Part shown: positions 1 to 64,000 of the stretch, piece after piece
Layout: the number at the start of each line of letters is the position of its first letter
Numbering within the stretch: the first letter of the stretch is position 1
Origin: Streptomyces sp. NBC_00490
GTDB taxonomy: Bacteria > Actinomycetota > Actinomycetes > Streptomycetales > Streptomycetaceae
Length of the DNA: 64,000 nucleotides
Direction of reading: 5' to 3'
Assembly: GCF_036013645.1 (NCBI RefSeq)
Contig: NZ_CP107869.1
Span: 992,001-1,056,000, forward strand
Made by a program: the position numbers and the translations under genes
Notes under the pieces: model-generated
The model's input: the letters and a program-made list of their open reading frames with translations, nothing else
The model's database searches: none
What the model was told of the DNA's origin: nothing

Positions 1-209
1 TGTTCGCGATGGTCCGGGCCCCCGGGCGGGTCTTCACCCGGCGTGGCCTGCTCGCCCAGGTGTGGGGCGAGGACTTCTTCGGCGACGAGCGCGTCGTCGA
101 CGTACACATCCGCACCCTGCGACGCGCGCTCGGCGACGACGCGAACGCACCCCGGTTCGTCGGCACCGTTCGCTCCATCGGCTACCGGTTCATCGGGCGC
201 CCTGCCTAG
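1..209 (+). CDS. OmpR/PhoB-type response regulator, C-terminal part (5' end outside window)
   Basis: This is the DNA-binding end of a two-component response regulator; its receiver domain lies before the window. The readable frame enters at base 3 and encodes a winged-helix domain with the family pattern PGRVFTR, then VVDVHIRTLRRAL (recognition helix) and a C-terminal GYRF strand. It stops 22 bases before the histidine kinase start, so the two genes form the usual regulator-kinase operon. The domain class is secure. The stimulus and target genes cannot be read from this fragment. Confidence 0.9.
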   Translation, partial: FAMVRAPGRVFTRRGLLAQVWGEDFFGDERVVDVHIRTLRRALGDDANAPRFVGTVRSIGYRFIGRPA

Positions 210-231
210 CGGCCAGGAAGGACACCCACCC

Positions 232-1371
232 ATGTCTCCCTCCCGCTTCCCGGCCCACCCCGGGTACCGTGCGCGGCTGCGTCGCGTCCAGGCCCGACTG
301 TCGCTGCGCAACCGGCTGGTGCTCTCCCATGTCATGGTGCTCCTCCTGGCACTACTGGCCATGGCGATGATCAGCGCCCTGATCGAGGTGTGGCTCGACT
401 TCGACGACATCGAAGGCGACTTCGTCGTGCAGGTCGGCCTGTTGTCCGGGGTAGCCGCGGCGTTCCCGGCGTCCTACGCCCTGTCCCGGTTTCTGCTGCG
501 CCCGCTCGACAGGGTGCGCGTCGCCACGGCCCGGCTCGCCGAGGGACACTACGACGACGTCCTCGAACTGCCCAGCGAGCCGGGCCTGGCAGCGTTGGTA
601 CAGGACGTCAACAAGCTGGCGGCGGCCCTCGCCGACACCGAGCGCCGCCGAGCAAGACTGATCTCCGAGGTCGCCCACGAGATGCGCACCCCCATCACCA
701 TCCTGCGCGGCCAGATCGAGGGCATCGCCGACGGCATCTTCACCCCCGACGAGGCGATGTTCGCCTCCCTCGCCGACGACCTCGACCGGCTGCAGCGCCT
801 GGCCGGCGACCTCTCCAGCCTGTCCCGTGCGGAGGAGGGCGCCTTCGACCTCGACCGCAAGCCCACCGACGTGGCCACGCTGGCACGGGCAACGGCCGAG
901 CGACTGCGTCCCCAGTACGACGACCAGATGGTGACCCTCGTCGTTGACGCGGACACACCCGTCGTCGCCCGCTGCGACCCGGACCGCATCACCCAGGTCC
1001 TGGTGAACCTGCTCGGCAACGCACTCGTCGCAGGCGACCGGCACGGGCATGTGGCGCTGTCCGTGCACACCGAACCGTCTCCCGCGCACCAGGTGATCGT
1101 CCGCGTCACCGACGACGGCATCGGCATCGCCGGACATGACCTCGAGCGCATCTTCCACCGCTTCGAACGCCTCAACCATCCCCACCGCCCCACTGCCGCC
1201 GGTGGCAGCGGCATCGGCCTGACCATCGCCCGCGGTATCGCCCGGGCCCACGGCGGAGACCTCACCGCGGAATCCCCCGGGCCGGGCAACGGAGCAACGT
1301 TCACCTTGCGCCTCCCGCAGGAACCCGCCCTGGAGGGCAGCACCCCGCCCTCTCGTAGACTGCGGCCGTGA
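232..1371 (+). CDS. Sensor histidine kinase (HAMP-HisKA-HATPase)
   Basis: Membrane histidine kinase of 379 residues, partner of the response regulator upstream. Two hydrophobic segments (about residues 30-52 and 66-88) flank a very short extracytoplasmic loop rich in Asp/Glu, so sensing is probably within or close to the membrane. A HAMP-like linker follows, then the HisKA box EVAHEMRTP (phospho-acceptor His149) and the ATPase boxes: N (NLLGNAL, 259-265), G1 (DDGIGI, 294-299) and G2 (GGSGIGL, 324-330). The ATG at 232 was chosen because GGAAGG lies about 12 bases upstream. A longer in-frame extension runs back through the regulator gene and is not credible. The layout resembles BaeS-type kinases; the signal is unknown. 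Confidence 0.92.
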   Translation: MSPSRFPAHPGYRARLRRVQARLSLRNRLVLSHVMVLLLALLAMAMISALIEVWLDFDDIEGDFVVQVGLLSGVAAAFPASYALSRFLLRPLDRVRVATARLAEGHYDDVLELPSEPGLAALVQDVNKLAAALADTERRRARLISEVAHEMRTPITILRGQIEGIADGIFTPDEAMFASLADDLDRLQRLAGDLSSLSRAEEGAFDLDRKPTDVATLARATAERLRPQYDDQMVTLVVDADTPVVARCDPDRITQVLVNLLGNALVAGDRHGHVALSVHTEPSPAHQVIVRVTDDGIGIAGHDLERIFHRFERLNHPHRPTAAGGSGIGLTIARGIARAHGGDLTAESPGPGNGATFTLRLPQEPALEGSTPPSRRLRP

Positions 1372-1829
1372 CCGACGCGACGTTCCCCACCACCGGATAT
1401 CTCACCTGGCAGTTCTCCCAGATCATCGCCGGACGACTGGAGCGGGCGCTGCGCGCGGAGGACCTCACACTGGCTCAGCACAACGCTCTGCAGCAGGTCC
1501 TCTGGACGCCGGGGGTGTCCGCCGCGGAGATCGCGCGCCGCTCCGGCATCACGGCCCAGTCCATGGGAGTCGCGGTGAGCCAGCTCGTCGAGCGAGGACT
1601 GCTGCGACGTGAACCGCATCCGACCAGCCGCCGCAGCATGCGCCTGTTCGCGACCGCCGAGGGACACGCGACGGCCGGTCGTGCCGCGTCGATCGCCCGG
1701 CAGATCGAACAGGAGACGACCTCGCCGCTCTCCCCCGAGGACAAGGACACCATTCACCGTCTGCTGTACCGACTGGTCGAGGAACTGAACCCCGACGCCC
1801 TCGCCATCGACAGCCGCTCCTTGAACTAG
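1368..1829 (+). CDS. MarR-family transcriptional regulator
   Basis: A 153-residue winged-helix protein with the MarR layout: N-terminal dimerisation helix, helix-turn-helix around residues 44-75 (SAAEIARRSGITAQSMG), a wing containing RREPHPTSRRSM, and a C-terminal helix. Its GTG start overlaps the kinase stop (GTGA), so translation is coupled to the two-component operon. That arrangement is unusual for MarR proteins, which usually sit beside the enzyme or pump they control. The SxRRSM wing is the MarR form of the DPxDRR signature. Ligand and target are unknown. Confidence 0.88.
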   Translation: MTDATFPTTGYLTWQFSQIIAGRLERALRAEDLTLAQHNALQQVLWTPGVSAAEIARRSGITAQSMGVAVSQLVERGLLRREPHPTSRRSMRLFATAEGHATAGRAASIARQIEQETTSPLSPEDKDTIHRLLYRLVEELNPDALAIDSRSLN

Positions 1830-1886
1830 CCCTGGCTGAGCAGCGGTTGCCCTGTCGGCTGCGGCGCGTCGACGCGAGGAAGAGAT

Positions 1887-2507
1887 ATGGAAAGCAGTCC
1901 GTCACCGTACCGACCCACCCGCGGCCGCCCCCGCAGCGAGGCCGTGGAACAGGCCATCCTGGAGGGGGTGATGAAGCTCCTGGAGGACGGCGTCCCGCTG
2001 GCCGACATCTCCATCGAACGCATCGCACGCTCCGCCGGCGTCGGCAAGGCGGCCATCTACCGGCGCTGGAGCGACAAGGAGCAACTGTTCGTCGACGTCA
2101 TGCGTGCCGCCGAGCCCGCCGAGCGCGAACTGCCCGGTACGTCCATGCGGGACGACCTGGTCGTTCTGCTGGAGTCACTGCGCCAACGCGCTCTGGCGGG
2201 CCGTTCGTCGGCGATCCTGCACAACGCGCACGCCCAGATGAGAAGCAGCCCCAGGATCTGGGCCGCCTACCATGCCACCGTGATCACGCCCCGGCGCGAC
2301 CTCGGGCTGGAGATCCTCCGACGGGGCCGGCTCAACGGCGAACTCCACGCCGACGTCGACCTGGAACTGGCCATCGACATGTTCGTCGGCCCCCTGCTCA
2401 TCCGCTCGTTCGCACGCAATGACCCCGACCTCCCTGACGGACTGGCGGAGCAGATCGTCGACAACGCCCTCCACGGCCTACGCCCCGTCAGCTACCGGAA
2501 GCCATAA
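1887..2507 (+). CDS. TetR-family transcriptional regulator
   Basis: A 206-residue repressor-type protein. The N-terminal helix-turn-helix spans about residues 38-60 (ISIERIARSAGVGKAAIYRR) and is followed by WSDKEQLF, typical of the TetR branch with a TetR_C_11-like C-terminal domain. The ATG at 1887 follows GAGGAAGAG about 9 bases upstream. The gene faces the MDR dehydrogenase (2535-3635) tail to tail with 27 bases between stops, so it does not share that operon's promoter. It may autoregulate from the 57-bp gap after the MarR gene. The effector is unknown. Confidence 0.88.
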   Translation: MESSPSPYRPTRGRPRSEAVEQAILEGVMKLLEDGVPLADISIERIARSAGVGKAAIYRRWSDKEQLFVDVMRAAEPAERELPGTSMRDDLVVLLESLRQRALAGRSSAILHNAHAQMRSSPRIWAAYHATVITPRRDLGLEILRRGRLNGELHADVDLELAIDMFVGPLLIRSFARNDPDLPDGLAEQIVDNALHGLRPVSYRKP

Positions 2508-2534
2508 TCCTGTTCCGAGGACGCGCGCCCCGGG

Positions 2535-3635
2535 TCAAGGGTTGATCACGGGCATCCACATGGGTTCGTCGCGACGTTGGACGGCGTCGAAGGCGCCCAA
2601 CGCATCGCTGAGCGGGAACCGGTGCGTGATGAGCTCATCGGCGGTGAGGGCACCGGTCTCCAACAGACGCAGAACTTCCAGCGCGTCGTTCCGGGTACAG
2701 GTACGGGTACCGACGAACCTCCACATGTTCATCATCATGGCCATCGGTGAGAGCGGCAGCGGCGTCTGGTTGCCTCCCATGTGCACGAGTGCGCCGCCGG
2801 CCGCGAGCCCGGCCATGGCCTGGCCGGTGACCGGCCCGTCGGGCACGTAGTCGAGGACCGCGTGTGCTCCGCCCGGTGCCAGTTCGCGCAGTCGCCCGGC
2901 GAGTGCGCGGGTGTCCGCCCAGCCGTCGGGCAGTTCGTCAAGGGCGACGATGCCGGCCGGGACGCCACCGGACAGGTCGGCGACGGCCTTGAGCCGGTCT
3001 CTGTGGCGGCCGACGAGGATGAGCTCGGCGACACCGAAGTGCTTCGCGAGCTTGACCGTCGCAGTGCCCATGGCACCGGTCGCGGCGGTGACGACGACGG
3101 TGGATCCCATCGGCAGCTCGGCCCACTTGAACGCCCGTACGGCGTTGGCCAAGGTGTGCACCTTGGCCGCCACGTCGAAGGGGACCGACCGCGGCAACGG
3201 GTCGACCAGCCAGTACGGGAGGCGCACGTACTCCGCGAGGACGCCGTTGTGGTAGTCGGCGTAGAGCGGCATCTCGGTGTCGTTGAAGGCGGCGTAGCCC
3301 ATGAATGCCTGCTGCGCGCACATCATGTCGCGGTCGGTACGACAGTAGATACAGGTACGGCAGTTCAGAAAGGGGTGGACCCGGACCCGGTCGCCGACGT
3401 GGACGCCGGTGGCGTCGCTGCCGACGGCGGCGATCGTGCCGGCGCCCTCGAAGCCGAGGGTGGTGGGCAGATGCTTGAACGCGCCCATTTTGAGCAGGCG
3501 CATGATGCCAGGGGCCAGACCGGCGGCGGCGACCCGCACCACAACGTCCATCGGGCCGGGCTCGGGGACGGGGACGTCCTCCAGGACGAGGGTGCCGGCG
3601 TCGCGGTGGGCGCGCAGGGCGAGCATCGTGGTCAT
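2535..3635 (-). CDS. MDR-superfamily zinc-type alcohol dehydrogenase with altered catalytic site
   Basis: A 366-residue medium-chain dehydrogenase/reductase, last gene of the five-gene minus-strand operon. The structural-zinc lobe is intact (Cys92, 95, 98, 106 in C-x2-C-x2-C-x7-C), and the nucleotide-binding loop reads TAATGAMG near residues 183-190. The catalytic-zinc ligands of the family are missing: the usual Cys-Gly-x-Asp position reads AAGLAPGI (about 37-44), and the usual GHE motif is GFE (61-63). It may therefore be a zinc-independent reductase or hydride-transfer enzyme rather than a classical alcohol dehydrogenase. Its ATG overlaps the stop of the bicupin gene (ATGA), so the two are translationally coupled. 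Confidence 0.88.
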   Translation of the reverse strand: MTTMLALRAHRDAGTLVLEDVPVPEPGPMDVVVRVAAAGLAPGIMRLLKMGAFKHLPTTLGFEGAGTIAAVGSDATGVHVGDRVRVHPFLNCRTCIYCRTDRDMMCAQQAFMGYAAFNDTEMPLYADYHNGVLAEYVRLPYWLVDPLPRSVPFDVAAKVHTLANAVRAFKWAELPMGSTVVVTAATGAMGTATVKLAKHFGVAELILVGRHRDRLKAVADLSGGVPAGIVALDELPDGWADTRALAGRLRELAPGGAHAVLDYVPDGPVTGQAMAGLAAGGALVHMGGNQTPLPLSPMAMMMNMWRFVGTRTCTRNDALEVLRLLETGALTADELITHRFPLSDALGAFDAVQRRDEPMWMPVINP

Positions 3636-4624
3636 GAGTGGGCCTCCGCGTCGAGGGCCGCGAGCCGTTCGGGTGAGTACTGGTCGGCGGTACGGGAGGT
3701 CTTGGCGACCTGCGGAACCTCGCTGCGCGAGAGCAGGCTGACGTAATCGCCTGCCTCGGTCACGACGTCGGCGTGCGAGATGCCGAGCGGGATGCGCACG
3801 AAATCGCCGGGCTCGAGGTCGACGACGCCGTGCTGGGTGATCAGGGTGCGGTGGCCGTTGGCCTGGTACTGGATCTCGTCGGCGTCGAGGGTACGGCGGT
3901 AGCGGCGTTCGGCGCCGGGCACGCTGGTGACGAGACCGATACGGACGCGCTCGGTGCCGTACAGCCAGGTGGTGTCCTGGGCACGGTCGGGGCGCAGTAC
4001 CTGGATCCGGCGGTCGTCACTGTGCACGTGTTCGAGCAGCTGCTGTTCGTCGACCCCGAAGATGGTGATGTCGCGGCCGGGGGTGCCCAGGTTCCAGCTG
4101 ACGGCTTCGTTGGCCGGGGCGGGCTGCCAGCCGGGAAACGGCGGGAACACCGCCTGGGACTCACGCTGAGCCGGTACGAGTTCGGCGACCGGTGCGGGGA
4201 TGTAGAACAACAAGTGGCTTGCGGCGCGGCTGTAGTTGTCGTGGGCCACGCCCCGGGGGATGCGGGAGAACTCGCCCGGCCGGTGCTCGACCACGCCGAG
4301 TTCGGTCATCAGGGTGCGCTCGCCGGCGATCTGGTAACAGAGCTCGTCCACGTCGCAGTTGCGGTGGTAGAACGGCTGCCGCCCGTCGAGCTTCTGCCAC
4401 TCGACGCGGATCTCGTCGTTCTCGTACACACCGCGGGGCGGGGCGTACGCCTCGTCCTGGTAGTCCTGCGGGTAGTGCACCACGGTCAGTGGCGGCTGCT
4501 CGTCCCACAGCTTCATGGGCACCTTGGACGGATGCGGCGGCGCCAGCAGCAGGTGTTCGTCGCGGACGACGCTCTGCAGTGGCTGGTCCGATGCCATGAC
4601 CATGAGGTCCTCGTTGACCTTCAC
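3632..4624 (-). CDS. Bicupin dioxygenase, homogentisate 1,2-dioxygenase-like
   Basis: A 330-residue protein with two cupin domains. Domain 1 (about 70-145) holds His87, Glu94 and His128 at cupin metal positions. Domain 2 (about 225-300) has DADEIQYQ (Asp249/Glu250) and GISHADV (His284). The protein resembles homogentisate 1,2-dioxygenase and related ring-cleaving or cupin oxygenases but is shorter than true HGO (about 430 residues), so the substrate should not be assumed. The GTG start at 4624 follows AAGGAGG with 5 bases between. It sits between a methyltransferase and an MDR dehydrogenase in what looks like an aromatic degradation operon. Confidence 0.8.
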   Translation of the reverse strand: MKVNEDLMVMASDQPLQSVVRDEHLLLAPPHPSKVPMKLWDEQPPLTVVHYPQDYQDEAYAPPRGVYENDEIRVEWQKLDGRQPFYHRNCDVDELCYQIAGERTLMTELGVVEHRPGEFSRIPRGVAHDNYSRAASHLLFYIPAPVAELVPAQRESQAVFPPFPGWQPAPANEAVSWNLGTPGRDITIFGVDEQQLLEHVHSDDRRIQVLRPDRAQDTTWLYGTERVRIGLVTSVPGAERRYRRTLDADEIQYQANGHRTLITQHGVVDLEPGDFVRIPLGISHADVVTEAGDYVSLLSRSEVPQVAKTSRTADQYSPERLAALDAEAHS

Positions 4625-4739
4625 GGCAACCTCCTTGTTCGGGGTGGCGTCGCGTAATGCGGCTCTGGTTGTGAGGCGATCCCGCTGTCCGGAACGTGGC
4701 AGGATCGGGTTGTCGGCGCGATGGGTGGCGCCGGTGCTG

Positions 4740-5483
4740 TTACTTCTTTCGGCCCCAGAACATCTCGATACCGCGCCATTCCATCAGCTGCGGGCTGTCG
4801 ACCGTGTCTCCGAATGCGTCGCGGATCTCTTCGCCGGAGTAATAGGGAATGTCTTCCGCAGGAACGTGCTGGAAGAGCTTGTCGAACCATTGCCGGAGAT
4901 GGACATCGGCGTCGATACGGGCGTAGAACGACGATCCCTTCAGGACCGCCTCGGCCAGCACGATGCGACGGCCCGGCTTCATCACACGCAGCAGGTCCCC
5001 GGCCGTCTCCTTCCAGTCGTCGGAGTGCTGGGTGGCCTGGAGCACGGCGACGCAGTCGTAGGACTCGTCGGCCAGCGAGTCGGCGTAGTCCCAACGCCAG
5101 CAGCCGGTCTGGCCGTTGCGTCCGGGGATCCGGCCCAGGACCGCCTTCCGTCCGTCCTGGATGATCTCGACCTCGTCCACGGCGCCCTCCGGTCCCACGA
5201 GTGCGCGCATGTCCTCGAGCCACCCGGCCGGTGCGATGCCCTCACCGATGAGCAGGACCTTGTCTCCGGGGCGGAGTTCGAGCAGGCCGTAGACGATTTC
5301 GGAGATCGGCCGAGCCAGTTCCTGCCAGATATAGGGAAGTCCGCCGGCGATGGCCATGGCCATCTCCCATTTGGTCCGCTGACCCTCGTCGTGAACTTCC
5401 GGACCGAAGCGCTCCTCGTCCCACGGCTGGATGTAGTTCCACGGGTTTCCGCCACCGAAATCGTTCTTGATGTCACTACTCAT
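4740..5483 (-). CDS. Class I SAM-dependent methyltransferase-like protein
   Basis: A 247-residue protein with a class I methyltransferase layout: motif I region VLLIGEGI (about 76-83), an acidic strand with VDEVEII near 102-108, [19 protein letters not shown] (motif II/III region) and [15 protein letters not shown] (about 165-178). Motif I lacks the full GxGxG, so cofactor binding is likely but not certain. The ATG at 5483 was preferred because AGGAAG lies 8 bases upstream; a second ATG two codons earlier is too close to it. It sits between the FAH hydrolase and bicupin genes. A methyltransferase is odd in a purely catabolic operon and may mean O-demethylation, methylation-detoxification or a biosynthetic role. 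Confidence 0.72.
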
Positions 5484-5574
5484 TTTCATCGCTTCCTGTG
5501 GGAAGACCGCCGGCTCGTGATGGCCGCCGGGTGCTGTTTGGCGGACGCTGCCCTCTGTCGGCCCGATCGGCTTG

Positions 5575-6414
5575 TCAGGCACAGGTGTTCGTGAGGGTGC
5601 CGATGCCCTCTATCTCGATCCGGACCTCGTCACCTGACCGCAGGAACAGGCCTCGTTTGTGTCCGACTCCGACCGGGGTTCCGGTGGCTATCACGTCGCC
5701 GGGTTCGAGGGTCGTCTGGCGCGACAGGTAGGAGACCAGCGCTGGAACCCGGTGGATGAGCTGCGAGGTCCGCGCGTCCTGGCGCAGCTCGCCATTGATC
5801 CAGGTGCGCAGGTGCAGGTCATCGGGATCGGCGAACTCATCCAGCGTGACCAGGGCCGGGCCCATGGGGGTGAAGGTGTCAAAGCTCTTGGCCGCGGTGA
5901 CATCGGCGGCTCGGCCGGGAACTCGACCTTTTTGGACATCGCGCGCGCTGACGTCGTTGCAGATCGTGAAGCCGGCGACGAACGCGTACGCGTCCGCTTC
6001 GGGCACGTCGGTGGCGCGTGTGCCGATGACGACGGCGAGTTCGCCCTCGTAGTCGACCTCCTCCGAGGCCGCCTTGGGAAAGCGGATCCGCTCTCCCGTG
6101 CCGATCACCGAGGAGGGTGCCTTCAGGAAGATGACCGGATCGTCGGCCCTGCCGGCGTATCCCACCTCGGTGCGATGGCCGGCGTAGGCGTAACCGACCG
6201 CCCAGATCTTGGAGGGCCTCGGCACGGGGGCGATGAGCTGCGCCTGGGCCACGGGGATCCGGTTACGGACCGCGGCCGTGGCGAGGGAGGTGATGTCCAG
6301 GCCCGCTTGCAGGGCGGCGCCGAGGTCCGGCGCGTCGAGGTCGAGGAGGGCGACGCTCTCGCCCTCATCCTCCAGCCTGCCGATTCCCTTGGCGGTGCTG
6401 GCGAGCCTGGTCAC
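5575..6414 (-). CDS. Fumarylacetoacetate hydrolase (FAH) family protein
   Basis: A 279-residue FAH-fold enzyme. Visible family motifs are [10 protein letters not shown] (71-80), the metal-binding [11 protein letters not shown] (Glu123, Glu125), [11 protein letters not shown] (Asp154), and the C-terminal [13 protein letters not shown]. Members hydrolyse or decarboxylate acylpyruvates and meta-cleavage products with a divalent metal. With an extradiol-type VOC protein directly upstream, hydrolysis of a ring-cleavage product is a reasonable inference. The GTG start overlaps the VOC gene's TGA by 4 bases, so they are translationally coupled. Substrate not known. Confidence 0.88.
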
Positions 6415-7058
6415 AACGCCACCGCCGCATTGTCGAGGCGCAGCAGCTCGTCCTTGGGGTCACCGGCGCGGTAACGGGCCACAAAACGCTCGGGGTCCAG
6501 TTCCAGGCCGGAGGGGTTCGCCGCGAAGACAGGACCGGACATGAAGGCCACCTCTTCTTCGGTGGTGGCGAAGTTCGCGCAGGAGAACTCGACGATGTTC
6601 CCGTCCGGATCCCGGTAGTAGAAGCTGGTGGCCTGGCCGTGGTTGGCCGCCCGGTGCGGACGCGCACCGAAGGCTGCCATGTGCTCGGCCTGGGTGATGA
6701 GTTCGCCCAGCGAGCCGACGGCGAACTGGAAGTGATGCAGGCCCGGCCCCGAGGCGTCGGTCCCGGCCAGGCGGTCGATGCCGAACAGGGCCAGGACCTG
6801 ACTGGCGTGCGGGGCGTCATGGACACGGAAGAAGCCCAGCCGGACATCGACCGCCCGCTCCGGCATCCCCGCCGGACGCGGCGGGGCGTCGGGGTCAGGG
6901 GTGCGCTCATAGAACGGGCCGTGCCCCAGCACGTGGGTGTAGAAGGCGGCCATCTCGTCGTAGCGGCCCGTCTTCAGCACGACCTCGCCTATCTGCAATG
7001 CGACAGCTTGGGTCTCGGTGGCCGCGTCGGCGGCCGTGCTCTGGGAAGTCGTCGTCAT
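6411..7058 (-). CDS. VOC-superfamily extradiol (catechol 2,3-) dioxygenase-like protein
   Basis: A 215-residue vicinal-oxygen-chelate protein, first gene of the minus-strand operon. The C-terminal half carries LHHFQFAV (metal His about 109) and YRDPDGNIVEF (Glu157), the usual second and third metal ligands of type I extradiol dioxygenases. The first ligand, usually His in a GHVVL-like strand, reads IGEVVL with Glu25, so the metal site is atypical. The ATG at 7058 follows AAGGAGG with 9 bases between; a longer in-frame extension to 7286 lacks a ribosome site and would cover the promoter region. It probably acts on the product of the divergent flavin hydroxylase. Confidence 0.82.
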   Translation of the reverse strand: MTTTSQSTAADAATETQAVALQIGEVVLKTGRYDEMAAFYTHVLGHGPFYERTPDPDAPPRPAGMPERAVDVRLGFFRVHDAPHASQVLALFGIDRLAGTDASGPGLHHFQFAVGSLGELITQAEHMAAFGARPHRAANHGQATSFYYRDPDGNIVEFSCANFATTEEEVAFMSGPVFAANPSGLELDPERFVARYRAGDPKDELLRLDNAAVAL

Positions 7059-7412
7059 CGTGGGGGCCTCCTTGCCCGTCAGACGCTGGGGTGCAACGGC
7101 CTCGATGTGCGGTGCGTGATCCGCCACTGCCCGCCCAAGTGGCGAAACCGGTGAACGGTGTCGAGGACGCGGTCCAGGAACACATGGACGTCTGCCGGCC
7201 GATGTCGGCCTCTCCTCGCTTCGTTCAGCCGGAGACACCACGACGTTCTCCTGCCTCTTGAACTCGGGCCAAGCGTAACACCGCACACTCTTATCGACAG
7301 GTGCCTGTTAATCAAGCTCTTCCATGGAATGGGTTGCGCATGCGACTCTGACCCGGGTTCAAGAGGTTGGGTCGCGATCGATCCCATCCGTGTTCAGGAA
7401 GGCAGGTCCCCT
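7059..7412. other. Divergent intergenic region with promoters of the catabolic cluster
   Basis: About 354 bases between the VOC gene (minus) and the flavin monooxygenase gene (plus). I see no credible gene here. The reading frames extending into it from both sides lack ribosome sites, and the region must hold two outward promoters. The only clear structure is the palindrome at 7297-7308. Confidence 0.7.
7297..7308. promoter_or_regulatory. Candidate TetR operator in the divergent promoter region
   Basis: ACAGGTGCCTGT is an inverted repeat (ACAGG / CCTGT, 2-base spacer) inside an A/T-rich stretch between the two divergent units. Its position fits an operator controlling both. The TetR gene at 9131-9709 is the nearest candidate regulator; binding is inferred. 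Confidence 0.45.
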
Positions 7413-9113
7413 GTGTCTGACCGCAATGCAAGAGGCGGATCCCGGCGTGTCCTGGTGGTGGGGGCGGGGCCTGTGGGTCTTGCGCTCGCGATCGAGCTGG
7501 GGTGGCGCGGAGTGCCGGTGACCGTGCTCGATCAGGGCGACGGCCGCGTGCCGTTCCCGGCGGGCGAGGCGATCTTCTCGCGCACCATGGAACATCTTCG
7601 GCGCTGGGGCTGCGCGGAAGAAGCGCGCTCGGAGTCGGCGCCGCCTGCGGACTTTCCGCACCGTACGGTGTTCGCCACGTCGGTGACGGGACACGTCCTG
7701 GCCGAGTTCGACTACGGAGTCACCAACCGCTCCCCCGGCATCTACGGCTCGCTGACGCCGGAGGGCCCCGCGTTCTTGTCCAAGTTCTCCTTCCTGCCGC
7801 TGCTCGAACGGACGGCGCGCGCTCTGCCCTCGGTTGACATCAGGTTCGGCGCGCGGCTGGAGTCGTTCGAGCAGGACGGCGACGGTGTCCTGGCCGTGGT
7901 GCGCGATGTGAAGAGCGGGGCATCGGAAACACTGTCCGGCGACTATCTGGTGGCCTGTGACGGCGGCCGCAGCAGTGTCCGGCGGGCGCTGGGCATCACC
8001 TTCGAGGGCATGTTCGCGCAGGGCCACAACTATGCGGTGCACTTCCGTGCGCCCGAGCTGCTGGACCTGCTCCGTAAGCGGCTGGGCGGCCCGGCCGTGC
8101 AGATCCACACCCTGTCATCGGCGCGCAGGCCCTACATCACCGTCGTCAACGGCGTGGACGAATGGCGGCTCTCGGTCTACCTGGACGACGAGCCAGAGCC
8201 CGGGGATGCGGTCGCCTGGGTGCACGAAGCCGTCGGCGCGCCGATCGACGTGGAGATCCTCGCCGCCCAGCCCTGGAGCGGGCACTGCGTGGTGGCATCC
8301 AGCTACCGCGCGGGCCGGGTGTTCCTTGCCGGGGATGCGGCGCATCTGCTGTGGCCCAAGGGCGGCTTCGGCGCCAACACCGGCATCGGCGACGCGGTCG
8401 ACCTCGGCTGGAAACTCGCCGCGGTCCACCAGGGCTGGGCAGACCCGGCCCTGCTCGACAGCTACGAGCAGGAACGGCGCCCGATCGCCGTCCGCAACGT
8501 CACCGAAGCATCCACCAACTGGAAGTCCGACGCCCAACTCGTACCCGATGCCGTACTCGGCCGCGCGGACGCGGACGGCGACCGGGCCCGCAGCCGGATG
8601 GGTGAGCTGATCCGCCGCTCCCGGGGCAAGGAGTTCCGCTGCACGGGCATCCAGCTCGGCTACCGCTACCGCGCCTCCCCGATCTGCGTACCCGATAACA
8701 CCCCGGAACCGCCCGACGAACCGGACGACTACGCGCCGTCGACCTGGCCCGGCTGCCGCGCACCGCACGCCTGGCTCCCCGACGGCAGCTCGATCCTCGA
8801 CCACTACGGCCGCGGCTTCGTCCTCGTGGTCTCCGGCCCGGCAGACCCGACACCGCTACTGGAAGCCGCACACCAGCAGGGCGTGCCCTTGACCGTGCTG
8901 CGTCTCACCGAACCGGCCGCAGCCAAGCTGTATGGGCGGCCGCTGGTGCTGGTCCGCCCCGACGGACACGTCGCCTGGCGCGGCGAACAGCCCCCGGCCC
9001 ACCCCGGTGCGGTGCTTGACCGGCTGCGCGGGGCAAAGACCGGGAATCCGGCCGCGGGCTCAGTCATGGAGACGCAGGCGGCCGCGGCGAAAGTCGGCAC
9101 TCGCCACCTCTGA
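7413..9113 (+). CDS. FAD-dependent aromatic hydroxylase (MhpA/PheA-like class A monooxygenase)
   Basis: A 566-residue class A flavoprotein monooxygenase. It has the N-terminal FAD motif VVGAGPVGLALAIELG (about 15-30), the DG motif YLVACDGGRSSVRR (about 178-191), and the GD motif FLAGDAAHLLWPKGGFG near 304-320, then a thioredoxin-like C-terminal domain as in 3-(3-hydroxyphenyl)propionate and phenol hydroxylases. Such enzymes ortho-hydroxylate phenolic rings using NAD(P)H and O2. The GTG at 7413 was chosen because AGGAAGG lies about 10 bases upstream and the FAD motif starts right after; the in-frame extension to 7158 overlaps the divergent promoter. It should supply the catechol-type substrate for the ring-cleavage genes opposite. 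Confidence 0.9.
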   Translation: MSDRNARGGSRRVLVVGAGPVGLALAIELGWRGVPVTVLDQGDGRVPFPAGEAIFSRTMEHLRRWGCAEEARSESAPPADFPHRTVFATSVTGHVLAEFDYGVTNRSPGIYGSLTPEGPAFLSKFSFLPLLERTARALPSVDIRFGARLESFEQDGDGVLAVVRDVKSGASETLSGDYLVACDGGRSSVRRALGITFEGMFAQGHNYAVHFRAPELLDLLRKRLGGPAVQIHTLSSARRPYITVVNGVDEWRLSVYLDDEPEPGDAVAWVHEAVGAPIDVEILAAQPWSGHCVVASSYRAGRVFLAGDAAHLLWPKGGFGANTGIGDAVDLGWKLAAVHQGWADPALLDSYEQERRPIAVRNVTEASTNWKSDAQLVPDAVLGRADADGDRARSRMGELIRRSRGKEFRCTGIQLGYRYRASPICVPDNTPEPPDEPDDYAPSTWPGCRAPHAWLPDGSSILDHYGRGFVLVVSGPADPTPLLEAAHQQGVPLTVLRLTEPAAAKLYGRPLVLVRPDGHVAWRGEQPPAHPGAVLDRLRGAKTGNPAAGSVMETQAAAAKVGTRHL

Positions 9114-9130
9114 CTCGCCGGGCTCGGCGG

Positions 9131-9709
9131 TCACTCCTTCCTGATCGGCGCATGCCCGGCCAGGACGGATTCCATCAGGAGGCGGATCATCTCGTGGGCC
9201 GGTCTGTTGCGGTCATTGGGCACGTTAGCGCCTTCGAACACGGCCACCACGGTGTCGCGCAGGAGCGCGGCATCGATGCCGGAGTCGCCGTCGAGGCCGT
9301 GCTCGGCGATGACCTCGTCGACCAGTCCCACGATCCAGCCCAGGAAGGTGTTGTGGGCGGCCCGAACCGCCTCGGAATGCGGCAGCCGGTCGTGCATGGC
9401 CTGATGCAGCGGCCGTGAATAGCGCATGTCGGACAGCCCCCGCACCAGCCGGCTCAACGGGTCGGCGCCCGCCTGCTCCGCGCTGAGCGTACGGATCTCA
9501 CGGCTGAGCATCCGGTCCATCACCGCGGCGAAGATGTCGTCCTTCGAGTCGAAGTACCAGTACACATTGCCCCGGGCCACACCGGCGGCAGCGCTGATGT
9601 CCGCCATCGTGGTCTTGGCATAGCCCTTGGAGAGAAAGAGCTCCGTCGCCGCGGCGAGCAGATCACCTGCCCGCTCTTCACGGGGGATCTGCTGGCGGTT
9701 CCGCGGCAT
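9131..9709 (-). CDS. TetR-family transcriptional regulator
   Basis: A 192-residue regulator with helix-turn-helix around residues 33-53 (TMADISAAAGVARGNVYWYF) followed by DSKDDIFAAVMDRM. It converges on the flavin hydroxylase gene with 17 bases between stops. It is the only regulator next to the catabolic cluster, so control of the promoters near 7.3 kb is a reasonable guess. An inverted repeat upstream of its own start (9732-9763) could be an autoregulatory site. Confidence 0.88.
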   Translation of the reverse strand: MPRNRQQIPREERAGDLLAAATELFLSKGYAKTTMADISAAAGVARGNVYWYFDSKDDIFAAVMDRMLSREIRTLSAEQAGADPLSRLVRGLSDMRYSRPLHQAMHDRLPHSEAVRAAHNTFLGWIVGLVDEVIAEHGLDGDSGIDAALLRDTVVAVFEGANVPNDRNRPAHEMIRLLMESVLAGHAPIRKE

Positions 9710-9731
9710 CCCGGGCTCCTCTGATGGGTTC

Positions 9732-9763
9732 AGCTCGTCTCAACTGAGTGTAGACAGCGAGCT
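9732..9763. promoter_or_regulatory. Inverted repeat upstream of the TetR gene
   Basis: AGCTCG (9732-9737) and CGAGCT (9758-9763) form a perfect outer repeat, with GTCT / AGAC nested inside at 9737-9740 and 9752-9755. It lies 23 bases before the TetR start, where an autoregulatory operator would be expected. Confidence 0.35.
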
Positions 9764-9832
9764 GGACCGGCCTGTCGGCAGTGAAGTGATCTTGGCGAGA
9801 GGCCTGCGAGATAGCCGTGCGTTCAGACATGG

Positions 9833-9863
9833 CTGTGTCCCCTGCCGATGGCAGGGGACACAG
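9833..9863 (-). terminator. Strong stem-loop after the quinone oxidoreductase gene
   Basis: CTGTGTCCCCTGCC and its exact complement GGCAGGGGACACAG form a 14-bp perfect stem with a 3-base loop, about 70 bases after the stop of the minus-strand gene 9935-10882. There is no U-run, as is common for Streptomyces terminators. Confidence 0.65.
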
Positions 9864-9934
9864 GCACCTCGGTCTGCCGACCGAAGCCACGACGTCCGTG
9901 CACGGCCGTCGGTCGGCGGAACGGATCCGGTTGT

Positions 9935-10882
9935 CTACGGCACCAGGACGATCTTTCCGCTGGTGCGACCGGTCATGATCTGGCGATGGGCGGCAGCGGC
10001 TTCCCTGAGTGGGTGGCTGCCTGCGATCAGGACGCGCAGGCGCCCTGCCTCCGCGGCCTCGGTGAGCCGCAGGCGGGCGGCGGTACGGATGGCCCTGCCC
10101 GGGTCTGCGCCGGGCGAGCCGCCGAGGAGCTTGATGCCGGCCTGGGCCCCACGCGCGAACCCCGCGATGGTGGCGATGCGGGAACGGTCCGCCACGAGTT
10201 CCACGGAGACGTCCACCGCCTCGTCGGTGCCCACCAGGTCGGCCGCCGCGTCGACGCCCTCCGGTGCTGCCGCGCGTACCCGGTCGGCCAGGCCGGGCCC
10301 GTAGGCGACCGGGGTCGCTCCCAGGTCTCGCAGCAGATCGTGCTTGGCCGCGCTGGCCGTTCCGAGGACCGTGGCGCCGCGTGCCACCGCCAGTTGCACG
10401 GCCATCAGGCCGACCCCTCCTGCGGCGCCGTGGATCAGCACCGTTTCGTCCTTGCTCAGACCGATCGCCTCGAGAACGTGCACGGCGGTGACGCCGGCGG
10501 CCATCAGGCCGCCGGCCTGCTCCCAGGAGAGAACCGTGGGCTTCGGTACCACCGAGGAGGCCGGGACGACGAGTTCGGTGGCGTACGCGCCGGGCGCGGG
10601 ATAGACGATCACCTCGTCGCCGACCTCGACCGGACCGGCGGGGCCGGTCGCGTCGGCGCCCACCGCGGTCACCACGCCCGCCGCCTCGACTCCGAGCCGT
10701 AGGGGCAACTTCGCGGGATCGGTCCCGAAGGCGCCGCTGTACACCTTCTGGTCAAAGGGGTTGACGCCCGCGGCACGGACCGCGATGCGCACCTGGCCCG
10801 GCCCGGGATCAGGGACGGCGACATCGATCACCGACAGCACCTCGGGACCGCCGTACGCGCTCGCTACTACTGCTTCGCTCAT
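9935..10882 (-). CDS. NADP-dependent quinone oxidoreductase (zeta-crystallin-type MDR)
   Basis: A 315-residue zinc-free MDR protein (from the ATG at 10882). It has the substrate-domain start VVASAYGGPEVL, the G/A-rich nucleotide loop HGAAGGVGLMAVQLA near 143-157, and the C-terminal GKIVLVP strand. No zinc-lobe cysteines are present. Family members reduce quinones or alpha,beta-unsaturated carbonyls with NADPH. The start is uncertain: none of the candidates (10882, 10915, 10990) has a good ribosome site, and 10882 was chosen by alignment to the family N-terminus. It is divergent from the hydrolase gene at 11190. Confidence 0.87.
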   Translation of the reverse strand: MSEAVVASAYGGPEVLSVIDVAVPDPGPGQVRIAVRAAGVNPFDQKVYSGAFGTDPAKLPLRLGVEAAGVVTAVGADATGPAGPVEVGDEVIVYPAPGAYATELVVPASSVVPKPTVLSWEQAGGLMAAGVTAVHVLEAIGLSKDETVLIHGAAGGVGLMAVQLAVARGATVLGTASAAKHDLLRDLGATPVAYGPGLADRVRAAAPEGVDAAADLVGTDEAVDVSVELVADRSRIATIAGFARGAQAGIKLLGGSPGADPGRAIRTAARLRLTEAAEAGRLRVLIAGSHPLREAAAAHRQIMTGRTSGKIVLVP

Positions 10883-10989
10883 GTCAGAGACCAACTCTGT
10901 TTCGGAGGGGGTCATTCCGCCCACTCGTGGTCGCCTCCCGTGCCGCCGACCGGGGCTTCGCGCCCTACGGGCCCGACCCTCACTGACCA

Positions 10990-11001
10990 TAAGTTACCTT
11001 A
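10990..11001. promoter_or_regulatory. Candidate operator TAAG-N4-CTTA
   Basis: TAAGTTACCTTA, an imperfect dyad 108 bases before the chosen quinone reductase start. AAGT/ACTT-type dyads are common HxlR/MarR targets near oxidoreductase genes, but no such regulator gene is adjacent. Confidence 0.3.
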
Positions 11002-11079
11002 CTGTCTCGGCGTCGAACGGCCCGTGGCACCCGCGTGTCCCCTTCGGGGGACGAATCGCTTACCACGAGATCGATATCC

Positions 11080-11100
11080 AGGGGAAAGTTTCTTCCCCCT
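11080..11100. promoter_or_regulatory. G-run/C-run palindromic operator, copy 1
   Basis: A-GGGGAA, 6 bases, TTCCCC-CT: a perfect 6-bp inverted repeat bounded by AGGGG and CCCCT with 11 bases between. It lies 90 bases before the hydrolase start. The same geometry occurs at 12188-12208, and longer versions at 16494-16522 and 17553-17575. Confidence 0.7.
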
Positions 11101-11189
11101 CACCATGAATAGACATCATCCCGGCTTCGGCGAACCATGGCACAAGGACCGCCTGACGGCGGACCAAGGCCGAGGAAGAGGCAGAAATC

Positions 11190-12101
11190 ATGGTCAGAAG
11201 TGTTTCCTTCAGGAACAAAGAAGTAGAAATTGCGGGACACCTGCACCTGCCGGACGACTTCAGGGACGACGAGAAATATCCGGCTCTCGTCGGAATCCAC
11301 CCGGCTGGCGGCGTAAAGGAACAGACCATCGGAGCCTATGCCAGGAGGCTATCTGCACAGGGATTCGTCACGGTGGTGTACGACTCCTCCTACCAGGGAG
11401 AGAGCGGCGGCGAACCTCGCCTCTTGGAAGACCCGACGATCAGGGTGGAGGATGCCCGCTGCGCAGCCGATTTTCTGACCACTCTTCCGTTCGTCGATTC
11501 CGAACGGATGGGAGTTTTCGGCATTTGCGCCGGGGGCGGTTACGCAATCAGCGCGGCACAGACCGAACGTCGTTTCAAGGCGGTGGCCACCGTCAGCGCG
11601 GCCCCCATGGGCGAGGGCTCCCGAGCCTTTCTGGGGCACATGTCCCCGGTGGCCGAGCAGATCGGGACGCTGGAAATGGTTGCCGGGCAGCGCACGGCGG
11701 AAGCGAGAGGAGAGGCACCTCTCTACGCCCCGTTTGTTCCGGAAACGCTGAAGGAGATCAACGAAAACACACCGGACCTCCTGCGCGAAGGATACGACTA
11801 CTACAGGACTCCCCGAGGCCAACACCCTAATTCGAAGGGCCGCTTCCTGCTGACCAGCATGGACAAGATGTTCGCCTTCTCGGCGTTCGACCAGATCCCG
11901 GAACTGCTGACCCAACCGATGCTCCTGATCGCAGGGAGCAAGGCGGATACAAAGGTGTTCAGCGACCAGGCCTACGAGCTTTCCCAAGGGCCGAAGGAGT
12001 TGTTCGTCGTCGAAGGCGCGACGCATATCGCCATGTACGACGTGCCCGAGTACGTAGATCAAGCGATCACCAAGATGGTGACGTTCTTCGCTGTCCTGTA
12101 G
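11190..12101 (+). CDS. Alpha/beta hydrolase with predicted Cys nucleophile (dienelactone-hydrolase-like)
   Basis: A 303-residue alpha/beta hydrolase. The nucleophile elbow reads GICAGGG, which puts Cys113 where most relatives have Ser, as in dienelactone hydrolases. The oxyanion region is GIHPAGG (about 35-41), and the candidate acid and His are in IAGSKADT and GATHIAMYD near the C-terminus. No signal peptide, so cytoplasmic. The ATG at 11190 has a purine-rich GAGGCAGA upstream. Its codon use is slightly less G+C-biased than the neighbours (more A/T third positions), which may point to separate acquisition. It is first in the group of units sharing the G-run/C-run palindrome. Confidence 0.85.
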   Translation: MVRSVSFRNKEVEIAGHLHLPDDFRDDEKYPALVGIHPAGGVKEQTIGAYARRLSAQGFVTVVYDSSYQGESGGEPRLLEDPTIRVEDARCAADFLTTLPFVDSERMGVFGICAGGGYAISAAQTERRFKAVATVSAAPMGEGSRAFLGHMSPVAEQIGTLEMVAGQRTAEARGEAPLYAPFVPETLKEINENTPDLLREGYDYYRTPRGQHPNSKGRFLLTSMDKMFAFSAFDQIPELLTQPMLLIAGSKADTKVFSDQAYELSQGPKELFVVEGATHIAMYDVPEYVDQAITKMVTFFAVL

Positions 12102-12187
12102 CACCGCCGAGGCCTGTGCTCACGCCCACCCGGCAGGCATCGCTTCGGTGCCGTTCGGCGCGACCAGCCCTCAGCGTTCCATTAGAC

Positions 12188-12208
12188 AGGGGAAATTTTC
12201 TTCCCCCT
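12188..12208. promoter_or_regulatory. G-run/C-run palindromic operator, copy 2
   Basis: A-GGGGAA, 6 bases, TTCCCC-CT, the same arms and spacing as copy 1, located 68 bases before the WrbA-like start. Only the A/T centre differs from copy 1. Confidence 0.72.
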
Positions 12209-12276
12209 CACAGCGCGCTCTTCCGGTGCAAGTCTTGGTCACAAGCAGAACACGCGCATTCGAGGAGCACGACACC

Positions 12277-12876
12277 ATGTCCCATTCCGCCCCGCCGTCA
12301 GTCGCCGTTGCCTTTCATTCGGGCTACGGCCACACAGCCGTCGTCGCCGAAGCCGTGGCGCGGGGGGCTGCGGGAGCCGGCGCCGAGGTGGTCTCGATCT
12401 CCGTCGACACCATCACCGACGAGCAGTGGGCACAGCTGGACGCCGCCGACGCGATCATCTTCGGTTCCCCCACGTACATGGGTACCGCCTCCGCGGCCTT
12501 CCACGCGTTCGCCCAGGCCAGCACCAAGCGCTGGTACTCCCAGACCTGGGTGGACAAGCTCGCCGCGGGCTTCACCAACTCCGGTGCCAAGAGCGGCGAC
12601 AAGTCATCCACCCTGGGCTACTTCGCCACCATGGCCGCCCAGCACGGCATGCACTGGATCAGCCTGGGTCTGCAGCCGGGCTGGGATTCCACCACGGGCA
12701 GCGAGGACGACATCAACCGGCTCGGCTTCTTCCTGGGCGCCGGCGCCCAGAGCCCCACGGATGCCGGTCCGGAAGCGGTCCACACGTCGGACATCGCCAC
12801 CGCCGAACACCTGGGTGCGCGCGTCGCGCGCCAGGCCGCGGTCTTCCGCGCCGGGCGCGCCGCCCTCGCCGCCTGA
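12277..12876 (+). CDS. WrbA-like NAD(P)H:quinone oxidoreductase (flavodoxin fold)
   Basis: A 199-residue flavodoxin-like protein. The N-terminal strand and phosphate loop VAFHSGYGHTAVVAEAV bind FMN phosphate. GSPTYMGTASAAFHAFAQ and the region around GLQPGWD complete the flavin site as in WrbA. Family members reduce quinones by two electrons and limit redox cycling. The ATG at 12277 follows GAGGAGC with 8 bases between. It starts a three-gene run (WrbA, SnoaL-like, DJ-1/PfpI) that ends at the 14071-14122 hairpin. Confidence 0.88.
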   Translation: MSHSAPPSVAVAFHSGYGHTAVVAEAVARGAAGAGAEVVSISVDTITDEQWAQLDAADAIIFGSPTYMGTASAAFHAFAQASTKRWYSQTWVDKLAAGFTNSGAKSGDKSSTLGYFATMAAQHGMHWISLGLQPGWDSTTGSEDDINRLGFFLGAGAQSPTDAGPEAVHTSDIATAEHLGARVARQAAVFRAGRAALAA

Positions 12877-12924
12877 TCGCAAGCCACGTTTCCCCTGTCC
12901 CATCCCCCACGCAAGGAGCTCACC

Positions 12925-13317
12925 ATGTCCGACTCCGCGAGCCTCGCCCTCATCCGCCGACTGTACGAGTCCGGAATGTCCCCGGAGGTCACCAGCGAGG
13001 TCATGGCCCCCGACCTCGTCTGGGACATCACCCCCGGCTTCCCGAACAGCGGCGTGTACCACGGTTGGGCCAGTGCGGCACAGGACTTCTTCGGCAGGAC
13101 GATGCCGAACTACGAGTCCTTCGGCGCGGTGCCCGAGGAGTTCTACGCGGACGACGAGGGCCACGTCTTCGTGTTCGGGCACTACCACGCCGAGACCAAG
13201 ACCGGGAACAAGGCCGACGTCCGGTTCATCCACCTGTGGACCGTCCGCGACGGCAAGGCCGTGAGCATGCGGCAGGCCGCCGACAGCCACGTCCTCCAGG
13301 AAGCCCTCAAGGGCTGA
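12925..13317 (+). CDS. SnoaL/NTF2-like protein
   Basis: A 130-residue cone-shaped alpha+beta-barrel protein of the SnoaL/NTF2-like superfamily, recognisable from the N-terminal helix LIRRLYESG, the strand APDLVWDITPGFPNSGVYHG, and the C-terminal VRFIHLWTVRDGKAVSMRQ. AAGGAG sits 7 bases before the ATG. The superfamily covers isomerases, cyclases and dehydratases, so no reaction is assigned. It lies in the WrbA-DJ-1 operon, suggesting a role in handling small reactive carbonyls or quinones. Confidence 0.85.
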   Translation: MSDSASLALIRRLYESGMSPEVTSEVMAPDLVWDITPGFPNSGVYHGWASAAQDFFGRTMPNYESFGAVPEEFYADDEGHVFVFGHYHAETKTGNKADVRFIHLWTVRDGKAVSMRQAADSHVLQEALKG

Positions 13318-13355
13318 AAACCCCCACCACTTCATCAGGCCATCAGGAGCACACC

Positions 13356-14054
13356 ATGGCGAAGATCCTCTTCGTGATCACCGCGTCCGACCACTGGACC
13401 CTGGCCGACGGCACCCGACAGCCGGCCGGCTTCTGGGCCGAGGAAGCAATCGGCCCGTACCAGGTCTTCAAGGAGGCAGGATTCGAGATCGCGGCCGCGA
13501 CACCCGGCGGTGTACCGCCCACGGCGGACGCGCTCAGCCTCACCGCGGAGTTCAACGGAGGCGAGGAAGGCGCCGAGCGCATGCGGACCGCACTGCGCGA
13601 GGCCACCGAGCTGGCCCACCCGATGCGCATCGAGGACGTGGCCATCGACGACTACGCGGCCGTGTTCTACCCCGGCGGCTGGGGCCCGATGGAGGACCTG
13701 CCGGACAACGCCGCCTCCGGCAGGCTGCTCACCGAGTGGCTCGCTTCCGGCAAGCTGGTGTCCCTGGTGTGCCACGGCCCGGCCGCACTGCTGGCCACCA
13801 TCGGCCCCGACGGGACGTCCCCGTTCACCGGCTACCGCCTGACCGGCCTCTCCAACGCCGAGGAGAAGCTGAACGGCCTCGCGGACCGCGCGAAGTGGCT
13901 GCTCCAGGACCGCCTCGTCAGCGACCTCGGGGCCGACTACCGCGAGGCCGAGCCGTTCACCCAGCACGTCGAGGTCGACCGCACCCTGTTCACCGGCCAG
14001 AACCCGGGCTCGGCGGTTCCGCTGGCCCAGGAGTTGGTCAAGGCACTGAGCTGA
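13356..14054 (+). CDS. DJ-1/PfpI-family protein (Hsp31-like glyoxalase III/deglycase)
   Basis: A 232-residue class I glutamine-amidotransferase-like protein of the DJ-1/PfpI family. The nucleophile motif is LVCHGPAAL (Cys139-His140). An upstream GFWAEE gives the conserved glutamate, and FYPGGWGPMEDL is the Hsp31-type loop. Characterised relatives convert methylglyoxal to lactate or act in carbonyl-stress repair. The ATG at 13356 follows CAGGAG with 6 bases between. It is last in the three-gene operon and is followed directly by a strong hairpin. Confidence 0.88.
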   Translation: MAKILFVITASDHWTLADGTRQPAGFWAEEAIGPYQVFKEAGFEIAAATPGGVPPTADALSLTAEFNGGEEGAERMRTALREATELAHPMRIEDVAIDDYAAVFYPGGWGPMEDLPDNAASGRLLTEWLASGKLVSLVCHGPAALLATIGPDGTSPFTGYRLTGLSNAEEKLNGLADRAKWLLQDRLVSDLGADYREAEPFTQHVEVDRTLFTGQNPGSAVPLAQELVKALS

Positions 14055-14070
14055 CACCTCAGCCGCGCAC

Positions 14071-14122
14071 GGAAGACGGCTCGGCGGCCCGGTACGCATT
14101 CCGGGCCGCCGAGTCGTCTTCC
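14071..14122 (+). terminator. Stem-loop terminator after the DJ-1/PfpI gene
   Basis: The arms 14071-14092 and 14101-14122 are 22 bases each and complementary except for one G-T position, with an 8-base loop. It starts 17 bases after the stop codon and is the clearest intrinsic terminator in this part of the window. Confidence 0.8.
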
Positions 14123-14234
14123 GCGTACCGCCCGAACAGGTCGTCGTCGGTATGGTCCTCGCACCTCGGCCGGTCCCACAGGGCAAGACGCTCGCCCCGT
14201 TACAACGCCGGGCTTCTGTGCGAGGCTGGAGATC

Positions 14235-15104
14235 ATGAACCGCAACCCCCATCTGAACGAGCTGGGTGAGTTCCTCAAGGCCCGCCGCGCAGAGCTCAGC
14301 CCTTCCGAGGTCGGACTCCGCGGCGGGCAACGACGACGTGTGAGCGGTCTGCGCCGCGAGGAAGTGGCTCTTCTCGCCGCGATCAGCACCGAGTACTACA
14401 CCCGGATCGAGCAGGGCCGACTCCAGGCATCGGCGCCCCTGCTCGACGAGATCGCCAAGGTGCTCCGTCTGAGCGAGGACCAGCGGACCTATCTCTTCGA
14501 GCTCGCGGCGAAGGAGAGAGTGCGCCCGCCCGTGTCAGGTGACCGTCAGCAGGTGGACACGCAGCTTCAGCGCATGCTGGACGACCTCTCCGCCTCCCCG
14601 GCCTTCGTCATCGGCCGGCGCACCGACATCCTTGGCTGGAACCAGCTCGCCGCCGCCCTGTGGACCGACTTCGGGGACTACCCGGAGCAGGAGCGCGTGT
14701 TCGTCCGGCTGCTGTTCACCGAACCCTGGATGCGCGAGCTGTACGCCGACTGGGAGGAGGTCACCCGGCTGGCCATCGCCCAGCTACGTATGGAGAGCGC
14801 GCGCTACCCCGGCGACGAGCGCCTGACCGCTCTGGTCGAGGAACTCTCCGCCCGTGACGCACAGTTCCGGGAGTGGTGGACCGAACACGACGTCGCGATG
14901 CGGGGCAAGGGCGTCAAGAAGCTCCGCCATCCGGTGGTGGGCGAGCTGACCCTCGACTGGAACACGCTCACCTGTGGCACGGACCCCGACCAGCACATCA
15001 TCGTGTGGAACGCCGAACCCGGCTCCTCGTCCCACGACGGCCTGCGTCTCCTGTCCTCCTGGGCTGCCGAACAGAAGCGGACGGCCTCCGGCACCATCGC
15101 GTGA
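14235..15104 (+). CDS. XRE-family regulator with MmyB-like ligand-binding domain
   Basis: A 289-residue regulator. The N-terminal XRE helix-turn-helix (about 10-75) contains LGEFLKARRAEL, RRVSGLRREEVALLAAIS and YYTRIEQGR, the standard MmyB-type DNA-binding domain. Residues about 105-265 match the MmyB-like PAS-type ligand-binding domain (ILGWNQLAAAL, RVFVRLLFTEPWMRELYADW). The family commonly controls neighbouring short-chain or other oxidoreductases. Here it sits centrally among four units carrying the same G-run/C-run palindrome, so it is the best candidate to bind them. GGAG lies 4 bases before the ATG. I see no copy of the palindrome at its own promoter. Confidence 0.9.
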   Translation: MNRNPHLNELGEFLKARRAELSPSEVGLRGGQRRRVSGLRREEVALLAAISTEYYTRIEQGRLQASAPLLDEIAKVLRLSEDQRTYLFELAAKERVRPPVSGDRQQVDTQLQRMLDDLSASPAFVIGRRTDILGWNQLAAALWTDFGDYPEQERVFVRLLFTEPWMRELYADWEEVTRLAIAQLRMESARYPGDERLTALVEELSARDAQFREWWTEHDVAMRGKGVKKLRHPVVGELTLDWNTLTCGTDPDQHIIVWNAEPGSSSHDGLRLLSSWAAEQKRTASGTIA

Positions 15105-15241
15105 GCGCACGCGATCACTGGGCTTTCCTGGTCGGAAAGTCTCCCCTGCACGGGCTCGCAGAAGTCAGCGAGCATCGCTGAACGGAAGAGCGATCTCACC
15201 CGCTGTCTCGCGCATCAAGCCCCACCTGGAGGAGAAGGACC

Positions 15242-16498
15242 ATGGCCACGCCGGACAAGTCAGGGCCACCGCCGACTGCGACCGAACCCGAAGCCCTGAC
15301 GCCACCGGCCACGCACGGGACGTTCATGACCCGCGGGCTGACCTTCCTGTTCGCCATCGCGGGCGGTGCGGCCGTCGGGAACCTCTACTGGGCGCAGCCG
15401 CTGCTCGACTTCATCGCACAGGACCTGCACGCCTCGACCGCGGCCGCGGGGTGGCTCGTCACGGCCACCCAGATCGGCTACGCGACGGGCATCCTCCTCC
15501 TCGTGCCGCTCGGTGACGTACGCGACCGGCGAAGGCTCATTCCCGTCATACTGCTGTGCTCCGCGATCGCGCTGCTCCTGTGCGCGCTGGCGCCGTCATT
15601 CGGAATGCTGCTGGGCGCCATCACGCTGCTGGGCGTGACGACCGTCTCCGGACAGCTGCTCGCGCCCCTCGCCGGTGACCTCGCCGACGACGACAATCGC
15701 GGCGCCGTGGTCGGGACCGTGGTGTCGGGCATCCTCACCGGCATCCTCGTATCCCGCACGGTCAGCGGTCTGATCGCCGGTGCCGCCGGCTGGCGCACCA
15801 TCTACGTCGTGGCGGCGGCCGTCGCCGTCCTGTTCGCGGCGCTGCTGCACCGCGCGATCCCGTCGCTTCCGCCGAAGACCCACATTCCCTACCCCGCTCT
15901 CATCGCCTCTGTCTGGACGGTCGTACGACGTGAGCGCACGGTGCGCTGGACCCTGGTCCTGGGAGCGACGGCGTTCGCCTCGTTCACCATGTTCTGGACG
16001 TCGCTGACGTTCCTGCTCAGCGCCCCGCCGTTCAGCTATTCCGTGACCGCGATCGGGCTGTTCGGGCTCCTCGGTGTGGCGGGTGCCCTCGCCGCGCAAC
16101 GGGCCGGCCGACTGCACGACCGTGGGTTGTCGTTGCCCGCGACCGGAATCGCGTGGGCCCTGGTCCTGGCGTCGTTCGCCCTGGCAACGTTCGCCGGGCA
16201 CTCGGTGGCGCTCCTCGTGGTCGTGATCGTCCTGCTCGACGTGGCGGTCCAGGGCGTCAACCTGCTCAACCAGTCGCGGATGCTCGCCGTGTCCAACGAG
16301 GCGCGCAGCAGGCTCAACACGGCCTTCGTCACGGGCAACTTCCTCGGCGGCGCGGTCGGTTCGGCCGTCGCTTCGGTGCTGTGGACGACGGGCGGCTGGA
16401 CGGCAGTGATGATCGCGGGAATGGTCCTGAGCGGCTTCGCACTCCTCGTGTGGGCGCTCGGACGCCGGGGCCCGCTGCGACTCTCGTCGGCGGTATAG
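15242..16498 (+). CDS. MFS transporter (Nep/Bcr-like efflux permease)
   Basis: A 418-residue major facilitator protein with about 12 hydrophobic segments. It has a cytoplasmic N-terminal tail of about 28 residues and the motif-A loop LGDVRDRRRLIP after TM2, typical of drug/H+ antiporters. GGAGGAGAAGG stands directly before the ATG at 15242. It follows the MmyB-like regulator by 137 bases and is probably expressed with it or from its own promoter. In this redox-defence region, export of an electrophile or quinone-type compound is plausible; the substrate is unknown. Its stop lies inside the palindrome at 16494-16522. Confidence 0.88.
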   Translation: MATPDKSGPPPTATEPEALTPPATHGTFMTRGLTFLFAIAGGAAVGNLYWAQPLLDFIAQDLHASTAAAGWLVTATQIGYATGILLLVPLGDVRDRRRLIPVILLCSAIALLLCALAPSFGMLLGAITLLGVTTVSGQLLAPLAGDLADDDNRGAVVGTVVSGILTGILVSRTVSGLIAGAAGWRTIYVVAAAVAVLFAALLHRAIPSLPPKTHIPYPALIASVWTVVRRERTVRWTLVLGATAFASFTMFWTSLTFLLSAPPFSYSVTAIGLFGLLGVAGALAAQRAGRLHDRGLSLPATGIAWALVLASFALATFAGHSVALLVVVIVLLDVAVQGVNLLNQSRMLAVSNEARSRLNTAFVTGNFLGGAVGSAVASVLWTTGGWTAVMIAGMVLSGFALLVWALGRRGPLRLSSAV

Positions 16499-16522
16499 GG
16501 GGGAGGATCTCTCCCCCCTATA
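16494..16522. promoter_or_regulatory. G-run/C-run palindromic operator, copy 3 (12-bp arms)
   Basis: TATAGGGGGGAG and CTCCCCCCTATA are perfect 12-bp arms around a 5-base centre. It overlaps the MFS stop codon and lies 99 bases before the next start. It could also act as a terminator, but the arm sequence matches the other G-run/C-run sites. Confidence 0.65.
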
Positions 16523-16620
16523 GGCCTGTACCAGCCAAGAACCTTCCCCTTTTCCCGGCTTGCGCGAGAGGCGAATATCGAAATCCTCAATGAACGCATG
16601 CCGAGCAATGAGGTAATTCG

Positions 16621-17550
16621 ATGAAGGCGGTAGGTTTCACGGAATTCGGCGGGCCGGAGGTGCTTCGGGTCTTGGAGCTGCCCGCCCCCGAAGCCGGTCC
16701 CGGCGAGGTACGGATCCGGGTGCACGCGGCGACGGTCAACGCGGTAGACGCCTTGCAGCGCGGCGGCCCGGGATCGCCGGACGCCCAGCCGCCGTTCGTT
16801 CCCGGCATGGAAGCCGCCGGGGTCGTGGACCGGATAGGCCCGGGTGTGGACACGGACCTGAGCGTCGGCGACCCCGTGATGGCGATCGTGCTCCCCAACG
16901 GCTCGCAGGGCGCCTACGCCGAGCAGGTCGTGGTGCCGGTGGACTCGGTCGTCCGCGCTCCTCACGGTGCGACCGACGCGCAGGCGGCGTCGCTGCCGAT
17001 GAACGGCCTGACCGCGCGCCTGGCACTGGACACGCTCGGCCTGGAACCCGGTCGGACTCTCGCGATCACCGGAGCTGCCGGGGCGGTCGGCGGTTACGCC
17101 GTCCAGCTGGCCAAGGCGGACGGGCTGCGCGTGGTGGCCGACGCCTCGGAGCAGGACGAGACCCTGGTCAAGGAACTGGGTGCCGACGTCGTACTCCGCC
17201 GCGGTGCCGAATATCCGAACCGGGTACGCGCCGCAATCCCTGAAGGTGTCGACGGACTCGTCGACGCCGCGTCGCTCGGCGCTCTCACCGCTCGGGCGGT
17301 CCGCGACGGCGGCCGAGTGGTGACGCTGCGAGGGTTCGACGGACCCGGCGAACGAGGCGTCGTCTTCGAGCCGGTCGTCGTGTTCCGCTACGCCAGGGAG
17401 CGCGCCAAGCTCGACCGGCTCCGACAGCAGGTGGAGGCGGGCAGCCTCACCCTGCGTGTCGCGAAGACGTTGCCGGCGGAACAGGCGGCCGAAGCGCACC
17501 GCCTCCTCGCCGCGGGCGGAACCCGTGGCCGACTGATCCTCACCTTCTGA
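16621..17550 (+). CDS. NADP-dependent quinone oxidoreductase (zeta-crystallin-type MDR)
   Basis: A 309-residue zinc-free MDR enzyme: N-terminal MKAVGFTEFGGPEVL, nucleotide-binding loop ITGAAGAVGGYAVQLAKA near residues 149-166, and C-terminal GGTRGRLILTF. There is no structural-zinc lobe. It is likely to reduce quinones or enones with NADPH. The ATG at 16621 has weak purine-rich sequence (GAGG) upstream. Flanking palindromes at 16494-16522 (before) and 17553-17575 (after) mark it as its own unit within the putative regulon. Confidence 0.9.
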   Translation: MKAVGFTEFGGPEVLRVLELPAPEAGPGEVRIRVHAATVNAVDALQRGGPGSPDAQPPFVPGMEAAGVVDRIGPGVDTDLSVGDPVMAIVLPNGSQGAYAEQVVVPVDSVVRAPHGATDAQAASLPMNGLTARLALDTLGLEPGRTLAITGAAGAVGGYAVQLAKADGLRVVADASEQDETLVKELGADVVLRRGAEYPNRVRAAIPEGVDGLVDAASLGALTARAVRDGGRVVTLRGFDGPGERGVVFEPVVVFRYARERAKLDRLRQQVEAGSLTLRVAKTLPAEQAAEAHRLLAAGGTRGRLILTF

Positions 17551-17552
17551 GA

Positions 17553-17575
17553 AGGGGGGTAAGGATTACTCCCCT
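17553..17575. promoter_or_regulatory. G-run/C-run palindromic operator, copy 4
   Basis: AGGGGGG-GTAA... and ...TTAC-TCCCCT: the inner GTAA / TTAC arms (3-base centre) are extended by G and C runs with one mismatch. It lies just after the quinone reductase stop and about 130 bases before the Zn-dehydrogenase start. Confidence 0.58.
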
Positions 17576-17703
17576 GGATGAGTCATTCCCCGGATGGAAT
17601 TCTTTTCCTTTGCGGGCGCACCGGGTGACCCAACGCCATAACCGCGATGACGCGGCTCAAGCAAATCGTGGACAACACCGACCAGTCCGACTGAGAAGGC
17701 ACC

Positions 17704-18720
17704 ATGCGAGCAACCATCATTCACGCCCCCGGTGACATCCGTGTGGAGAACGCCCCGGAACCGAGGATCACGGCACCGACGGACGCGGTCGTCCGTACCG
17801 TCGCCGCCTGTGTGTGCGGCTCCGATCTGTGGAGTTACCGGGGTGTCCTGCCGGTCACCGGGCCGCAGCCGATCGGCCATGAGTACGTCGGCATCGTCGA
17901 GGAGGTCGGCAGCGACGTATCGAGCGTCAAGCCGGGCCAGTTCGTCATCGGCTCCTTCGTCGCCTCCGACAACACCTGTCCGATCTGCCGGGCCGGCTAT
18001 CACACCTCCTGCCAGCACGCGCAGTGGGTCAACGGCTGCCAGGCCGAGTACGTCCGCGTGCCCCTCGCCGACGGAACCCTGGTCGCCACCCCGGAGCAGC
18101 CGTCCGAGGAGCTCATCCCGGACCTGCTGGCCCTGTCCGACGTCATGGGCACCGGCTGGTACGCCGCCAAGGCAGCCGAGGTCAAGCCCGGTGCGACGGC
18201 CGTGGTCGTCGGTGACGGCGCGGTCGGCCTGTCCGGCGTCATCGCCGCGAAGGAACTGGGCGCCGAACGGATCATCGCCATGAGCCGGCACGAGTCCCGG
18301 CAGAAGCTCGCCCTGGAGTTCGGTGCCACCGACATCGTCACCGAGCGCGGCGAGGAAGGCGTCGCCCGCGTCAAGGAACTGACGAACGGCATCGGCGCCG
18401 ACTCCGTCCTCGAGTGCGTCGGTACCCAGCAGTCGATGCAGCAGGCCCTCCAGTCCACCCGCCCGGGCGGCAACGTCGGCTTCGTCGGCATGCCGCACGA
18501 CGTGCAGATCGACGGTCTGCAACTGTTCTTCTCCCACGTCGGCCTGCGCGGTGGTCCCGCCCCCGTACGCGCCTACCTTCCCGACCTGATCGACCGCGTC
18601 CTCAGCGGCCGTATCCATCCGGGCAAGGTCTTCGACCTCACCCTGTCCCTGGACGAGGCCGCCGAAGGCTATAAGGCCATGGACGAGCGCCGCGCCGTCA
18701 AGGCGTTGCTGCGTCCGTGA
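17704..18720 (+). CDS. Zinc-dependent alcohol dehydrogenase (MDR)
   Basis: A 338-residue zinc-type MDR enzyme. Catalytic-zinc residues are present: VCGSD (Cys38) and GHE (His59-Glu60). The structural lobe reads SDNTCPICRAGYHTSC, giving Cys92, Cys95 and Cys103, with Asp89 where the first Cys usually stands; this variant is common in one branch of bacterial enzymes. The cofactor loop is VVGDGAVGL (about 168-176). AGAAGG lies 4 bases before the ATG. It heads a same-strand run with the antiporter, amidohydrolase and aldo/keto reductase genes (gaps 37-75 bases), probably one operon driven from the palindrome-bearing promoter region. Confidence 0.92.
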   Translation: MRATIIHAPGDIRVENAPEPRITAPTDAVVRTVAACVCGSDLWSYRGVLPVTGPQPIGHEYVGIVEEVGSDVSSVKPGQFVIGSFVASDNTCPICRAGYHTSCQHAQWVNGCQAEYVRVPLADGTLVATPEQPSEELIPDLLALSDVMGTGWYAAKAAEVKPGATAVVVGDGAVGLSGVIAAKELGAERIIAMSRHESRQKLALEFGATDIVTERGEEGVARVKELTNGIGADSVLECVGTQQSMQQALQSTRPGGNVGFVGMPHDVQIDGLQLFFSHVGLRGGPAPVRAYLPDLIDRVLSGRIHPGKVFDLTLSLDEAAEGYKAMDERRAVKALLRP

Positions 18721-18795
18721 CATGAGGTCCGCTCACACTGCCGGTGGAGGCCGCCCACCTCCGTCAGCAGTCCGCCCGACACAGGAGTAGGCACC

Positions 18796-20382
18796 ATGAT
18801 CGGACTCGAACTCGTCGTACTCCTGGGCGTGGCCGTGCTGGTCGGACAGGCCGTGGCGCAGCGCCTCGGCGTCGCGCCGCCCGTCGTGCTGCTTGTCGTG
18901 GGTGCTCTTGTGGGGCTGGTCCCAGCCGTGCGCCAGACGCAGCTTCCGCCGGAGGTGGTGCTGCTGCTCTTCCTGCCGGTGTTGCTGTACTGGGAAAGTC
19001 TCACCACGTCCATGCGGGAGATCCGTTCGAATCTGCGCGGCATCGTGCTGCTCAGCACGGTCCTGGTGATCCTCACCGCAGGGGCCGTGGCGGTCGCGGG
19101 GCACGCGCTCGGGCTGCCGTGGGGGCCGGCGTGGGCCCTGGGCGCCGCAGTGGCGCCGACCGACGCGACGGCGGTAGGTGTCCTGGCCCGCTCTCTGCCG
19201 CGCCGTCAGGTCACCGTGCTGCGTGCCGAAAGCCTCGTCAACGACGGCACGGCACTGGTCATCTTCGGCCTGGCGGTCGGGCTCACCGTCGGCGAGGAGC
19301 ACCTCACCCTGCCGCACGTCGGAGCGCTGTTCCTGCTGGCCTACGGCGGCGGGGCAGCGGTCGGTGTGGCGGTCGCCTGGGTCAACATGAACCTGCGGCG
19401 CCGCCTGGCCGATCCCCTGCTCGGCAATCTCGTCATGATCCTGGCCCCGTTCACGGCGTATCTGCTCGCCGAACTGATCCACGCCTCCGGTGTCCTCGCC
19501 GTCGTCGTGAGCGGGCTGATCATGGCCCAGGTCGCACCCAGCCTCATCCGCGCCGATCACCGCCGCCAGGCACTGGCCTTCTGGCCGCTGCTCACCTTCA
19601 TCATCAACGGCGCACTGTTCGTCCTGGTCGGAGTGGAACTCCAGTACGCGCTCCGCCACTTGAACCGGTCGGATCTCCAAGACGCCCTGATCGCGATCGG
19701 CATGGTCAGCGTGGTGCTGGTCGCGGTCAGGTTCGCGTTCCTGTTCTCCTCCGCCTACCTGATCCGCGCCATCGACCGGCGTCCCCAACAGCGGCTGCGC
19801 AGAATCAGTGACCGTGCCCGCGTCGTCAGCGGCCTCGCGGGCTTCCGGGGCGCCGTGTCGCTCGCCGTGGCCCTCTCGGTACCGGTGACCCTCGACTCCG
19901 GCGCGCCGTTCCCCGACCGCGACTTCATCGTCTTCGTCACCTCCGGCGTCATCGTGGTGACCCTCGTGGTGCAGGGACTGCTGCTGCCCGGCGTCGTGCG
20001 CTGGGCCCGGCTGCCGCACGACACCTCAGTCGACGAGGAGCACGTCCTCGCCGAGACCACGGCAACCGAGGAAGCCATCGAGGCACTGCCGCGACTCGCC
20101 GCCGAACTGGGCACCACCCCGAAGGTCATGGAGTGGCTGCGCCAGGAGTACGAGGCCCACCTGGCCACCGTACGAGCCCAGGGCGCGGGCACCGACGACG
20201 ATCCCGCCCTGCTCCACAACCGCCACTACACCGACCTGCGCCTCGCCCTCATCGCCCACAAGCGCGCGACCGTCGTGCGCCTGCGCGACGAGCGGGACAT
20301 CGACGACACCGTGCTGCGCCGGCTCCAGGCAACCCTGGACAACGAAGAGGTACGCCTGGCCGGTCGCGAGCAGGTGGAGTGA
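18796..20382 (+). CDS. CPA1-family Na+/H+ antiporter
   Basis: A 528-residue membrane antiporter with about 12 hydrophobic segments in the first 400 residues and a cytoplasmic C-terminal tail of about 130 residues. Diagnostic CPA1 motifs are APTDATAVGVLARSL and ESLVNDGTALVIFGLAVG, the latter holding the conserved ND pair used in ion exchange. The tail is hydrophilic and Arg/Glu rich. CAGGAG lies before the ATG. In an operon with a Zn-dehydrogenase and aldo/keto reductase it may restore pH or act during electrophile stress, as K+/H+ exchangers do in other bacteria; this is inference. Confidence 0.92.
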   Translation: MIGLELVVLLGVAVLVGQAVAQRLGVAPPVVLLVVGALVGLVPAVRQTQLPPEVVLLLFLPVLLYWESLTTSMREIRSNLRGIVLLSTVLVILTAGAVAVAGHALGLPWGPAWALGAAVAPTDATAVGVLARSLPRRQVTVLRAESLVNDGTALVIFGLAVGLTVGEEHLTLPHVGALFLLAYGGGAAVGVAVAWVNMNLRRRLADPLLGNLVMILAPFTAYLLAELIHASGVLAVVVSGLIMAQVAPSLIRADHRRQALAFWPLLTFIINGALFVLVGVELQYALRHLNRSDLQDALIAIGMVSVVLVAVRFAFLFSSAYLIRAIDRRPQQRLRRISDRARVVSGLAGFRGAVSLAVALSVPVTLDSGAPFPDRDFIVFVTSGVIVVTLVVQGLLLPGVVRWARLPHDTSVDEEHVLAETTATEEAIEALPRLAAELGTTPKVMEWLRQEYEAHLATVRAQGAGTDDDPALLHNRHYTDLRLALIAHKRATVVRLRDERDIDDTVLRRLQATLDNEEVRLAGREQVE

Positions 20383-20436
20383 GCCGGCTCCGACACCCGG
20401 CCTCGACCAAGCCCCACGTGAAGGGACCCCGCCGCC

Positions 20437-22420
<1,984 letters not shown>

Positions 22421-22732
22421 CAGGTGCGGGCTCAGTCCTCGTCGGGAGCGGGTGGCGGGTATGCAGGGTTGTCGATGCCCCATGACGTGACGAAGTCGGG
22501 TAAGACCTCGACCCAGTTCGGTCCGAACCCCGGCCCCAGCACCTCGAGGACCCCGCGCGGCGGGCCACCAGGACGACGTACTGCCTGTTCTTGGTGGAGC
22601 AGGACAGCGGAGGCGGTGTGGCGGATGCGCTGTCGAGGGGGGCCGGTCCTGTGTCGAGAACACGGCGTCGGCTCCGTCCCAGGGACACGAGCGGCCACGA
22701 CGGGCCGCGTGCCATCAGAAGGGACCGTCGTC
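22421..22732. other. Intergenic region with a possible degenerate coding remnant (minus strand)
   Basis: About 312 bases. The minus strand shows protein-like segments in two different frames: QYVVLVARR, then EVLPDFVTSWGIDNPAYP running to a stop near 22432. This looks like the frameshifted C-terminus of a lost gene, family not recognised. No intact gene or operator was identified. Confidence 0.35.
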
Positions 22733-23206
22733 ATGGCTGTCGCAGATGACCTCGACCACGCCACCGACTCGCAGTGGGACTGGGTCGCTGAGCAGACTCG
22801 GACGTATCTCGCCTCGGGCGGCACCGAGGGGCACGAGTCGAACGGCGTCTACACGCTCCTGCTCGCCACCACCGGACGCAGGACCGGCATCCCGCGCCGC
22901 ACGTGCCTGATCTACGGCACCGCGGGCGAGGACTTCGTCGTCGTCGCCTCCAAAGGCGGCGCCGACGACGATCCGGCGTGGTTCAAGAACCTCCGGGCGG
23001 ATCCGAGCGTCGGGGTGCAGGTCGGCGGCCGTCGGTTCACCGCGCGCGCCCGGGTCGCGTCCCCGGCCGAGCGTGAGGTCCTCTGGCCCCGGATGGCGCG
23101 CATCTTCCCGCTGTACGACGAGTACGCGCAGAAGACGAGCCGCGAAATCCCGATCGTCCTGCTCACTCCGCAGAACTCCCGGGTCAGTCCTGTTCGGCTT
23201 CGGTGA
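22733..23206 (+). CDS. Deazaflavin (F420)-dependent nitroreductase-family protein
   Basis: A 157-residue split-beta-barrel protein of the DDN/DUF385 family. Family markers are LLLATTGRRTGIPRRTCLIYG (about 42-62) and VVVASKGGADDDPAWFKNLRADPSVGVQVGG without its first residue, the usual F420-binding region. Mycobacterial Ddn reduces nitroimidazoles and quinones with F420H2. The ATG at 22733 was chosen over longer frames because AGAAGGGA lies 8 bases upstream. Its 3' end overlaps the convergent PIG-L gene by 23 bases. Confidence 0.88.
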   Translation: MAVADDLDHATDSQWDWVAEQTRTYLASGGTEGHESNGVYTLLLATTGRRTGIPRRTCLIYGTAGEDFVVVASKGGADDDPAWFKNLRADPSVGVQVGGRRFTARARVASPAEREVLWPRMARIFPLYDEYAQKTSREIPIVLLTPQNSRVSPVRLR

Positions 23207-23945
23207 AGAACTCCGGTGGCGCCTGGAGGTCGTGGGCACGGAACAGGACGGCGTGCTCGACGCCCATGGCCTTGCCGCTCAGCGCGGCGAACTTCGGGAT
23301 GAAGTCCGCGGGAGCCGGGTGGTCAGGGAGCGCGGCCAGGTACGCGGCGTGCGCCTCGAGCGAGGCGACGCCGCGGCGCAGCGGCTCGCCCGTCACGTCG
23401 ACGCCGTGGGTCGCGCCGGAGCCCGGGAGGCCGGGGAGGATGAGCCAGCGCACGGAGTGCGGTGGGAGGTCCTCGTCGTCGACCTGTTCCGGGAAGACCC
23501 ACCGGTTGCCCGCGTCGCGCACCGCGTCGAGCGTCGCGAGCCCGGCCGCGCGGTGGTCGGCCTGGTCGAAGCCGAAGGGCGTCTCGATGTCGTAACCGGT
23601 GCCGAGCACGACATCGGGCTTGAACCGGCGGATCTCCCGACAGATGTCCCGGCGCAGGTCGAGGCCGTAGACGAGGACTCCGTCCGGATGTTCGAGGACG
23701 GTCAGGTGCTTGACGCCGACGACGGCGCAGGCGGCCTGTTGCTCGGCGACACGCAGGCGTGCCGTCTCCTCGGGAGGATTCGGCATGCCGGCCTCACCGC
23801 GGGTGAGCAGGAGGTAGCCGACCTCGATGCCGCGCGCGGTCCAGCGAGCGACGGCCGCGGACACGCCGTACTCCATGTCGTCCGGGTGCGCGACGACACA
23901 GAGCACGCGCTGGAAGGACTCCTCGGGTAACGCAGGCAATGTCAT
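23184..23945 (-). CDS. PIG-L family deacetylase
   Basis: A 253-residue LmbE/PIG-L-type zinc N-deacetylase. The zinc motif AHPDDMEYG (His20, Asp23) is near the N-terminus, and the second His is in FDQADHRAAG (about residue 128). Actinobacterial relatives include mycothiol-pathway deacetylases (MshB, Mca) and antibiotic-pathway deacetylases; this gene lacks the context to assign either. The ATG at 23945 follows GGGGAAGGA about 8 bases upstream; a GTG nine codons earlier is less supported. Convergent with the F420 nitroreductase gene. Confidence 0.88.
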   Translation of the reverse strand: MTLPALPEESFQRVLCVVAHPDDMEYGVSAAVARWTARGIEVGYLLLTRGEAGMPNPPEETARLRVAEQQAACAVVGVKHLTVLEHPDGVLVYGLDLRRDICREIRRFKPDVVLGTGYDIETPFGFDQADHRAAGLATLDAVRDAGNRWVFPEQVDDEDLPPHSVRWLILPGLPGSGATHGVDVTGEPLRRGVASLEAHAAYLAALPDHPAPADFIPKFAALSGKAMGVEHAVLFRAHDLQAPPEFFTEAEQD

Positions 23946-24002
23946 GCGGCCATCCTTCCCCTTCACGTGCACGAGTCCAAGGGGGAGGGCGCGGTCAGCG
24001 CG

Positions 24003-24296
24003 TCAGGTCACCGGATCGAGGAAAGTCAGCACCGAGGCGTCTTCCTCGATCAGCGGGACGAGCGCCGCGTTGAACGGAGCGCCGTACGGTGCCTTCAAGT
24101 GCGCTTGGAAGGCGTCCTCGTCGCGGTACACCTCGAAGATCCAGAAGGCGCGTGGGGCGGCCGCCTTGGTGTAGACGTCGAAGGCGATGTTGCCTTCTTC
24201 CTCGCGCACCTGCTTGGCGTACTCCAGGAGCAGGTGGGATACCTCGTCCTGTGCTCCCTCGCGGGCGGTGAACTCGGCGAGCAGGGTCTTGTTCAC
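24003..24296 (-). CDS. Antibiotic biosynthesis monooxygenase (ABM)-domain protein
   Basis: A 97-residue dimeric ferredoxin-like fold of the ABM/YgiN type: LLAEFTAREGAQDEVSHLLLEY and AFWIFEVYRDEDAFQAHLK (each cut by one or two residues from the full motif) are the family strands and helix. YgiN-like members oxidise quinols or act as small cofactor-free monooxygenases. It lies 57 bases upstream of the PIG-L gene on the same strand and downstream of the GH32 gene; co-transcription with PIG-L is possible. Confidence 0.85.
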   Translation of the reverse strand: MNKTLLAEFTAREGAQDEVSHLLLEYAKQVREEEGNIAFDVYTKAAAPRAFWIFEVYRDEDAFQAHLKAPYGAPFNAALVPLIEEDASVLTFLDPVT

Positions 24297-24372
24297 GGTG
24301 TGGTGTCCTCCGGGGTCGAAGTCGGTCGGGAAGGTCGGGATGGTCGGGAAGGAAGGTTGAGATCCGTCGGCG

Positions 24373-26934
24373 TCAGTCGCGGTAGGAGTCGAGGTGCCAG
24401 ACGACGGCCTGGTCCAGCTTCACCGAGCCGTTCTCGGCGAAGACCTGCACTCCCTGGCTGGCGGGGTCGGGGAAGATCTGGTCGGTGATGACGGCCTCGC
24501 CGCTGCCGCCGAAGACCTCGACGGACGACCAGTCGACGAGGATCCGCAGCTTCACCTTGCCGTTCTTGGCCTTCAGAGGCGCGGTCTGGACGCCGGGGAA
24601 GGTGCTGTTGAAGTCGACAGCGCCGGAGTGGGTGCGGTCGACGTACAGCTCCTGTGTCGTGGTGTCGTAGCCGATGACGGTCTCCTCTCCCCCGGCGCCG
24701 GTACGCACCTTCAGGCCGAACCGGGCGGCGTCCTGGAGGGAGAAGGTCGCCTCGATGTCGAGAGCCTTGCCCTGGGCCGCGGGGCCGATCAGGGTCTCGG
24801 CGGTGTTCTTCACGGTGACGCCCGCCGCGGTCGCCGGGGGCTCGTGGCGCAGGGACGTCACGCTGTCGACGGGCCGGCTGGTCAGCCGGACACGTCCGTC
24901 GACCGTACGCAGGGTCATCTCCCGGGGGATGCTCTGCGCACCGCGCCAGGGCGAGGTGGGGACCGCGCCGCCGTAGTCCCAGTTGTTCATCCAACCGATC
25001 ATGTACCGCTTGCCGTCCGGCGCGCCCTCCCAGGACACCGCCGCGTAGTAGTCCTTGCCGTAGTCGGCCCAGTCGGCGCGCTGGACGACGGACTTCGCGG
25101 CGGTGTCGGCGGTGGTGAACCGGTCGGCGAGGAGGTGGCCCCAGCCGGCGGTGTTCATGTCGACGAGCTGGATCCGTGCCTGTTTGCCGGCGTAGGGGCG
25201 CATGTCGAAGGAGGCCCAGTCCAGGGTCTCGCTGTTGGATCCGGTGGCGCTCTGGACGACCTTGCCGTCGACGATCAGGTTGACGGACGTCTCCTGTGAG
25301 ACAGGCTGGGCCTGGGTGTCGGAGAGCATGATGTGGTCGACGTTGAGGTGGCCCCAGCCGCCGCTGTTGTCGTCGACGATCTTGATCTGTGCCTTCTTGC
25401 CGGCGAGGTCCTTGACGTCCCAGGAGGCCCAGTTGAGTGCCTCGCCGTCGCCTCCGGTGGCGCTGCGGACCGCCTTGCCGTCGACCAGCAGCTCGATCGC
25501 GGTCGGGTTGTCGGAGCCGGCGGGGTGGTTGCCGCCGCCCACAAGGAAGTTGACGTAGTTCTTGTCGATGGTGAACTCGGGCGAGGTGAGCGTGCCGGTG
25601 GTGGCGTCGCCGCCCAGGAAGCTGTTGGCCAGGCCGTCGCCCAGGAACCCGGAGACCTCCTGCTGGCCGCCGAGGGTGCCGGTGGCCGGTGCGGTGCCGA
25701 AGGCGTCCCCGGTCGTCGTCCAGTCGCCGTAGGTGCCGCCCTCGAAGTCGGCGAGGACCCTGCCCGCGGGCGGGTCCTGCTGCTCCATGACGGTGCCGTC
25801 CACGTGCGGGTGGCGACCGCCACCGACCTTGAAGTTCAGGTACTTGCTGTCGACGGTGAAGGGGGGCGAGGTCAGGGTGCCGGTGGTGGCGTCACCCGAG
25901 TGGAAGCTGTTGGCCAGGCCCTTGCCGTCGTAGCCGTCGACCGTGCCCTGCCCGTCCACCGCCCCGGCTGCCGGCGCCTGGCCGAACGCGCTGCCCGTGG
26001 TCGTCCACGTACCGAAGTCGGTGCCCTCGAAGTCCTGCGTCACCGTGCCGGTGGGCGGGGTGTAGGTGCCCTTGTCGTCGGCGGTGAACTTCTTGCCGTC
26101 GAAGTCGCCGACGAAGTACTGGGCGGCCGAACCGCCCGCGATACCACCGGGGTTGATGTTGACGACCAGGACCCACTTGATCTTCTTCTTGTCGCCGTCG
26201 ACCGCGAGGGGAAACAGATCCGGGCACTCCCACACGCCGCCCGTCGCGCCCGCCGGCCCGAACTCGCTCTGCAGCGTCCAGTCCTTGAGGTTCTTGGAGG
26301 AGTAGAAGCGCACCTTGTGTTCGGCGGACATCGACACCGTCATCAGCCAGCTCTTCGTGGGCGCGTACCACTGGACCTTGGGATCGCGGAAGTCCTTGGA
26401 GCCGATGTCGATGACGGGATTGCCCTGGTACTTCGTCCAGGTGCGGCCGCGGTCGGTGCTGTAGGCGAGGGACTGCGCCTGGGTGCCCGTCGCCTTGTTG
26501 TGACTGGTGTAGATCGCCACCATGGCCGGGTTCTTCTTCGCGCCGAAGCCGGTGGTGTTGTCCCGGTCGATGACCGCGCTGCCGGAGAACACCATCTCGT
26601 TGTCGTCGTGCGACAGGGCGAGCGGCAGGTCCTTCCAGTGGACGAGGTCCTCGCTCACCGCGTGCCCCCAGGACATGTCGCCCCACGAGTTGCCGCCCGG
26701 GTTGTACTGGTAGAAGAGGTGGTATTCGCCCTTGTAGTACACGAGGCCGTTGGGGTCGTTCATCCAGTTCTTCTCGGGCGTGAAGTGGAACTGGGGGCGG
26801 TACTTCTCGGAGTACGGCGGGGTGTCGGCGGCGACGGCCTGGGGGGCGAGCGGGGCCGCCGACAGGGCGCAGACGGTCGCCACCGCCGCGATCATCCGTA
26901 TGCGGGCATGCCGGGATACACGTCCAGAGCTCAT
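24373..26934 (-). CDS. Secreted GH32 fructan hydrolase (levanase/inulinase type) with nested inserted modules
   Basis: An 853-residue exported glycoside hydrolase family 32 enzyme, predicted to cut beta-fructosyl links in levan, inulin or sucrose outside the cell. A signal peptide ends near residue 36 (AVA-AD). Catalytic residues are visible: nucleophile Asp60 in WMNDPNG, FRDPKV (about 183) and acid/base Glu in WECPDLF (about 235). Residues about 298-612 interrupt the five-blade propeller with two DFEG...WTTTG carbohydrate-binding-like modules, one nested in the other. The propeller resumes at DYYAAVSW, followed by the C-terminal beta-sandwich. Start 26934 chosen from AGGAGACCTC-ATG. Two LacI operators lie 105-133 bases upstream. 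Confidence 0.93.
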   Translation of the reverse strand: MSSGRVSRHARIRMIAAVATVCALSAAPLAPQAVAADTPPYSEKYRPQFHFTPEKNWMNDPNGLVYYKGEYHLFYQYNPGGNSWGDMSWGHAVSEDLVHWKDLPLALSHDDNEMVFSGSAVIDRDNTTGFGAKKNPAMVAIYTSHNKATGTQAQSLAYSTDRGRTWTKYQGNPVIDIGSKDFRDPKVQWYAPTKSWLMTVSMSAEHKVRFYSSKNLKDWTLQSEFGPAGATGGVWECPDLFPLAVDGDKKKIKWVLVVNINPGGIAGGSAAQYFVGDFDGKKFTADDKGTYTPPTGTVTQDFEGTDFGTWTTTGSAFGQAPAAGAVDGQGTVDGYDGKGLANSFHSGDATTGTLTSPPFTVDSKYLNFKVGGGRHPHVDGTVMEQQDPPAGRVLADFEGGTYGDWTTTGDAFGTAPATGTLGGQQEVSGFLGDGLANSFLGGDATTGTLTSPEFTIDKNYVNFLVGGGNHPAGSDNPTAIELLVDGKAVRSATGGDGEALNWASWDVKDLAGKKAQIKIVDDNSGGWGHLNVDHIMLSDTQAQPVSQETSVNLIVDGKVVQSATGSNSETLDWASFDMRPYAGKQARIQLVDMNTAGWGHLLADRFTTADTAAKSVVQRADWADYGKDYYAAVSWEGAPDGKRYMIGWMNNWDYGGAVPTSPWRGAQSIPREMTLRTVDGRVRLTSRPVDSVTSLRHEPPATAAGVTVKNTAETLIGPAAQGKALDIEATFSLQDAARFGLKVRTGAGGEETVIGYDTTTQELYVDRTHSGAVDFNSTFPGVQTAPLKAKNGKVKLRILVDWSSVEVFGGSGEAVITDQIFPDPASQGVQVFAENGSVKLDQAVVWHLDSYRD

Positions 26935-27037
26935 GAGGTCTCCTGTGCCGGCCGTCCGCGCGACGAAGCTGCCCGGCGCGGGTCCGGCGGAAAGTGACGC
27001 CCTTCTCGGCGCCGTCGTCCATGGCATGGGCAGGGGG

Positions 27038-27067
27038 TGTCATCGTTGACTTGTGTCATCGATGACA
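27038..27067. promoter_or_regulatory. Paired LacI operators upstream of the GH32 gene
   Basis: TGTCATCGTTGACT (27038-27051) and the perfect palindrome TGTCATCGATGACA (27054-27067) are 16 bases apart centre to centre. The same pair with the same spacing recurs at 28280-28309. They match the CG-centred palindromes bound by LacI-family repressors such as the one at 31441. Confidence 0.82.
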
Positions 27068-27150
27068 TCGAGTGGCCCGATGATGTAGGCAATCCGGCCG
27101 GTGCGTCAACGGTGTTGCCGCGATGTCGTGTTGAGGGCCATGCCCGCCTG

Positions 27151-28113
27151 TCATGCGCGGTCGGCCGTGGCGATCTGGGTCAGCCGGCTCTGCCACGGCG
27201 GGTTGGGGCCGGCGACCGAGCAGGTCAGGGCCGCGACGCGGGTGCCGAAACGGCAGGCCGCCTCGACATCGTCGAGGCGCAGGTCCGTCAGCCGGCCTCC
27301 CAGAAGCCCGTGGGCGCCGAGGTGGTGCAGCAGGCCGGCGGTGAAGGAGTCCCCGGCACCGACCGTGTCGACGACCTGTGTGGTCACCGCGGGCACCGTG
27401 ACCCGTTCCCCGTCGAGTGAGGCCAGGGCGCCGTCGGCACCGCGCGTGATCACGACGAGCCGCGCCCCCGCCGCATGCCAGGTGTCGCACGCCTGCTCGG
27501 GCGGTGTTCCGGGCAGCAGTAGATCCAGGTCGTCCTCGCTCAGCCGCAGCACGTCCGCGAGGCCGCACCAGTGCGTCAGCCGGGCGCGGTAGACCTCGGG
27601 GCGCACCAGGAGCGGGCGGACGTTGGGGTCGACGCTGATGGTGGCCCGGGAGGCGGCCGCGGCCAGGAAGTCCTCCACCACCGCCGCCCCGGGTTCCTTG
27701 ACCAGGGCCAGTGATCCGGTGTGCACGCAGGCGGTGTCGGTCAGGTCCACCCCGGCCAGTTCCGCGCCCGTCCACTGCCAGTCCGCGGTGGCCTGCGCGT
27801 GGAAGGAGAACGTGGCCTGTCCCTGAGCGTCCAGCTCGGCCACGGCCAGCGTGCTGGGCTCGGCGGCGTCCACGGCGCACGAGAGGTCGACTCCGGACGC
27901 CTCCAGATGGGCCCGGAACAGGCGGCCGAACACGTCGCCGGACAGCCGCGCGAGGAAGCGGGCCGGGGTTCCCAGCCGGGCCAGGGCCGCCGCCGTGTTG
28001 GCGGGTCCGCCGCCGGGCAGCACCCGCAGGGCGAGCTCGTTCCGGGAGGCTGCGGGTTCGGTGAACGCGTCGGCGACGCACTCGCCCAGGACGGTGATCT
28101 GGCGCGGGCTCAT
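27151..28113 (-). CDS. PfkB-family carbohydrate kinase, probably fructokinase
   Basis: A 320-residue PfkB/ribokinase-fold kinase: N-terminal ITVLGECVADAF, sugar-binding PGGGPANTAAALARLG (about 34-49) and the C-terminal anion-hole signature VDTVGAGDSFTAGLL, whose Asp is the catalytic base. It phosphorylates the monosaccharide delivered by the adjacent transporter; fructose is inferred from the GH32 neighbour. ATG 28113 was chosen because the family start ITVLGE follows at once; the upstream extension runs toward the operators. It is divergent from the binding-protein gene and shares its paired LacI sites. Confidence 0.9.
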   Translation of the reverse strand: MSPRQITVLGECVADAFTEPAASRNELALRVLPGGGPANTAAALARLGTPARFLARLSGDVFGRLFRAHLEASGVDLSCAVDAAEPSTLAVAELDAQGQATFSFHAQATADWQWTGAELAGVDLTDTACVHTGSLALVKEPGAAVVEDFLAAAASRATISVDPNVRPLLVRPEVYRARLTHWCGLADVLRLSEDDLDLLLPGTPPEQACDTWHAAGARLVVITRGADGALASLDGERVTVPAVTTQVVDTVGAGDSFTAGLLHHLGAHGLLGGRLTDLRLDDVEAACRFGTRVAALTCSVAGPNPPWQSRLTQIATADRA

Positions 28114-28279
28114 GGGCTGCTCACTCTCGGAACTCTGGGAACGCGCGGACAGAAACGGGCACGTCGCGGGCGTTCGCCGAACCGCTTCGGGCGGCGACGC
28201 TCGCGGGCGTTGCCGATTTGTGACGGGCACAAGGCATTGACGTTGCCCGGAAGCGGAGTCCATCATCCTGGCCAAGCAG

Positions 28280-28309
28280 TGTCAACGATGACATAAGTCA
28301 ACGATGACA
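28280..28309. promoter_or_regulatory. Paired LacI operators between kinase and ABC transporter genes
   Basis: TGTCAACGATGACA (28280-28293) and AGTCAACGATGACA (28296-28309), 16 bases between centres, the same arrangement as at 27038-27067. It sits in the divergent promoter region 58 bases before the binding-protein start, so it likely controls both the kinase and the transporter operon. Confidence 0.82.
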
Positions 28310-28366
28310 CTTCGGGACGGCATGCCCGATGCCGACCGCTCGCCCGCAATCCCGCAGGAGTTGTTC

Positions 28367-29383
28367 ATGTCACGCATCTCTCGTCTGCCGTCCTCCTTGC
28401 TCAGAGTCGCCGCTTGCACGGGTGTCGCGGCCCTCACCCTGACCGCCTGTGGATCCGGATCCGGATCGGACTCCGCGAGCTCCGGTTCGGGCACCGTCAA
28501 GGTCGGACTGATCACGAAGACCGACACCAACCCGTTCTTCGTGAAGATGAAGGAGGGCGCGGAGAAGGCCGCCAAGGAGAACGGCGTCGAACTGTCCACC
28601 GCGGCGGGCAAGTTCGACGGGGACAACGCCGGCCAGGTCACCGCCATCGAGAACATGGTCGCCGCCGGGGTCAAGGGCATCCTGATCACGCCGAGCGACT
28701 CCAAGGCGATCGTGCCGGCGATCGAGAAGGCCAAGGCCAAGGGCGTTCTGGTCATCGCCCTGGACACCCCGACCGAGCCGGAGAGCGCCGTCGACGCCCT
28801 TTTCGCCACCGACAACGTCAAGGCGGGCGAACTGATCGGCGAGTACGCCAAGGCCGCCATGAAGGGCAAGACGGCGAAGATAGCCGCCCTCGACCTCGCG
28901 CCGGGCGTCTCCGTCGGCGTCCAGCGGCACGAAGGCTTCCTGAAGGGCTTCGGCGCCACCGACAAGGACGTCGCCTGCGCCCAGGACACCGGCGGCGACC
29001 AGTCCAAGGGCCAGACGGCGATGGAGAACTGCCTCCAGAAGGAGCCGGACATCAACGTCGTCTACACGATCAACGAGCCGGCCGCGCTGGGCGCGTACAC
29101 CGCACTCAAGGCCAAGGGCCGGGAGAAGGACGTGCTCATCGTCTCCGTCGACGGCGGCTGCACCGGCACGCAGGCCGTCAAGGACGGCAAGATCGCCGCA
29201 ACCTCGCAGCAGTACCCGCTGAAGATGGCCGCCGAGGGCGTCAAGGCGGTCGCGACCTACGCCAAGGACGGGAAGAAGGCGTCCGGTTACACCGACACCG
29301 GCGTCACCCTGATCACCGACAAGGCACAGGACGGGGTCACGTCCAAGGACACCGCATACGGCCTGGAGAACTGCTGGGGCTGA
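28367..29383 (+). CDS. frcB: Sugar ABC transporter substrate-binding lipoprotein (CUT2, FrcB-like)
   Basis: A 338-residue periplasmic-binding-protein type I lipoprotein. The lipobox LTAC places the lipidated Cys at residue 28, followed by a Gly/Ser linker. The mature protein has [20 protein letters not shown], typical of CUT2 pentose/fructose binders. ATG 28367 was chosen because GCAGGAG lies 7 bases upstream; the longer frame from 28304 would start inside the LacI operator. First gene of the frcBCA-like operon; a stem-loop follows it. Confidence 0.9.
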
Positions 29384-29426
29384 GCCGGCCCCTGAGGACC
29401 GTACGACTCAGCCCGTCCCCTCAGCG

Positions 29427-29466
29427 GGGCGGCCGCCCCTTCCTCCCTGACCGGGGGCGGCCGCCC
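29427..29466 (+). terminator. Stem-loop between binding-protein and permease genes
   Basis: Perfect 13-bp stem: GGGCGGCCGCCCC (29427-29439) with GGGGCGGCCGCCC (29454-29466), 14-base loop. Within an ABC operon such a hairpin usually stabilises the upstream mRNA or partly terminates, so that more binding protein than permease is made. Confidence 0.6.
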
Positions 29467-29530
29467 GCTCGTCCGCTGCTCCCGGCGGCCGGAGGGGACA
29501 ACGACTTCTGTCTTCCGACAAGGACTTCGC

Positions 29531-30544
29531 ATGACAGCCACGACCACACCCCCGGACACGTCCTCGCCGTACGCCGACCTCAAAGCGCCGACCACGGCCC
29601 GCCGGCTGCTCACGGCACCGACCACCGGGCCGCTGGCCGCCCTCCTTCTGGCCTGTGTCTTCTTCTCCGTCTCGACCGACCAGTTCCTCACCGGCGGGAA
29701 CTTCTCCCTGATCGTGCAGCAGGTCATGGTCGTCGGCACCCTCGCCATCGGCCAGACCCTGATCATCCTCACCGCGGGTATCGACCTGTCCTGCGGTGCG
29801 GTGATGGCGTTCGGCAGCATCGTGATCGCCAAGATGGCGGCCGAGGGCTCCCTGCCCCCGCTGGTCGCGATCGCGCTGGGCCTGGTCGTCTGCGGCGGCT
29901 TCGGCCTGCTCAACGGGACCCTGGTGCAGAAGATCCCGCTGCCGCCGTTCATCGTCACCCTCGGCATGCTGAATGTGGCGTTCGCGCTGACGCACATCTA
30001 CTCCGAGGAGCAGACGGTCACCAATCTGCCGGGCCCGCTGACGGCACTCGGTGAGACCTTCCCGCTCGGCCACACCGACATCACCTACGGCTCCCTGGTC
30101 ACCATCGGCCTGTTCCTCCTTCTCGCCTACGCGCTGAGCAACACCGGCTGGGGCAGGCACGTCTACGCCCTCGGCAACAGCCCGGAAGCGGCCCGGCTGA
30201 ACGGCATCCGCACCTCCCGGCTGACCATCGGCGTCTACACCGTGGCCGGCATCCTCTACGGCATCGCCGCCCTGCTGCTCATCTCCCGCACCGGCGTCGG
30301 CGACCCGCAAGCCGGGCAGACCGACAACCTCGACAGCATCACCGCCGTGGTCCTCGGCGGAACCAGCCTCTTCGGCGGCCGCGGCTCGGTCCTGGGCACG
30401 TTCATCGGCGTCCTCATCGTCGGCGTCTTCCGCAACGGCCTGCAGTTGATGGGCGTCGCCTCCATCTACCAGACCCTGATCACCGGCGTCCTGGTGATCC
30501 TCGCGGTGACCGTCGACCAGATCTCCCGGAAGAGGGCCCGATGA
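29531..30544 (+). CDS. frcC: Sugar ABC transporter permease (CUT2, FrcC-like)
   Basis: A 337-residue inner-membrane permease of the BPD_transp_2/RbsC type with about 8-10 hydrophobic segments. Family motifs include LTAGIDLSCGAVMAFGS, the loop YALGNSPEAARLNGI, and TAVVLGGTSLFGGRGSVLGTF short of its ends. AAGGAC precedes the ATG. Its stop overlaps the ATPase start (ATGA), so the two are coupled. Confidence 0.92.
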   Translation: MTATTTPPDTSSPYADLKAPTTARRLLTAPTTGPLAALLLACVFFSVSTDQFLTGGNFSLIVQQVMVVGTLAIGQTLIILTAGIDLSCGAVMAFGSIVIAKMAAEGSLPPLVAIALGLVVCGGFGLLNGTLVQKIPLPPFIVTLGMLNVAFALTHIYSEEQTVTNLPGPLTALGETFPLGHTDITYGSLVTIGLFLLLAYALSNTGWGRHVYALGNSPEAARLNGIRTSRLTIGVYTVAGILYGIAALLLISRTGVGDPQAGQTDNLDSITAVVLGGTSLFGGRGSVLGTFIGVLIVGVFRNGLQLMGVASIYQTLITGVLVILAVTVDQISRKRAR

Positions 30545-31377
30545 CCTCCATCTCCTCCCCCACGCCTGTCCTTCAGGCCCGCGGCCTGGTCAAGCGCTAC
30601 GGTCACGTCACCGCCATCGACGGTGCCGACTTCGACCTGCTGCCCGGTGAGGTCCTCGCCGTCATCGGCGACAACGGCGCCGGCAAGACCAGCCTCATCA
30701 AGGCCCTCACCGGCGCGGTGACCCCCGACGCGGGCGAGATACGGCTCAACGGCGAACCCATCTCGTTCTCCGGCCCGCAGAGCGCCCGCGCCCACGGCAT
30801 CGAGACGGTGTATCAGGACCTCGCGGTGGCGGCCTCCATGGACATCGCCTCCAATGTGTTCCTCGGCCGCGAACTGCGCCGCCCCGGCATCCTCGGCAGC
30901 GCCTTCCGCATGCTCGACAAGAAGCGCATGCGTCAGGAGGCCGCCGAGCACATGGCCGACCTGAAGATCGGCCTGCGCTCGCTGACCCAGTCGGTCGAGA
31001 CGCTCTCCGGCGGACAGCGGCAGGCCGTCGCGGTCGCCCGCGCCGTCGCCTGGGCCCGCTCCGTCGTCGTCATGGACGAACCCACCGCCGCCCTCGGCGT
31101 CAAGGAGTCCGGTCAGGTCCTCGACCTCATCCGCCGGGTTCGCGACAAGGGCATGCCGGTCGTCCTGATCAGCCACAACATGCCCCACGTCTTCGAGATC
31201 GCCGACCGGATCCACGTCCACCGCCTGGGCAGGCGCGCCGCCGTGATCAAGCCCTCCGACTACTCCATGGCGGAGGTCGTCGCCATCATGACCGGCGCGC
31301 TCACCGTGGACGAGGCCGGAGGTACTGTCGTGGCGGATTCCAAGGCCGCGAAGGCCGCGGGAGTCCAGGCCAACTGA
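30541..31377 (+). CDS. frcA: Sugar ABC transporter ATPase (CUT2, single ABC domain, FrcA-like)
   Basis: A 278-residue ATPase with one nucleotide-binding domain: Walker A GDNGAGKTS (43-51), signature LSGGQRQ (about 155-161), Walker B VVVMDEPTAAL (about 175-185) and H-loop LISHNM. The single domain fits FrcA rather than the double-domain RbsA/XylG proteins of most CUT2 systems. This supports fructose as substrate, in line with the GH32 gene. Translationally coupled to the permease. Confidence 0.92.
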   Translation: MTSISSPTPVLQARGLVKRYGHVTAIDGADFDLLPGEVLAVIGDNGAGKTSLIKALTGAVTPDAGEIRLNGEPISFSGPQSARAHGIETVYQDLAVAASMDIASNVFLGRELRRPGILGSAFRMLDKKRMRQEAAEHMADLKIGLRSLTQSVETLSGGQRQAVAVARAVAWARSVVVMDEPTAALGVKESGQVLDLIRRVRDKGMPVVLISHNMPHVFEIADRIHVHRLGRRAAVIKPSDYSMAEVVAIMTGALTVDEAGGTVVADSKAAKAAGVQAN

Positions 31378-31440
31378 AGCACTCACAGGTTCCGGCCGAG
31401 GCCGCGGCCGGACCGACGAGCACAGGAGACTGTTTCCTCC

Positions 31441-32487
31441 ATGGCAGCGAACCGCCGCCCGACCCTGGCAGACGTCGCCCGAGAAGTGGGCGTCAGCGCC
31501 AAGACCGTCTCCCGCGTCCTCAACGAGGACGGGCCCGCCTCCGCCGAGACCAGGGAACAGGTACTCGCCGCCGTCGCCAAGCTCGGCTTCCAGCCGAACC
31601 TCATGGCCCGCAACATCCGCGTCGGCGGCCCGGACACCACCGTCGGCCTGGTCATCCCCGACCTCGCCAACCCCTTCTTCGGAGCCGTGGCCCGTGCCAT
31701 AGAGGATGTCGTCGGCGAACGCGGACTGACGTTGCTCATGGGCTCCTCCGCGGACGACCCCGAACGCGAACGTGCCCTGACGGACAAGTTCCTCGCCCGG
31801 CGCGTCAGCATCCTCATCGTCGTACCGTCCGTCGGCGCCGACCACTCCCACCTCAAGTCGCACCGCACCGCGGGACTGCCCATCATCTTCCTCGACCGCC
31901 CCGGAGTCGGCCTGCCCGCCGACAGCATCGTCAGTTCCAACCGCGCCGGGGCCCGGGACGGCATCGCCCATCTCATCGCCCACGGGCACCACCGTGTCGG
32001 CTTCGTCGGCGACCTGCCCGTCAAGCTGTACACGCGCCGCGAACGCCTCGCCGGATACCGCGCCGCGCTGCAGGAAGCCGACATCCCCTACGACCGCTCG
32101 CTGGTCGCCAACGCCCACGACCAGCCGGGCGCCCAGGCCGCGACCGCCCAACTCCTCGACCTGGCCGATCCCCCCACCGCCCTGTTCGCCGGCAACAACA
32201 TCATGGCGCTCGGCATCGTCGCGGAACTCGCCCGCAGCAAGCGCAAGGACGTGGCACTCGTCGCCTTCGACGACCTGTCACTCGCGGAGGCACTCGAACC
32301 GGCCCTGACCGTCGTGGCCCAGGACCCCGAAGAACTCGGCCGCAGCGCCGCGGCCACCGCCCTGGCCCGCCTCGACGGTGACCGCTCCCGCGCTCGCACC
32401 ATCTCCGTGCCCACCCGGCTGGTCATCCGGGGCTCGGGAGAGCAACCCGCGCCCAAGCAGGCGGAGTTCGTCACACGATCTCGTTGA
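31441..32487 (+). CDS. LacI-family repressor of the fructan/fructose locus
   Basis: A 348-residue LacI/GalR-type repressor: N-terminal HTH PTLADVAREVGVSAKTVSRV (7-26), hinge helix, then a periplasmic-binding-like effector domain (VGLVIPDLANPFFGAVARAI, HLIAHGHHRVGFVGD). It ends the transporter operon, 63 bases after the ATPase, with a small hairpin at 31391-31412 between them. AGGAG lies about 13 bases before the ATG, so initiation may be weak. It is the obvious regulator for the four TGTCAnCGnTGACA sites; the effector is probably fructose or a phosphate of it. Confidence 0.92.
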   Translation: MAANRRPTLADVAREVGVSAKTVSRVLNEDGPASAETREQVLAAVAKLGFQPNLMARNIRVGGPDTTVGLVIPDLANPFFGAVARAIEDVVGERGLTLLMGSSADDPERERALTDKFLARRVSILIVVPSVGADHSHLKSHRTAGLPIIFLDRPGVGLPADSIVSSNRAGARDGIAHLIAHGHHRVGFVGDLPVKLYTRRERLAGYRAALQEADIPYDRSLVANAHDQPGAQAATAQLLDLADPPTALFAGNNIMALGIVAELARSKRKDVALVAFDDLSLAEALEPALTVVAQDPEELGRSAAATALARLDGDRSRARTISVPTRLVIRGSGEQPAPKQAEFVTRSR

Positions 32488-32534
32488 GAGGTACTGGTCG
32501 GGCGTGACCGACCGACGAATCGACGCCCCGCGAC

Positions 32535-33056
32535 TCAGGTACCGGGGCTCGGGGTCTGCGTACCATCCGAGTTGGAGGCCTCCGGGAAGAAGTCGGCCCC
32601 CTGCACGTACGCCATCGCCTCGGCCCACTTGGGGTCGCTCAGGCGGCGTTCCATCTCCTCTGTGCTGACGTCCTCCACCCGTGTCTGGAGCCACCAGAGA
32701 TTGCCCAGCGGATCGCGTACCCGTCCGACCCGGTCGCCGAAGAAGAGGTGGGTCACTTCGGTCACGGATGTACCGCCGGCCGCGACGGCCCTGCGGTGCG
32801 CGGCGTCGGCGTCCTCGACGTAGAGGCGCAGGAAGGCGGGTGTCGGCGGCCAATGGGGCGGTGCGTCGAACGGCATGACGATCGAGTCGCCGATCCGTAC
32901 CTCCGCGTGCCCGATCCGGCCGTCGTCCCCGACGACCCGGGCGATCTCCTCCGCGTCGAACGCCGCCTTCAGGTAGTCGATGAGCCCAGCCGTGTCGCGG
33001 GAGATGATCCACGGCGTGACGGTGTGATAGCCGTCCGGGATCGGCCTTGCGGTCAT
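32535..33056 (-). CDS. VOC-family glyoxalase-like protein (PhnB type)
   Basis: A 173-residue vicinal-oxygen-chelate protein. The N-terminal GYHTVTPWIISRDTAGLIDYL and the C-terminal GRVRDPLGNLWWLQTRVEDVS (quoted without its last residues in family alignments) resemble PhnB/YdhR-like members that act as small-molecule binding or resistance proteins. The ATG at 33056 follows AGGAGG with 6 bases between. It is divergent from the TetR gene at 33253. Function is not predictable beyond the fold. Confidence 0.83.
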   Translation of the reverse strand: MTARPIPDGYHTVTPWIISRDTAGLIDYLKAAFDAEEIARVVGDDGRIGHAEVRIGDSIVMPFDAPPHWPPTPAFLRLYVEDADAAHRRAVAAGGTSVTEVTHLFFGDRVGRVRDPLGNLWWLQTRVEDVSTEEMERRLSDPKWAEAMAYVQGADFFPEASNSDGTQTPSPGT

Positions 33057-33196
33057 CCGTTGCCTCCTGAGTGCGTGTGGTCCGTCTGACGTTAGGTGGC
33101 TTGTAGGCCAGCTTCTGTCCTCATTGGCCACCGCTGGAGACGAGGCTCGCCAGGATTGCTCTTCCCCTTGCATGTTCTATGCCATACCCCATAAGT

Positions 33197-33208
33197 TACC
33201 GGCAGGTA
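33197..33208. promoter_or_regulatory. Candidate operator TACC-N4-GGTA
   Basis: An inverted repeat (TACC, GGCA, GGTA) in the 196-base divergent region between the VOC gene and the TetR gene, 45 bases before the TetR start. LmrA/YxaF-type repressors often bind short dyads of this kind; no second copy was noticed. Confidence 0.35.
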
Positions 33209-33252
33209 GCTCGCTCGGCGGGCCGTCTCGTCGTTCGGAGGGTGACAGGCAC

Positions 33253-33867
33253 ATGAGTCCGCGCAAGAGTGACAGCCGTGACCGGATGATCCTCAGTGCC
33301 GCCGCTCTGCTGCGTGAACACGGGGCGAGCGCGACCAGCATCGACCGGGTACTCGCCCACAGCGGAGCCCCCCGAGGCTCGGTGTACCACCACTTCCCCG
33401 GCGGGCGGACACAGCTCATCGACGAGGCGGTGGCACTGGCGGGGGACTTCATCGCCGGCCTCATCGACGCCGCCATGCAGGTGGACGACCCCGTCGAGGC
33501 CGTCGACGCGTTCTTCGCGTTGTGGCGCGACCGGCTCATGGAGAGCGACTTCAGGGCCGGCTGCCCGATCGTGGCGGTGGCCGTCGAGACCAACGACGAC
33601 GCACCCCAGCTCGCCCTCTCGGCCGCCGCCGTCTTCGCCCGCTGGCAGGAGGCTCTCGCGGCCCTGTTCGTCCGGCACGGCCTGACCGAGGAACGCAGCC
33701 GCCGACTGGGCGCCTTCATCATCGCCGCGGTCGAAGGCGCGGTGATCATGAGTCGGGCCGAGCAGAGCACCGCCCCGATCGAGGGGGCGGCCGCCGAGAT
33801 CCACGACCTGCTCCTGCACACCCTGCGCGACCGTCCCGGCGCCGCCGGAGCAGAGCCCCGGCCGTAA
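33253..33867 (+). CDS. TetR-family regulator, LmrA/YxaF type
   Basis: A 204-residue repressor: HTH ATSIDRVLAHSGAPRGSVYHHFPGG is the characteristic LmrA/YxaF start (shown in part: SGAPRGSVYHHFPGG, about 37-51), and the C-terminal domain has the subgroup mark GCPIVAVAVE. ATG 33253 was chosen because GGAGG lies 10 bases upstream and the HTH starts soon after. It precedes the enoyl-CoA hydratase gene by 83 bases on the same strand and is divergent from the VOC gene; either could be its target. Confidence 0.9.
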   Translation: MSPRKSDSRDRMILSAAALLREHGASATSIDRVLAHSGAPRGSVYHHFPGGRTQLIDEAVALAGDFIAGLIDAAMQVDDPVEAVDAFFALWRDRLMESDFRAGCPIVAVAVETNDDAPQLALSAAAVFARWQEALAALFVRHGLTEERSRRLGAFIIAAVEGAVIMSRAEQSTAPIEGAAAEIHDLLLHTLRDRPGAAGAEPRP

Positions 33868-33950
33868 CCCGAAGCCACCTCACCCCGCCACCTCAACTCG
33901 CCAGTTCAGCAAGGACGTTCAGTTCACCAGTTCAGCCCGAAGGAGTCGCC

Positions 33951-34622
33951 ATGCCCTCGCTCGACCGCCACGACAACGTCTTCGTCCTCGACCTCGGAGA
34001 CGGCGAGAACCGTTTCCACCCCGACTGGCTCGCTGCCGTCGGCGCCGCGCTCGACGAGGTGGAGAAGGCGGACGGGCCCCGCGCCCTGGTCACCACCGCC
34101 ACCGGCAAGTTCTACTCCAACGGGCTCGACCTGGACTGGCTGTTGGCCAACGGCGACCAGCACCAGGACTACGTCGTCTCCGTCCAGGAGTTGTTCGCGC
34201 GCATGCTGTCGCTGCCGATCATCACCGTGGCCGCGCTGCAGGGGCACACCTTCGCCGCCGGCGCGATGCTCTCCCTCGCCCACGACTTCCGTGTGATGCG
34301 CGCCGACCGCGGCTTCTGGTGCCTGCCCGAAGCGGACATCAAGATCCCCTTCACCCCCGGCATGGCCGCCCTCATCCAGTCCCGGCTCACGCCGCAGACC
34401 GCGCACGAGGCCATGCTCACGGCCCGCCGGTACGGCGGCTCCGATGCCGCGGCCGTCGGCATCGTCGACCAAGCGGTCGGCGAGGACGCCGTGCGCTCCA
34501 CCGCCCTCGAGATCGCCCAGGCACAGGCGGCCAAGGCCGGTGACACGCTCGGCACCATCAAGGCCCGCATGTACGCCCCGGCCCTGGCCGCCCTGCGCGA
34601 CACCACCAACCCGCTCGGCTGA
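33951..34622 (+). CDS. Enoyl-CoA hydratase/isomerase family protein
   Basis: A 223-residue crotonase-fold protein. It has the oxyanion segments FYSNGLDLDWLL (about 48-59) and ALQGHTFAAGAMLSLAHDFRVM (second half GAMLSLAHDFR, about 103-113), and the region RGFWCLPEADIKIPFTPGM. Its short length and the FTPGM stretch resemble delta3,delta2-enoyl-CoA isomerases. AAGGAG lies 5 bases before the ATG. Likely co-expressed with or controlled by the TetR upstream. Confidence 0.88.
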   Translation: MPSLDRHDNVFVLDLGDGENRFHPDWLAAVGAALDEVEKADGPRALVTTATGKFYSNGLDLDWLLANGDQHQDYVVSVQELFARMLSLPIITVAALQGHTFAAGAMLSLAHDFRVMRADRGFWCLPEADIKIPFTPGMAALIQSRLTPQTAHEAMLTARRYGGSDAAAVGIVDQAVGEDAVRSTALEIAQAQAAKAGDTLGTIKARMYAPALAALRDTTNPLG

Positions 34623-34943
34623 CCGGCTCCCCACCCACGACCTGGGCTGAGTCCGGGTCGTGGAACACGCCGGCCGCCCACCGTATGAGGAGACAGGGCA
34701 GACCTCACCTGCGCGACCCCAGCACCAGCACGTCCCCGCCCGCATCCAGTTCCCGCCTGACGCTTGATCCATGGTGGGCCGGGTGTGGAACCGGCCGCGT
34801 CGGTGAGGCCAGGTCATCGACAAGTTCACACAGGGCCCGTCACCGGCACCTGGCCCGGCCGCCCACTGCGCATCGGACCAACTGCCGCCTGCGTGGGCCG
34901 AGTTCGGCCGAGGTCACTGCTGCGCCAACGCCGACGGTCGGGG
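34623..34943. other. Intergenic stretch without an identifiable gene
   Basis: About 320 bases between the enoyl-CoA hydratase and the F420-reductase pseudogene. I found no convincing coding frame, operator or terminator. It may contain the eroded N-terminal part of the pseudogene. Confidence 0.5.
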
Positions 34944-35403
34944 TGCGGACGCCCTGACGGGAAGGATCGTCATCGACGCGAACAACTACTACCGCGTGCG
35001 GGACGGCGTCATCGCCGAACTGAAGACGGGCGCCTGACGGCAGGAGAGCTTTTCTAGCGGTACGTGCCGGGGGCGCGGACGGTCAAGACCTTCAGCACCA
35101 TCCACTTCGGGCACCTCCTCTCCCCCCATCCCTCCGGGGCCCTCGACCACAGCGCGCTGCCCATCTCCGGTGACGACGACGCGGCCAATGAGTCCGTCAC
35201 CGCTCTGCTCGACCGCCTCGACTACGACACCGTCGACGCAGGCTCCACCTCGCAGAGTTGACGCGTCCAGGACGGCAGCCCCGCCTACGTCCTCCCCTAC
35301 CTACCTGTCCGACCCCCGCTTGCCCTGGCCCCGGGACCCGGGAAAGCCGGCCGATGCCCGGGAGATCCGTACCGCCCTGGAAAAGGCGCGCAACAGCTCC
35401 TGA
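34944..35403 (+). pseudogene. NADPH:F420 reductase-like gene, decayed C-terminal two-thirds
   Basis: Segments of an NAD(P)-binding F420-reductase-like protein can be read in order but in different frames. ALTGRIVIDANNYYRVRDG (34951 on, frame 1) ends at TGA 35035. RYVPGARTVKTFSTIHFGHL (frame 0) is preceded by an in-frame TAG at 35055 where relatives have Gln. The frame ends at TGA 35259, where Trp is expected, and DGSPAYVLPY continues after it. The final GKPADAREIRTALEKA is again in frame 1. The N-terminal cofactor domain is missing. Two stops and at least two frameshifts make this a clear pseudogene. Confidence 0.78.
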
Positions 35404-35570
35404 CACGGCGCACCGCCGGACACGTGCCGTCATCGTGGTTCTGGCAACACCGTGGGTCCTGCGGTGGGAGCCTGAGGACGCCCTGCGGGATGAGGGTGCG
35501 ATGGCGCCACCGAAGTCCAAGGTCGATCTGTACTCAGTGAACAGAAACCTTCCAGGCAGGAGCCCATGCG

Positions 35571-35951
35571 ATGCCCCGAGAGATCATCTCCACCCCCGAA
35601 GCGCCGGAATTCTCCGGCTACAGCCAGGCGGTCAAGGTCGGCGACACGATCTACGTCGCGGGAACAGTCGGAGTCGACGTGGCGACCGGTGAACTCGCGG
35701 GACCCACGGTCAAGGAGCAGACCCGCCAGTCGTTGCTGAACTGCCAAGCCATCCTGCGCGCCGGCCGCGCCGAGCTGAGCGACGCCGTCATGGTTCACAC
35801 CTTGCTCATGCACCCCGAGGACGCCGACGGCGTCATCGAGGTCTTCGACGAGTTCTTCCCCGACGTACGGCCGCCGCGCTGCGTGAGCAAGCTGGGTGTC
35901 GACCGGCCGGGGATCCTCGTGTCGATCGCGATGGTTGCCGTCACGGACTAG
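35571..35951 (+). CDS. RidA/YjgF/UK114-family protein lacking the catalytic Glu
   Basis: A 126-residue trimeric chorismate-mutase-like fold: YSQAVKVGDTIYVAGTVG (17-34), QSLLNCQAILRAG (53-65) and PPRCVSKLGV with the conserved Arg103. In active 2-iminobutanoate deaminases the last strand carries Glu in a VEIEAIA-like motif; here it reads VSIAMVAV (Ala120), so imine deaminase activity is doubtful and another YjgF subfamily role is more likely. CAGGAG lies 8 bases before the ATG. It follows the F420-reductase pseudogene and may once have been co-transcribed with it. Confidence 0.88.
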   Translation: MPREIISTPEAPEFSGYSQAVKVGDTIYVAGTVGVDVATGELAGPTVKEQTRQSLLNCQAILRAGRAELSDAVMVHTLLMHPEDADGVIEVFDEFFPDVRPPRCVSKLGVDRPGILVSIAMVAVTD

Positions 35952-36000
35952 ACGCGACCAGGCACCGCCCGGCGGGTCAGGCGACCGTGCGGGCACGAAG

Positions 36001-36642
36001 TCAGTTCTCGCGGGCTGGACCCCGCCCGGTTACGACGCGATTCCGCCCCTCGGGCATGGGCAGGACCGCCAGTGCGGTGTCTGCGATGTTCCGCAGCGTC
36101 TCCGGGTCCAGACCGGCCTTGCCCACCGCCTCGATGCCGCGGACCACCGTCAGCAGCAGTGCCGCCAACTGCTGAGGATCCGCGGCGCTGTCGATGTCGC
36201 CGTGGCGCTGCGCGGCGCTGATCTCCGTCCGCAGCAGGGTCAGCAGCGCCGTCATGGTCTCGGCCGACCGCCCGGCGACGGTCGGGTCGTGCTGGGCCAG
36301 TTCCGCCACGCCCTTGGCCAGCAGGCACCCGCGGCGCTCGGTGTCGGAGGCGGTGTTCTCCGCCATGAGGCGCACGTATCCCGACAGTCGGGCCAAGGCC
36401 TCCGCGTCCGGGCCACCTGCCAGCCGCCCTTCGGCCACCTCGACGACGGCGGTGCACCAGTCGTCGAACACCCGGTGGAACAGCTTGCCCTTGTCGCCGA
36501 ACGCGCCGTACAGGCTGCCCTTACCCAAGCCGGTCGCCTGGGCGATGTCGTCCATCCGGGTTCCTGAGTAGCCGGTCGCCCAGAACTGTTCCCGGGCCCG
36601 CTCCAGGACTTGGGGTTCGTCGAATGCGCGTGGTCTGGGCAT
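36001..36642 (-). CDS. TetR-family transcriptional regulator
   Basis: A 213-residue repressor with HTH around residues 28-50 (MDDIAQATGLGKGSLYGAFG) followed by DKGKLFHRVF, the pattern of TetR proteins that control adjacent short-chain dehydrogenases. It is divergent from the SDR gene at 36727, and the 84-base gap holds a perfect 10-bp inverted repeat. That arrangement makes autoregulation and SDR repression likely. Confidence 0.92.
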   Translation of the reverse strand: MPRPRAFDEPQVLERAREQFWATGYSGTRMDDIAQATGLGKGSLYGAFGDKGKLFHRVFDDWCTAVVEVAEGRLAGGPDAEALARLSGYVRLMAENTASDTERRGCLLAKGVAELAQHDPTVAGRSAETMTALLTLLRTEISAAQRHGDIDSAADPQQLAALLLTVVRGIEAVGKAGLDPETLRNIADTALAVLPMPEGRNRVVTGRGPAREN

Positions 36643-36668
36643 GGCCTCAGCCTATCCATTCTTGACTC

Positions 36669-36701
36669 GATCGTCCATTACTGCCTACGTTATGGACGAT
36701 C
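36669..36701. promoter_or_regulatory. TetR operator between divergent TetR and SDR genes
   Basis: GATCGTCCAT (36669-36678) and ATGGACGATC (36692-36701), perfect 10-bp arms with a 13-base spacer. It is placed 26 bases from both start codons, so one bound repressor could shut both promoters. Confidence 0.65.
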
Positions 36702-36726
36702 CATTCCATAACTCGAGGGGTTCGAC

Positions 36727-37464
36727 ATGCCAGGCGTGTTGCAGAACAAGGTGGCCGTGATCACCGGAGGAACCAGCGGGATCGGGCTGGCCATCGCCCA
36801 CCGCTTCGCCCACGAGGGCGCACGGGTCTTCGTGACCGGCCGGGACCACGACCGCCTCGAAGCGGCGGTCAAGGAGATAGGCCCCGCGGCCACGGGCGTA
36901 CGATCCGACGTCTCGGTCCTGGCCGACCTGGACGCGCTCTACGCACGAGTCCGCGAGGAGGCCGGCCACATCGACGTGCTGGTGGCCAACGCGGGAATCG
37001 TCGCGGACGCCGCACTCGGCGCCCACACCGAGGCGAACGTCGACCTGACGCTCGCCGTCAACATCAAGGGCCCACTGTTCACCGTTCAGAAGGCGCTCCC
37101 CCTGCTGGCGGAGAACGCCTCCATCCTGGTCATCGGATCGAGCAACAGCGTGCGGCCCAACGAGCATCTCGAGGTCTACAGCGCCTCGAAGGCGGCCGTC
37201 AGCAACCTCGTACACAACTGGGCCCGCCAGTCGCGGGAGCGCCGGTTCCGGGTCAACGTACTCAGCCCGGGACCCACCCGGACCCCCGGCCTACTGGGCG
37301 CCGCGGGGCCGGACGTCGACCGGTTCGCCGAGGCCGTCGTGCCCCTGGGGCGGCTGGCCGACGCCGAGGAAATCGCCGCGGCCGCCCTCTTCCTGGCCTC
37401 GGACGCCTCGTCGTTCGTCACCGGCGCCGAACTCTTCGCCGACGGCGGCTACACCCGGGCCTGA
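36727..37464 (+). CDS. Short-chain dehydrogenase/reductase (SDR)
   Basis: A 245-residue classical SDR: cofactor motif TGGTSGIG (13-20), NAG (88-90), and catalytic Ser139, Tyr151 and Lys155 (YSASK). The Arg39 after VTG at the end of beta-2 favours NADPH. The C-terminal TGAELFADGGYTRA is typical. Target of the divergent TetR through the 36669-36701 operator. Substrate unknown; TetR-SDR pairs of this sort are common electrophile-response units. Confidence 0.92.
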   Translation: MPGVLQNKVAVITGGTSGIGLAIAHRFAHEGARVFVTGRDHDRLEAAVKEIGPAATGVRSDVSVLADLDALYARVREEAGHIDVLVANAGIVADAALGAHTEANVDLTLAVNIKGPLFTVQKALPLLAENASILVIGSSNSVRPNEHLEVYSASKAAVSNLVHNWARQSRERRFRVNVLSPGPTRTPGLLGAAGPDVDRFAEAVVPLGRLADAEEIAAAALFLASDASSFVTGAELFADGGYTRA

Positions 37465-37926
37465 ACGAGGACCGAGGCGCATCCGGCGGTTCGCCGCGGC
37501 CTCATTGGATGACGTCTGCCACCACACCCCGACCACCGCTTGACGACGAAGGGCCACGACCAGGCCCTTGCGGTGGGTGACGACCGCAGACCGCCCTGCC
37601 GAAGCCAGCGGACCAACCGACTCTGCCGCCTCGCGCTGCCGGTTGGCCCGCTGGTTCTTCGGTTCGCGGATCACGTGCTTCATCCGCGTCGCCACAGGCA
37701 GCGGCGATTGCGAAGGCATGGAGGGTTAAGTCCTTGCCGCAACCAGCGCCCGCCGAACCCTCACCCATGGAACAATAATCCACGGAAGTTGCTTCCATGG
37801 AATGTAAATGGTTTCCTGGACGCAGACCCGCTCAGGATCCCCGCCGACGGCGCTTGTGGACGAAACGGGATCGAGGCCGCGTTCGCCAGTCAGCCACCCC
37901 CGCGCAAGCACCCAGGAGTAAACGAC
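37465..37926. other. Long intergenic region containing a MarR-type operator
   Basis: About 460 bases. The first 270 bases show only weak minus-strand coding (a stretch around MKHVIREPKNQRANRQ that I cannot assign). The last 170 bases are A/T-richer and carry the palindrome at 37793-37802 among repeated CCATGGAA-type half-sites, as expected for the promoter of the SnoaL gene. Confidence 0.5.
37793..37802. promoter_or_regulatory. MarR-type operator TTCCATGGAA upstream of the SnoaL gene
   Basis: Perfect 10-bp palindrome 125 bases before the SnoaL start, with further CATGGAA (about 37767) and ATGG half-sites around it. The core TCCATGGA recurs at 39307-39314 in front of the MarR gene. Confidence 0.5.
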
Positions 37927-38319
37927 ATGACCAGCACGAACATCGATGTCGCCCGCACCTACTTCCAGGCTGTCCAGACCGGAGACATGGCCGCTCTCGG
38001 CGAACTCCTCGACGCCGACATCGTCTGGCACCAGCCCGGTGCCAACCAGTTCTCCGGCGAGCACAAGGGACAGGCCGCCGTCTTCCAGATGCTCGGCAGC
38101 ATGATGGAGACCAGCCAGGGCACCTTCGCCATCGACAAGGTCCACACCCTCATGGGCAACGGCGACCTGGTCACCGCCACCATCCACTTCACCGGCCGCC
38201 GCGGCGACACATCGATGAGCATGGACGGCGTCGACCTCCTCCGCGTCGAGAACGGCAAGATCACCGAAATGTGGCTCTTCTCCGCAGACCCGGCCGCCGA
38301 GGACGCCTTCTGGGGCTAG
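37927..38319 (+). CDS. SnoaL/NTF2-like protein
   Basis: A 130-residue NTF2-like cone-fold protein: N-terminal helix NIDVARTYFQAVQTGD, strand LDADIVWHQPGANQFSGEH, and C-terminal GVDLLRVENGKITEMWLFS. It belongs to the SnoaL-like branch often co-regulated by MarR or TetR proteins; the reaction is unknown. AGGAG lies 7 bases before the ATG. A 13-bp hairpin follows. Its promoter shares the TCCATGGA core with the MarR gene at 38794. Confidence 0.88.
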   Translation: MTSTNIDVARTYFQAVQTGDMAALGELLDADIVWHQPGANQFSGEHKGQAAVFQMLGSMMETSQGTFAIDKVHTLMGNGDLVTATIHFTGRRGDTSMSMDGVDLLRVENGKITEMWLFSADPAAEDAFWG

Positions 38320-38328
38320 AACCCGCGG

Positions 38329-38356
38329 TGCCCGAGGCCGAACTCGGCCTCGGGCA
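38329..38356 (+). terminator. Stem-loop terminator after the SnoaL gene
   Basis: TGCCCGAGGCCGA (38329-38341) pairs with TCGGCCTCGGGCA (38344-38356). It begins 10 bases after the stop codon. Confidence 0.7.
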
Positions 38357-38394
38357 CACGTGAATCGATCCGTACGCACACGACAGGCACCCGC

Positions 38395-38688
38395 ATGCGG
38401 AAGGTGACCGAGCAGCAATGGCGCACCTTCCGCAACCTCGCCCGCGACGGACGGTTCGCCCTGTGCGTCGACGAGGACCGGCCACCGTACGCCTTCGTCC
38501 TGCTCCAAGGACGCGCGGATATCTCCGAGGATCCCGACGACACGTTGCGCTGGGGCGGCCTGCTCGGCGCCCGCTACATGGGCGCCGATCGCACCGAGGA
38601 GTACGCGGCCCGCAATGGCGGCCCGGGAAACCTCCTCGTCCACGGCCGCATCGACAAAGTCATCGCGTTCGACGGCATCGCCGACTGA
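38395..38688 (+). pseudogene. PPOX/F420-dependent oxidoreductase, N-terminally truncated fragment
   Basis: The 97 codons from ATG 38395 match only the second half of a pyridoxamine-phosphate-oxidase-like (PPOX) split-barrel protein: WRTFRNLARDGRFALCVD, then YAFVLLQGRADIS and a C-terminal LVHGRIDKVIAFDG. The N-terminal strands that bind the flavin/deazaflavin are absent, and only 38 bases separate it from the upstream hairpin, so they cannot lie in another frame. It is probably a remnant; a very short functional protein cannot be excluded. Confidence 0.6.
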
Positions 38689-38793
38689 CGGTGGGCTGAC
38701 GGGGCGGGGTCGGGGAAAGACGGTCTCCCGCCGGCGGTCTGTCGGCCCACGGGCACGCGCGGCCGTCGTGGCTCACAACGCAGGCCGGCCAGG

Positions 38794-39282
38794 CTACTTC
38801 GGCGCCCGCGCGCCTGGCGCCGACGCCTGCCCGGCGGCCTTCCGCTCCGCGTCCAGGGCCCTTCCGGCTGACCGCAGCGTGCTGAGGACCGCCGTCACCT
38901 CGCGCACGGACTCCGTGGGAATCACCGACCCGATCCGCAGTTCCAGCTCGTCCTCGAAGGCCTTCAGCGCCCCGTCCACCAGTTTCCGTCCTTCAGGCGT
39001 CAACTCGACGATCGAGGAACGGCGGTCGTTCGGATTGGCCCGCCGCGCACAGAAGCCCGCCGACTCCAGACGGTCGACCACCTTGCTCGTGCCACCCACC
39101 GTGATGGAGAACTCCTCAGCGATGTCCTGGATCCGCTGACCGGGCCGACGCGACAGCAGGTGCAGCACCTCGAACGAGGTCAGCGGCAGGTCGTACTCGG
39201 CTTTCAACCGCCCCTCGATGCCGTTCCACAGCTCGATCTCCAGCGAGACCAGCTCCCGGTACAGCAGCTTCAGGTCAGCCAT
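38794..39282 (-). CDS. MarR-family transcriptional regulator
   Basis: A 162-residue MarR protein: helix SFEVLHLLSRRPGQ, HTH RIQDIAEEFSITVGGTSKVV (about 52-71), wing ARRANPNDRRSSIVELTPEG with the DRR signature. ATG 39282 follows GGAAG about 8 bases upstream; a GTG one codon earlier is also possible. A TCCATGGA palindrome sits directly before it (39303-39321), and the same core is at the SnoaL promoter, so it probably represses itself and the SnoaL gene. Confidence 0.9.
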   Translation of the reverse strand: MADLKLLYRELVSLEIELWNGIEGRLKAEYDLPLTSFEVLHLLSRRPGQRIQDIAEEFSITVGGTSKVVDRLESAGFCARRANPNDRRSSIVELTPEGRKLVDGALKAFEDELELRIGSVIPTESVREVTAVLSTLRSAGRALDAERKAAGQASAPGARAPK

Positions 39283-39302
39283 CACTCATCTTCCGGAGAA
39301 TT

Positions 39303-39321
39303 ATCTTCCATGGATGATTAA
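39303..39321. promoter_or_regulatory. MarR autoregulatory operator (TCCATGGA core)
   Basis: An extended dyad with ATC / GAT and A/T-rich flanks around TCCATGGA (39307-39314), 25 bases before the MarR start. It shares the core with 37793-37802. Confidence 0.55.
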
Positions 39322-39432
39322 TGGTAGGTCATCAGCGTCGGGACGGGCCTCATCTATCAGTGCGAGGGCGTTGACGACCTCTGCGTTTGACGACAGCCCC
39401 GCACGGGGCTGCACTTGTTTCATGGAGGCTGC

Positions 39433-39468
39433 GGCGACTCCGTCCTAGGGGGCGACTCCGTCCTGGGG
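39433..39468 (+). repeat. Tandem 18-bp direct repeat
   Basis: Two adjacent 18-base units, GGCGACTCCGTCCT followed by AGGG or GGGG (39433-39450 and 39451-39468), 17 of 18 bases identical. They lie in the leader just before the MBL-fold gene start at 39478. Confidence 0.7.
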
Positions 39469-39477
39469 AGAGCAGCG

Positions 39478-40329
39478 ATGACAACCATCGAGAGTTTCGA
39501 CCTTCTGCAGCCGTACAAGATCGCCGAGGAGACGTTCGTCATCCCGTGGGCCCTCGAGGCGCCGCCGGTCGGCCACTTCCCGATGAACTCGATGGTGATC
39601 CGGGGAACCGAACCGGTCCTCGTGGACACCGGGGCGCCCGCGGTGCGCTCGCAGTGGCTGGAGGCAGCCTGGTCCGTCGTGGATCCCCTGGACGTACGGT
39701 GGATCTTCCTCACCCACGACGACCGCGACCACGCCGGCAACCTCCTGGCGGTCCTGGCGGAATGCCCGAACGCGACCCTGCTGACGACATGGTTCTCCAT
39801 CGGCCGCATGGCCGAGGAGTGGGAGATTCCCATCAACCGGTGCCGCTTCATGACCGACGGCGACACCATCGACGCGGGCGATCGCACCCTGGTCGCCAAG
39901 CGACCGCCCCTGTACGACAACCCCACCACCCGGGCCCTCTTCGATTCGAAGGCCAAGGTCCTGTGGGCCGTCGACACCTTCGCCACGAACGTGCCGACCC
40001 CTGTGCCCGAAATGGCCGCGCTGTCGCCGGACGAGTTCCGCGACGGCCAGTTCTTCGGCGGACGCCTGGTCTCCCCCTGGGTCGCGCTGCTGGACGCCCA
40101 GAAGTTCGGGGACGTCGTCACCGGCTTCCAACAGCTGGACGCCGAGGTCATCGCCGGCTGCCACTGCCCGGTCCTGCGGGGAGCCCAGATCCCCGAGGCC
40201 TACGACCTCCTCCGCCGGCTCCCCGGAGTCCCACCCTGGACAGAATTCACGCAGACCGACCTCGACCAGTGGATGGCGGCTGCCGAGAGCTCGGTTCCGC
40301 CGGAGCAGCCACGGCCGTCGGGGACGTGA
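39478..40329 (+). CDS. MBL-fold metalloprotein, flavodiiron-type (ODP) domain
   Basis: A 283-residue metallo-beta-lactamase-fold protein resembling the oxygen-binding di-iron domain of rubredoxin:oxygen oxidoreductases. LTHDDRDHAGN (His80, Asp82, Asp84, His85) replaces the HxHxDH motif of hydrolases, VLVDTGAP is the preceding strand, and GCHCPVL gives a later His. No flavodoxin domain follows, so it is a stand-alone ODP-like protein. ATG 39478 was chosen from GGGGAGAG upstream; a longer frame from 39415 would translate the tandem repeat. Function uncertain. Confidence 0.83.
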   Translation: MTTIESFDLLQPYKIAEETFVIPWALEAPPVGHFPMNSMVIRGTEPVLVDTGAPAVRSQWLEAAWSVVDPLDVRWIFLTHDDRDHAGNLLAVLAECPNATLLTTWFSIGRMAEEWEIPINRCRFMTDGDTIDAGDRTLVAKRPPLYDNPTTRALFDSKAKVLWAVDTFATNVPTPVPEMAALSPDEFRDGQFFGGRLVSPWVALLDAQKFGDVVTGFQQLDAEVIAGCHCPVLRGAQIPEAYDLLRRLPGVPPWTEFTQTDLDQWMAAAESSVPPEQPRPSGT

Positions 40330-40466
40330 GCGTCGCTGCCGCGCGGCGTTGAGATCTGCGCCGACCTTCAGTAAGCCGGTCCGGGCCGGCGTCCTGTCAC
40401 CTTCGGGGCCAGATCAGGATGGCGGCGAGGTGTTGAAGGGCCGGACACGTGCCGCCGAACTCACCA

Positions 40467-41057
40467 TCAGGAAGAGGGCGGGCCGACCTCGGCGAGGGCG
40501 GCATCGACCACCAACTCCGCGATGGATCGTGCGCATGCGCCGGTGCGGTTGTCGTTGAGCGCGGTGCCGCGTGCGGCCGCGCCGTCGAAGAGCAGCGCGA
40601 GTTGCTCCGCGAGCTTGTCCGGGTCGGCGGCCCCGGCCTGCCGTGCGATGTCTGTGAGGCGGTGGGTGAACTCCTTCTTGTATGCCACGGCCAGCTGGTG
40701 GGCGGAGTGCCCAGGGTCAGGCACCTCGACGCTGGCGTTGAGGAACGGGCATCCCCGGAACGGAGCGGTGGTCTCCGCCGGCTTCCGGTCGAAGATGGCG
40801 AGGAGCTGCTCGCGCGGGCTGAGAGCCGCCTGGGTGGATGAGGGGGATGCGGGCAGGAGCGGCTCCACCAGGGACTCCAGATATGCCCCGACGAGCTCGT
40901 CCTTGCTGGGGAAGTGCGTGTAGAGAGTGCGTTTCGAGACCCCGGCGACGGTCGACAGCTGATCCATCCCGGTGGCGTTGATCCCTTGCGCGAACGGCAG
41001 AGCCGTCTTCCTCGCCGAGGCGCATCGCTGGGCGGCGCGGGTCCGCGGCTGAGTCAC
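40467..41057 (-). CDS. TetR-family transcriptional regulator
   Basis: A 196-residue regulator. HTH around residues 31-51 (MDQLSTVAGVSKRTLYTHFP) with SKDELVGAYLESL after it, and a C-terminal FRGCPFLNASVEV motif typical of a TetR group near oxidoreductases. The first 28 residues align poorly with the usual first helix, so an early frameshift or a different start is possible. It lies downstream of lpd on the same strand but beyond a terminator, so it is probably independent. Confidence 0.85.
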   Translation of the reverse strand: MTQPRTRAAQRCASARKTALPFAQGINATGMDQLSTVAGVSKRTLYTHFPSKDELVGAYLESLVEPLLPASPSSTQAALSPREQLLAIFDRKPAETTAPFRGCPFLNASVEVPDPGHSAHQLAVAYKKEFTHRLTDIARQAGAADPDKLAEQLALLFDGAAARGTALNDNRTGACARSIAELVVDAALAEVGPPSS

Positions 41058-41161
41058 GCCGACTCGACAGGACGCCGGGCGACGCTACCGGCCGGCCCCT
41101 CCCTTCGACCACGAGGCGTCCGGTTCATCACCGAGTCAACCGCCGCGCACCCGAACGTAGG

Positions 41162-41225
41162 GCGGCAGGGCCCCTTGGCAGCTCCAGGACGTGAAACCGA
41201 CCCGAGTACCAGGGGGCCCTGCCGC
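41162..41225 (-). terminator. Terminator after the dihydrolipoamide dehydrogenase gene
   Basis: GCGGCAGGGCCCC (41162-41174) and GGGGCCCTGCCGC (41213-41225) form a perfect 13-bp stem directly after the lpd stop (41230), with a long loop that can pair further. Confidence 0.65.
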
Positions 41226-41229
41226 ACCG

Positions 41230-42642
41230 CTACATGTTGATCATGTGGCCGGCGAGGCCGTGGACGGCTTCCTTCACTGCCTCGCCCAAGGTGGGGTGGG
41301 CATGGACGTTGCGGGCCACCTCGTGGACCGTCAGGTCCCACTGCTGGGCCAGGGTCAGCTCGGGCAGGAGTTCGGTGACGTCGGGGCCGATGAGGTGGCC
41401 GCCGAGGAGCTCACCGTACTTGGCGTCGCTGATCAGCTTCACGAACCCGGTCGCGTCACCGAGGCCGTGGGCCTTGGCGTTCGCGGTGAACGGGAACTTG
41501 GCCACCTGGACGTCGAAGCCCTTCTCCCTCGCCTGCGCCTCGGTGTAGCCGAAGCTGGCGATCTGGGGCTGGCAGAAGGTGGACCGCGGGATCATCACGT
41601 AGTCCAGCTCCATCGTCTCCGCGCCCGCGAGGGTCTCCGCGGCGACCACGCCCATCGCCTCGGCGGCGTGCGCGAGCATCAGCTTCGCGGTGACGTCACC
41701 GATGGCGTAGATGTGCGGGACGGACGTGCGGCACCGTCCGTCGACGTCGATCGCGCCGCGCTCGGTGACCGTGACGCCCGTGTTCTCCAGACCGTAGCCG
41801 GTGACGTTCGGCGCGAAGCCGATCGCCTGAAGGACCTTGTCGGCCTCCAGCACCTGCTGGGTGCCGTCCTTGCCGGTGACCGTGACCCGCACCTGCGGAC
41901 CGGACTCGTCGATCGATTCGACGCGGGTCGAGGTGAGGACGTCGATGCCCAACTTGCGGTACTGCTTGGCGAGTTCGGCGGAGACCTCCACGTCCTCCAG
42001 CGGGGCGATCCGGTCCAGGAACTCGACGATCGTCACCTTCACACCGTAGTTGTGCAGGACATAGGCGAACTCGATACCGATGGCACCGGCGCCCGCGATC
42101 ACGATCGACTGCGGCAGGTCCTCGGCGAGGATCTGCTCCTCGAACGTCACCACGCGCGACGTACGGCGGGTACCGGGCAGCAGCTTCGGGGTCGCCCCGG
42201 CGGCGATGATGCAGTGATCGAAGCCGATGGTGCGGGTGTTGCCGTCGTAGTCGGTCACCTGAATGCTGTGGGCGTCCAGGAACGTGCCCCGGCCGCTGAC
42301 TTCCGTGATCTTGTTCTTCTTCATCAGGTAGTGGACGCCCTTGACCCGGCCGTCCGCGACCTTGCGGCTACGGCGGAACGCCTCCCCGTAGTCGAAGGAG
42401 ACCTGCCCGTCGACCTTGATGCCGAAGGTCTTCGCCTCACGGGTGAAGACGTGCGCGAGTTCGGCGTTGCGCAAGAGGGCCTTGGTGGGGATGCAGCCCA
42501 CGTTCAGACAGACGCCGCCCCAGTACTTCTCCTCGACGACCGCTACGCGCTTTCCCAGTTGGGCGGCCCGGATGGCGGCAACGTATCCGCCGGGGCCCGC
42601 GCCGAGTACCACGACGTCGAAGCGCTCACCCTGCTCATCCAT
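41230..42642 (-). CDS. lpd: Dihydrolipoamide dehydrogenase
   Basis: A 470-residue class I pyridine nucleotide-disulfide oxidoreductase, the E3 flavoprotein that reoxidises dihydrolipoyl groups with NAD+. It has FAD motif [14 protein letters not shown] (10-23), redox disulfide [11 protein letters not shown] (Cys45/Cys50), NAD motif [15 protein letters not shown], and the C-terminal catalytic pair HPTLGE (His449, Glu454). GGAAAGGAAC lies just before ATG 42642. There are no E1 or E2 genes nearby, so it is an orphan copy, perhaps an extra E3 or a relative with another disulfide or quinone substrate. Confidence 0.93.
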
Positions 42643-43310
42643 GGACGGTTCCTTTCCGCTGGGGCGGCCGACTCCCGCGAGGGGCCGACGTGCTCCCGAT
42701 CGAACAACCTGTTCCTGCTCACCGACTGAGCAGTGGCGGCCTGTGCCACCGCCTGCCGCAAGGAGACCACCGGAGCGACAGAACGGCGCCCACATGGTCA
42801 CCAGTTCGGCGGCAGTCACCCGGACGCTCGCTTCAGCGCCCCGATGCCGTGATCTATGCCCGCGTGGCAATCATGGACGGCGGGACGACGCCTCGTCGAC
42901 TCCGCGTACCGTGGACGCCCAGCTTGCGGACGGCGTCCGGCGCCCCCGCGTTCACTGCGCCCCACGCCAGCAAGGGGCCGGCCAGAGAACCGTGCCGAAC
43001 TTCGCACGCCTTGCTGCGGCGCCCCCTCGACGATCCCCTGCATCGAGAACTGACGGCCCAGGCGCCCGGGGTCCCGGGAGAGTCGGTACCCCGGCTACCG
43101 ATCAAACTGCTGCTCACCGCGCCGACCGAACACGTCGACCTGCAACCGACGTTCCCGTCACCACCGTCGCGCGGCTACTGCGGGCCGGCCCGTGCCAGGG
43201 CAACCGCGTCATCGCCGCGGCGGACGGCGTCAGCACCCATGGCTGAGCTGGGCCGACGCCTCCGGGCAACACCTCGCGACAGCCCTCCTCGACCGGGCCC
43301 GCCCAAGTCG
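42643..43310. other. Long intergenic region with no supported gene
   Basis: About 670 bases between lpd and the LLM gene. Several open frames exist on both strands, but none has a family-like sequence, a ribosome site or consistent codon usage. The stretch could be decayed coding DNA. I see no clear operator or terminator. Confidence 0.5.
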
Positions 43311-44372
43311 CTACCGCGCCACCTCGTCCTCGATGTCACGGACCAGGCCGATGGCCCGGCCCAGGGTGGCGAGCCGGACGTCGAGGGTCTCGCCGGCGGG
43401 ATAGAACCGGACGGTGTCGACACCGGCGTCGCGCCACACCCGCAGTCGCTCGCGCACCATGTCCTCGGTGCCGATCAGAGTGGTCGCCAGCACCATCTCG
43501 TCGGTGACCAGCGCGGCCGCACCGTCCCGGTCGCCGGCCTGCCAACGTGTGCGGACCTCGGTCGCCACTTCGGCCCAACCCTGGCGGCTGTAGGCGTTGT
43601 TGTAGAAGTTCGTGGTCGTGGAGCCCATGCCACCGAGACTGAAGGCCAGTTCCTTCTTGCGTCCGGCCACCATCTGGCGCAGCGCGTCCTCGTCGTCCGC
43701 GAAGGCGACTTCGGCGCCCTGGCAGATGTCGAGGTCGGTGCGGGCTCGACCGGCGGCGGCCAGACCCTGGTCCAGGTGGTCGAAGTACGCCTCCTTGGCG
43801 CCCTCGGGCACGAAACTGGTGCCCAGCCAGCCGTCGGCGATCTCACCGGTCAGGTGCAGCATCTTCGGTGAGAGGGTGGCGAGGTAGACCGGAATGTCAT
43901 GCTCGGCGCGCATCGACAGACGCATGGGTTTCACCTCCCGGCCCGGCAGCGGAATGCTGAACTCCCGCCCTGAGTAGGAGACTTTGGCGCCCGAGGCGGC
44001 CTGGCGGACGATCTCGACGGTCTCCCGCATCCGTGACAGCGGCCGGTCGAAGGGCACGCCGTGCAGTCCTTCGATCACCTGCGGCCCCGAGGGGCCCAGT
44101 CCGAGGAGGAAGCGCCCCTGGGAGATCTGCGACAGGGTGATCGCGGCGCGTGCGATGGCCATCGGTGTGCGGGTGCCGAGCTGGATGATTCCGGATCCGA
44201 GGAGCAGGCGCTCGGTCTTCGCGGCGAGGTAGCCCAGCGGCGAGGGCGCCTCGGAGCCCCATGCCTCCGCCACCCAGCAGATGTCCAGCCCGAGCTTCTC
44301 CGCCTCGGTGACGTAGTCGACGATCTCCCGCCAGTCGCCACCGGAGGCTTCGATCGTGGTGGAGGTACGCAT
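43311..44372 (-). CDS. LLM-class (luciferase-like) F420-dependent oxidoreductase
   Basis: A 353-residue TIM-barrel flavin/deazaflavin oxidoreductase: EKLGLDICWVAEAWGSEAPS near the N-terminus (core LGLDICWVAEAWG), LGSGIIQLGTRTP, FLLGLGPSGPQVIEGLHG and C-terminal VDTVRFYPAGET, all typical of actinobacterial F420-dependent LLM enzymes. The ATG at 44372 touches the stop of the SRPBCC gene; a GTG at 44375 would overlap it by four bases. Either way the genes are translationally coupled. Last gene of the HxlR-SRPBCC-LLM group. Confidence 0.88.
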   Translation of the reverse strand: MRTSTTIEASGGDWREIVDYVTEAEKLGLDICWVAEAWGSEAPSPLGYLAAKTERLLLGSGIIQLGTRTPMAIARAAITLSQISQGRFLLGLGPSGPQVIEGLHGVPFDRPLSRMRETVEIVRQAASGAKVSYSGREFSIPLPGREVKPMRLSMRAEHDIPVYLATLSPKMLHLTGEIADGWLGTSFVPEGAKEAYFDHLDQGLAAAGRARTDLDICQGAEVAFADDEDALRQMVAGRKKELAFSLGGMGSTTTNFYNNAYSRQGWAEVATEVRTRWQAGDRDGAAALVTDEMVLATTLIGTEDMVRERLRVWRDAGVDTVRFYPAGETLDVRLATLGRAIGLVRDIEDEVAR

Positions 44373-44929
44373 CACAGACTCGCCTCACTCGCGGTCGAGG
44401 CACCCTCGGCCAGCTTCTTGATCGCTTCCAGGGTGGCGGTCATGTTGGTCTCGAACTCCCGCATGCGCACGAAGACGATCTTCTGTTCCTTGTCCGGCAT
44501 ACGGTCGATGGCGAAGGAGAGGCCCGACCGGGCCGGCCCCATCTGCATCCACTCCCGCAGCAGGGTGCCGCCGTCCTGCGGCTCCAGCGCGAACCGCCAG
44601 ATCGCCGTCGGGTTGAGCGGATCCTCGACCGCCCAGGCGATCGCCCTCGGGGGCTCGTACTCGACGATGTGGGACGTGGTGGCCCACTCCCCCAGCGACT
44701 CGTGCTTGCTGCGGCCGATGAACCGGGCTCCCAGAGCAGGGCCGGTTCTGCCGTCCAGCCATTCGACGGACTGCAGCTCCGCACTCATACGCGGCATCAG
44801 CTGGACATCGGACGCCAGCGCCCACACCCGCCCCGGTGGAGCGGCGATCCAGGTGTGGACCTCAACCGTCGGCTTGTCCGCATACCGCGCACCCGTCCAC
44901 TCCACGATCCCGTGGCCTCCCTGCCTCAT
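44372..44929 (-). CDS. SRPBCC-family (polyketide cyclase/START-like) protein
   Basis: A 185-residue ligand-binding helix-grip protein: VEVHTWIAAPPGRVWALASD, LQSVEWLDGRTGPALGARF and PPRAIAWAVEDP mark the SRPBCC fold used to bind hydrophobic molecules. ATG 44929 follows AGGAGAG with 8 bases between; the longer frame from 44995 would run over the operator. It is co-transcribed with the LLM enzyme, suggesting it presents or binds that enzyme's substrate. Confidence 0.86.
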   Translation of the reverse strand: MRQGGHGIVEWTGARYADKPTVEVHTWIAAPPGRVWALASDVQLMPRMSAELQSVEWLDGRTGPALGARFIGRSKHESLGEWATTSHIVEYEPPRAIAWAVEDPLNPTAIWRFALEPQDGGTLLREWMQMGPARSGLSFAIDRMPDKEQKIVFVRMREFETNMTATLEAIKKLAEGASTASEASL

Positions 44930-44958
44930 CCGAGAACTCTCCTGACCAGACCTGACCA

Positions 44959-44982
44959 GTAAAGTTGCGTAGATAGACTTAC
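44959..44982. promoter_or_regulatory. Candidate HxlR operator upstream of the SRPBCC-LLM operon
   Basis: GTAAAGT (44959-44965) and ACTTAC (44977-44982) form an interrupted dyad 30 bases before the SRPBCC start and between it and the HxlR gene. AAGT/ACTT half-sites are usual for HxlR proteins. Confidence 0.45.
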
Positions 44983-45020
44983 ATGTCAAGGGCACACACA
45001 GGCCTGACCCAGAGATCGGG

Positions 45021-45518
45021 TCAGTCCGCGAAACGCTCCCGTACGTCCGGCCGGTCGGCCAGGTGCGGCGGATAGCCGGGTCCCATCCGGGGGCGGGTGT
45101 TCTCGGCGGTCATCGGCTCGCCACAGGAGGCACACACCACCTCGGCATGGGTCTCCTGCCCGCACACCTCGTGGCGCATGGTCACCGGCGGGCCCGCCTC
45201 ACCGGCCAGCCAACGGTCCCCCCACCGGTTCATCACCAGCAGGACGTCGTAGAAGTCGCGGCCCTTCTCGGTGAGCACGTAGTCGTAGCGAACCGGCTCC
45301 GTCTGATAGGGCCGCTTCTCCAGCAACCCCTCATCCACCAGCCGACGCAGCCGGTCCGTCAGCGTGTTGCGGGCGATTCCCAGCGACTCCTGGAACGCGT
45401 CGAACCGCCGGATCCCGTAGAACGCCTCACGCAGCACCAGGGGTGTCCACCAGTCCCCGAGCAGGTCCATCGTCCGGGCGATCGAGCAGGGCCACTGCGC
45501 AAAGGATGTCCGCCTCAT
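45021..45518 (-). CDS. HxlR-family transcriptional regulator
   Basis: A 165-residue HxlR protein (from ATG 45518; another ATG at 45530 is possible). The DNA-binding domain starts with CSIARTMDLLGDWWTPLVLRE (core RTMDLLGDWWTPLVLRE), RRFDAFQESLGIARNTLTDR and DYVLTEKGRD. The C-terminal part has a CxxE...CASCG pair of cysteine motifs (EVCGQ, VCASCG), suggesting metal or thiol sensing, an extension seen in some HxlR proteins. It lies directly upstream of the SRPBCC-LLM genes and likely regulates them. Confidence 0.9.
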   Translation of the reverse strand: MRRTSFAQWPCSIARTMDLLGDWWTPLVLREAFYGIRRFDAFQESLGIARNTLTDRLRRLVDEGLLEKRPYQTEPVRYDYVLTEKGRDFYDVLLVMNRWGDRWLAGEAGPPVTMRHEVCGQETHAEVVCASCGEPMTAENTRPRMGPGYPPHLADRPDVRERFAD

Positions 45519-45597
45519 GAGCCCCAGCATAGGTTCGTACAGTCATGAGACCCAGCAGGTGGATCGGCCCGGTTCCGGCGTGTGGGCTCTTGCGCTC

Positions 45598-46161
45598 TCC
45601 AAATCGCGACGCGCCGGCACCGTGGGCCTGCCGTTCCCCGGCCAGGACATCCGGATCGCCGACGCCGACGGCAACGAGGTGCCGACGGGCGCGGACGGCG
45701 AGGTCCTCGTGAAGGGCCCCAATGTCATGCGTGGATATCTCGGCCGTCCGGAGGAAACAGCCGAAGTCGTTGTCGACGGCTGGTTGCGGACGGGCGATGC
45801 GGGCCATCTCGATGCCGAGGGTTATCTGACGCTGGTCGGACGCTCGAAGGACATGATCATCCGTGGCGGGGAGAACATCTACCCCAAGGAGATCGAGGAC
45901 GCGCTCGTGGGCGATCCGTCGGTGCTGGAGGCCACCGTGATCGGTGTGCCGGACCAGAAGTGGGGAGAGGTCGTCGTCGCCTACGTCCAGCCGCGCCCCG
46001 GAGTGACCATCGACACGGCGGCACTCAAGGCGCTCTGCGCGCGCAGCCTCACCGGCCACAAGCGTCCGACCGCGTTCTTCGCGGTGGACGCCATCGCCAA
46101 GAACGCGGTCGGAACGATCGACAAGGTCTCGCTGCGGTCCGGCCACGCGGCGGCTTCCTGA
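45598..46161 (+). pseudogene. AMP-dependent acyl-CoA synthetase, C-terminal fragment
   Basis: About 188 codons corresponding to the last third of an acyl-CoA ligase: VGLPFPGQDIRIADADG, GPNVMRGYLGRPEETAE, the A8 hinge region GWLRTGDAGHLDAEGYL, and GRSKDMIIRGGENIYPKEIE. The N-terminal adenylation core with the STGTTGxPKG-type loop is absent. The frame begins abruptly next to the HxlR gene with no ribosome site. The terminal catalytic Lys region (KNAVGTIDK) is intact, so truncation rather than point decay inactivated the gene. Confidence 0.82.
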
Positions 46162-46240
46162 CCTGCACCGCCACACCCTGGGCGCGTTCCTCGCGATGAT
46201 GCGGGGCGAGGGCGTCGGAAAGATGATCGTCAAGCTCTGA
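46160..46240 (+). pseudogene. Quinone oxidoreductase C-terminal remnant
   Basis: Twenty-six codons overlapping the ligase fragment stop encode LGAFLAMMRGEGVGKMIVKL and a stop, the conserved end of NADP-dependent MDR reductases (the GxNVGKxIVKL type). Nothing upstream continues it. A perfect terminator palindrome follows 18 bases later. Confidence 0.6.
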
Positions 46241-46257
46241 GTCCACCTTCGACGGAC

Positions 46258-46299
46258 CGCGAAAGGGGCCTGCCGCACGTGCGGCAGGCCCCTTTCGCG
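46258..46299 (+). terminator. Perfect 21-bp palindromic terminator
   Basis: Arms 46258-46278 and 46279-46299 are exactly complementary (each ends GCCTGCCGCAC / GTGCGGCAGGC at the centre). With no spare loop it forms a cruciform-like hairpin. It presumably terminated the now-fragmentary oxidoreductase gene. Confidence 0.75.
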
Positions 46300-46361
46300 T
46301 TGGTCGTGGACACCATCGGCCGTAGGCAACGTTTGCGCTCACCGACTCCACCTGCTTAGAA

Positions 46362-46374
46362 TTACGTTCGTACT
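46362..46374. promoter_or_regulatory. TetR-type operator TTACGTTCGTACT (13-bp family, copy 1)
   Basis: Matches the TTACGTTCATAAT site at 60659-60671 in 11 of 13 positions, 28 bases before the SDR start, in an A/T-rich promoter. See the other copies at 58960, 60659 and 61369. Confidence 0.6.
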
Positions 46375-46402
46375 TTAATTACCTACTGCACTCGGACTCC
46401 CC

Positions 46403-47101
46403 ATGGACCTCTCCGCCAGCACCGCCCTCGTCACCGGAGCCAACCGGGGCTTCGGTGGAGCCCTCGCCGCCGAGCTGCTCAGCCGCGGCGCCACCGTCTA
46501 CGCCGGCGCCCGCAACCCCGACCAGGTCGACCTGCCCGGCGCCAAGTCGATCGCGCTCGACATCACCGACCCCGCCTCCGTCGCGGCCGCCGCCCAGGCC
46601 ACCGGCGACGTGACCCTCCTGATCAACAACGCGGGATCCTCCACCGGCGCGGACCTCTTCGCCGCCGACCTCGACGACATCCGCCTGGAGATGGACACCC
46701 ACTACTTCGGCACCCTCTCGGCGACCCGCGCCTTCGCACCCCAGATCGCGGCCAACGGCGGCGGGGCGATCCTGAACGTCCTGTCCGGCCTGTCCTGGGT
46801 CAGCTTCCCGGAGCTCGGCGCCTACTGCGCCGCCAAGTCGGCCGAGTGGTCGCTCACCAATGCCCTGCGCCTCCAGCTCGCCGACCAGGGCATCCGAGTG
46901 GCCGGCCTGCACGTCGGCTACATGGACACCGACATGGTCCGCGCCGTCGACGCTCCCAAGTCCCACCCGGCCGACATCGCCCGGATCGCCGTCGACGGGA
47001 TCGCCGCCGGCGCCTACGAGATCGTCGCGGACGAGGCCTCCCGCCAGGCCCAGGCCGCGCTGGCCGGAGGCGTCTCCGCGCTCTACCCGCAGCTCCCCTG
47101 A
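46403..47101 (+). CDS. Short-chain dehydrogenase/reductase (SDR)
   Basis: A 232-residue SDR: cofactor motif TGANRGFG (11-18), NNAG (75-78), and catalytic Ser128, Tyr141 and Lys145 (YCAAK). The Arg-containing AGARNPDQ after beta-2 suggests NADP(H). No ribosome site was seen within 15 bases of the ATG, so it may be leaderless or weakly initiated. The promoter carries the 13-bp TetR-type site found 12-15 kb away beside the two paralogous TetR genes, so it could be a distant member of that regulon. Confidence 0.9.
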   Translation: MDLSASTALVTGANRGFGGALAAELLSRGATVYAGARNPDQVDLPGAKSIALDITDPASVAAAAQATGDVTLLINNAGSSTGADLFAADLDDIRLEMDTHYFGTLSATRAFAPQIAANGGGAILNVLSGLSWVSFPELGAYCAAKSAEWSLTNALRLQLADQGIRVAGLHVGYMDTDMVRAVDAPKSHPADIARIAVDGIAAGAYEIVADEASRQAQAALAGGVSALYPQLP

Positions 47102-47250
47102 GGGCCCATCGCCCAGAAACCCGCACCGGGCCCGGTGCATGCCGGTACTCACGTCCATCAACCGACCACCGAGTACGTCTGCCCAGAGAGCGTCATGGAA
47201 CAGCAACGCAAGCTACCGGCCCGGTACGGGCTCCAGTCACGCGGGGGAGA

Positions 47251-48123
47251 TCACGAGCTCGTCCCGCCAGCCAGGAAGGGCCGCAGGTGCGCCAACATCG
47301 CCTCCGGCTGCTCCTCCGGGATGAAGTGGCCGCACTCCGGGATCTCGGCACCGGTGACGTCGTCCGCGTAGCCACGCCAGATCTCCAGTGTCGGCAGGCG
47401 GGCAGGGAGTCCCACGGAGCCCCACAGCGCCAGCAGCGGCATGCTGAGGCGGCGGCCTTCGGCGGCGTCGATGTCGTCGAGCGCGATGTCCTCCTCCACG
47501 GCGCGGTAGTCGTCGAGGCTCGCACGCAGGGCGCCCGGGCGGGAGAACGCACGGACGTAGCCGTCGACCGCGTCGGCTGTCAGGCCGTGGCGGTTGTAGG
47601 TCCACCGCTCGAAGAAGTACTCGAGATACCCACGGATGTCCTGCCCCACCAGGCGCTCGGGCAGATCGGGCTGCATGTGGAACAGCCAGTGCCAGTACCC
47701 GGAGGCGAGTGAGGCGTCCAGGCGGCGGAACATCTCCCGGGTGGGCACGATGTCGAGCACGGCCAGCCGCTCCACCTGGTCCGGGCGGTCCAGCGCCCAG
47801 CGGTGCCCCGCACGAGCGCCGCGGTCGTGGCCCACCACCATGGCCCGCTCGAAGCCGAGCGCCTCGACGAGGCCTGCCATGTCAGCGGCCATACGCCGCT
47901 TGTCGTAACCCGTCGTGGGCTTGTCGCTCAGGCCGTATCCGCGCAGGTCCGGCGTCACAACGGTGTGGTCGGCGGCGAGATCCGCCAGTACCGGCCGCCA
48001 GCATTCGGAGGTCTGCGGCCAGCCGTGAAGCAGCACAAGCAGCGGTCCGGACCCGGCTCGGACGTAGTGCAGACGGACGCCGTCCACCTGCGTCACTCCG
48101 GTCTTCACTGTCGGCTGTCCCAC
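47251..48123 (-). CDS. Alpha/beta hydrolase, haloacetate dehalogenase/epoxide hydrolase-like
   Basis: A 290-residue alpha/beta hydrolase with an Asp nucleophile: VGHDRGARAGH (Asp100, with Arg101 and Arg104), HGWPQ (oxyanion, 33-37), DLRGYGLSDKP, the cap-domain WHWLFHMQPDLPE, and the His in CGHFIPEEQPE (about 267). The DRGAR motif, the two arginines and the cap His/Trp are the carboxylate- and halide-binding residues of fluoroacetate dehalogenases. Haloacid or epoxide hydrolysis is plausible; the true substrate is unknown. Confidence 0.9.
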   Translation of the reverse strand: MGQPTVKTGVTQVDGVRLHYVRAGSGPLLVLLHGWPQTSECWRPVLADLAADHTVVTPDLRGYGLSDKPTTGYDKRRMAADMAGLVEALGFERAMVVGHDRGARAGHRWALDRPDQVERLAVLDIVPTREMFRRLDASLASGYWHWLFHMQPDLPERLVGQDIRGYLEYFFERWTYNRHGLTADAVDGYVRAFSRPGALRASLDDYRAVEEDIALDDIDAAEGRRLSMPLLALWGSVGLPARLPTLEIWRGYADDVTGAEIPECGHFIPEEQPEAMLAHLRPFLAGGTSS

Positions 48124-48228
48124 GGATAGGCCTTCCTGACATCACGTGAGCCAACTTGCCTTGACGGTCAGGCTCTTCTGCTCGGCGCCGACCCCACTCG
48201 GAAAGCTGACGGAGGAGGGAGCCTCAGC

Positions 48229-48738
48229 TCACTCGGACGACTTCATACGAAAGGCTGGGCCGGGGACGCTCTCGATGTCCTGCGCCTGCACCGGGTGGCC
48301 CAGTTCGCAGCGGATCTGGACATCGACGTGTGCGCCGCACTCACGGTGTCGCGCCACTACCGCCGGCCCCTCCGGGTCGGCGCGGTAACGGTCGCCCCAC
48401 TGGAGCAGTCCCATCACGGCCGGCACCAGATCCATGCCCTTCGCAGTGATCACGTACTTCGGCCGACTCCGCGAACCGGGCTCCTTGTACGTCTCGGTCG
48501 CCAGGATCCCCTCCTCCACCAGCATCCGAAGCCGTGTCGCGAGGAGGTTGCGGGGGCAGCCGAGGACGCGTTCGAAGTCGCTGAAGCGGGACGAGCCGTA
48601 CCAGACCTCGCGCAGGATCAGGATCGTCCACTTCTCACCCACGATCTCAAGAGTCCGCGCGATCGAGCAGTTGGACGTGTCCCGGTCGAGTCGGGGGTCC
48701 ATGCCGGTGCCTTGAAGAACTTCGGTCCACGCATCCAT
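48229..48738 (-). CDS. HxlR-family transcriptional regulator
   Basis: A 169-residue HxlR protein. CSIARTLEIVGEKWTILILRE (core RTLEIVGEKWTILILRE) opens the winged helix, followed by RFSDFERVLGCPRNLLATRL and YVITAKGMDL. The start may be ATG 48738 or 48702. Its promoter carries a 22-bp element (48761-48782) repeated almost exactly in front of the esterase gene at 53150, which suggests that gene is its remote target. The gene it once adjoined may be lost: the flanking 350 bases hold only a reductase remnant. Confidence 0.9.
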   Translation of the reverse strand: MDAWTEVLQGTGMDPRLDRDTSNCSIARTLEIVGEKWTILILREVWYGSSRFSDFERVLGCPRNLLATRLRMLVEEGILATETYKEPGSRSRPKYVITAKGMDLVPAVMGLLQWGDRYRADPEGPAVVARHRECGAHVDVQIRCELGHPVQAQDIESVPGPAFRMKSSE

Positions 48739-48759
48739 GGGAGCGATTCTAACCGATTT

Positions 48760-48782
48760 AAGTTTACTTTCCGATACTCAGC
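48760..48782. promoter_or_regulatory. HxlR operator, copy 1 (AGTTTACTTTC-N2-ATACTCAGC)
   Basis: Located 22 bases before the HxlR start. It contains AAGT-TT-ACTT (48760-48769) and a longer dyad TTAAGT...ACTCAG. Twenty of 22 bases match copy 2 at 53049-53070. Confidence 0.65.
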
Positions 48783-48860
48783 CGAGTGCTGGGCGCCGGT
48801 TGCGACGAGGCAAGTCCTTGGCGGCACTGGCGGTCCCGATGACATACGTCGACGAGGCCT

Positions 48861-48914
48861 GGCGATCTGGACGGCGAGACGGCCGACGCCGCCGGGCGCC
48901 GCGTGGATGAGGAC
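48861..48914 (-). pseudogene. Quinone oxidoreductase nucleotide-binding loop remnant
   Basis: Eighteen minus-strand codons read VLIHAAPGGVGRLAVQIA, the hallmark nucleotide-binding segment of MDR quinone reductases. Neither side continues in frame. Too short to be functional. Confidence 0.45.
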
Positions 48915-49087
48915 GCACGCTCCTCCTCGGCCCGGGCGGCAACTCGTCCAGCGTGCCGGGCCCTCACCGACATCTGCGCCCGGCCGCCTCCCACGTCACC
49001 AAGGGAGAGCGGGCCGCCGGGCGGAACATCGACGCACTCCTGGTTGTCCCGACGACCCCACGAACCGAGGCTCCCCCTGCGGCGTCA

Positions 49088-49585
49088 TCACTGAGGGGCG
49101 GGTACCGGGAAGAGCATGCAGCTGCTGGTGGCGTGGGCCAGCAGTCGGTCCGTCGCGTCGACCAACTGGGCCTGGGCCAGGGCGGTTTGGCGGCCCTGGC
49201 TGATGACCGTGCCGATGGCGCGCACCGGGCCCGTGTCCACGGTGATCCGCCGCAGGAACTTCACTGTCAGGTCGAGTGAGGTGTACGCCATGCCCTGCGG
49301 GAGGGTGGTCTGGACGGCGCACCCCGCCGCCGAGTCGAGCAGGGTGGCGAAAATGCCGCCGTGGACGCTGCCTATCGGGTTGTAGTGCTCCTCCCCCGGC
49401 GTCAGTGAGAACACCGCCCTGCCGGGCTCCACCTCGTCCAGGGTGAAGTCGAGGGTGTGGCTGACCGGCGGACCCGGGAGGCGCCCCGCGATCAGCTCGC
49501 GCAGGAAGTCGATGCCGGCCATGCGCCCGGCGGCCTCCGCCGAGATCGCGGGGTCGTCCCATTGATATGTACGTGTTCGCCCCAC
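49088..49585 (-). CDS. PaaI-type hotdog-fold thioesterase
   Basis: A 165-residue hotdog protein: LDFTLDEVEPGRAVFSLTPG, the core NPIGSVHGGIFATLLDSAAG (helix with the catalytic-region HGG), SLDLTVKFLRRI and GRQTALAQAQLVD. It likely hydrolyses aromatic or short acyl-CoA thioesters. GTG 49585 follows GGAAGGG about 9 bases upstream; a TTG at 49627 is an alternative. It is divergent from the HxlR gene at 49660, a common regulator-enzyme pair. Confidence 0.86.
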   Translation of the reverse strand: MGRTRTYQWDDPAISAEAAGRMAGIDFLRELIAGRLPGPPVSHTLDFTLDEVEPGRAVFSLTPGEEHYNPIGSVHGGIFATLLDSAAGCAVQTTLPQGMAYTSLDLTVKFLRRITVDTGPVRAIGTVISQGRQTALAQAQLVDATDRLLAHATSSCMLFPVPAPQ

Positions 49586-49659
49586 GGTCCAGTGCCCTTC
49601 CCTTGACCCGTCAGCTGACTTCTCCAAATGAAGCTAGACTTTTGCGCACCTGACTGTCA

Positions 49660-50157
49660 ATGCCGAAGCCAGAGCTTTACGATGGCCGCATGGAGTGGCT
49701 TGAGGCGAGCACCGAGAACTGCCCCGTCCAGCGCACGCTCGATGTGATCGGGGAGAAATGGACACTGTTGATCCTGCGTGACGCCGTCAACGGTGTCCGC
49801 CGCTTCGACGACTTCCGCCGCCACATCGGCCTGTCCGAGGCCGTGCTCAGCGACCGGCTCCGCAAGCTGACCTCGACCGGCATCCTCAAGACCGTCCCCT
49901 ACCAGGAGCCCGGCAGCCGCTCCCGCAACGAGTACCGTCTGACCCGCAAGGGCTGGGACCTGTGGCCCGTCCTGATGGCGCTGACCCAGTGGGGCGAGGC
50001 ATACGCGCTCGGCCCCGAGGGACCTCTGCTGGACATCCGCCACACCGACTGCGACGCCCCGGTCCGCGTCGTCGTCGAATGCTCCGCGGACCACGCCGCC
50101 CTCACCCCCCGGGAAGTCACCGCCCGGCTGGGACCGGGCGCCCGTCTCCGGGCGTGA
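49660..50157 (+). CDS. HxlR-family transcriptional regulator
   Basis: A 165-residue HxlR protein: CPVQRTLDVIGEKWTLLILRD (core RTLDVIGEKWTLLILRD), RFDDFRRHIGLSEAVLSDRL and EYRLTRKGWDL. The ATG at 49660 has no obvious ribosome site and one at 49690 is possible. The short gap to the divergent thioesterase gene contains an AAGCTAGACTT dyad (49631-49641), compatible with HxlR AAGT/ACTT half-sites. It probably represses the thioesterase gene. Confidence 0.9.
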   Translation: MPKPELYDGRMEWLEASTENCPVQRTLDVIGEKWTLLILRDAVNGVRRFDDFRRHIGLSEAVLSDRLRKLTSTGILKTVPYQEPGSRSRNEYRLTRKGWDLWPVLMALTQWGEAYALGPEGPLLDIRHTDCDAPVRVVVECSADHAALTPREVTARLGPGARLRA

Positions 50158-50188
50158 GCCATCGCCTCCGGCCGCCTTTCGCCGGGCC

Positions 50189-50878
50189 TTATCCAGGCGC
50201 CGAGACGTGACCTCGGGGTGAGCGGACGACTGTGGAGTCCGGCTCGGATGTTCCCTGTCCCGCGCTGAGCCCGTCCAGCAGGAGGTCCCCGAGCTCGGAG
50301 AACGCGTCACCGGCGGTCAGGCCGGTCCTTTCCAGGAGGATCCCCGACTGCACCGCGTCGATGGTGACCGCTACGACCTGGGCGGCGAAGTGCCCGTTGA
50401 GCGCGCGGAAAACGCCGGCCCGCACGCCCTCCTCGATCAGTTCGTGGACCCGGCGTGCCGCTGCGGCGGAGTTCTTGCGATAGATCTGCGCCGTCGGCTC
50501 GTAACCGACCATGTCGTCGTAGAAGGCGAGAGAGTGCCGGCGCATGGCCGTGCCGACGCCGGTGAGGTAGACCCTGATCCGCTGCCTGGGGTCGGGCTCT
50601 GCCTGGACCGCCTGTTCGATCTCGGCTGTCGCGTCCCGGAAGAAGGCGCGGGTGACCGCCAGCACCAGTTGTTCCTTCGTGGAGGCGAGGCTGTACAGCG
50701 TCGCCTTCGAGCACCCCAGTCGCTGGGCGAGCTCGTCCATGGTCACGGAGGTGAAGCCTTCGGCCAGGATGATCGCCTCGGCCTGGCGCAGCAGTTCGTC
50801 CCGACGACGTGTGTCGACGACCCGCTTGCGCGCCGTTCGGCGCGGGCGTCGGTCACGAGAGTCAGGTGGGGTTGTCAC
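50189..50878 (-). CDS. TetR-family transcriptional regulator
   Basis: A 229-residue TetR protein with an Arg-rich N-terminal tail, HTH TMDELAQRLGCSKATLYSLA (about 46-65) and STKEQLVLAVTRAFF. The C-terminal domain (EEGVRAGVFRALNGHFAAQVV) fits the AefR/TetR_C type. GTG start at 50878. It is convergent with the HxlR gene and downstream of reductase remnants; the target is unknown, possibly lost. Confidence 0.87.
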   Translation of the reverse strand: MTTPPDSRDRRPRRTARKRVVDTRRRDELLRQAEAIILAEGFTSVTMDELAQRLGCSKATLYSLASTKEQLVLAVTRAFFRDATAEIEQAVQAEPDPRQRIRVYLTGVGTAMRRHSLAFYDDMVGYEPTAQIYRKNSAAAARRVHELIEEGVRAGVFRALNGHFAAQVVAVTIDAVQSGILLERTGLTAGDAFSELGDLLLDGLSAGQGTSEPDSTVVRSPRGHVSAPG

Positions 50879-50935
50879 CGCAACAGTCTCCCATGAGCGT
50901 CTTCGCCCGCGGCGACGGCCGGTCGGGAGGAGGTC

Positions 50936-51290
50936 TCAGGCGCGGCCCCGCAGCAGTGTCCGGCCGAGGGCCTCCGCGCTCGTCCAGCTGCCTCAGCGCG
51001 ACCGGCGCCTGCTCCAGGGGGAAGACGGACGAGAGGGGCGGGTCCAGCCGGGGTTCACCTTGACCGTGGGGATGTCCCGGCCCGCGAATCCCAGGACGAG
51101 GAGGCGTCCCCCGCCGTGCCGTAGCGCACGAAGCGAGCCCGGGAAGCGATCGCCGCCGACGGGGTCGACCACGAGGCCCACTCCTCGGCCGCTCATGAGG
51201 GTCCTGAACTTGTCGAGAGACCCGCCGACACCCACGACCTCGTGTGCTCCGACGGACCTGGCCAGTTCGGCCTCCTCATCGGTGGACACC
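50936..51290 (-). pseudogene. Quinone oxidoreductase, decayed C-terminal half
   Basis: Minus-strand reading gives the middle and end of an MDR quinone reductase: STDEEAELARSVGAHEVV, VGLVVDPVGGDRFPGSLRAL and GGRLLVLGFAGRDIPTVKVN in one frame. SVFPLEQAPVALRQLDER follows in a second frame, and the ending ALGRTLLRGRA-stop in a third. The N-terminal substrate and nucleotide domains are missing, and its 5' edge abuts another reductase fragment on the opposite strand. Confidence 0.72.
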
Positions 51291-51293
51291 GTC

Positions 51294-51542
51294 ATGAACA
51301 TCCTCAGCCGCAAGGTGCGCAAGCAGGCAAAGGCGCTGGGCGTTCGCTACGAGCCCGTCTTCATGCGGGCCAACGGCTCCCAGCTGCGCAAACTCGCCGC
51401 CCTCTACGACAGCGGAAAGCTCCGCCCGGTCATCGACAGCACCTTCCCGTTCGACCAGACGCTCCAGGCGATGGCCCATGTCGAGCAGGGCCGCACCAAG
51501 GCCGGCAAGGTCGTGGTCTCGATGGTGCCCGACCACTCCTGA
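51294..51542 (+). pseudogene. Quinone oxidoreductase C-terminal fragment (plus strand)
   Basis: The 82 codons match the last quarter of an MDR reductase of the kind encoded at 61509: VRYEPVFMRANGSQLRKLA, GKLRPVIDSTFPFDQTLQAM and GRTKAGKVVVSMVPD. The rest of the gene is absent. It begins at the point where the opposite-strand fragment ends, suggesting an inversion or deletion joined two reductase genes. Confidence 0.72.
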
Positions 51543-51690
51543 GCCCCGTACGCCCGACCGACAGCGCCTTCCGCTCCCGCTTCCCTGACAACCTGACCGG
51601 CGGGGGCGCGCCCACGTCTCGTCGAAGCGCACCCCTCCCGCACGATCAGCCCCGCAGCGCGCGGCAGTGTCCTGCACACGGCGGACCTGC

Positions 51691-52701
51691 TCAGGACGGC
51701 AGCGGCCCGCCGCCGAGCGACGCACGTTGCCAGCGGGGCGTGCGGTCCTTGTCGACCAGGGCCGCGCGGACGCCCTCCACGAAGTCCGGCGTCCGGATGG
51801 TCGTGCGCGCGAGGGCCAGTTCGGTGTCGAGGCACTCGCGCAACGTCTGCTGCCTGCCCCGCGCCAACAGGGCGTGAGTGATCTCCAGGCTCTGCGGCGA
51901 GGCGGACTCCAGAGCGGCCGACGCGGCTGCCGCCCAAGGGGTGTCGAGGTGGCGCAGGCGTTTCTCGATCTCGCCGAGGCTGGGCGCGCCGAACGCCCGG
52001 TCCACGTCCCCGCGCGCCTCCGCGAGCCTGCTGTCCGCCACCGGGGACGGGCCGGAGAGGCGGTTCAGGACCAGGTCCACCGGGTCACCGGGGTTGTCGG
52101 CCAGGGCCTCGCCCACCGCATCGAGCCTGTCCGAGGGGACGAAGTGCGTGGCCAGCCCCGTGTACAGGGCGTCGGCCGCGTCGAGCCGGTGCCCGGTCAG
52201 TCCCAGGTACATCCCGATCGCGCCGGGCAGCCTCGGCAGAAAGTAGCTGGCCCCGACGTCCGGGAAGAACCCGATCGCGGTCTCGGGCATCGCCAGCACC
52301 GCGCGCTCGGTGACGACGCGGAAGGCGCCGTGGATGGACAGGCCGAGGCCGCCGCCCATGCACACCCCGTCGATGAGCGACACGACGGGCACGGGATATT
52401 CGGCGATGCGGGCGTTGAGCCGGTACTCGGAGGCGAAGAACCGCTCACTGGCCTCGGCATCGCCGGCGAGGCTGTGTTCGCGGATCGTGCGGATGTCTCC
52501 GCCGGCACAGAACGCCTTCGTGCTCGTACTGGCAAACACCACAGCGGACAGCGGGGTGTGCTCCCAACCGGCGAGCACGCGGTCGATGGCGACGACCATG
52601 TCCGTCGTCAGGGCGTTGAGCGCCTTGGGCCGGTTCAGCAGGATCCGGCCGACGCCCCGGTGGACGTCGGTGAGGATGTCGGCGGCAGCGGTTTCAGTCA
52701 T
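51691..52701 (-). CDS. 3-hydroxyisobutyryl-CoA hydrolase-like enoyl-CoA hydratase family protein
   Basis: A 336-residue crotonase-fold enzyme of HIBYL-CoA hydrolase length: KAFCAGGDIRTIREHS (about 62-77), DGVCMGGGLGLSIHGAFRV (shown in part, CMGGGLGLS) and PETAIGFFPDVGASYFLPRL, whose Glu and Asp match the catalytic pair of HIBYL-CoA hydrolases. These act in valine catabolism. No valine-pathway genes are adjacent, though a propionyl-CoA-synthetase-like gene lies 1.5 kb away. No good ribosome site was seen upstream. Confidence 0.88.
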   Translation of the reverse strand: MTETAAADILTDVHRGVGRILLNRPKALNALTTDMVVAIDRVLAGWEHTPLSAVVFASTSTKAFCAGGDIRTIREHSLAGDAEASERFFASEYRLNARIAEYPVPVVSLIDGVCMGGGLGLSIHGAFRVVTERAVLAMPETAIGFFPDVGASYFLPRLPGAIGMYLGLTGHRLDAADALYTGLATHFVPSDRLDAVGEALADNPGDPVDLVLNRLSGPSPVADSRLAEARGDVDRAFGAPSLGEIEKRLRHLDTPWAAAASAALESASPQSLEITHALLARGRQQTLRECLDTELALARTTIRTPDFVEGVRAALVDKDRTPRWQRASLGGGPLPS

Positions 52702-52771
52702 CGGTCGTCAACTCGCTGTCCGCGTGAACCTGGCTGTAATGGCCATCGGGGTTTTCCTCATTCTTCGGCTG

Positions 52772-53020
52772 TCAGGCGTAGATCTGCGCGTAGACCTCAA
52801 GATCCTTGCACAGGGCTCGGAGTGCCTCCCGGGCCGGTCGGCGGCCAAGGAGTCGCTGCCGCCATGGGTGGCGGCTCCACTTGTCTCCCCCGTCTGCGTA
52901 GACGCGGCGAAGGTGACGCCCGATGGTCCAGATCGCGTTCAGGACGGGACGGATGAGCCCGGCCTTCTCCTCGACCAATGTCTTCGCCCACCTCGAAGCC
53001 ACCCGCCAGGGAGCCGGCAC
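52772..53020 (-). CDS. Small hypothetical protein or gene remnant
   Basis: An 82-codon minus-strand frame, rich in Arg, Leu and Trp, with readable helices (EKAGLIRPVLNAIWTIGRHL, AREALRALCKDLEVYAQIYA). I do not recognise a family. The start codon lies near the esterase promoter with no clear ribosome site, and the beginning could be the truncated end of a larger gene. Composition suggests real coding descent, but expression is doubtful. Confidence 0.3.
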   Translation of the reverse strand: MPAPWRVASRWAKTLVEEKAGLIRPVLNAIWTIGRHLRRVYADGGDKWSRHPWRQRLLGRRPAREALRALCKDLEVYAQIYA

Positions 53021-53045
53021 CGACGTCCTGTCGCAGCCATCTCCC

Positions 53046-53070
53046 CTGAGTTTACTTTCTTATACTCAGC
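53046..53070. promoter_or_regulatory. HxlR operator, copy 2, upstream of the esterase gene
   Basis: AGTTTACTTTC, two variable bases, ATACTCAGC (53049-53070) repeats the element before the HxlR gene at 48.7 kb. Here the outer dyad is perfect: CTGAGT (53046-53051) and ACTCAG (53064-53069). It lies 80 bases before the esterase start. Confidence 0.65.
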
Positions 53071-53149
53071 AAGTAACGTCACGACCAGCACATCAACCCG
53101 GCTCCACGCGGAAAGCGGGCGTGGCAGCGACCTGTGAAGGAGCACCACC

Positions 53150-54061
53150 ATGGGAGCAAGCCCCGAGGCACAGCAGTTCGCGGACTTCCTCGAGAGCGTG
53201 AGCGCGAAGTCGTCGACGCCCGGCCTCGACCTGGCCGTGATCCGCGACATCGTCGACTCGAACCACAAGGCGTCGACCGAACCGGAAGGCGTCACCTACG
53301 CCGAGGTCGACGCGGGCGGCGTCCCCGCCCTGTGGGCCATCCCCGAAGGCGCCGACCCCGACAAGGCGCTGCTGCACTTCCACTTCGGCGGATCCGTCAC
53401 CGCGTCGATGCACTCCGACCGCAAGGCCGCCGGCCACATCGCGAAGGCCGCCGGCGCCCGCTCCCTCGTCGTGGACTTCCGTCTGGCGCCCGAGCACCCC
53501 CACCCCGCGCAGCTCGACGACGCGGAGACCGCCTACCGGTGGCTGCTCTCCCAGGGCTACGAGCCGCGGAACATCGGCAGCACGGGCCACTCGATCGGCG
53601 GCACCCTCGCGGTGCTCCTGCCGCTGCGTCTGCTCGCGAGGGGCGAGGCGACGCCGGGCGCGATCGTCAGCGTCTCGCCGTGGACCGACCTCACCATCCA
53701 GAACGCGTCGGTCGACGAGAACGAGGACAACGACAAGATGCTCAGCCGCGCCACCCTCGAACTCTTCCGAGGAGCCTGGTTGCAGGACCCCGCACAGGAC
53801 TTCGCCGACCCCCAGGTCAGCATCGCCAACGCCGACCTGACGGGCCTGCCGCCCACGATCGTCTACTACGGCGCGTACGAGACTCTCGCCGACGACGGTG
53901 CCGAACTCGGGCGCCGGCTCGCCGACTTCAAGGTCACCTCCGAGGTCCACGCGGTGCCCGAGGGACAGCACTCGTTCGTCCTGGGCGCAGGCCGCGTGCC
54001 CGAGGTGGACGAGGCGATCGGGGTGATGGGGCAGTGGCTCCGCGAGCACCTCGGCACCTGA
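53150..54061 (+). CDS. Alpha/beta hydrolase of the HSL (hormone-sensitive lipase-like) family
   Basis: A 303-residue HSL-type esterase: HFHFGGS (variant of the HGGG oxyanion motif), VVDFRLAPEHPHPAQLDD, nucleophile elbow TGHSIGG (Ser148), and the C-terminal VPEGQHSFVLG with the catalytic His. GGAG stands about 13 bases before the ATG. No signal peptide. It hydrolyses short acyl esters or lactones in general; its physiological substrate is unknown. The promoter carries the HxlR-type element shared with the regulator gene at 48229, so inducible control by that protein is inferred. Confidence 0.9.
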   Translation: MGASPEAQQFADFLESVSAKSSTPGLDLAVIRDIVDSNHKASTEPEGVTYAEVDAGGVPALWAIPEGADPDKALLHFHFGGSVTASMHSDRKAAGHIAKAAGARSLVVDFRLAPEHPHPAQLDDAETAYRWLLSQGYEPRNIGSTGHSIGGTLAVLLPLRLLARGEATPGAIVSVSPWTDLTIQNASVDENEDNDKMLSRATLELFRGAWLQDPAQDFADPQVSIANADLTGLPPTIVYYGAYETLADDGAELGRRLADFKVTSEVHAVPEGQHSFVLGAGRVPEVDEAIGVMGQWLREHLGT

Positions 54062-54172
54062 CCGGCAGGACCGTTCGGCGACACGCGGTAGTCGTGTCCC
54101 ACACCGCTCTGTACGCTGCCGCCGTCGTCCGACCTCGAGGCAGCAGACCCCGAAGCCACAAAGGAGTGTGCG

Positions 54173-56062
54173 ATGGGAACGTACGAGGATGTCTTCCGCG
54201 CCAGCACCGAAGACCCGGAGAGCTTCTGGCTGAGGGCGGCGGAGGGCATCGACTGGGATGTCGCTCCGCGCCGCGCCCTGGACTCCTCGGGCGCGCCGTT
54301 CTACCGCTGGTTTCCCGACGGGCGGCTCAACGTCTGTTTCAACGCGCTCGACCGGCATGTGGAAGCCGGCCGCGGCGAACAACCCGCCCTCGTCTACGAC
54401 TCCCCCGTGACCGGCACGCGTCGCACGTACACCTACGCGCAGCTGACGGACGAGGTGGCGGCGTTCGCCGGAGCGCTCGCGCAGCTCGGCGTGGGACACG
54501 GCGACCGCGTGGTGATCTACATGCCGATGGTCCCCGAGGCCGTCGTCGCGATGCTGGCCTGCGCGCGTATCGGCGCGGTCCACTCGGTCGTCTTCGGCGG
54601 CTTCGCGCCGCGCGAACTCGCCCTGCGCATCGACGACGCGGCCCCCAAGGTGGTCGTCTCCGCCTCCTGCGGCATCGAGGGCAAGCGCGTCATCGCGTAC
54701 AAGCCCCTGCTCGACCGGGCGATCGAACTCGCCGCCCACAAGCCGGAGAAGAGCGTGATCCTGCAACGCCCGCAGGAACCGGCCGAGTTGGGGCTCGACG
54801 ATCTCGACTGGAACGAGCTGGCCGCCGCCGCGCCGCCGACCGACTGCGTTGCCGTGGCCGCGACCGATCCGCTCTACATCCTCTACACGTCAGGAACCAC
54901 CGGGAAGCCCAAGGGAGTCGTGCGTGACTGCGGCGGCTACGCGGTCGCCCTGCACTGGTCGATGAAGGCCGTCTACGACGTGGGACCGGGCGAGACGATG
55001 TTCACCGGCTCCGACGTCGGCTGGGTCGTCGGGCACTCGTACATCGTCTACGCGCCTCTGCTGGCCGGCGCGACGACGGTCCTGTACGAGGGCAAGCCGG
55101 TCGGCACCCCGGACGCGGGCCAGTTCTGGCGGGTCGCCGCCGAGTACGGCGTGAAGACCATGTTCACGGCCCCTACCGCTTTCCGGGCCATCCGCAGGGA
55201 GGACCCGAAGGGCGTTCTCAGTACCGGGTACGACCTCTCCGGCCTGCGTTATCTGTTCCTCGCCGGCGAGCGTCTCGACCCGGAGACCTACCACTGGGCG
55301 GGCGCGCTCCTCGGCGTCCCGGTCATCGACCACTGGTGGCAGACCGAGACCGGCTGGCCCATCGTCGCCAACCCCGTGGGCATCGAGGCGGCCCCTCTCA
55401 AACCCGGCTCTCCCACGCGCCCGCTGCCCGGCTGGGACGTCCGTATCCTCGACGCCTCGGGCGAGCCGGTGCCCGCGGGCGTCGACGGGGCGATCGTCGT
55501 GAGGCTCCCCCTGCCACCCGGCGCGCTCCCCACCCTCTGGAACGACGACGACCGCTACGTCGCCTCCTATCTCTCCGCCTACGACGGCTACTACCTCACC
55601 GGCGACAGCGGTCACATCGACGACGACGGCTATGTCTTCGTCATGGGACGCACCGACGACGTCATCAACGTCGCCGGTCACCGTCTGTCCACCGGCAGCA
55701 TGGAAGAGGCCCTGGCCGCCCATCCCGACGTCGCCGAATGTGCCGTCATCGGCGTCGCCGACACCCTGAAGGGACAGGTGCCGCGCGGTTTCGTCGTGCT
55801 CAAAGCCGGCAGCACACGCGAGCCGAGCGAGGTGCAGGCCGAACTCGTCCAGCTCGTACGCGAGCGCATCGGCGCCGTCGCCTCCCTCAAGGAGGTCGCG
55901 GTCGTGGCCGCCCTGCCCAAGACCCGCTCGGGAAAGATCCTGCGCAAGACGATGCGGGGCATCGCCGACGGCCACGACGAACCCATCCCCTCCACGGTGG
56001 ACGACCCCTCCGTCATCGAGGACCTGCGCCCCGTTCTCCGTCGCGCCGACCGCACCCCCTGA
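54173..56062 (+). CDS. Acyl-CoA synthetase, propionyl-CoA synthetase (PrpE)-like
   Basis: A 629-residue acetate/propionate-type AMP-forming ligase. N-terminal ACAS segment with SFWLRAAEGIDW and LNVCFNALDRHVEAGRG; adenylation loop YTSGTTGKPKGV (about 239-250); DHWWQTETGWPI; YYLTGDSGHIDDDGYVFVMG cut at its last residues; GRTDDVINVAGHRLSTG; and the acetylatable Lys in RSGKILRKTMR (about 587). The TETGWP and HRLSTG forms match PrpE rather than Acs. AAGGAG lies 7 bases before the ATG. It activates propionate or a similar short acid to its CoA ester; stand-alone after the esterase gene. Confidence 0.92.
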   Translation: MGTYEDVFRASTEDPESFWLRAAEGIDWDVAPRRALDSSGAPFYRWFPDGRLNVCFNALDRHVEAGRGEQPALVYDSPVTGTRRTYTYAQLTDEVAAFAGALAQLGVGHGDRVVIYMPMVPEAVVAMLACARIGAVHSVVFGGFAPRELALRIDDAAPKVVVSASCGIEGKRVIAYKPLLDRAIELAAHKPEKSVILQRPQEPAELGLDDLDWNELAAAAPPTDCVAVAATDPLYILYTSGTTGKPKGVVRDCGGYAVALHWSMKAVYDVGPGETMFTGSDVGWVVGHSYIVYAPLLAGATTVLYEGKPVGTPDAGQFWRVAAEYGVKTMFTAPTAFRAIRREDPKGVLSTGYDLSGLRYLFLAGERLDPETYHWAGALLGVPVIDHWWQTETGWPIVANPVGIEAAPLKPGSPTRPLPGWDVRILDASGEPVPAGVDGAIVVRLPLPPGALPTLWNDDDRYVASYLSAYDGYYLTGDSGHIDDDGYVFVMGRTDDVINVAGHRLSTGSMEEALAAHPDVAECAVIGVADTLKGQVPRGFVVLKAGSTREPSEVQAELVQLVRERIGAVASLKEVAVVAALPKTRSGKILRKTMRGIADGHDEPIPSTVDDPSVIEDLRPVLRRADRTP

Positions 56063-56148
56063 GCACCGTCTGACGGCCTGGCCGCGGTGGCGAGGGACGC
56101 CGGTGTCGACTCTTCGACCGCCCGTCCGGACGTGGTGGCGCTGTGCAT

Positions 56149-56475
56149 GACCGAGGCGGCGTCCTGGTCGGGGACGTAGTCCTTGAGGTCCCTGCGCCCG
56201 CAGACGGTGCGCATCCCGGCCGTCTCGAAGCTGTCCTTGACCGTGATCGGCACCCCGTGCAGCGGGCCGAGGTCCCGCCCCGCCGCCCGCGCGGCACCCG
56301 CCTCCCCTGCCTCGCGACGGGCACGCTCGGGATCGAGGGTCACCACCGCGTTCAGTACGGGGTTGTGGGTGGCGATCCGGTCGAGATAGAGCTCGACCAG
56401 CTCCCGGCTCGAGATCTCACCCGCGGCCAGCGCGCGTGACTGCTCCACGGCGGACTGGAAGGGAACGTCGCTCAC
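56149..56475 (-). pseudogene. Amidase signature enzyme, N-terminal fragment
   Basis: About 109 codons from a GTG at 56475 match the start of an amidase: LAAGEISSRELVELYLDRI, NAVVTLDPERARREA, and GPLHGVPITVKDSFETAGM containing the catalytic Lys of the Ser-Ser-Lys triad. After PDQDAASV the similarity stops and the frame runs into unrelated sequence, so both catalytic serines are absent. A truncated, non-functional gene between the PrpE-like gene and a TetR gene. Confidence 0.75.
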
Positions 56476-56600
56476 GGCACGCCTCATCTCCGGACGGTGG
56501 GCCGACACAATTGAATGTCAACCATAATATTACGCACGTCAGGCCATAGATTAGGATGGGATGTGAGGCAATGGCCCCGCGGAGCGAATGGAGGAACCCT

Positions 56601-57173
56601 GTGGCGCGCTACGCCAAGGAGCACAAGCAGGTGACCCGGCAACGGATCATCGAGACCGCCGGCCACCGGTTCAAGCAGGACGGCATCGACGGCTCGGGCA
56701 TCTCCACCCTGATGTCGGACGCGGGGCTCACCAACGGCGCGTTCTACGCCCACTTCGAGTCCAAGGACGACCTGGTGGCCAACGTCGTCGCAGGCGAACT
56801 CCGCGCACAGGCCGAAGCGTTCAGCACACTGCGGCCGGGCCGCCCGGGACTCGAGGACCTCGTTCACCAATACCTGTCACCCGAGCACCGGGACCACCCC
56901 GGCCTCGGATGCCCCTCCGCCGCCCTGCTCGACGAGATCGGCCGCTGCGGGGACGGGACCAAGCAGGCCTACACCGACGGCGCGAAGGCCATCGTGGACG
57001 AGATCGCCGCCCGCCTGACACCCGAGGACCCGCAGTCCGCCCGCGGCACGGCCATCGGGCTCTACACCATGTTGGTGGGGACTTTGCAGCTGGCCCGCGC
57101 CCTCTCCGACCGGAAGTTCGCCGACGAGGTCCTTGAGCAGGGAATCGGGAACGCCCTGGCGTTGATGCGCTGA
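56601..57173 (+). CDS. TetR-family repressor, paralogue A
   Basis: A 190-residue TetR protein (GTG 56601 after GGAGGAAC; an ATG at 56556 is less likely). HTH region SGISTLMSDAGLTNGAFYAHF (core LMSDAGLTNGAFYAHF) with SKDDLVANVV, and C-terminal GCPSAALLDEIGR. It is closely similar over its full length to the protein at 60716, sharing TRQRIIETAG, RFKQDGID and EHRDHPG/RHRDSPG segments. It is the likely source of, or partner in, control of the hydrolases around it. The 13-bp operator is not clearly present at its own promoter. Confidence 0.92.
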   Translation: MARYAKEHKQVTRQRIIETAGHRFKQDGIDGSGISTLMSDAGLTNGAFYAHFESKDDLVANVVAGELRAQAEAFSTLRPGRPGLEDLVHQYLSPEHRDHPGLGCPSAALLDEIGRCGDGTKQAYTDGAKAIVDEIAARLTPEDPQSARGTAIGLYTMLVGTLQLARALSDRKFADEVLEQGIGNALALMR

Positions 57174-57217
57174 GCGGGTGCTCTCCCGGCAGCACGCCGG
57201 CACCGTCTGCCGGCCCC

Positions 57218-57241
57218 GGTCCCTGACATCTGTCAGGGACC
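57218..57241. promoter_or_regulatory. Perfect 11-bp inverted repeat upstream of the secreted protein gene
   Basis: GGTCCCTGACA and TGTCAGGGACC with a 2-base centre. It lies 68 bases before the start at 57309, more like an operator for a dimeric regulator than a terminator, though it could also stop transcription from the TetR gene. Confidence 0.5.
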
Positions 57242-57308
57242 TCTACGCGATTCGCCTTCCTAGGCTTGCGGTGCGCAATGCCCCGTCAGCCCAGCCGCGA
57301 GGAGCATC

Positions 57309-57803
57309 ATGTCCCGGTACACGCGTATGGCCGCCACACTGAGCGTGGCGGCTTCGTTCGTCGGCCTCGTCGCACTCGCACCGCAGGCGTCAGCCTCGGC
57401 GCCGTCGGACGGCACACACTGCTCCGTGGTGGTGGAGCGGGTGAAGCCGGGCGAGAAGTTCTCCCAGGTGAAGAGCCGAACCTGTTCCGACGCCGGGACG
57501 GCGGCGGTCAGCCGCAGCGGCCGGACCCTGCTCATGACCTGGTACGAGCACGCCGAGTACGGCGGGGCCAACACCGACGTGTACGGGGACTACGGCCCCT
57601 GCGACGCGACCGGCTACGTCCTGACCACCGGCACATGGTCGCGCTCGATCTCGTCGTTCATCACCTACAACAGCTGCGACGGCCAGCAGGCAGTCCTCAA
57701 CGACGGCCGCAGCGCCGTCTATTACTACGGGTTCGGCACGCCGTACGTGGGTAACCAAGCGAACGACAACATCGGCTGGTTCAAGGTGTGGGATGCCCTC
57801 TAG
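57309..57803 (+). CDS. Secreted small protein, beta/gamma-crystallin-like
   Basis: A 164-residue exported protein. An Arg-containing n-region, a hydrophobic stretch LSVAASFVGLVALAPQ and a cleavage site near ASA-SA (about residue 29-30) form a signal peptide. The mature part has four cysteines (C38 and those in RTCSD, GPCDA and NSCDG), probably two disulfides. YEHAEYGG and the Tyr/Gly-rich strands recall extracellular crystallin-fold proteins and small Streptomyces inhibitors. Function unknown. GAGGAGC lies about 6 bases before the ATG. Confidence 0.82.
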   Translation: MSRYTRMAATLSVAASFVGLVALAPQASASAPSDGTHCSVVVERVKPGEKFSQVKSRTCSDAGTAAVSRSGRTLLMTWYEHAEYGGANTDVYGDYGPCDATGYVLTTGTWSRSISSFITYNSCDGQQAVLNDGRSAVYYYGFGTPYVGNQANDNIGWFKVWDAL

Positions 57804-57920
57804 GGCACGCGGGCAGCGCAACCGTCGGCCACTCCGGACAAGCGCCTCGAGCCGATCACCCCAGGGGTGTCACGGTTCGAGGCAACGCCCGCGGCTTCGA
57901 GCGAGCACCACTCACCATGC

Positions 57921-58790
57921 CTACTGCCGCTCGAGGAACTCGAGAGCCGTCTCCACGAACTGCTGGTGGAACTGGAAGATGCCTCCGTGCCCGGCGTCGG
58001 GGTAGATCACCAACTCGCCGTTGGGCAGCCGCCGCGCCAGGTCGTGTGAGTTCTGCGACGGAACCATCCGGTCGCTCTCGCCGTTCGCGACCAGCACAGG
58101 CTGCCGGATGACGGAGAGATCCTGGGGCCGCTCCAGCCCCCAGCGATGGATGGCCTTCAGCTGATTGCTGTACGAGATGGGGGAGATCGCCTTGTCCCGG
58201 CCCTGGGTGCGCTCCTTGAGCCGGCCCAGGAACTCCTTTCCGGCCCGGCGTCCGCCCGTGGTGCGGGTGAAGAACAGGAACTGCTTCGGGTCCTGAAGGG
58301 TGAACAGCCCTCGCACGGTGTCGAGATGGGACAGCCAGGTCACGTTCTTGATGCCCTCACCTCCGGCGGGACCTGTACCCGTGAGGATCAGCTTGCGGAC
58401 GAGACCGGGATCGGTCTGCGCGATCACCTGGGCGACCATGCCGCCCATCGAGAAGCCATGGAGATCGACCTGCTCGAACCCGAGGGCCCGGATGAAGGTG
58501 ACGGCATCCTTCGCCATCGCCGCGATGGTGCGCGGCGTCGAACCGGAGGAAGCGCCCACACCCCTGTTGTCGAACGTGATGACCCGGCGCTTGGCGGCGA
58601 TGCCGTCGACGACACGGGGATCCCAGTTGTCGAGCACCGCGGCGAGGTGGGTGAGAAAGACCACCGGGACGTCGGACCGGGGACCGAGCTCGCGATAGGC
58701 GAAGGTCACTCCCCCGGCGGCGAGGGTGCGGGTCGGTGCGTTCTTGTACGAGGTCACGATGTCGCCTCGTACGTCTTGTGAGTCATTCAC
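57921..58790 (-). CDS. Alpha/beta hydrolase (paralogue 1 of the TetR-linked group)
   Basis: A 289-residue alpha/beta hydrolase: LTHLAAVLDNWDPRVVDG after the first strands, DNRGVGASSGSTP, nucleophile elbow HGFSMGGMVAQ (Ser about 113), Asp in VANGESDRMVP, and His in DAGHGGIFQF. It is closely related to the hydrolase at 62616, with many blocks identical, so the two are recent paralogues. GTG 58790 was chosen because AAGGG lies 8 bases upstream. Its promoter carries the 13-bp TetR-type site at 58960. Substrate unknown; lactones or esters are possible. Confidence 0.88.
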   Translation of the reverse strand: MNDSQDVRGDIVTSYKNAPTRTLAAGGVTFAYRELGPRSDVPVVFLTHLAAVLDNWDPRVVDGIAAKRRVITFDNRGVGASSGSTPRTIAAMAKDAVTFIRALGFEQVDLHGFSMGGMVAQVIAQTDPGLVRKLILTGTGPAGGEGIKNVTWLSHLDTVRGLFTLQDPKQFLFFTRTTGGRRAGKEFLGRLKERTQGRDKAISPISYSNQLKAIHRWGLERPQDLSVIRQPVLVANGESDRMVPSQNSHDLARRLPNGELVIYPDAGHGGIFQFHQQFVETALEFLERQ

Positions 58791-58959
58791 GGTCGTGCCC
58801 TTCGGCGTGGGGTTCCGCGAGCGCACCGGCCCCTTGCACAGAAGAGGAAAGCGCGACGCGGCTACCTGGTCTGCCGATTGCGACTGCGGTCGGCAGGGTC
58901 GACGATCGAAGGCCGTGGGAGCGGGAGGTCGAGTCCCTCAGCATTGCGTCAACAATTAG

Positions 58960-58972
58960 AGTATGACCGTAA
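58960..58972. promoter_or_regulatory. TetR-type 13-bp operator, copy 2 (minus orientation)
   Basis: AGTATGACCGTAA; its reverse complement matches TTACGTTCATAAT in 11 of 13 positions. It is 170 bases before the hydrolase start at 58790 within an A/T-rich patch. The rest of the 308-base gap to 59099 shows no gene. Confidence 0.6.
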
Positions 58973-59098
58973 TTCTAAGAAGTCGCAAGGTGGCTACGCG
59001 CTTGGGAGTGTGTAGACCTGAGCCGCCCGTCAGTTCTGCCGGCACACCTACAGGTGGGCGCGACGAGCGGCCTTGACCAGTAGGTCCGGGCGCCGACC

Positions 59099-59548
59099 TC
59101 AGTCTGTCGGTGTCGGCAGGGCGCAGGCGTCGGCGATCGCTCGCGTATCCCAGTAGAACGGACGGACCTCGGTGATCCGCCCGCCCTTGACCGTGATCGC
59201 TTGCAGAATGGGGAAGGTGAGTTCACGGCCGGTCGCGCGGGCGCGAGCACGGACCTGTGTGAGCACGACGGCAGTCTCACCGTGGGCAAGAAACTCCCGC
59301 TGCACCATGTCGAACGACTCCCACACCTCCCCCATCATGAGGAAGAACCTCGCCATGCCGTCGTGCCCGCGCCAAGTGCCGCCGTAGGGAAGAGCGTCCG
59401 CTTGATGCAGTTCGACATCCGGCGCGAAGAAGGGGGCGAGCAGCTCGAACGAAGCCTCGCCAGGGCCTCCCGCCGCCAGGTACTCCGCCTCAGCCGCGTA
59501 CATGGCGGTGAGAACTGCTGCCGACTCGGTGGTGGATGAGATCGTCAT
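59099..59548 (-). CDS. SnoaL/NTF2-like protein
   Basis: A 149-residue NTF2-like protein: ESAAVLTAMYAAEAEYLAAG, FFAPDVELHQADALPYGGTW, MVQREFLAHGETAVVLTQVR and ITVKGGRITEVRPFYWDT are the usual helix and strands of a ketosteroid-isomerase-like domain. ATG 59548 was chosen to fit the family start; a longer frame to 59590 is possible. It lies downstream of the hydrolase at 59722 on the same strand, perhaps as its partner in one unit. Confidence 0.83.
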   Translation of the reverse strand: MTISSTTESAAVLTAMYAAEAEYLAAGGPGEASFELLAPFFAPDVELHQADALPYGGTWRGHDGMARFFLMMGEVWESFDMVQREFLAHGETAVVLTQVRARARATGRELTFPILQAITVKGGRITEVRPFYWDTRAIADACALPTPTD

Positions 59549-59721
59549 GACACCAGCATGAGCACCACAGCAGGACCTTCCTGGCGGCAATCAGACATCG
59601 TCGTGCCGCGCGGTCGGCAGAGGCCTGATCTCCCGGCCGGCCGGGGCACGGAATCCGACCGGCGGAAGTCCTCACCTGTCGACGGCTACGGCACCGAGGC
59701 TCACCGCCCCGGCAGGCCCTC

Positions 59722-60573
59722 TCAGGCGGCGAGGAAGTCGGCCACCTGCTTGGTGAAGGCCTTGGCGTACTGGAACAGGAACGCGTGGCCGGCGCCGGTG
59801 TAGAGCACGAGTGTCGCGTCCGCGAGGTGCTGGACCGCGACATACGAGTTGTGCGCGGGGATCATCACGTCGTCGAGACCGTTGGCATAGAGAACCGGCT
59901 GCTTGATGGCCTCCAGTTCCGCGACCACCTGGTCGAAGGGGGCCGCCAGGAGGGTCGCCGCCGCGGTGAGCATGCCCAGGGCCGCCGCCTCGGAGACGGC
60001 GGGACCGCCACCTGCGAGCCGCGTCGAGACGTGAGCGAAGTGTTCGTGCCCAGCGGCACGGGCCCTGTCCGTCTCGGGATAGAACAGGTACAGCATGTCC
60101 TCCAGGTCGGCATCGGGCTTGGCCATGATGCCGAGAACCTTCTCGCTGAAGGCCGGGGCGTCAGGCACCCAGCCGGCCGGGCCGCTGCCCGCCACGACGA
60201 GCTTGCGCACCAGATCGGGGCGCCGTACGGCCACACGCTGGGCGACGATGCCGCCCAGGGACCAGCCGAGCAGGTCGGCCTGCGTGAGGCCGAGTGCGTC
60301 GATGAACTCGATGGCACCCTCGGCGAATCCGTCGAGGGAGTCGCGCGGCTCGCCGTCGGTGTAGCCGACTCCGACGTTGTCGAACAGGATCACGTCATGG
60401 TCGGCGGCCAGGTAGTCCAGGAACTCCGGGTCCCACCAGTCGATGGTGCCGCGGAAGCGGTTCAGCAGGACCAGAGGGACACCGCCCCGCGGACCCGTCC
60501 GCCGGTAGGTGAACCGTGCGGAGGGACCCTCGACGGTGAGGTCCTCGACCTTGTCTGCCAGATACGTACTCAT
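59722..60573 (-). CDS. Alpha/beta hydrolase (paralogue 2 of the TetR-linked group)
   Basis: A 283-residue alpha/beta hydrolase more distant from the other two: LLNRFRGTIDWWDPEFLDYL, FDNVGVGYTDGEP, nucleophile elbow LGWSLGGIVAQ, LYANGLDDVMIP with the acid, and GAGHAFLFQY with His. ATG 60573 follows AAGAAGG with 6 bases between; ATG 60609 is possible. It is divergent from the TetR paralogue B gene, and the 142-base gap holds the best copy of the 13-bp operator, so it is the most direct target of that repressor. Confidence 0.88.
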   Translation of the reverse strand: MSTYLADKVEDLTVEGPSARFTYRRTGPRGGVPLVLLNRFRGTIDWWDPEFLDYLAADHDVILFDNVGVGYTDGEPRDSLDGFAEGAIEFIDALGLTQADLLGWSLGGIVAQRVAVRRPDLVRKLVVAGSGPAGWVPDAPAFSEKVLGIMAKPDADLEDMLYLFYPETDRARAAGHEHFAHVSTRLAGGGPAVSEAAALGMLTAAATLLAAPFDQVVAELEAIKQPVLYANGLDDVMIPAHNSYVAVQHLADATLVLYTGAGHAFLFQYAKAFTKQVADFLAA

Positions 60574-60658
60574 GGTGGCCTTCTTCTTGTTGGCGGGTTG
60601 GTGCGACATCTCACGAGTCCGCTCCACGCCGACGCGTTCACGTCATCCGATTTTTAAC

Positions 60659-60671
60659 TTACGTTCATAAT
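60659..60671. promoter_or_regulatory. TetR-type 13-bp operator, copy 3 (TTACGTTCATAAT)
   Basis: Located between divergent hydrolase and TetR genes. The sequence is identical, as reverse complement, to 61369-61381. TTA / TAA ends around CGTTCA give it a weak dyad. Confidence 0.7.
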
Positions 60672-60715
60672 ACTATGCGGTAGAGGCGTCAGAAAGGCGA
60701 GCGAAGGAGCGTGGC

Positions 60716-61318
60716 GTGCGATACGGGAACGAGCACAAGCGGACGACCAGGCAGCGGATCATCGAAACGGCCGGCCGCCGGTTCAAGCAGGACGGCATCG
60801 ACGCGTCGGGCGTCTCGACGCTCATGAAGGACGCGGGGCTGACCAACGGCGCCTTCTACACGCACTTCACATCGAAGGACGACCTCGTGGCCACCACGGT
60901 CGCCGACCAGCTACAGGCGCAGAGCGCGAGCATCGTCACGCAGGCGGCACCCGGTCACGCCGGGCTCGAACAGATAGTGCGCTGGTACCTGTCCGCCCGG
61001 CATCGCGACAGCCCCGGCGACGGCTGCCCCTCCGCAGCCCTGCTCGACGAGATCGCGCGCTGCACGGACCAGACCAAACAGGCTTACACCGACGGCGTAC
61101 TGCTGGTCATCGACGGCATCGCCGCCCGCATGGCACCCGGCGACCCGCTCACGGTCCGCACCAGAACGCTCAGCGCCTACGCCATGATGGCCGGGACGCT
61201 GCAGCTCTCCCGAGCCCTCGCCGACCGGCAGCTCTCCGATGACCTCCTCGAACAGGGCATCCGCAACGCCCTCACATTGCTGGGCGTCGAACAAGAGCAC
61301 GTCGGCACCACGGACTGA
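60716..61318 (+). CDS. TetR-family repressor, paralogue B
   Basis: A 200-residue TetR protein from a GTG start (AAGGAGC about 8 bases upstream). HTH SGVSTLMKDAGLTNGAFYTH (24 on; about 24-43) with TSKDDLVATTV; C-terminal GCPSAALLDEIARC and MAGTLQLSRALADRQLSDDL. Strongly similar to paralogue A at 56601. It is flanked by the two identical copies of the 13-bp operator, one at its own promoter and one at the next gene, so autoregulation and control of both neighbours are likely. Confidence 0.93.
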   Translation: MRYGNEHKRTTRQRIIETAGRRFKQDGIDASGVSTLMKDAGLTNGAFYTHFTSKDDLVATTVADQLQAQSASIVTQAAPGHAGLEQIVRWYLSARHRDSPGDGCPSAALLDEIARCTDQTKQAYTDGVLLVIDGIAARMAPGDPLTVRTRTLSAYAMMAGTLQLSRALADRQLSDDLLEQGIRNALTLLGVEQEHVGTTD

Positions 61319-61368
61319 CACATCCGGCCGCACCCCACCAGTTGCCATCCATGGACTGACCCTTTAGC

Positions 61369-61381
61369 ATTATGAACGTAA
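61369..61381. promoter_or_regulatory. TetR-type 13-bp operator, copy 4 (minus orientation)
   Basis: ATTATGAACGTAA, the exact reverse complement of the copy at 60659. With the next base it reads ATTA-CGTTCA-TAAT on the other strand, a clear dyad. It lies 127 bases before the oxidoreductase start. Confidence 0.7.
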
Positions 61382-61508
61382 TTCAATGCTTCTCGCCCTC
61401 GCCCCACGGGTGTCCGGCATCAAGCAGTCACGAATCACCGCCCACCACGCGAAAGCTCGCGACAGGCGACACCCCCCTACCCGCAGGGGAGGAGATACGG
61501 AGACGACA

Positions 61509-62513
61509 ATGAGGGCCTTCACGGTAGAGCGCTACGGCGACAAGGCCGGCGTGCGTGCCGGCGAGGTGCCGGATCCGGAGGTGGGCGCGGACGACGTGCT
61601 GGTCCTGATCCGGGCCGCGAGCATCAACCCGCTCGACCGCATGATCCGGGACGGCGAGATGAAGACGATCCTGCCGTACCAACTTCCGTTCGTCCTCGGC
61701 AACGACCTTGCCGGTGTAGTGGTCGAAGTGGGCGCGGGCGTCACCCGGTACGCAGTCGGCGACGAGGTCTTCGCACGCCCCGACAAGGACCGGATCGGCA
61801 CCTTCGCCGAACTCATCGCCGTGCACCAGGACGACGTGGCGCCCAAGCCGGCCACGCTGACCATGGAAGAAGCCGCGTCCCTCCCGCTGGTCGCCCTGAC
61901 CTCGTGGCAGGCGCTGGTCGAGCGGGCGGACGTTCAGCCGGGGCAGAGAGTCCTGATCCACGCGGGTTCCGGTGGCCTGGGCACCATCGCCATCCAGTTG
62001 GCGAAGCAGTTGGGCGCACACGTGGCGACCACTACGAGCACGGCCAACGTCGACCTGGTGAAGAGTCTCGGCGCGGATGTCGTCGTCGACTACAAGAAGC
62101 AGGCGTTCGAGACGGTGCTGCACGACTATGACCTGGTCCTGGACTCGCTCGGCGGCGAGACGCTCGAGAAGTCCCTGGACGTCCTCAAGCCCGGCGGGAA
62201 GGTCATCAGTGTCGCGGGCCCTCCCGACGCCGCCCTCGCCAGGGAACTGGGGGCGAACCCGATCATCCGGCTGGCGATGTCCGCACTGAGTTACCGCACG
62301 CGGCGACGCGCCCGGCAGCGCAACGTTTCGTACTCGTTCCTCTTCATGAAGGCCAGCGGCGCCCAACTGCGCGAGCTGACCCCCCTCATCGAGTCCGGCA
62401 GGATCCAGCCCGTCGTCGACACCGTGTTCCCGTTCGAGTCGACCCACGAAGCACTCGCGTACGCCGAAGCGGGGCGCGCGAAGGCCGGCAAGGTCGTCGT
62501 CAGGATGACGTGA
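61509..62513 (+). CDS. NADP-dependent quinone oxidoreductase (MDR)
   Basis: A 334-residue zinc-free MDR enzyme: MRAFTVERYGDKAGVRAGEV, LGNDLAGVVVEVGAGV, nucleotide loop LIHAGSGGLGTIAIQLAKQL (about 155-174), YSFLFMKASGAQLRELTPLI and C-terminal GRAKAGKVVVRMT. It should reduce quinone or enone compounds with NADPH. ATG 61509 was chosen from GGAGACG just upstream; a longer frame to 61386 overlaps the operator. It is followed by a hydrolase gene 102 bases on, probably in the same unit. The plus-strand fragment at 51294 derives from a gene of this type. Confidence 0.92.
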   Translation: MRAFTVERYGDKAGVRAGEVPDPEVGADDVLVLIRAASINPLDRMIRDGEMKTILPYQLPFVLGNDLAGVVVEVGAGVTRYAVGDEVFARPDKDRIGTFAELIAVHQDDVAPKPATLTMEEAASLPLVALTSWQALVERADVQPGQRVLIHAGSGGLGTIAIQLAKQLGAHVATTTSTANVDLVKSLGADVVVDYKKQAFETVLHDYDLVLDSLGGETLEKSLDVLKPGGKVISVAGPPDAALARELGANPIIRLAMSALSYRTRRRARQRNVSYSFLFMKASGAQLRELTPLIESGRIQPVVDTVFPFESTHEALAYAEAGRAKAGKVVVRMT

Positions 62514-62615
62514 CGGAACACTCCCCCGCTCATCAATCACGCCTCCACAAGCACGGACGACAGCGTCCGCCGCCACGAGAAGCGCCGTCGAACCCGCTCC
62601 GGAAGGCCCCTGGAC

Positions 62616-63485
62616 ATGACCACACCACGGAATTCCCCGTCCCCCTCGACGTCGTCCTACACGAACGCGCCGACGCGTTCCGTGTCCGTTCGCGGCGCGG
62701 ACTTCGTCTACCGGGAGCTCGGGCCGGAGGAGGGTGTGCCACTGGTCCTCCTGATCCACCTGGCCGGGGTCCTGGACGACTGGGACCCGCGCGTCGTTGA
62801 CGGACTCGCCGCGCAGCGTCGCGTCATCACCTTCGGCAACCGCGGTGTGGGCGGTTCGAGCGGCTCCACGCCGGCCACCGTCGAGGAGATGGCGCACGAC
62901 GCTGTGCTGTTCATCCGAGCCCTCGGGTTCGACCAGGTCGATGTGTTCGGCCTGTCGATGGGCGGCTTCATCGCCCAGGTCGTCGCGGAAAGGGAACCGC
63001 ACCTCGTCCGCAAGGTCATCCTCGCCGGCACGGGGCCCGCCGGGGGCCCCGGCATCGACAAGGTCCCGGCACTCACCGTCCAGGCCACACTCAAGGGCGC
63101 CCTGACCCGCAAGGACCCCAAACTCTCCCTCTTCTTCACCGAGACCGCAGGCGGCAAGCAGGCTGGACGAGCCGTCCTGGAACGGCTGAAGGAGCGCACG
63201 CGGAACCGCGACAAATCCGTCTCACCGACGTCGATCCGCGCCCAGTTGAAGGCCGTCAAACGCTGGGGCCGCCAGGCGCCGTCGGACCTGTCGAAGATTC
63301 ACCAACCGGTCCTCGTGGCACACGGTGCGGACGACCGGATGGTGCCCAGCCGGAACACACTCGACCTGGCGGCACGCCTCCCCCGGGGCGAGCTCGTCCC
63401 TCTTTTCCCGGATGCCGGACACGGAGCTGTCTTCCAGTACCGCGATGAGTTCGTGGCACGCGCGCTCGACTTCCTCGCCTCTTGA
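62616..63485 (+). CDS. Alpha/beta hydrolase (paralogue 3 of the TetR-linked group)
   Basis: A 289-residue alpha/beta hydrolase closely similar to the one at 57921: LIHLAGVLDDWDPRVVDGLA, NRGVGGSSGSTP, elbow FGLSMGGFIAQ (Ser114), GADDRMVPSRNT and DAGHGAVFQY. One visible change is FGNRGVGG where relatives have FDNRGVG. GGAAGG precedes the ATG by about 9 bases. It sits in the quinone oxidoreductase unit under the 13-bp operator at 61369. The pairing of reductase and hydrolase suggests stepwise breakdown of one electrophilic ester or lactone; this is inference. Confidence 0.9.
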   Translation: MTTPRNSPSPSTSSYTNAPTRSVSVRGADFVYRELGPEEGVPLVLLIHLAGVLDDWDPRVVDGLAAQRRVITFGNRGVGGSSGSTPATVEEMAHDAVLFIRALGFDQVDVFGLSMGGFIAQVVAEREPHLVRKVILAGTGPAGGPGIDKVPALTVQATLKGALTRKDPKLSLFFTETAGGKQAGRAVLERLKERTRNRDKSVSPTSIRAQLKAVKRWGRQAPSDLSKIHQPVLVAHGADDRMVPSRNTLDLAARLPRGELVPLFPDAGHGAVFQYRDEFVARALDFLAS

Positions 63486-63511
63486 GCCGATGAACGGCGG
63501 CCGGTCGGGGA

Positions 63512-63780
63512 CTATTTTCCGTACGGATCCCTGCCGGTCCGGGCCAGCAGCCGCTCGGAGGCCGACGCGCCCTCCGCCTCCGGCACGGGCTCTCCGAACA
63601 CCCCCATCTTCCTGGCCGTCGGCGCCAGTTCATCCACCGCGCCGGACAGTTCCGCCACGACCGCCTCGTCGGCGCCCGGGTAGTCCTGGCCCGTCGCCCG
63701 CGCCAGATCCCACACATGCACGGTCAGATCGAGCAGCGCCATCGAGCCGACCAGTCGCGCGGGCATGTTCATCGGGATGC
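63512..63780 (-). pseudogene. TIGR03086/maleylpyruvate isomerase-like gene, truncated at its 5' end
   Basis: The C-terminal 85 or so codons of a DinB-like TIGR03086 (mycothiol-dependent maleylpyruvate isomerase-type) protein: ALLDLTVHVWDLARATGQD, VVAELSGAVDELAPTARKMG and ARTGRDPYGK with a stop at 63512. The frame is continuous back to about 63780 and then meets a GC hairpin of IS605-end type, beyond which there is no further similarity. The N-terminal metal-binding bundle is missing. Confidence 0.68.
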
Positions 63781-63784
63781 GATT

Positions 63785-63835
63785 CCTCCCCGGGCTGAAG
63801 CCCCGGGGTTCCTCGCAAGATCAGGCTGAAAATCG
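63785..63835 (-). mobile_element. Possible IS200/IS605-type right-end (TnpB guide-RNA) remnant
   Basis: CCCCGGGCT-GA-AGCCCCGGGG (63788-63808) is a hairpin with one bulged base, flanked on the minus strand by GAGGAA-type sequence on both sides. It resembles the conserved 3' hairpin at the right end of IS605-family TnpB elements in actinomycetes. It lies where the TIGR03086 gene is cut off. No transposase or TnpB frame is recognisable in the remaining 190 bases, so only a scar or the end of a lost element is proposed. Confidence 0.42.
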
Positions 63836-63954
63836 CAGGTACCCCCTTGAGAATGACGAGAAGGGACTGACGCACCCGCCAACTGGCCCGCCCACCAAGC
63901 TCGACGGTGCGCGCCACAACCTAGAGGGCCACTCACCCCAACGGTCCTGTCACA

Positions 63955-64000
63955 TGTCAGAGGCCCCCAGCAACGCGGCCGATACGGTGACCGCGCACCT
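63955..64000 (+). CDS. Possible start of a gene running off the right edge
   Basis: ATG 63955 opens a frame (MSEAPSNAADTVTAHL) to the window end. No ribosome site precedes it. Only 15 codons are visible, so this is a weak proposal. Confidence 0.25.

Follow-up and report, generated by a model that had tools for sequence, protein, structure and literature searches.

The regulators of the MmyB/MltR family (PF17765; MltR structure 3pxp) are the closest described relatives of the protein considered here. MmyB is an activator of the methylenomycin genes and uses pseudo-palindromic B-boxes, and the linkage of MmyB-like genes to SDR and MDR genes has already been published; the same report describes 15 of 16 paralogues in S. 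coelicolor as divergent from their target (PMC3406030). A catalogue of palindromic XRE motifs (PMC12565409) likewise predicts operators via autoregulation; its abstract and opening results name no G-run motif, MmyB target set or distance rule, and its supplement may hold the motif. In its link to oxidative stress and to an MFS gene, the XRE regulator MsrR of Corynebacterium glutamicum (PMC7532634) resembles the system proposed below. A literature search found no described operator for MmyB-like regulators, apart from the MmyB B-boxes.

Class II activators work from operators centred close to -41 to -45 relative to the transcription start. Those with an XRE-type domain include lambda CI at PRM and the controller proteins of restriction-modification systems, which bind tandem operators as HTH dimers, with the proximal operator beside the -35 region. 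These proteins are without a PAS-like ligand domain and their operator sequences are unrelated to the present ones.

The regulator encoded at 14235 in the window (the whole 64-kb stretch of DNA that was analysed) has the two-domain architecture and fold of the MmyB/MltR family. Compared with the account of the family in PMC3406030, the comparisons below add a predicted operator sequence, its constant spacing to the -10 element, a second operator copy, and three or four putative target units. Whereas the S. coelicolor paralogues in that account are mostly divergent, the regulator is encoded co-directionally with its neighbours, divergence being a common family trait and no requirement.

Palindromic sites of the window

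Four palindromic sites, predicted to be operators, were found:

11080-11100, plus strand: operator 1, AGGGGAAAGTTTCTTCCCCCT, 31.3 bits, preceding the hydrolase gene
12188-12208, plus strand: operator 2, AGGGGAAATTTTCTTCCCCCT, 29.0 bits, preceding wrbA
16494-16522, plus strand: operator 3, the distal operator of the quinone reductase, TATAGGGGGGAG-GATCT-CTCCCCCCTATA, with 12-bp perfect arms
17553-17575, minus strand: operator 4, AGGGGGGTAAGGATTACTCCCCT, 26.2 bits on the minus strand at 17555

The first-pass annotation had reported a perfect repeat occurring twice with identical geometry, and the core GGGGAA-N6-TTCCCC is present at both places (11081-11098 and 12189-12206). It had also listed two longer palindromes; the perfect arms of operator 3 were confirmed, but the palindrome of operator 4 is imperfect, with arms one base out of register. 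The distances to the genes, given as 68-130 bases, were measured as 68-128 to the start codons at 11190, 12277, 16621 and 17704.

The exact core occurs at four places in the 10.8-Mb genome, two of them in the window (control, 0). The other two (L078 and L079), one scoring 12.5 bits and the other below 10 bits, are probably not operators of the present kind. The loose pattern GGGG-N10-CCCC is not enriched, either genome-wide (364 versus 368 in the control) or in the window (6 versus 6.06 expected), and was rejected as evidence because its frequency equals chance. Site counts come from a 21-bp weight matrix rather than from an earlier rigid pattern; six 21-mers served as its seed, two of them window sites, and its final form draws on 77 distinct sites in other species, with window rows removed. 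Only the four sites exceed 10 bits in the window, operator 3 scoring about 20 bits on both strands (16497/16498), and 2 Mb of first-order random sequence gave zero matches at 18 bits or more. The concern that such palindromes might be common at random positions genome-wide applies to the loose G-run/C-run pattern and not to the 21-bp motif. Seven of the eight places found in a genome scan with the model (E up to 10) fall at three loci holding subfamily regulators. A hit at C1:7104928 is a tRNA array.

Distribution of the motif among genomes

That the sites share one type and are tied to an MmyB-like subfamily, as had been proposed, was supported by comparison with other genomes. A matrix derived from regulator promoters of other genomes ranked the four window sites first in the 64 kb (26.5, 25.9, 20.0 and 19.4), although the matrix that had located those promoter sites was itself seeded with window as well as promoter sites of both kinds, so that the cross-test is not fully independent. 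In further genomes, the motif is present at -52 to -57 in 10 of 15 promoters of regulators with at least 58% identity, against 1 of 43 for the others (Fisher test, p 5.7e-7, with the query and proteins with identical N-termini dropped); the remaining five of the 15 are under threshold. None of the 21 sites checked from further genomes was in the training set, species overlap with the training loci being possible. Sites of at least 12 bits numbered 20 in 15 test loci and 0 in 24 control loci; one test locus (L121, 48% identity) entered after its site had been seen, the count without it being 19, and about 5.9 kb is shared by the loci L089 and L090.

A genus-wide scan of 61 genomes with the 21-bp model gave matches at E up to 1 in 11 genomes, mostly with E near 0.8-0.9. 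Among 10 other genomes with a regulator at least 59% identical, the match lay beside the regulator only in G040. This co-occurrence, limited by stricter filters and the short model, gives no support by itself; the regulator neighbourhoods were afterwards read with the matrix.

A different, unlinked transcription factor that binds the sites, with the MmyB-like genes merely co-regulated, would account for genome G010, which lacks a subfamily regulator at the cut applied yet has a good match, and the assignment of the operator to MmyB-like proteins does rest on comparison. We consider such a factor very improbable, as the motif tracks the regulator subfamily and, across genera, precedes the subfamily's own genes, and distant MmyB paralogues carry another dyad. 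The latter is CTGnCAG-like in 34 of 44 cases, many of them one ortholog group, with a hexamer at +31 or +32 in 18 of these 34.

Neighbouring units and promoter geometry

The genes around the sites are as follows:

11190-12101, plus strand: alpha/beta hydrolase, dienelactone-hydrolase-like (Pfam DLH, 32.6 bits)
12277-12876, plus strand: WrbA-like flavodoxin-fold reductase (Pfam FMN_red; NCBIfam WrbA models under cut-off)
12925-13317, plus strand: SnoaL-like protein (Pfam SnoaL_2, 41 bits)
13356-14054, plus strand: DJ-1/PfpI-family protein (Pfam DJ-1_PfpI, 51.5 bits)
14235-15104, plus strand: MmyB/MltR-like XRE-PAS regulator (PF17765, 195.7 bits, cut-off 26.3; best PDB match 3pxp)
15242-16498, plus strand: MFS transporter (Pfam MFS_1, 122 bits)
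16621-17550, plus strand: quinone reductase, zeta-crystallin/PIG3-like (best NCBIfam model TIGR02824, 154.7 bits, under its cut-off)
17704-18720, plus strand: Zn-dependent dehydrogenase (Pfam ADH_zinc_N, 88 bits)
18796-20382, plus strand: Na+/H+ antiporter (TIGR00831, 416.7 bits, over cut-off)
20437-21396, plus strand: amidohydrolase (Pfam Amidohydro_2)
21434-22420, plus strand: aldo/keto reductase (Pfam Aldo_ket_red)

Before the hydrolase gene, a site of at least 15 bits was found in all 20 relatives (19 at -107 to -112). Before wrbA it lies at -88 to -92 in 9 of 18 relatives, the remaining nine being tight hydrolase-wrbA operons, and before the quinone reductase gene at -122 to -127 in 12 of 14 relatives. 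Comparison shows that the predicted operator, about AGGGGAnnnATCCnTCCCCCT, precedes regulator genes and the neighbouring hydrolase, WrbA-SnoaL-DJ-1 and quinone reductase units. The exporter at 15242 had been counted in the regulon; it does adjoin the regulator in relatives (the same MFS gene is near full length in L023 and in fragments in L005 and L024), but its own site is degenerate.

Candidate promoter elements and additional sites are:

11047-11067, plus strand: possible weak second operator, GGGGACGAATCGCTTACCACG, 33 bp upstream of operator 1, recognised by eye only
11133-11138, plus strand: candidate -10 of the hydrolase, AACCAT, +53 from the start of operator 1
12230-12235, plus strand: candidate -10 of wrbA, AAGTCT, +42
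14180-14200, plus strand: degenerate predicted autoregulatory operator, -55 from the regulator, -1.3 bits
14222-14227, plus strand: candidate -10 of the regulator, GAGGCT, +42
15128-15148, plus strand: weak degenerate site before the MFS gene, 3.1 bits
16531-16551, plus strand: proximal half-operator of the quinone reductase, CCAGCCAAGAACCTTCCCCTT, 33 bp downstream of operator 3
16573-16578, plus strand: candidate -10 of the quinone reductase, GAATAT, +42 from the proximal half-operator

Across relatives, the operator start precedes a -10-like hexamer by 42-43 bp, or by about 52 bp for the hydrolase. The hexamer stands at +42 in 10/10 wrbA and 15/15 quinone reductase promoters, 21/30 close regulators and 29/38 paralogues, at +43 ahead of the divergent gene in 8/10 loci of other genera, and at +52 rather than +42 in 14/21 hydrolase promoters, the background rate being 0.031. 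A binomial calculation (12 of 14 promoter families) is indicative only, the families having been hand-picked. A second operator copy, commonly weaker, lies 33-35 bp away, about three helical turns, in 56 of 101 cases (shuffles: mean 6.5, maximum 12); it is found at -33 to -35 in 14/21 hydrolase and at +33 in 12/13 quinone reductase promoters, and many second sites score below 0 bits. If the +42 hexamer is the -10, the operator centre would be at about -44.

The geometry bears on the sign of regulation. In a repressor model with the same regulator and operator, the unliganded dimer would cover the -35 region until an electrophile or fatty-acid-like ligand frees the promoter; the operator does lie over or beside that region, the actinobacterial XRE protein MsrR represses an MFS gene by a thiol-based mechanism (PMC7532634), and in two Curtobacterium loci (L037 and L040) the regulator-side hexamer is nearer the operator, at +31. 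Rigid spacing between operator and hexamer over unrelated promoters is, on the other hand, typical of RNA polymerase contact, as is the one-turn shift of the hydrolase, and MmyB is described as an activator (PMC3406030). No sigma-70-like promoter with at least 9/12 matches was found in 11000-17800, which is consistent with activator dependence. Repression is accordingly regarded as unlikely, and activation is preferred.

The spacing also speaks to RNA. Read as RNA hairpins, the sites would include a perfect 12-bp stem at operator 3 that runs into the stop codon of the MFS gene; loose G-run/C-run pairs are no more frequent than chance. Yet a terminator scan requiring a T-run flags none of the four sites, and transcription of regulator genes is predicted to begin at the ATG, which would leave the palindrome untranscribed there. 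Terminators and attenuators were rejected on the scan and the geometry, and chance is excluded by conserved spacing and cross-prediction; we find either origin scarcely credible.

The regulator and its paralogues

The protein encoded at 14235 has an N-terminal XRE-type HTH (HTH_31, 32.3 bits; HTH_3, 24.2 bits; both over cut-off) and the C-terminal PAS-like ligand-binding domain PF17765. A profile search matched it to MltR (3pxp) with E 3e-9, and the same structure was the best match in a fold search (E 6.3e-12, TM 0.48), for which alone a structure model (pLDDT 86) was used. Matches to the HTH domain include the controller proteins C.BclI and C.AhdI. Two MDR-type genes lie downstream, at 16621 and 17704. 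MsrR is a thiol-switch repressor (PMC7532634), whereas in the present subfamily the cysteine of the LTC stretch is not conserved, being absent from 8 of 19 aligned members; a thiol switch for the subfamily has no support.

The host genome has 24 PF17765 matches, among them three paralogues of 14235 that are 60-63% identical and occupy two loci with good operators (a pair at 918.5-920.3 kb and a single one at 9.596 Mb). As the operator of 14235 itself is degenerate, this regulator need not be the sole binder. That the paralogues are the main binders, 14235 being a minor or different regulator, would suit these loci and the presence of the same operator at paralogues within the cluster of relatives. 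We judge it improbable, since 22 of 29 close relatives (at least 80% identity) have a good operator (at least 15 bits) in the corresponding position before the orthologue of 14235, and the recognition-helix region of 14235 closely resembles those of the paralogues. The start codon of 14235 is only 8 bases past its candidate -10, suggesting leaderless transcription.

Site 4 and the Zn-dehydrogenase operon

Two further features lie between operator 4 and the Zn-dehydrogenase gene:

17588-17608, plus strand: remnant of a proximal half-operator, CCCCGGATGGAATTCTTTTCC where relatives have CCCCGGATGGAATTCTCCCCT
17629-17694, plus strand: carboxymuconolactone decarboxylase C-terminal stub, 21 codons and stop

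The translated stub matches the C-terminus of an intact protein in L008, L014 and others, that of L008 being Pfam CMD. Compared with 13 relatives, in which the layout is a divergent promoter between a regulator paralogue and a carboxymuconolactone decarboxylase gene, operator 4 looks like a decayed remnant of such a promoter. The unit before the Zn-dehydrogenase would have lost the paralogue, the decarboxylase and the original -10, leaving a site that is either a remnant or re-used. With these elements gone, control of the Zn-dehydrogenase operon is doubtful; of the four redox units proposed, the hydrolase, WrbA and quinone reductase units have their sites at fixed distances in relatives.

Proposed mechanism and significance

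Taken from sequence comparison, the reading we hold to be likely is that the palindromes are operators of one MmyB/MltR-like XRE-PAS subfamily including 14235, which, or whose operator-sharing paralogues, would activate the units. A ligand-bound dimer, perhaps two on tandem sites, would contact RNA polymerase from a centre at about -44 and so switch the units on, like class II activators. Because the operator is common to the paralogues, cross-regulation is possible. To judge by the gene families, the gene content fits the disposal of quinones, aldehydes and other electrophiles.

For a wider proposal the case seems to us evenly balanced: the whole MmyB/MltR family may follow one promoter grammar, with a dyad proper to each subfamily and class II activation, the doubled operator being here copied into a local multi-sensor hub. 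The dyads would be AGGGGA..TCCCCCT here and CTGnCAG-type in many others, centred about 31-33 bp upstream of the -10; the fixed distance would make these proteins class II activators and their operators legible from genomes. At this locus, copies of the operator would have spread to several redox operons nearby and to duplicated regulator genes, giving several ligand sensors one common operator code.

Given a subfamily-specific operator at a fixed distance from the -10, it becomes testable for many MmyB-like regulators where they bind, which genes they control and whether they activate or repress; the operator also supplies target sets for ligand finding (hydrolase, WrbA, quinone reductase, Zn-dehydrogenase and xanthine-dehydrogenase-like enzymes). 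These little-known switches of soil bacteria appear to read a palindromic sign at fixed distances before redox genes and before their own genes, which predicts how such genes are switched on.

Genomic Context and Conservation of the Predicted Operator

The four palindromes described in the first-pass annotation were confirmed at their positions by a sequence check. They lie in a 10.8 Mb genome, among genes for a dienelactone-hydrolase-like enzyme, a WrbA-like flavodoxin, a SnoaL-like protein, a DJ-1/PfpI protein, an MmyB-like regulator whose closest relatives are Streptomyces proteins, an MFS transporter, a PIG3-like reductase, a Zn-dehydrogenase, a Na+/H+ antiporter, an amidohydrolase and an aldo/keto reductase. 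The features discussed here are as follows:

11080-11100, palindrome upstream of the hydrolase gene
12188-12208, palindrome upstream of wrbA
14235-15104, plus strand, gene for the MmyB/MltR-like XRE-PAS regulator
15242-16498, MFS transporter gene (exporter)
16494-16522, palindrome upstream of the quinone reductase gene
17553-17575, palindrome before the Zn-dehydrogenase gene (site 4), whose highest score, 26.2 bits, is on the minus strand
17629-17694, C-terminal stub (21 codons) of a carboxymuconolactone decarboxylase gene; relatives such as locus L008 have the intact gene

The concern that such palindromes might be abundant at random positions holds for the loose form, as a G-run plus a C-run at this spacing is at chance level (364 in the genome versus 368 in a reversed control), but not for the exact core GGGGAA-N6-TTCCCC, which is rare (four places genome-wide versus none in the control). 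Since the loose spacing is uninformative, conservation of the sequence was examined instead. Across 45 loci encoding relatives of the regulator, gathered by a scan, a 21-bp sequence close to AGGGGAnnnATCCnTCCCCCT was found repeatedly upstream of the same genes. At a threshold of at least 15 bits, all 20 hydrolase promoters carry a site, 19 of them at -107 to -112 from the start codon and one (L006) at -42. Sites are present at 9 of 18 wrbA promoters (-88 to -92), the nine site-less wrbA genes being those about 36-75 bp behind a hydrolase gene, at 12 of 14 quinone reductase promoters (-122 to -127), and at 57 of 69 promoters of regulators and their paralogues, 51 of these at -53 to -56. A matrix built without the window sites exceeded 10 bits in the window only at the four palindromes. 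They also ranked first with a matrix from regulator promoters only, and came out on top with one from target promoters only, a cross-test that is not fully independent as both site sets were collected with one common matrix. Just before the hydrolase gene, a TetR-like gene and a zinc-type reductase gene are directed leftward (9131-10990); no operator of at least 10 bits was found for this pair in the matrix scan of the window.

Association with the Regulator Subfamily

The predicted operator is tied to this regulator subfamily by three tests: a scan of the host genome, a comparison of promoters and neighbourhoods, and dyads in other genera. A sequence-model scan of the whole genome, which scored 150 of 1743 first-look candidates, yielded eight places at E up to 10. 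Three are in the window and four belong to the two further loci whose regulators share 60-63% identity with the window protein; the last falls in a tRNA array. The quinone reductase site is not among the eight. In the host and further genomes, where the regulator is at least 58% identical, 10 of 15 promoters have a site of at least 10 bits at -52 to -57, versus 1 of 43 others (p = 5.7e-7). The five failing promoters are those of L090 (8.5 bits, in the right place), the inner gene of a tandem pair, L115 (N-terminus broken), L114 (0.6 bits, in the right place) and L117. Sites of at least 12 bits numbered 20 in 15 test loci (224 kb) versus none in 24 control loci (267 kb), and none of 21 sites checked belongs to the training set. 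Regulators of Curtobacterium, Rathayibacter, Glycomyces, Amycolatopsis and Saccharopolyspora have related dyads, beside a reductase or amidohydrolase gene that runs divergently, whereas the host's own more distant paralogues carry a different dyad, CTGnCAG. A genus scan with the 21-bp model gave matches, mostly marginal, in 11 of 61 genomes at E up to 1. Among 10 other genomes with a regulator at least 59% identical, only one (G040) had a match beside the regulator; another genome, G010, has a good match (C2:5441330-5441348, E 0.042) and no subfamily regulator at E 1e-70. Taken as a predicted binding site, the sequence is very probably an operator of this subfamily.

Two paralogous loci of the same genome are similarly organised. 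The first (L074, 910-929 kb) has a cluster about 85 kb to the left, at L074:188-11462, with three operators of 18.8-26.8 bits, which precede an operon for XdhC and the [2Fe-2S] and FAD subunits of a molybdenum-type dehydrogenase, an MFS gene, and a tandem regulator pair divergent from a Zn-dehydrogenase gene. At the second (L075, 9.59 Mb), operators lie by the regulator and by another gene set starting with such a [2Fe-2S] subunit. A group of redox units that surrounds a regulator and shares one predicted operator is thus a recurring arrangement rather than an isolated case.

Promoter Geometry and Probable Mode of Action

Promoters were searched for a -10-like hexamer, nAnnnT (background rate 0.031), its position counted from the operator start. 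It is found at +42 in all 10 wrbA promoters having a site and, with the proximal half-site as reference point, in 15 of 15 quinone reductase promoters. The same position holds for 21 of 30 close regulators and 29 of 38 paralogues; in 14 of 21 hydrolase promoters the hexamer is at +52. If this hexamer is taken as the -10 element, the operator centre falls at about -44 and transcription of the regulator genes would begin near their start codon. An operator near -44 would occupy the position of a class II activator, and the hydrolase operator, one turn further out, would keep the same helix face, so that activation is the probable mode of action rather than repression.

Eight of 10 loci in other genera have the hexamer of the divergent gene at +43; it is at +44 in L048 and at neither position in L035. 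In the Curtobacterium loci L037 and L040 it is at +31 on the regulator side and +43 on the divergent reductase side; a single operator there might switch the target on while restraining the regulator. A CTGnCAG-type dyad lies upstream of 34 of 44 distant MmyB paralogues examined, with the hexamer at +31 from the dyad centre in 17 of the 34 and at +32 in one, hinting at one promoter geometry for the MmyB family. Loci with this dyad include L050, L051, L056, L060, L062, L067 (host genome) and several of L091-L125.

Many promoters have a second operator copy. The best second site lies at -35 to -33 or +33 in 56 of 101 distinct promoters (shuffled flanks: mean 6.5, maximum 12), and these sites are often weak, many scoring below 0 bits. 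For the quinone reductase, the strong palindrome is the distal copy, and the copy adjoining the promoter is a half-site lying 33 bp further downstream.

Site 4 had been assigned to the Zn-dehydrogenase operon, but is best read as a remnant. The same element stands beside a leftward regulator paralogue in the 13 relatives examined, with a carboxymuconolactone decarboxylase gene on its right in L008, L014, L015 and L016. A CAGGGT-type hexamer is found at +76 in 11 of the 13 (not in L021 or L031), and GAGGCT at +75 (33 + 42) in four of four regulator/Zn-dehydrogenase promoters (L110, L111, L113 and L074). The remnant reading follows because the window has no paralogue at site 4, no intact decarboxylase gene and no such hexamer. 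An AATTCT at +43 from site 4 could be a replacement -10.

Possible Function and Relation to Known Systems

Of the single regulon proposed earlier, the core stands, as a conserved system of the subfamily; site 4, the regulator's control of its own gene and the exporter do not belong to what was supported. The MFS gene is preceded only by a degenerate site (3.1 bits). Counting against the reading are the degenerate operator of the window regulator itself, the 5 of 15 failing subfamily promoters, the small return of the genus scan and the +31 hexamer of L037 and L040.

PMC3406030 describes the MmyB/MltR family, the B-boxes of MmyB and a link to SDR/MDR genes, and the MltR crystal contained a fatty acid. 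XRE palindromes were predicted in an earlier catalogue (PMC12565409), and related work includes PMC7532634 and PMC10717218. No description of this operator was found in the largely open-access article texts searched. The enzyme families make it plausible that the system acts against quinones, aldehydes or other electrophiles. As predicted from sequence comparison, this is a conserved regulatory system, a variant within a known regulator family.
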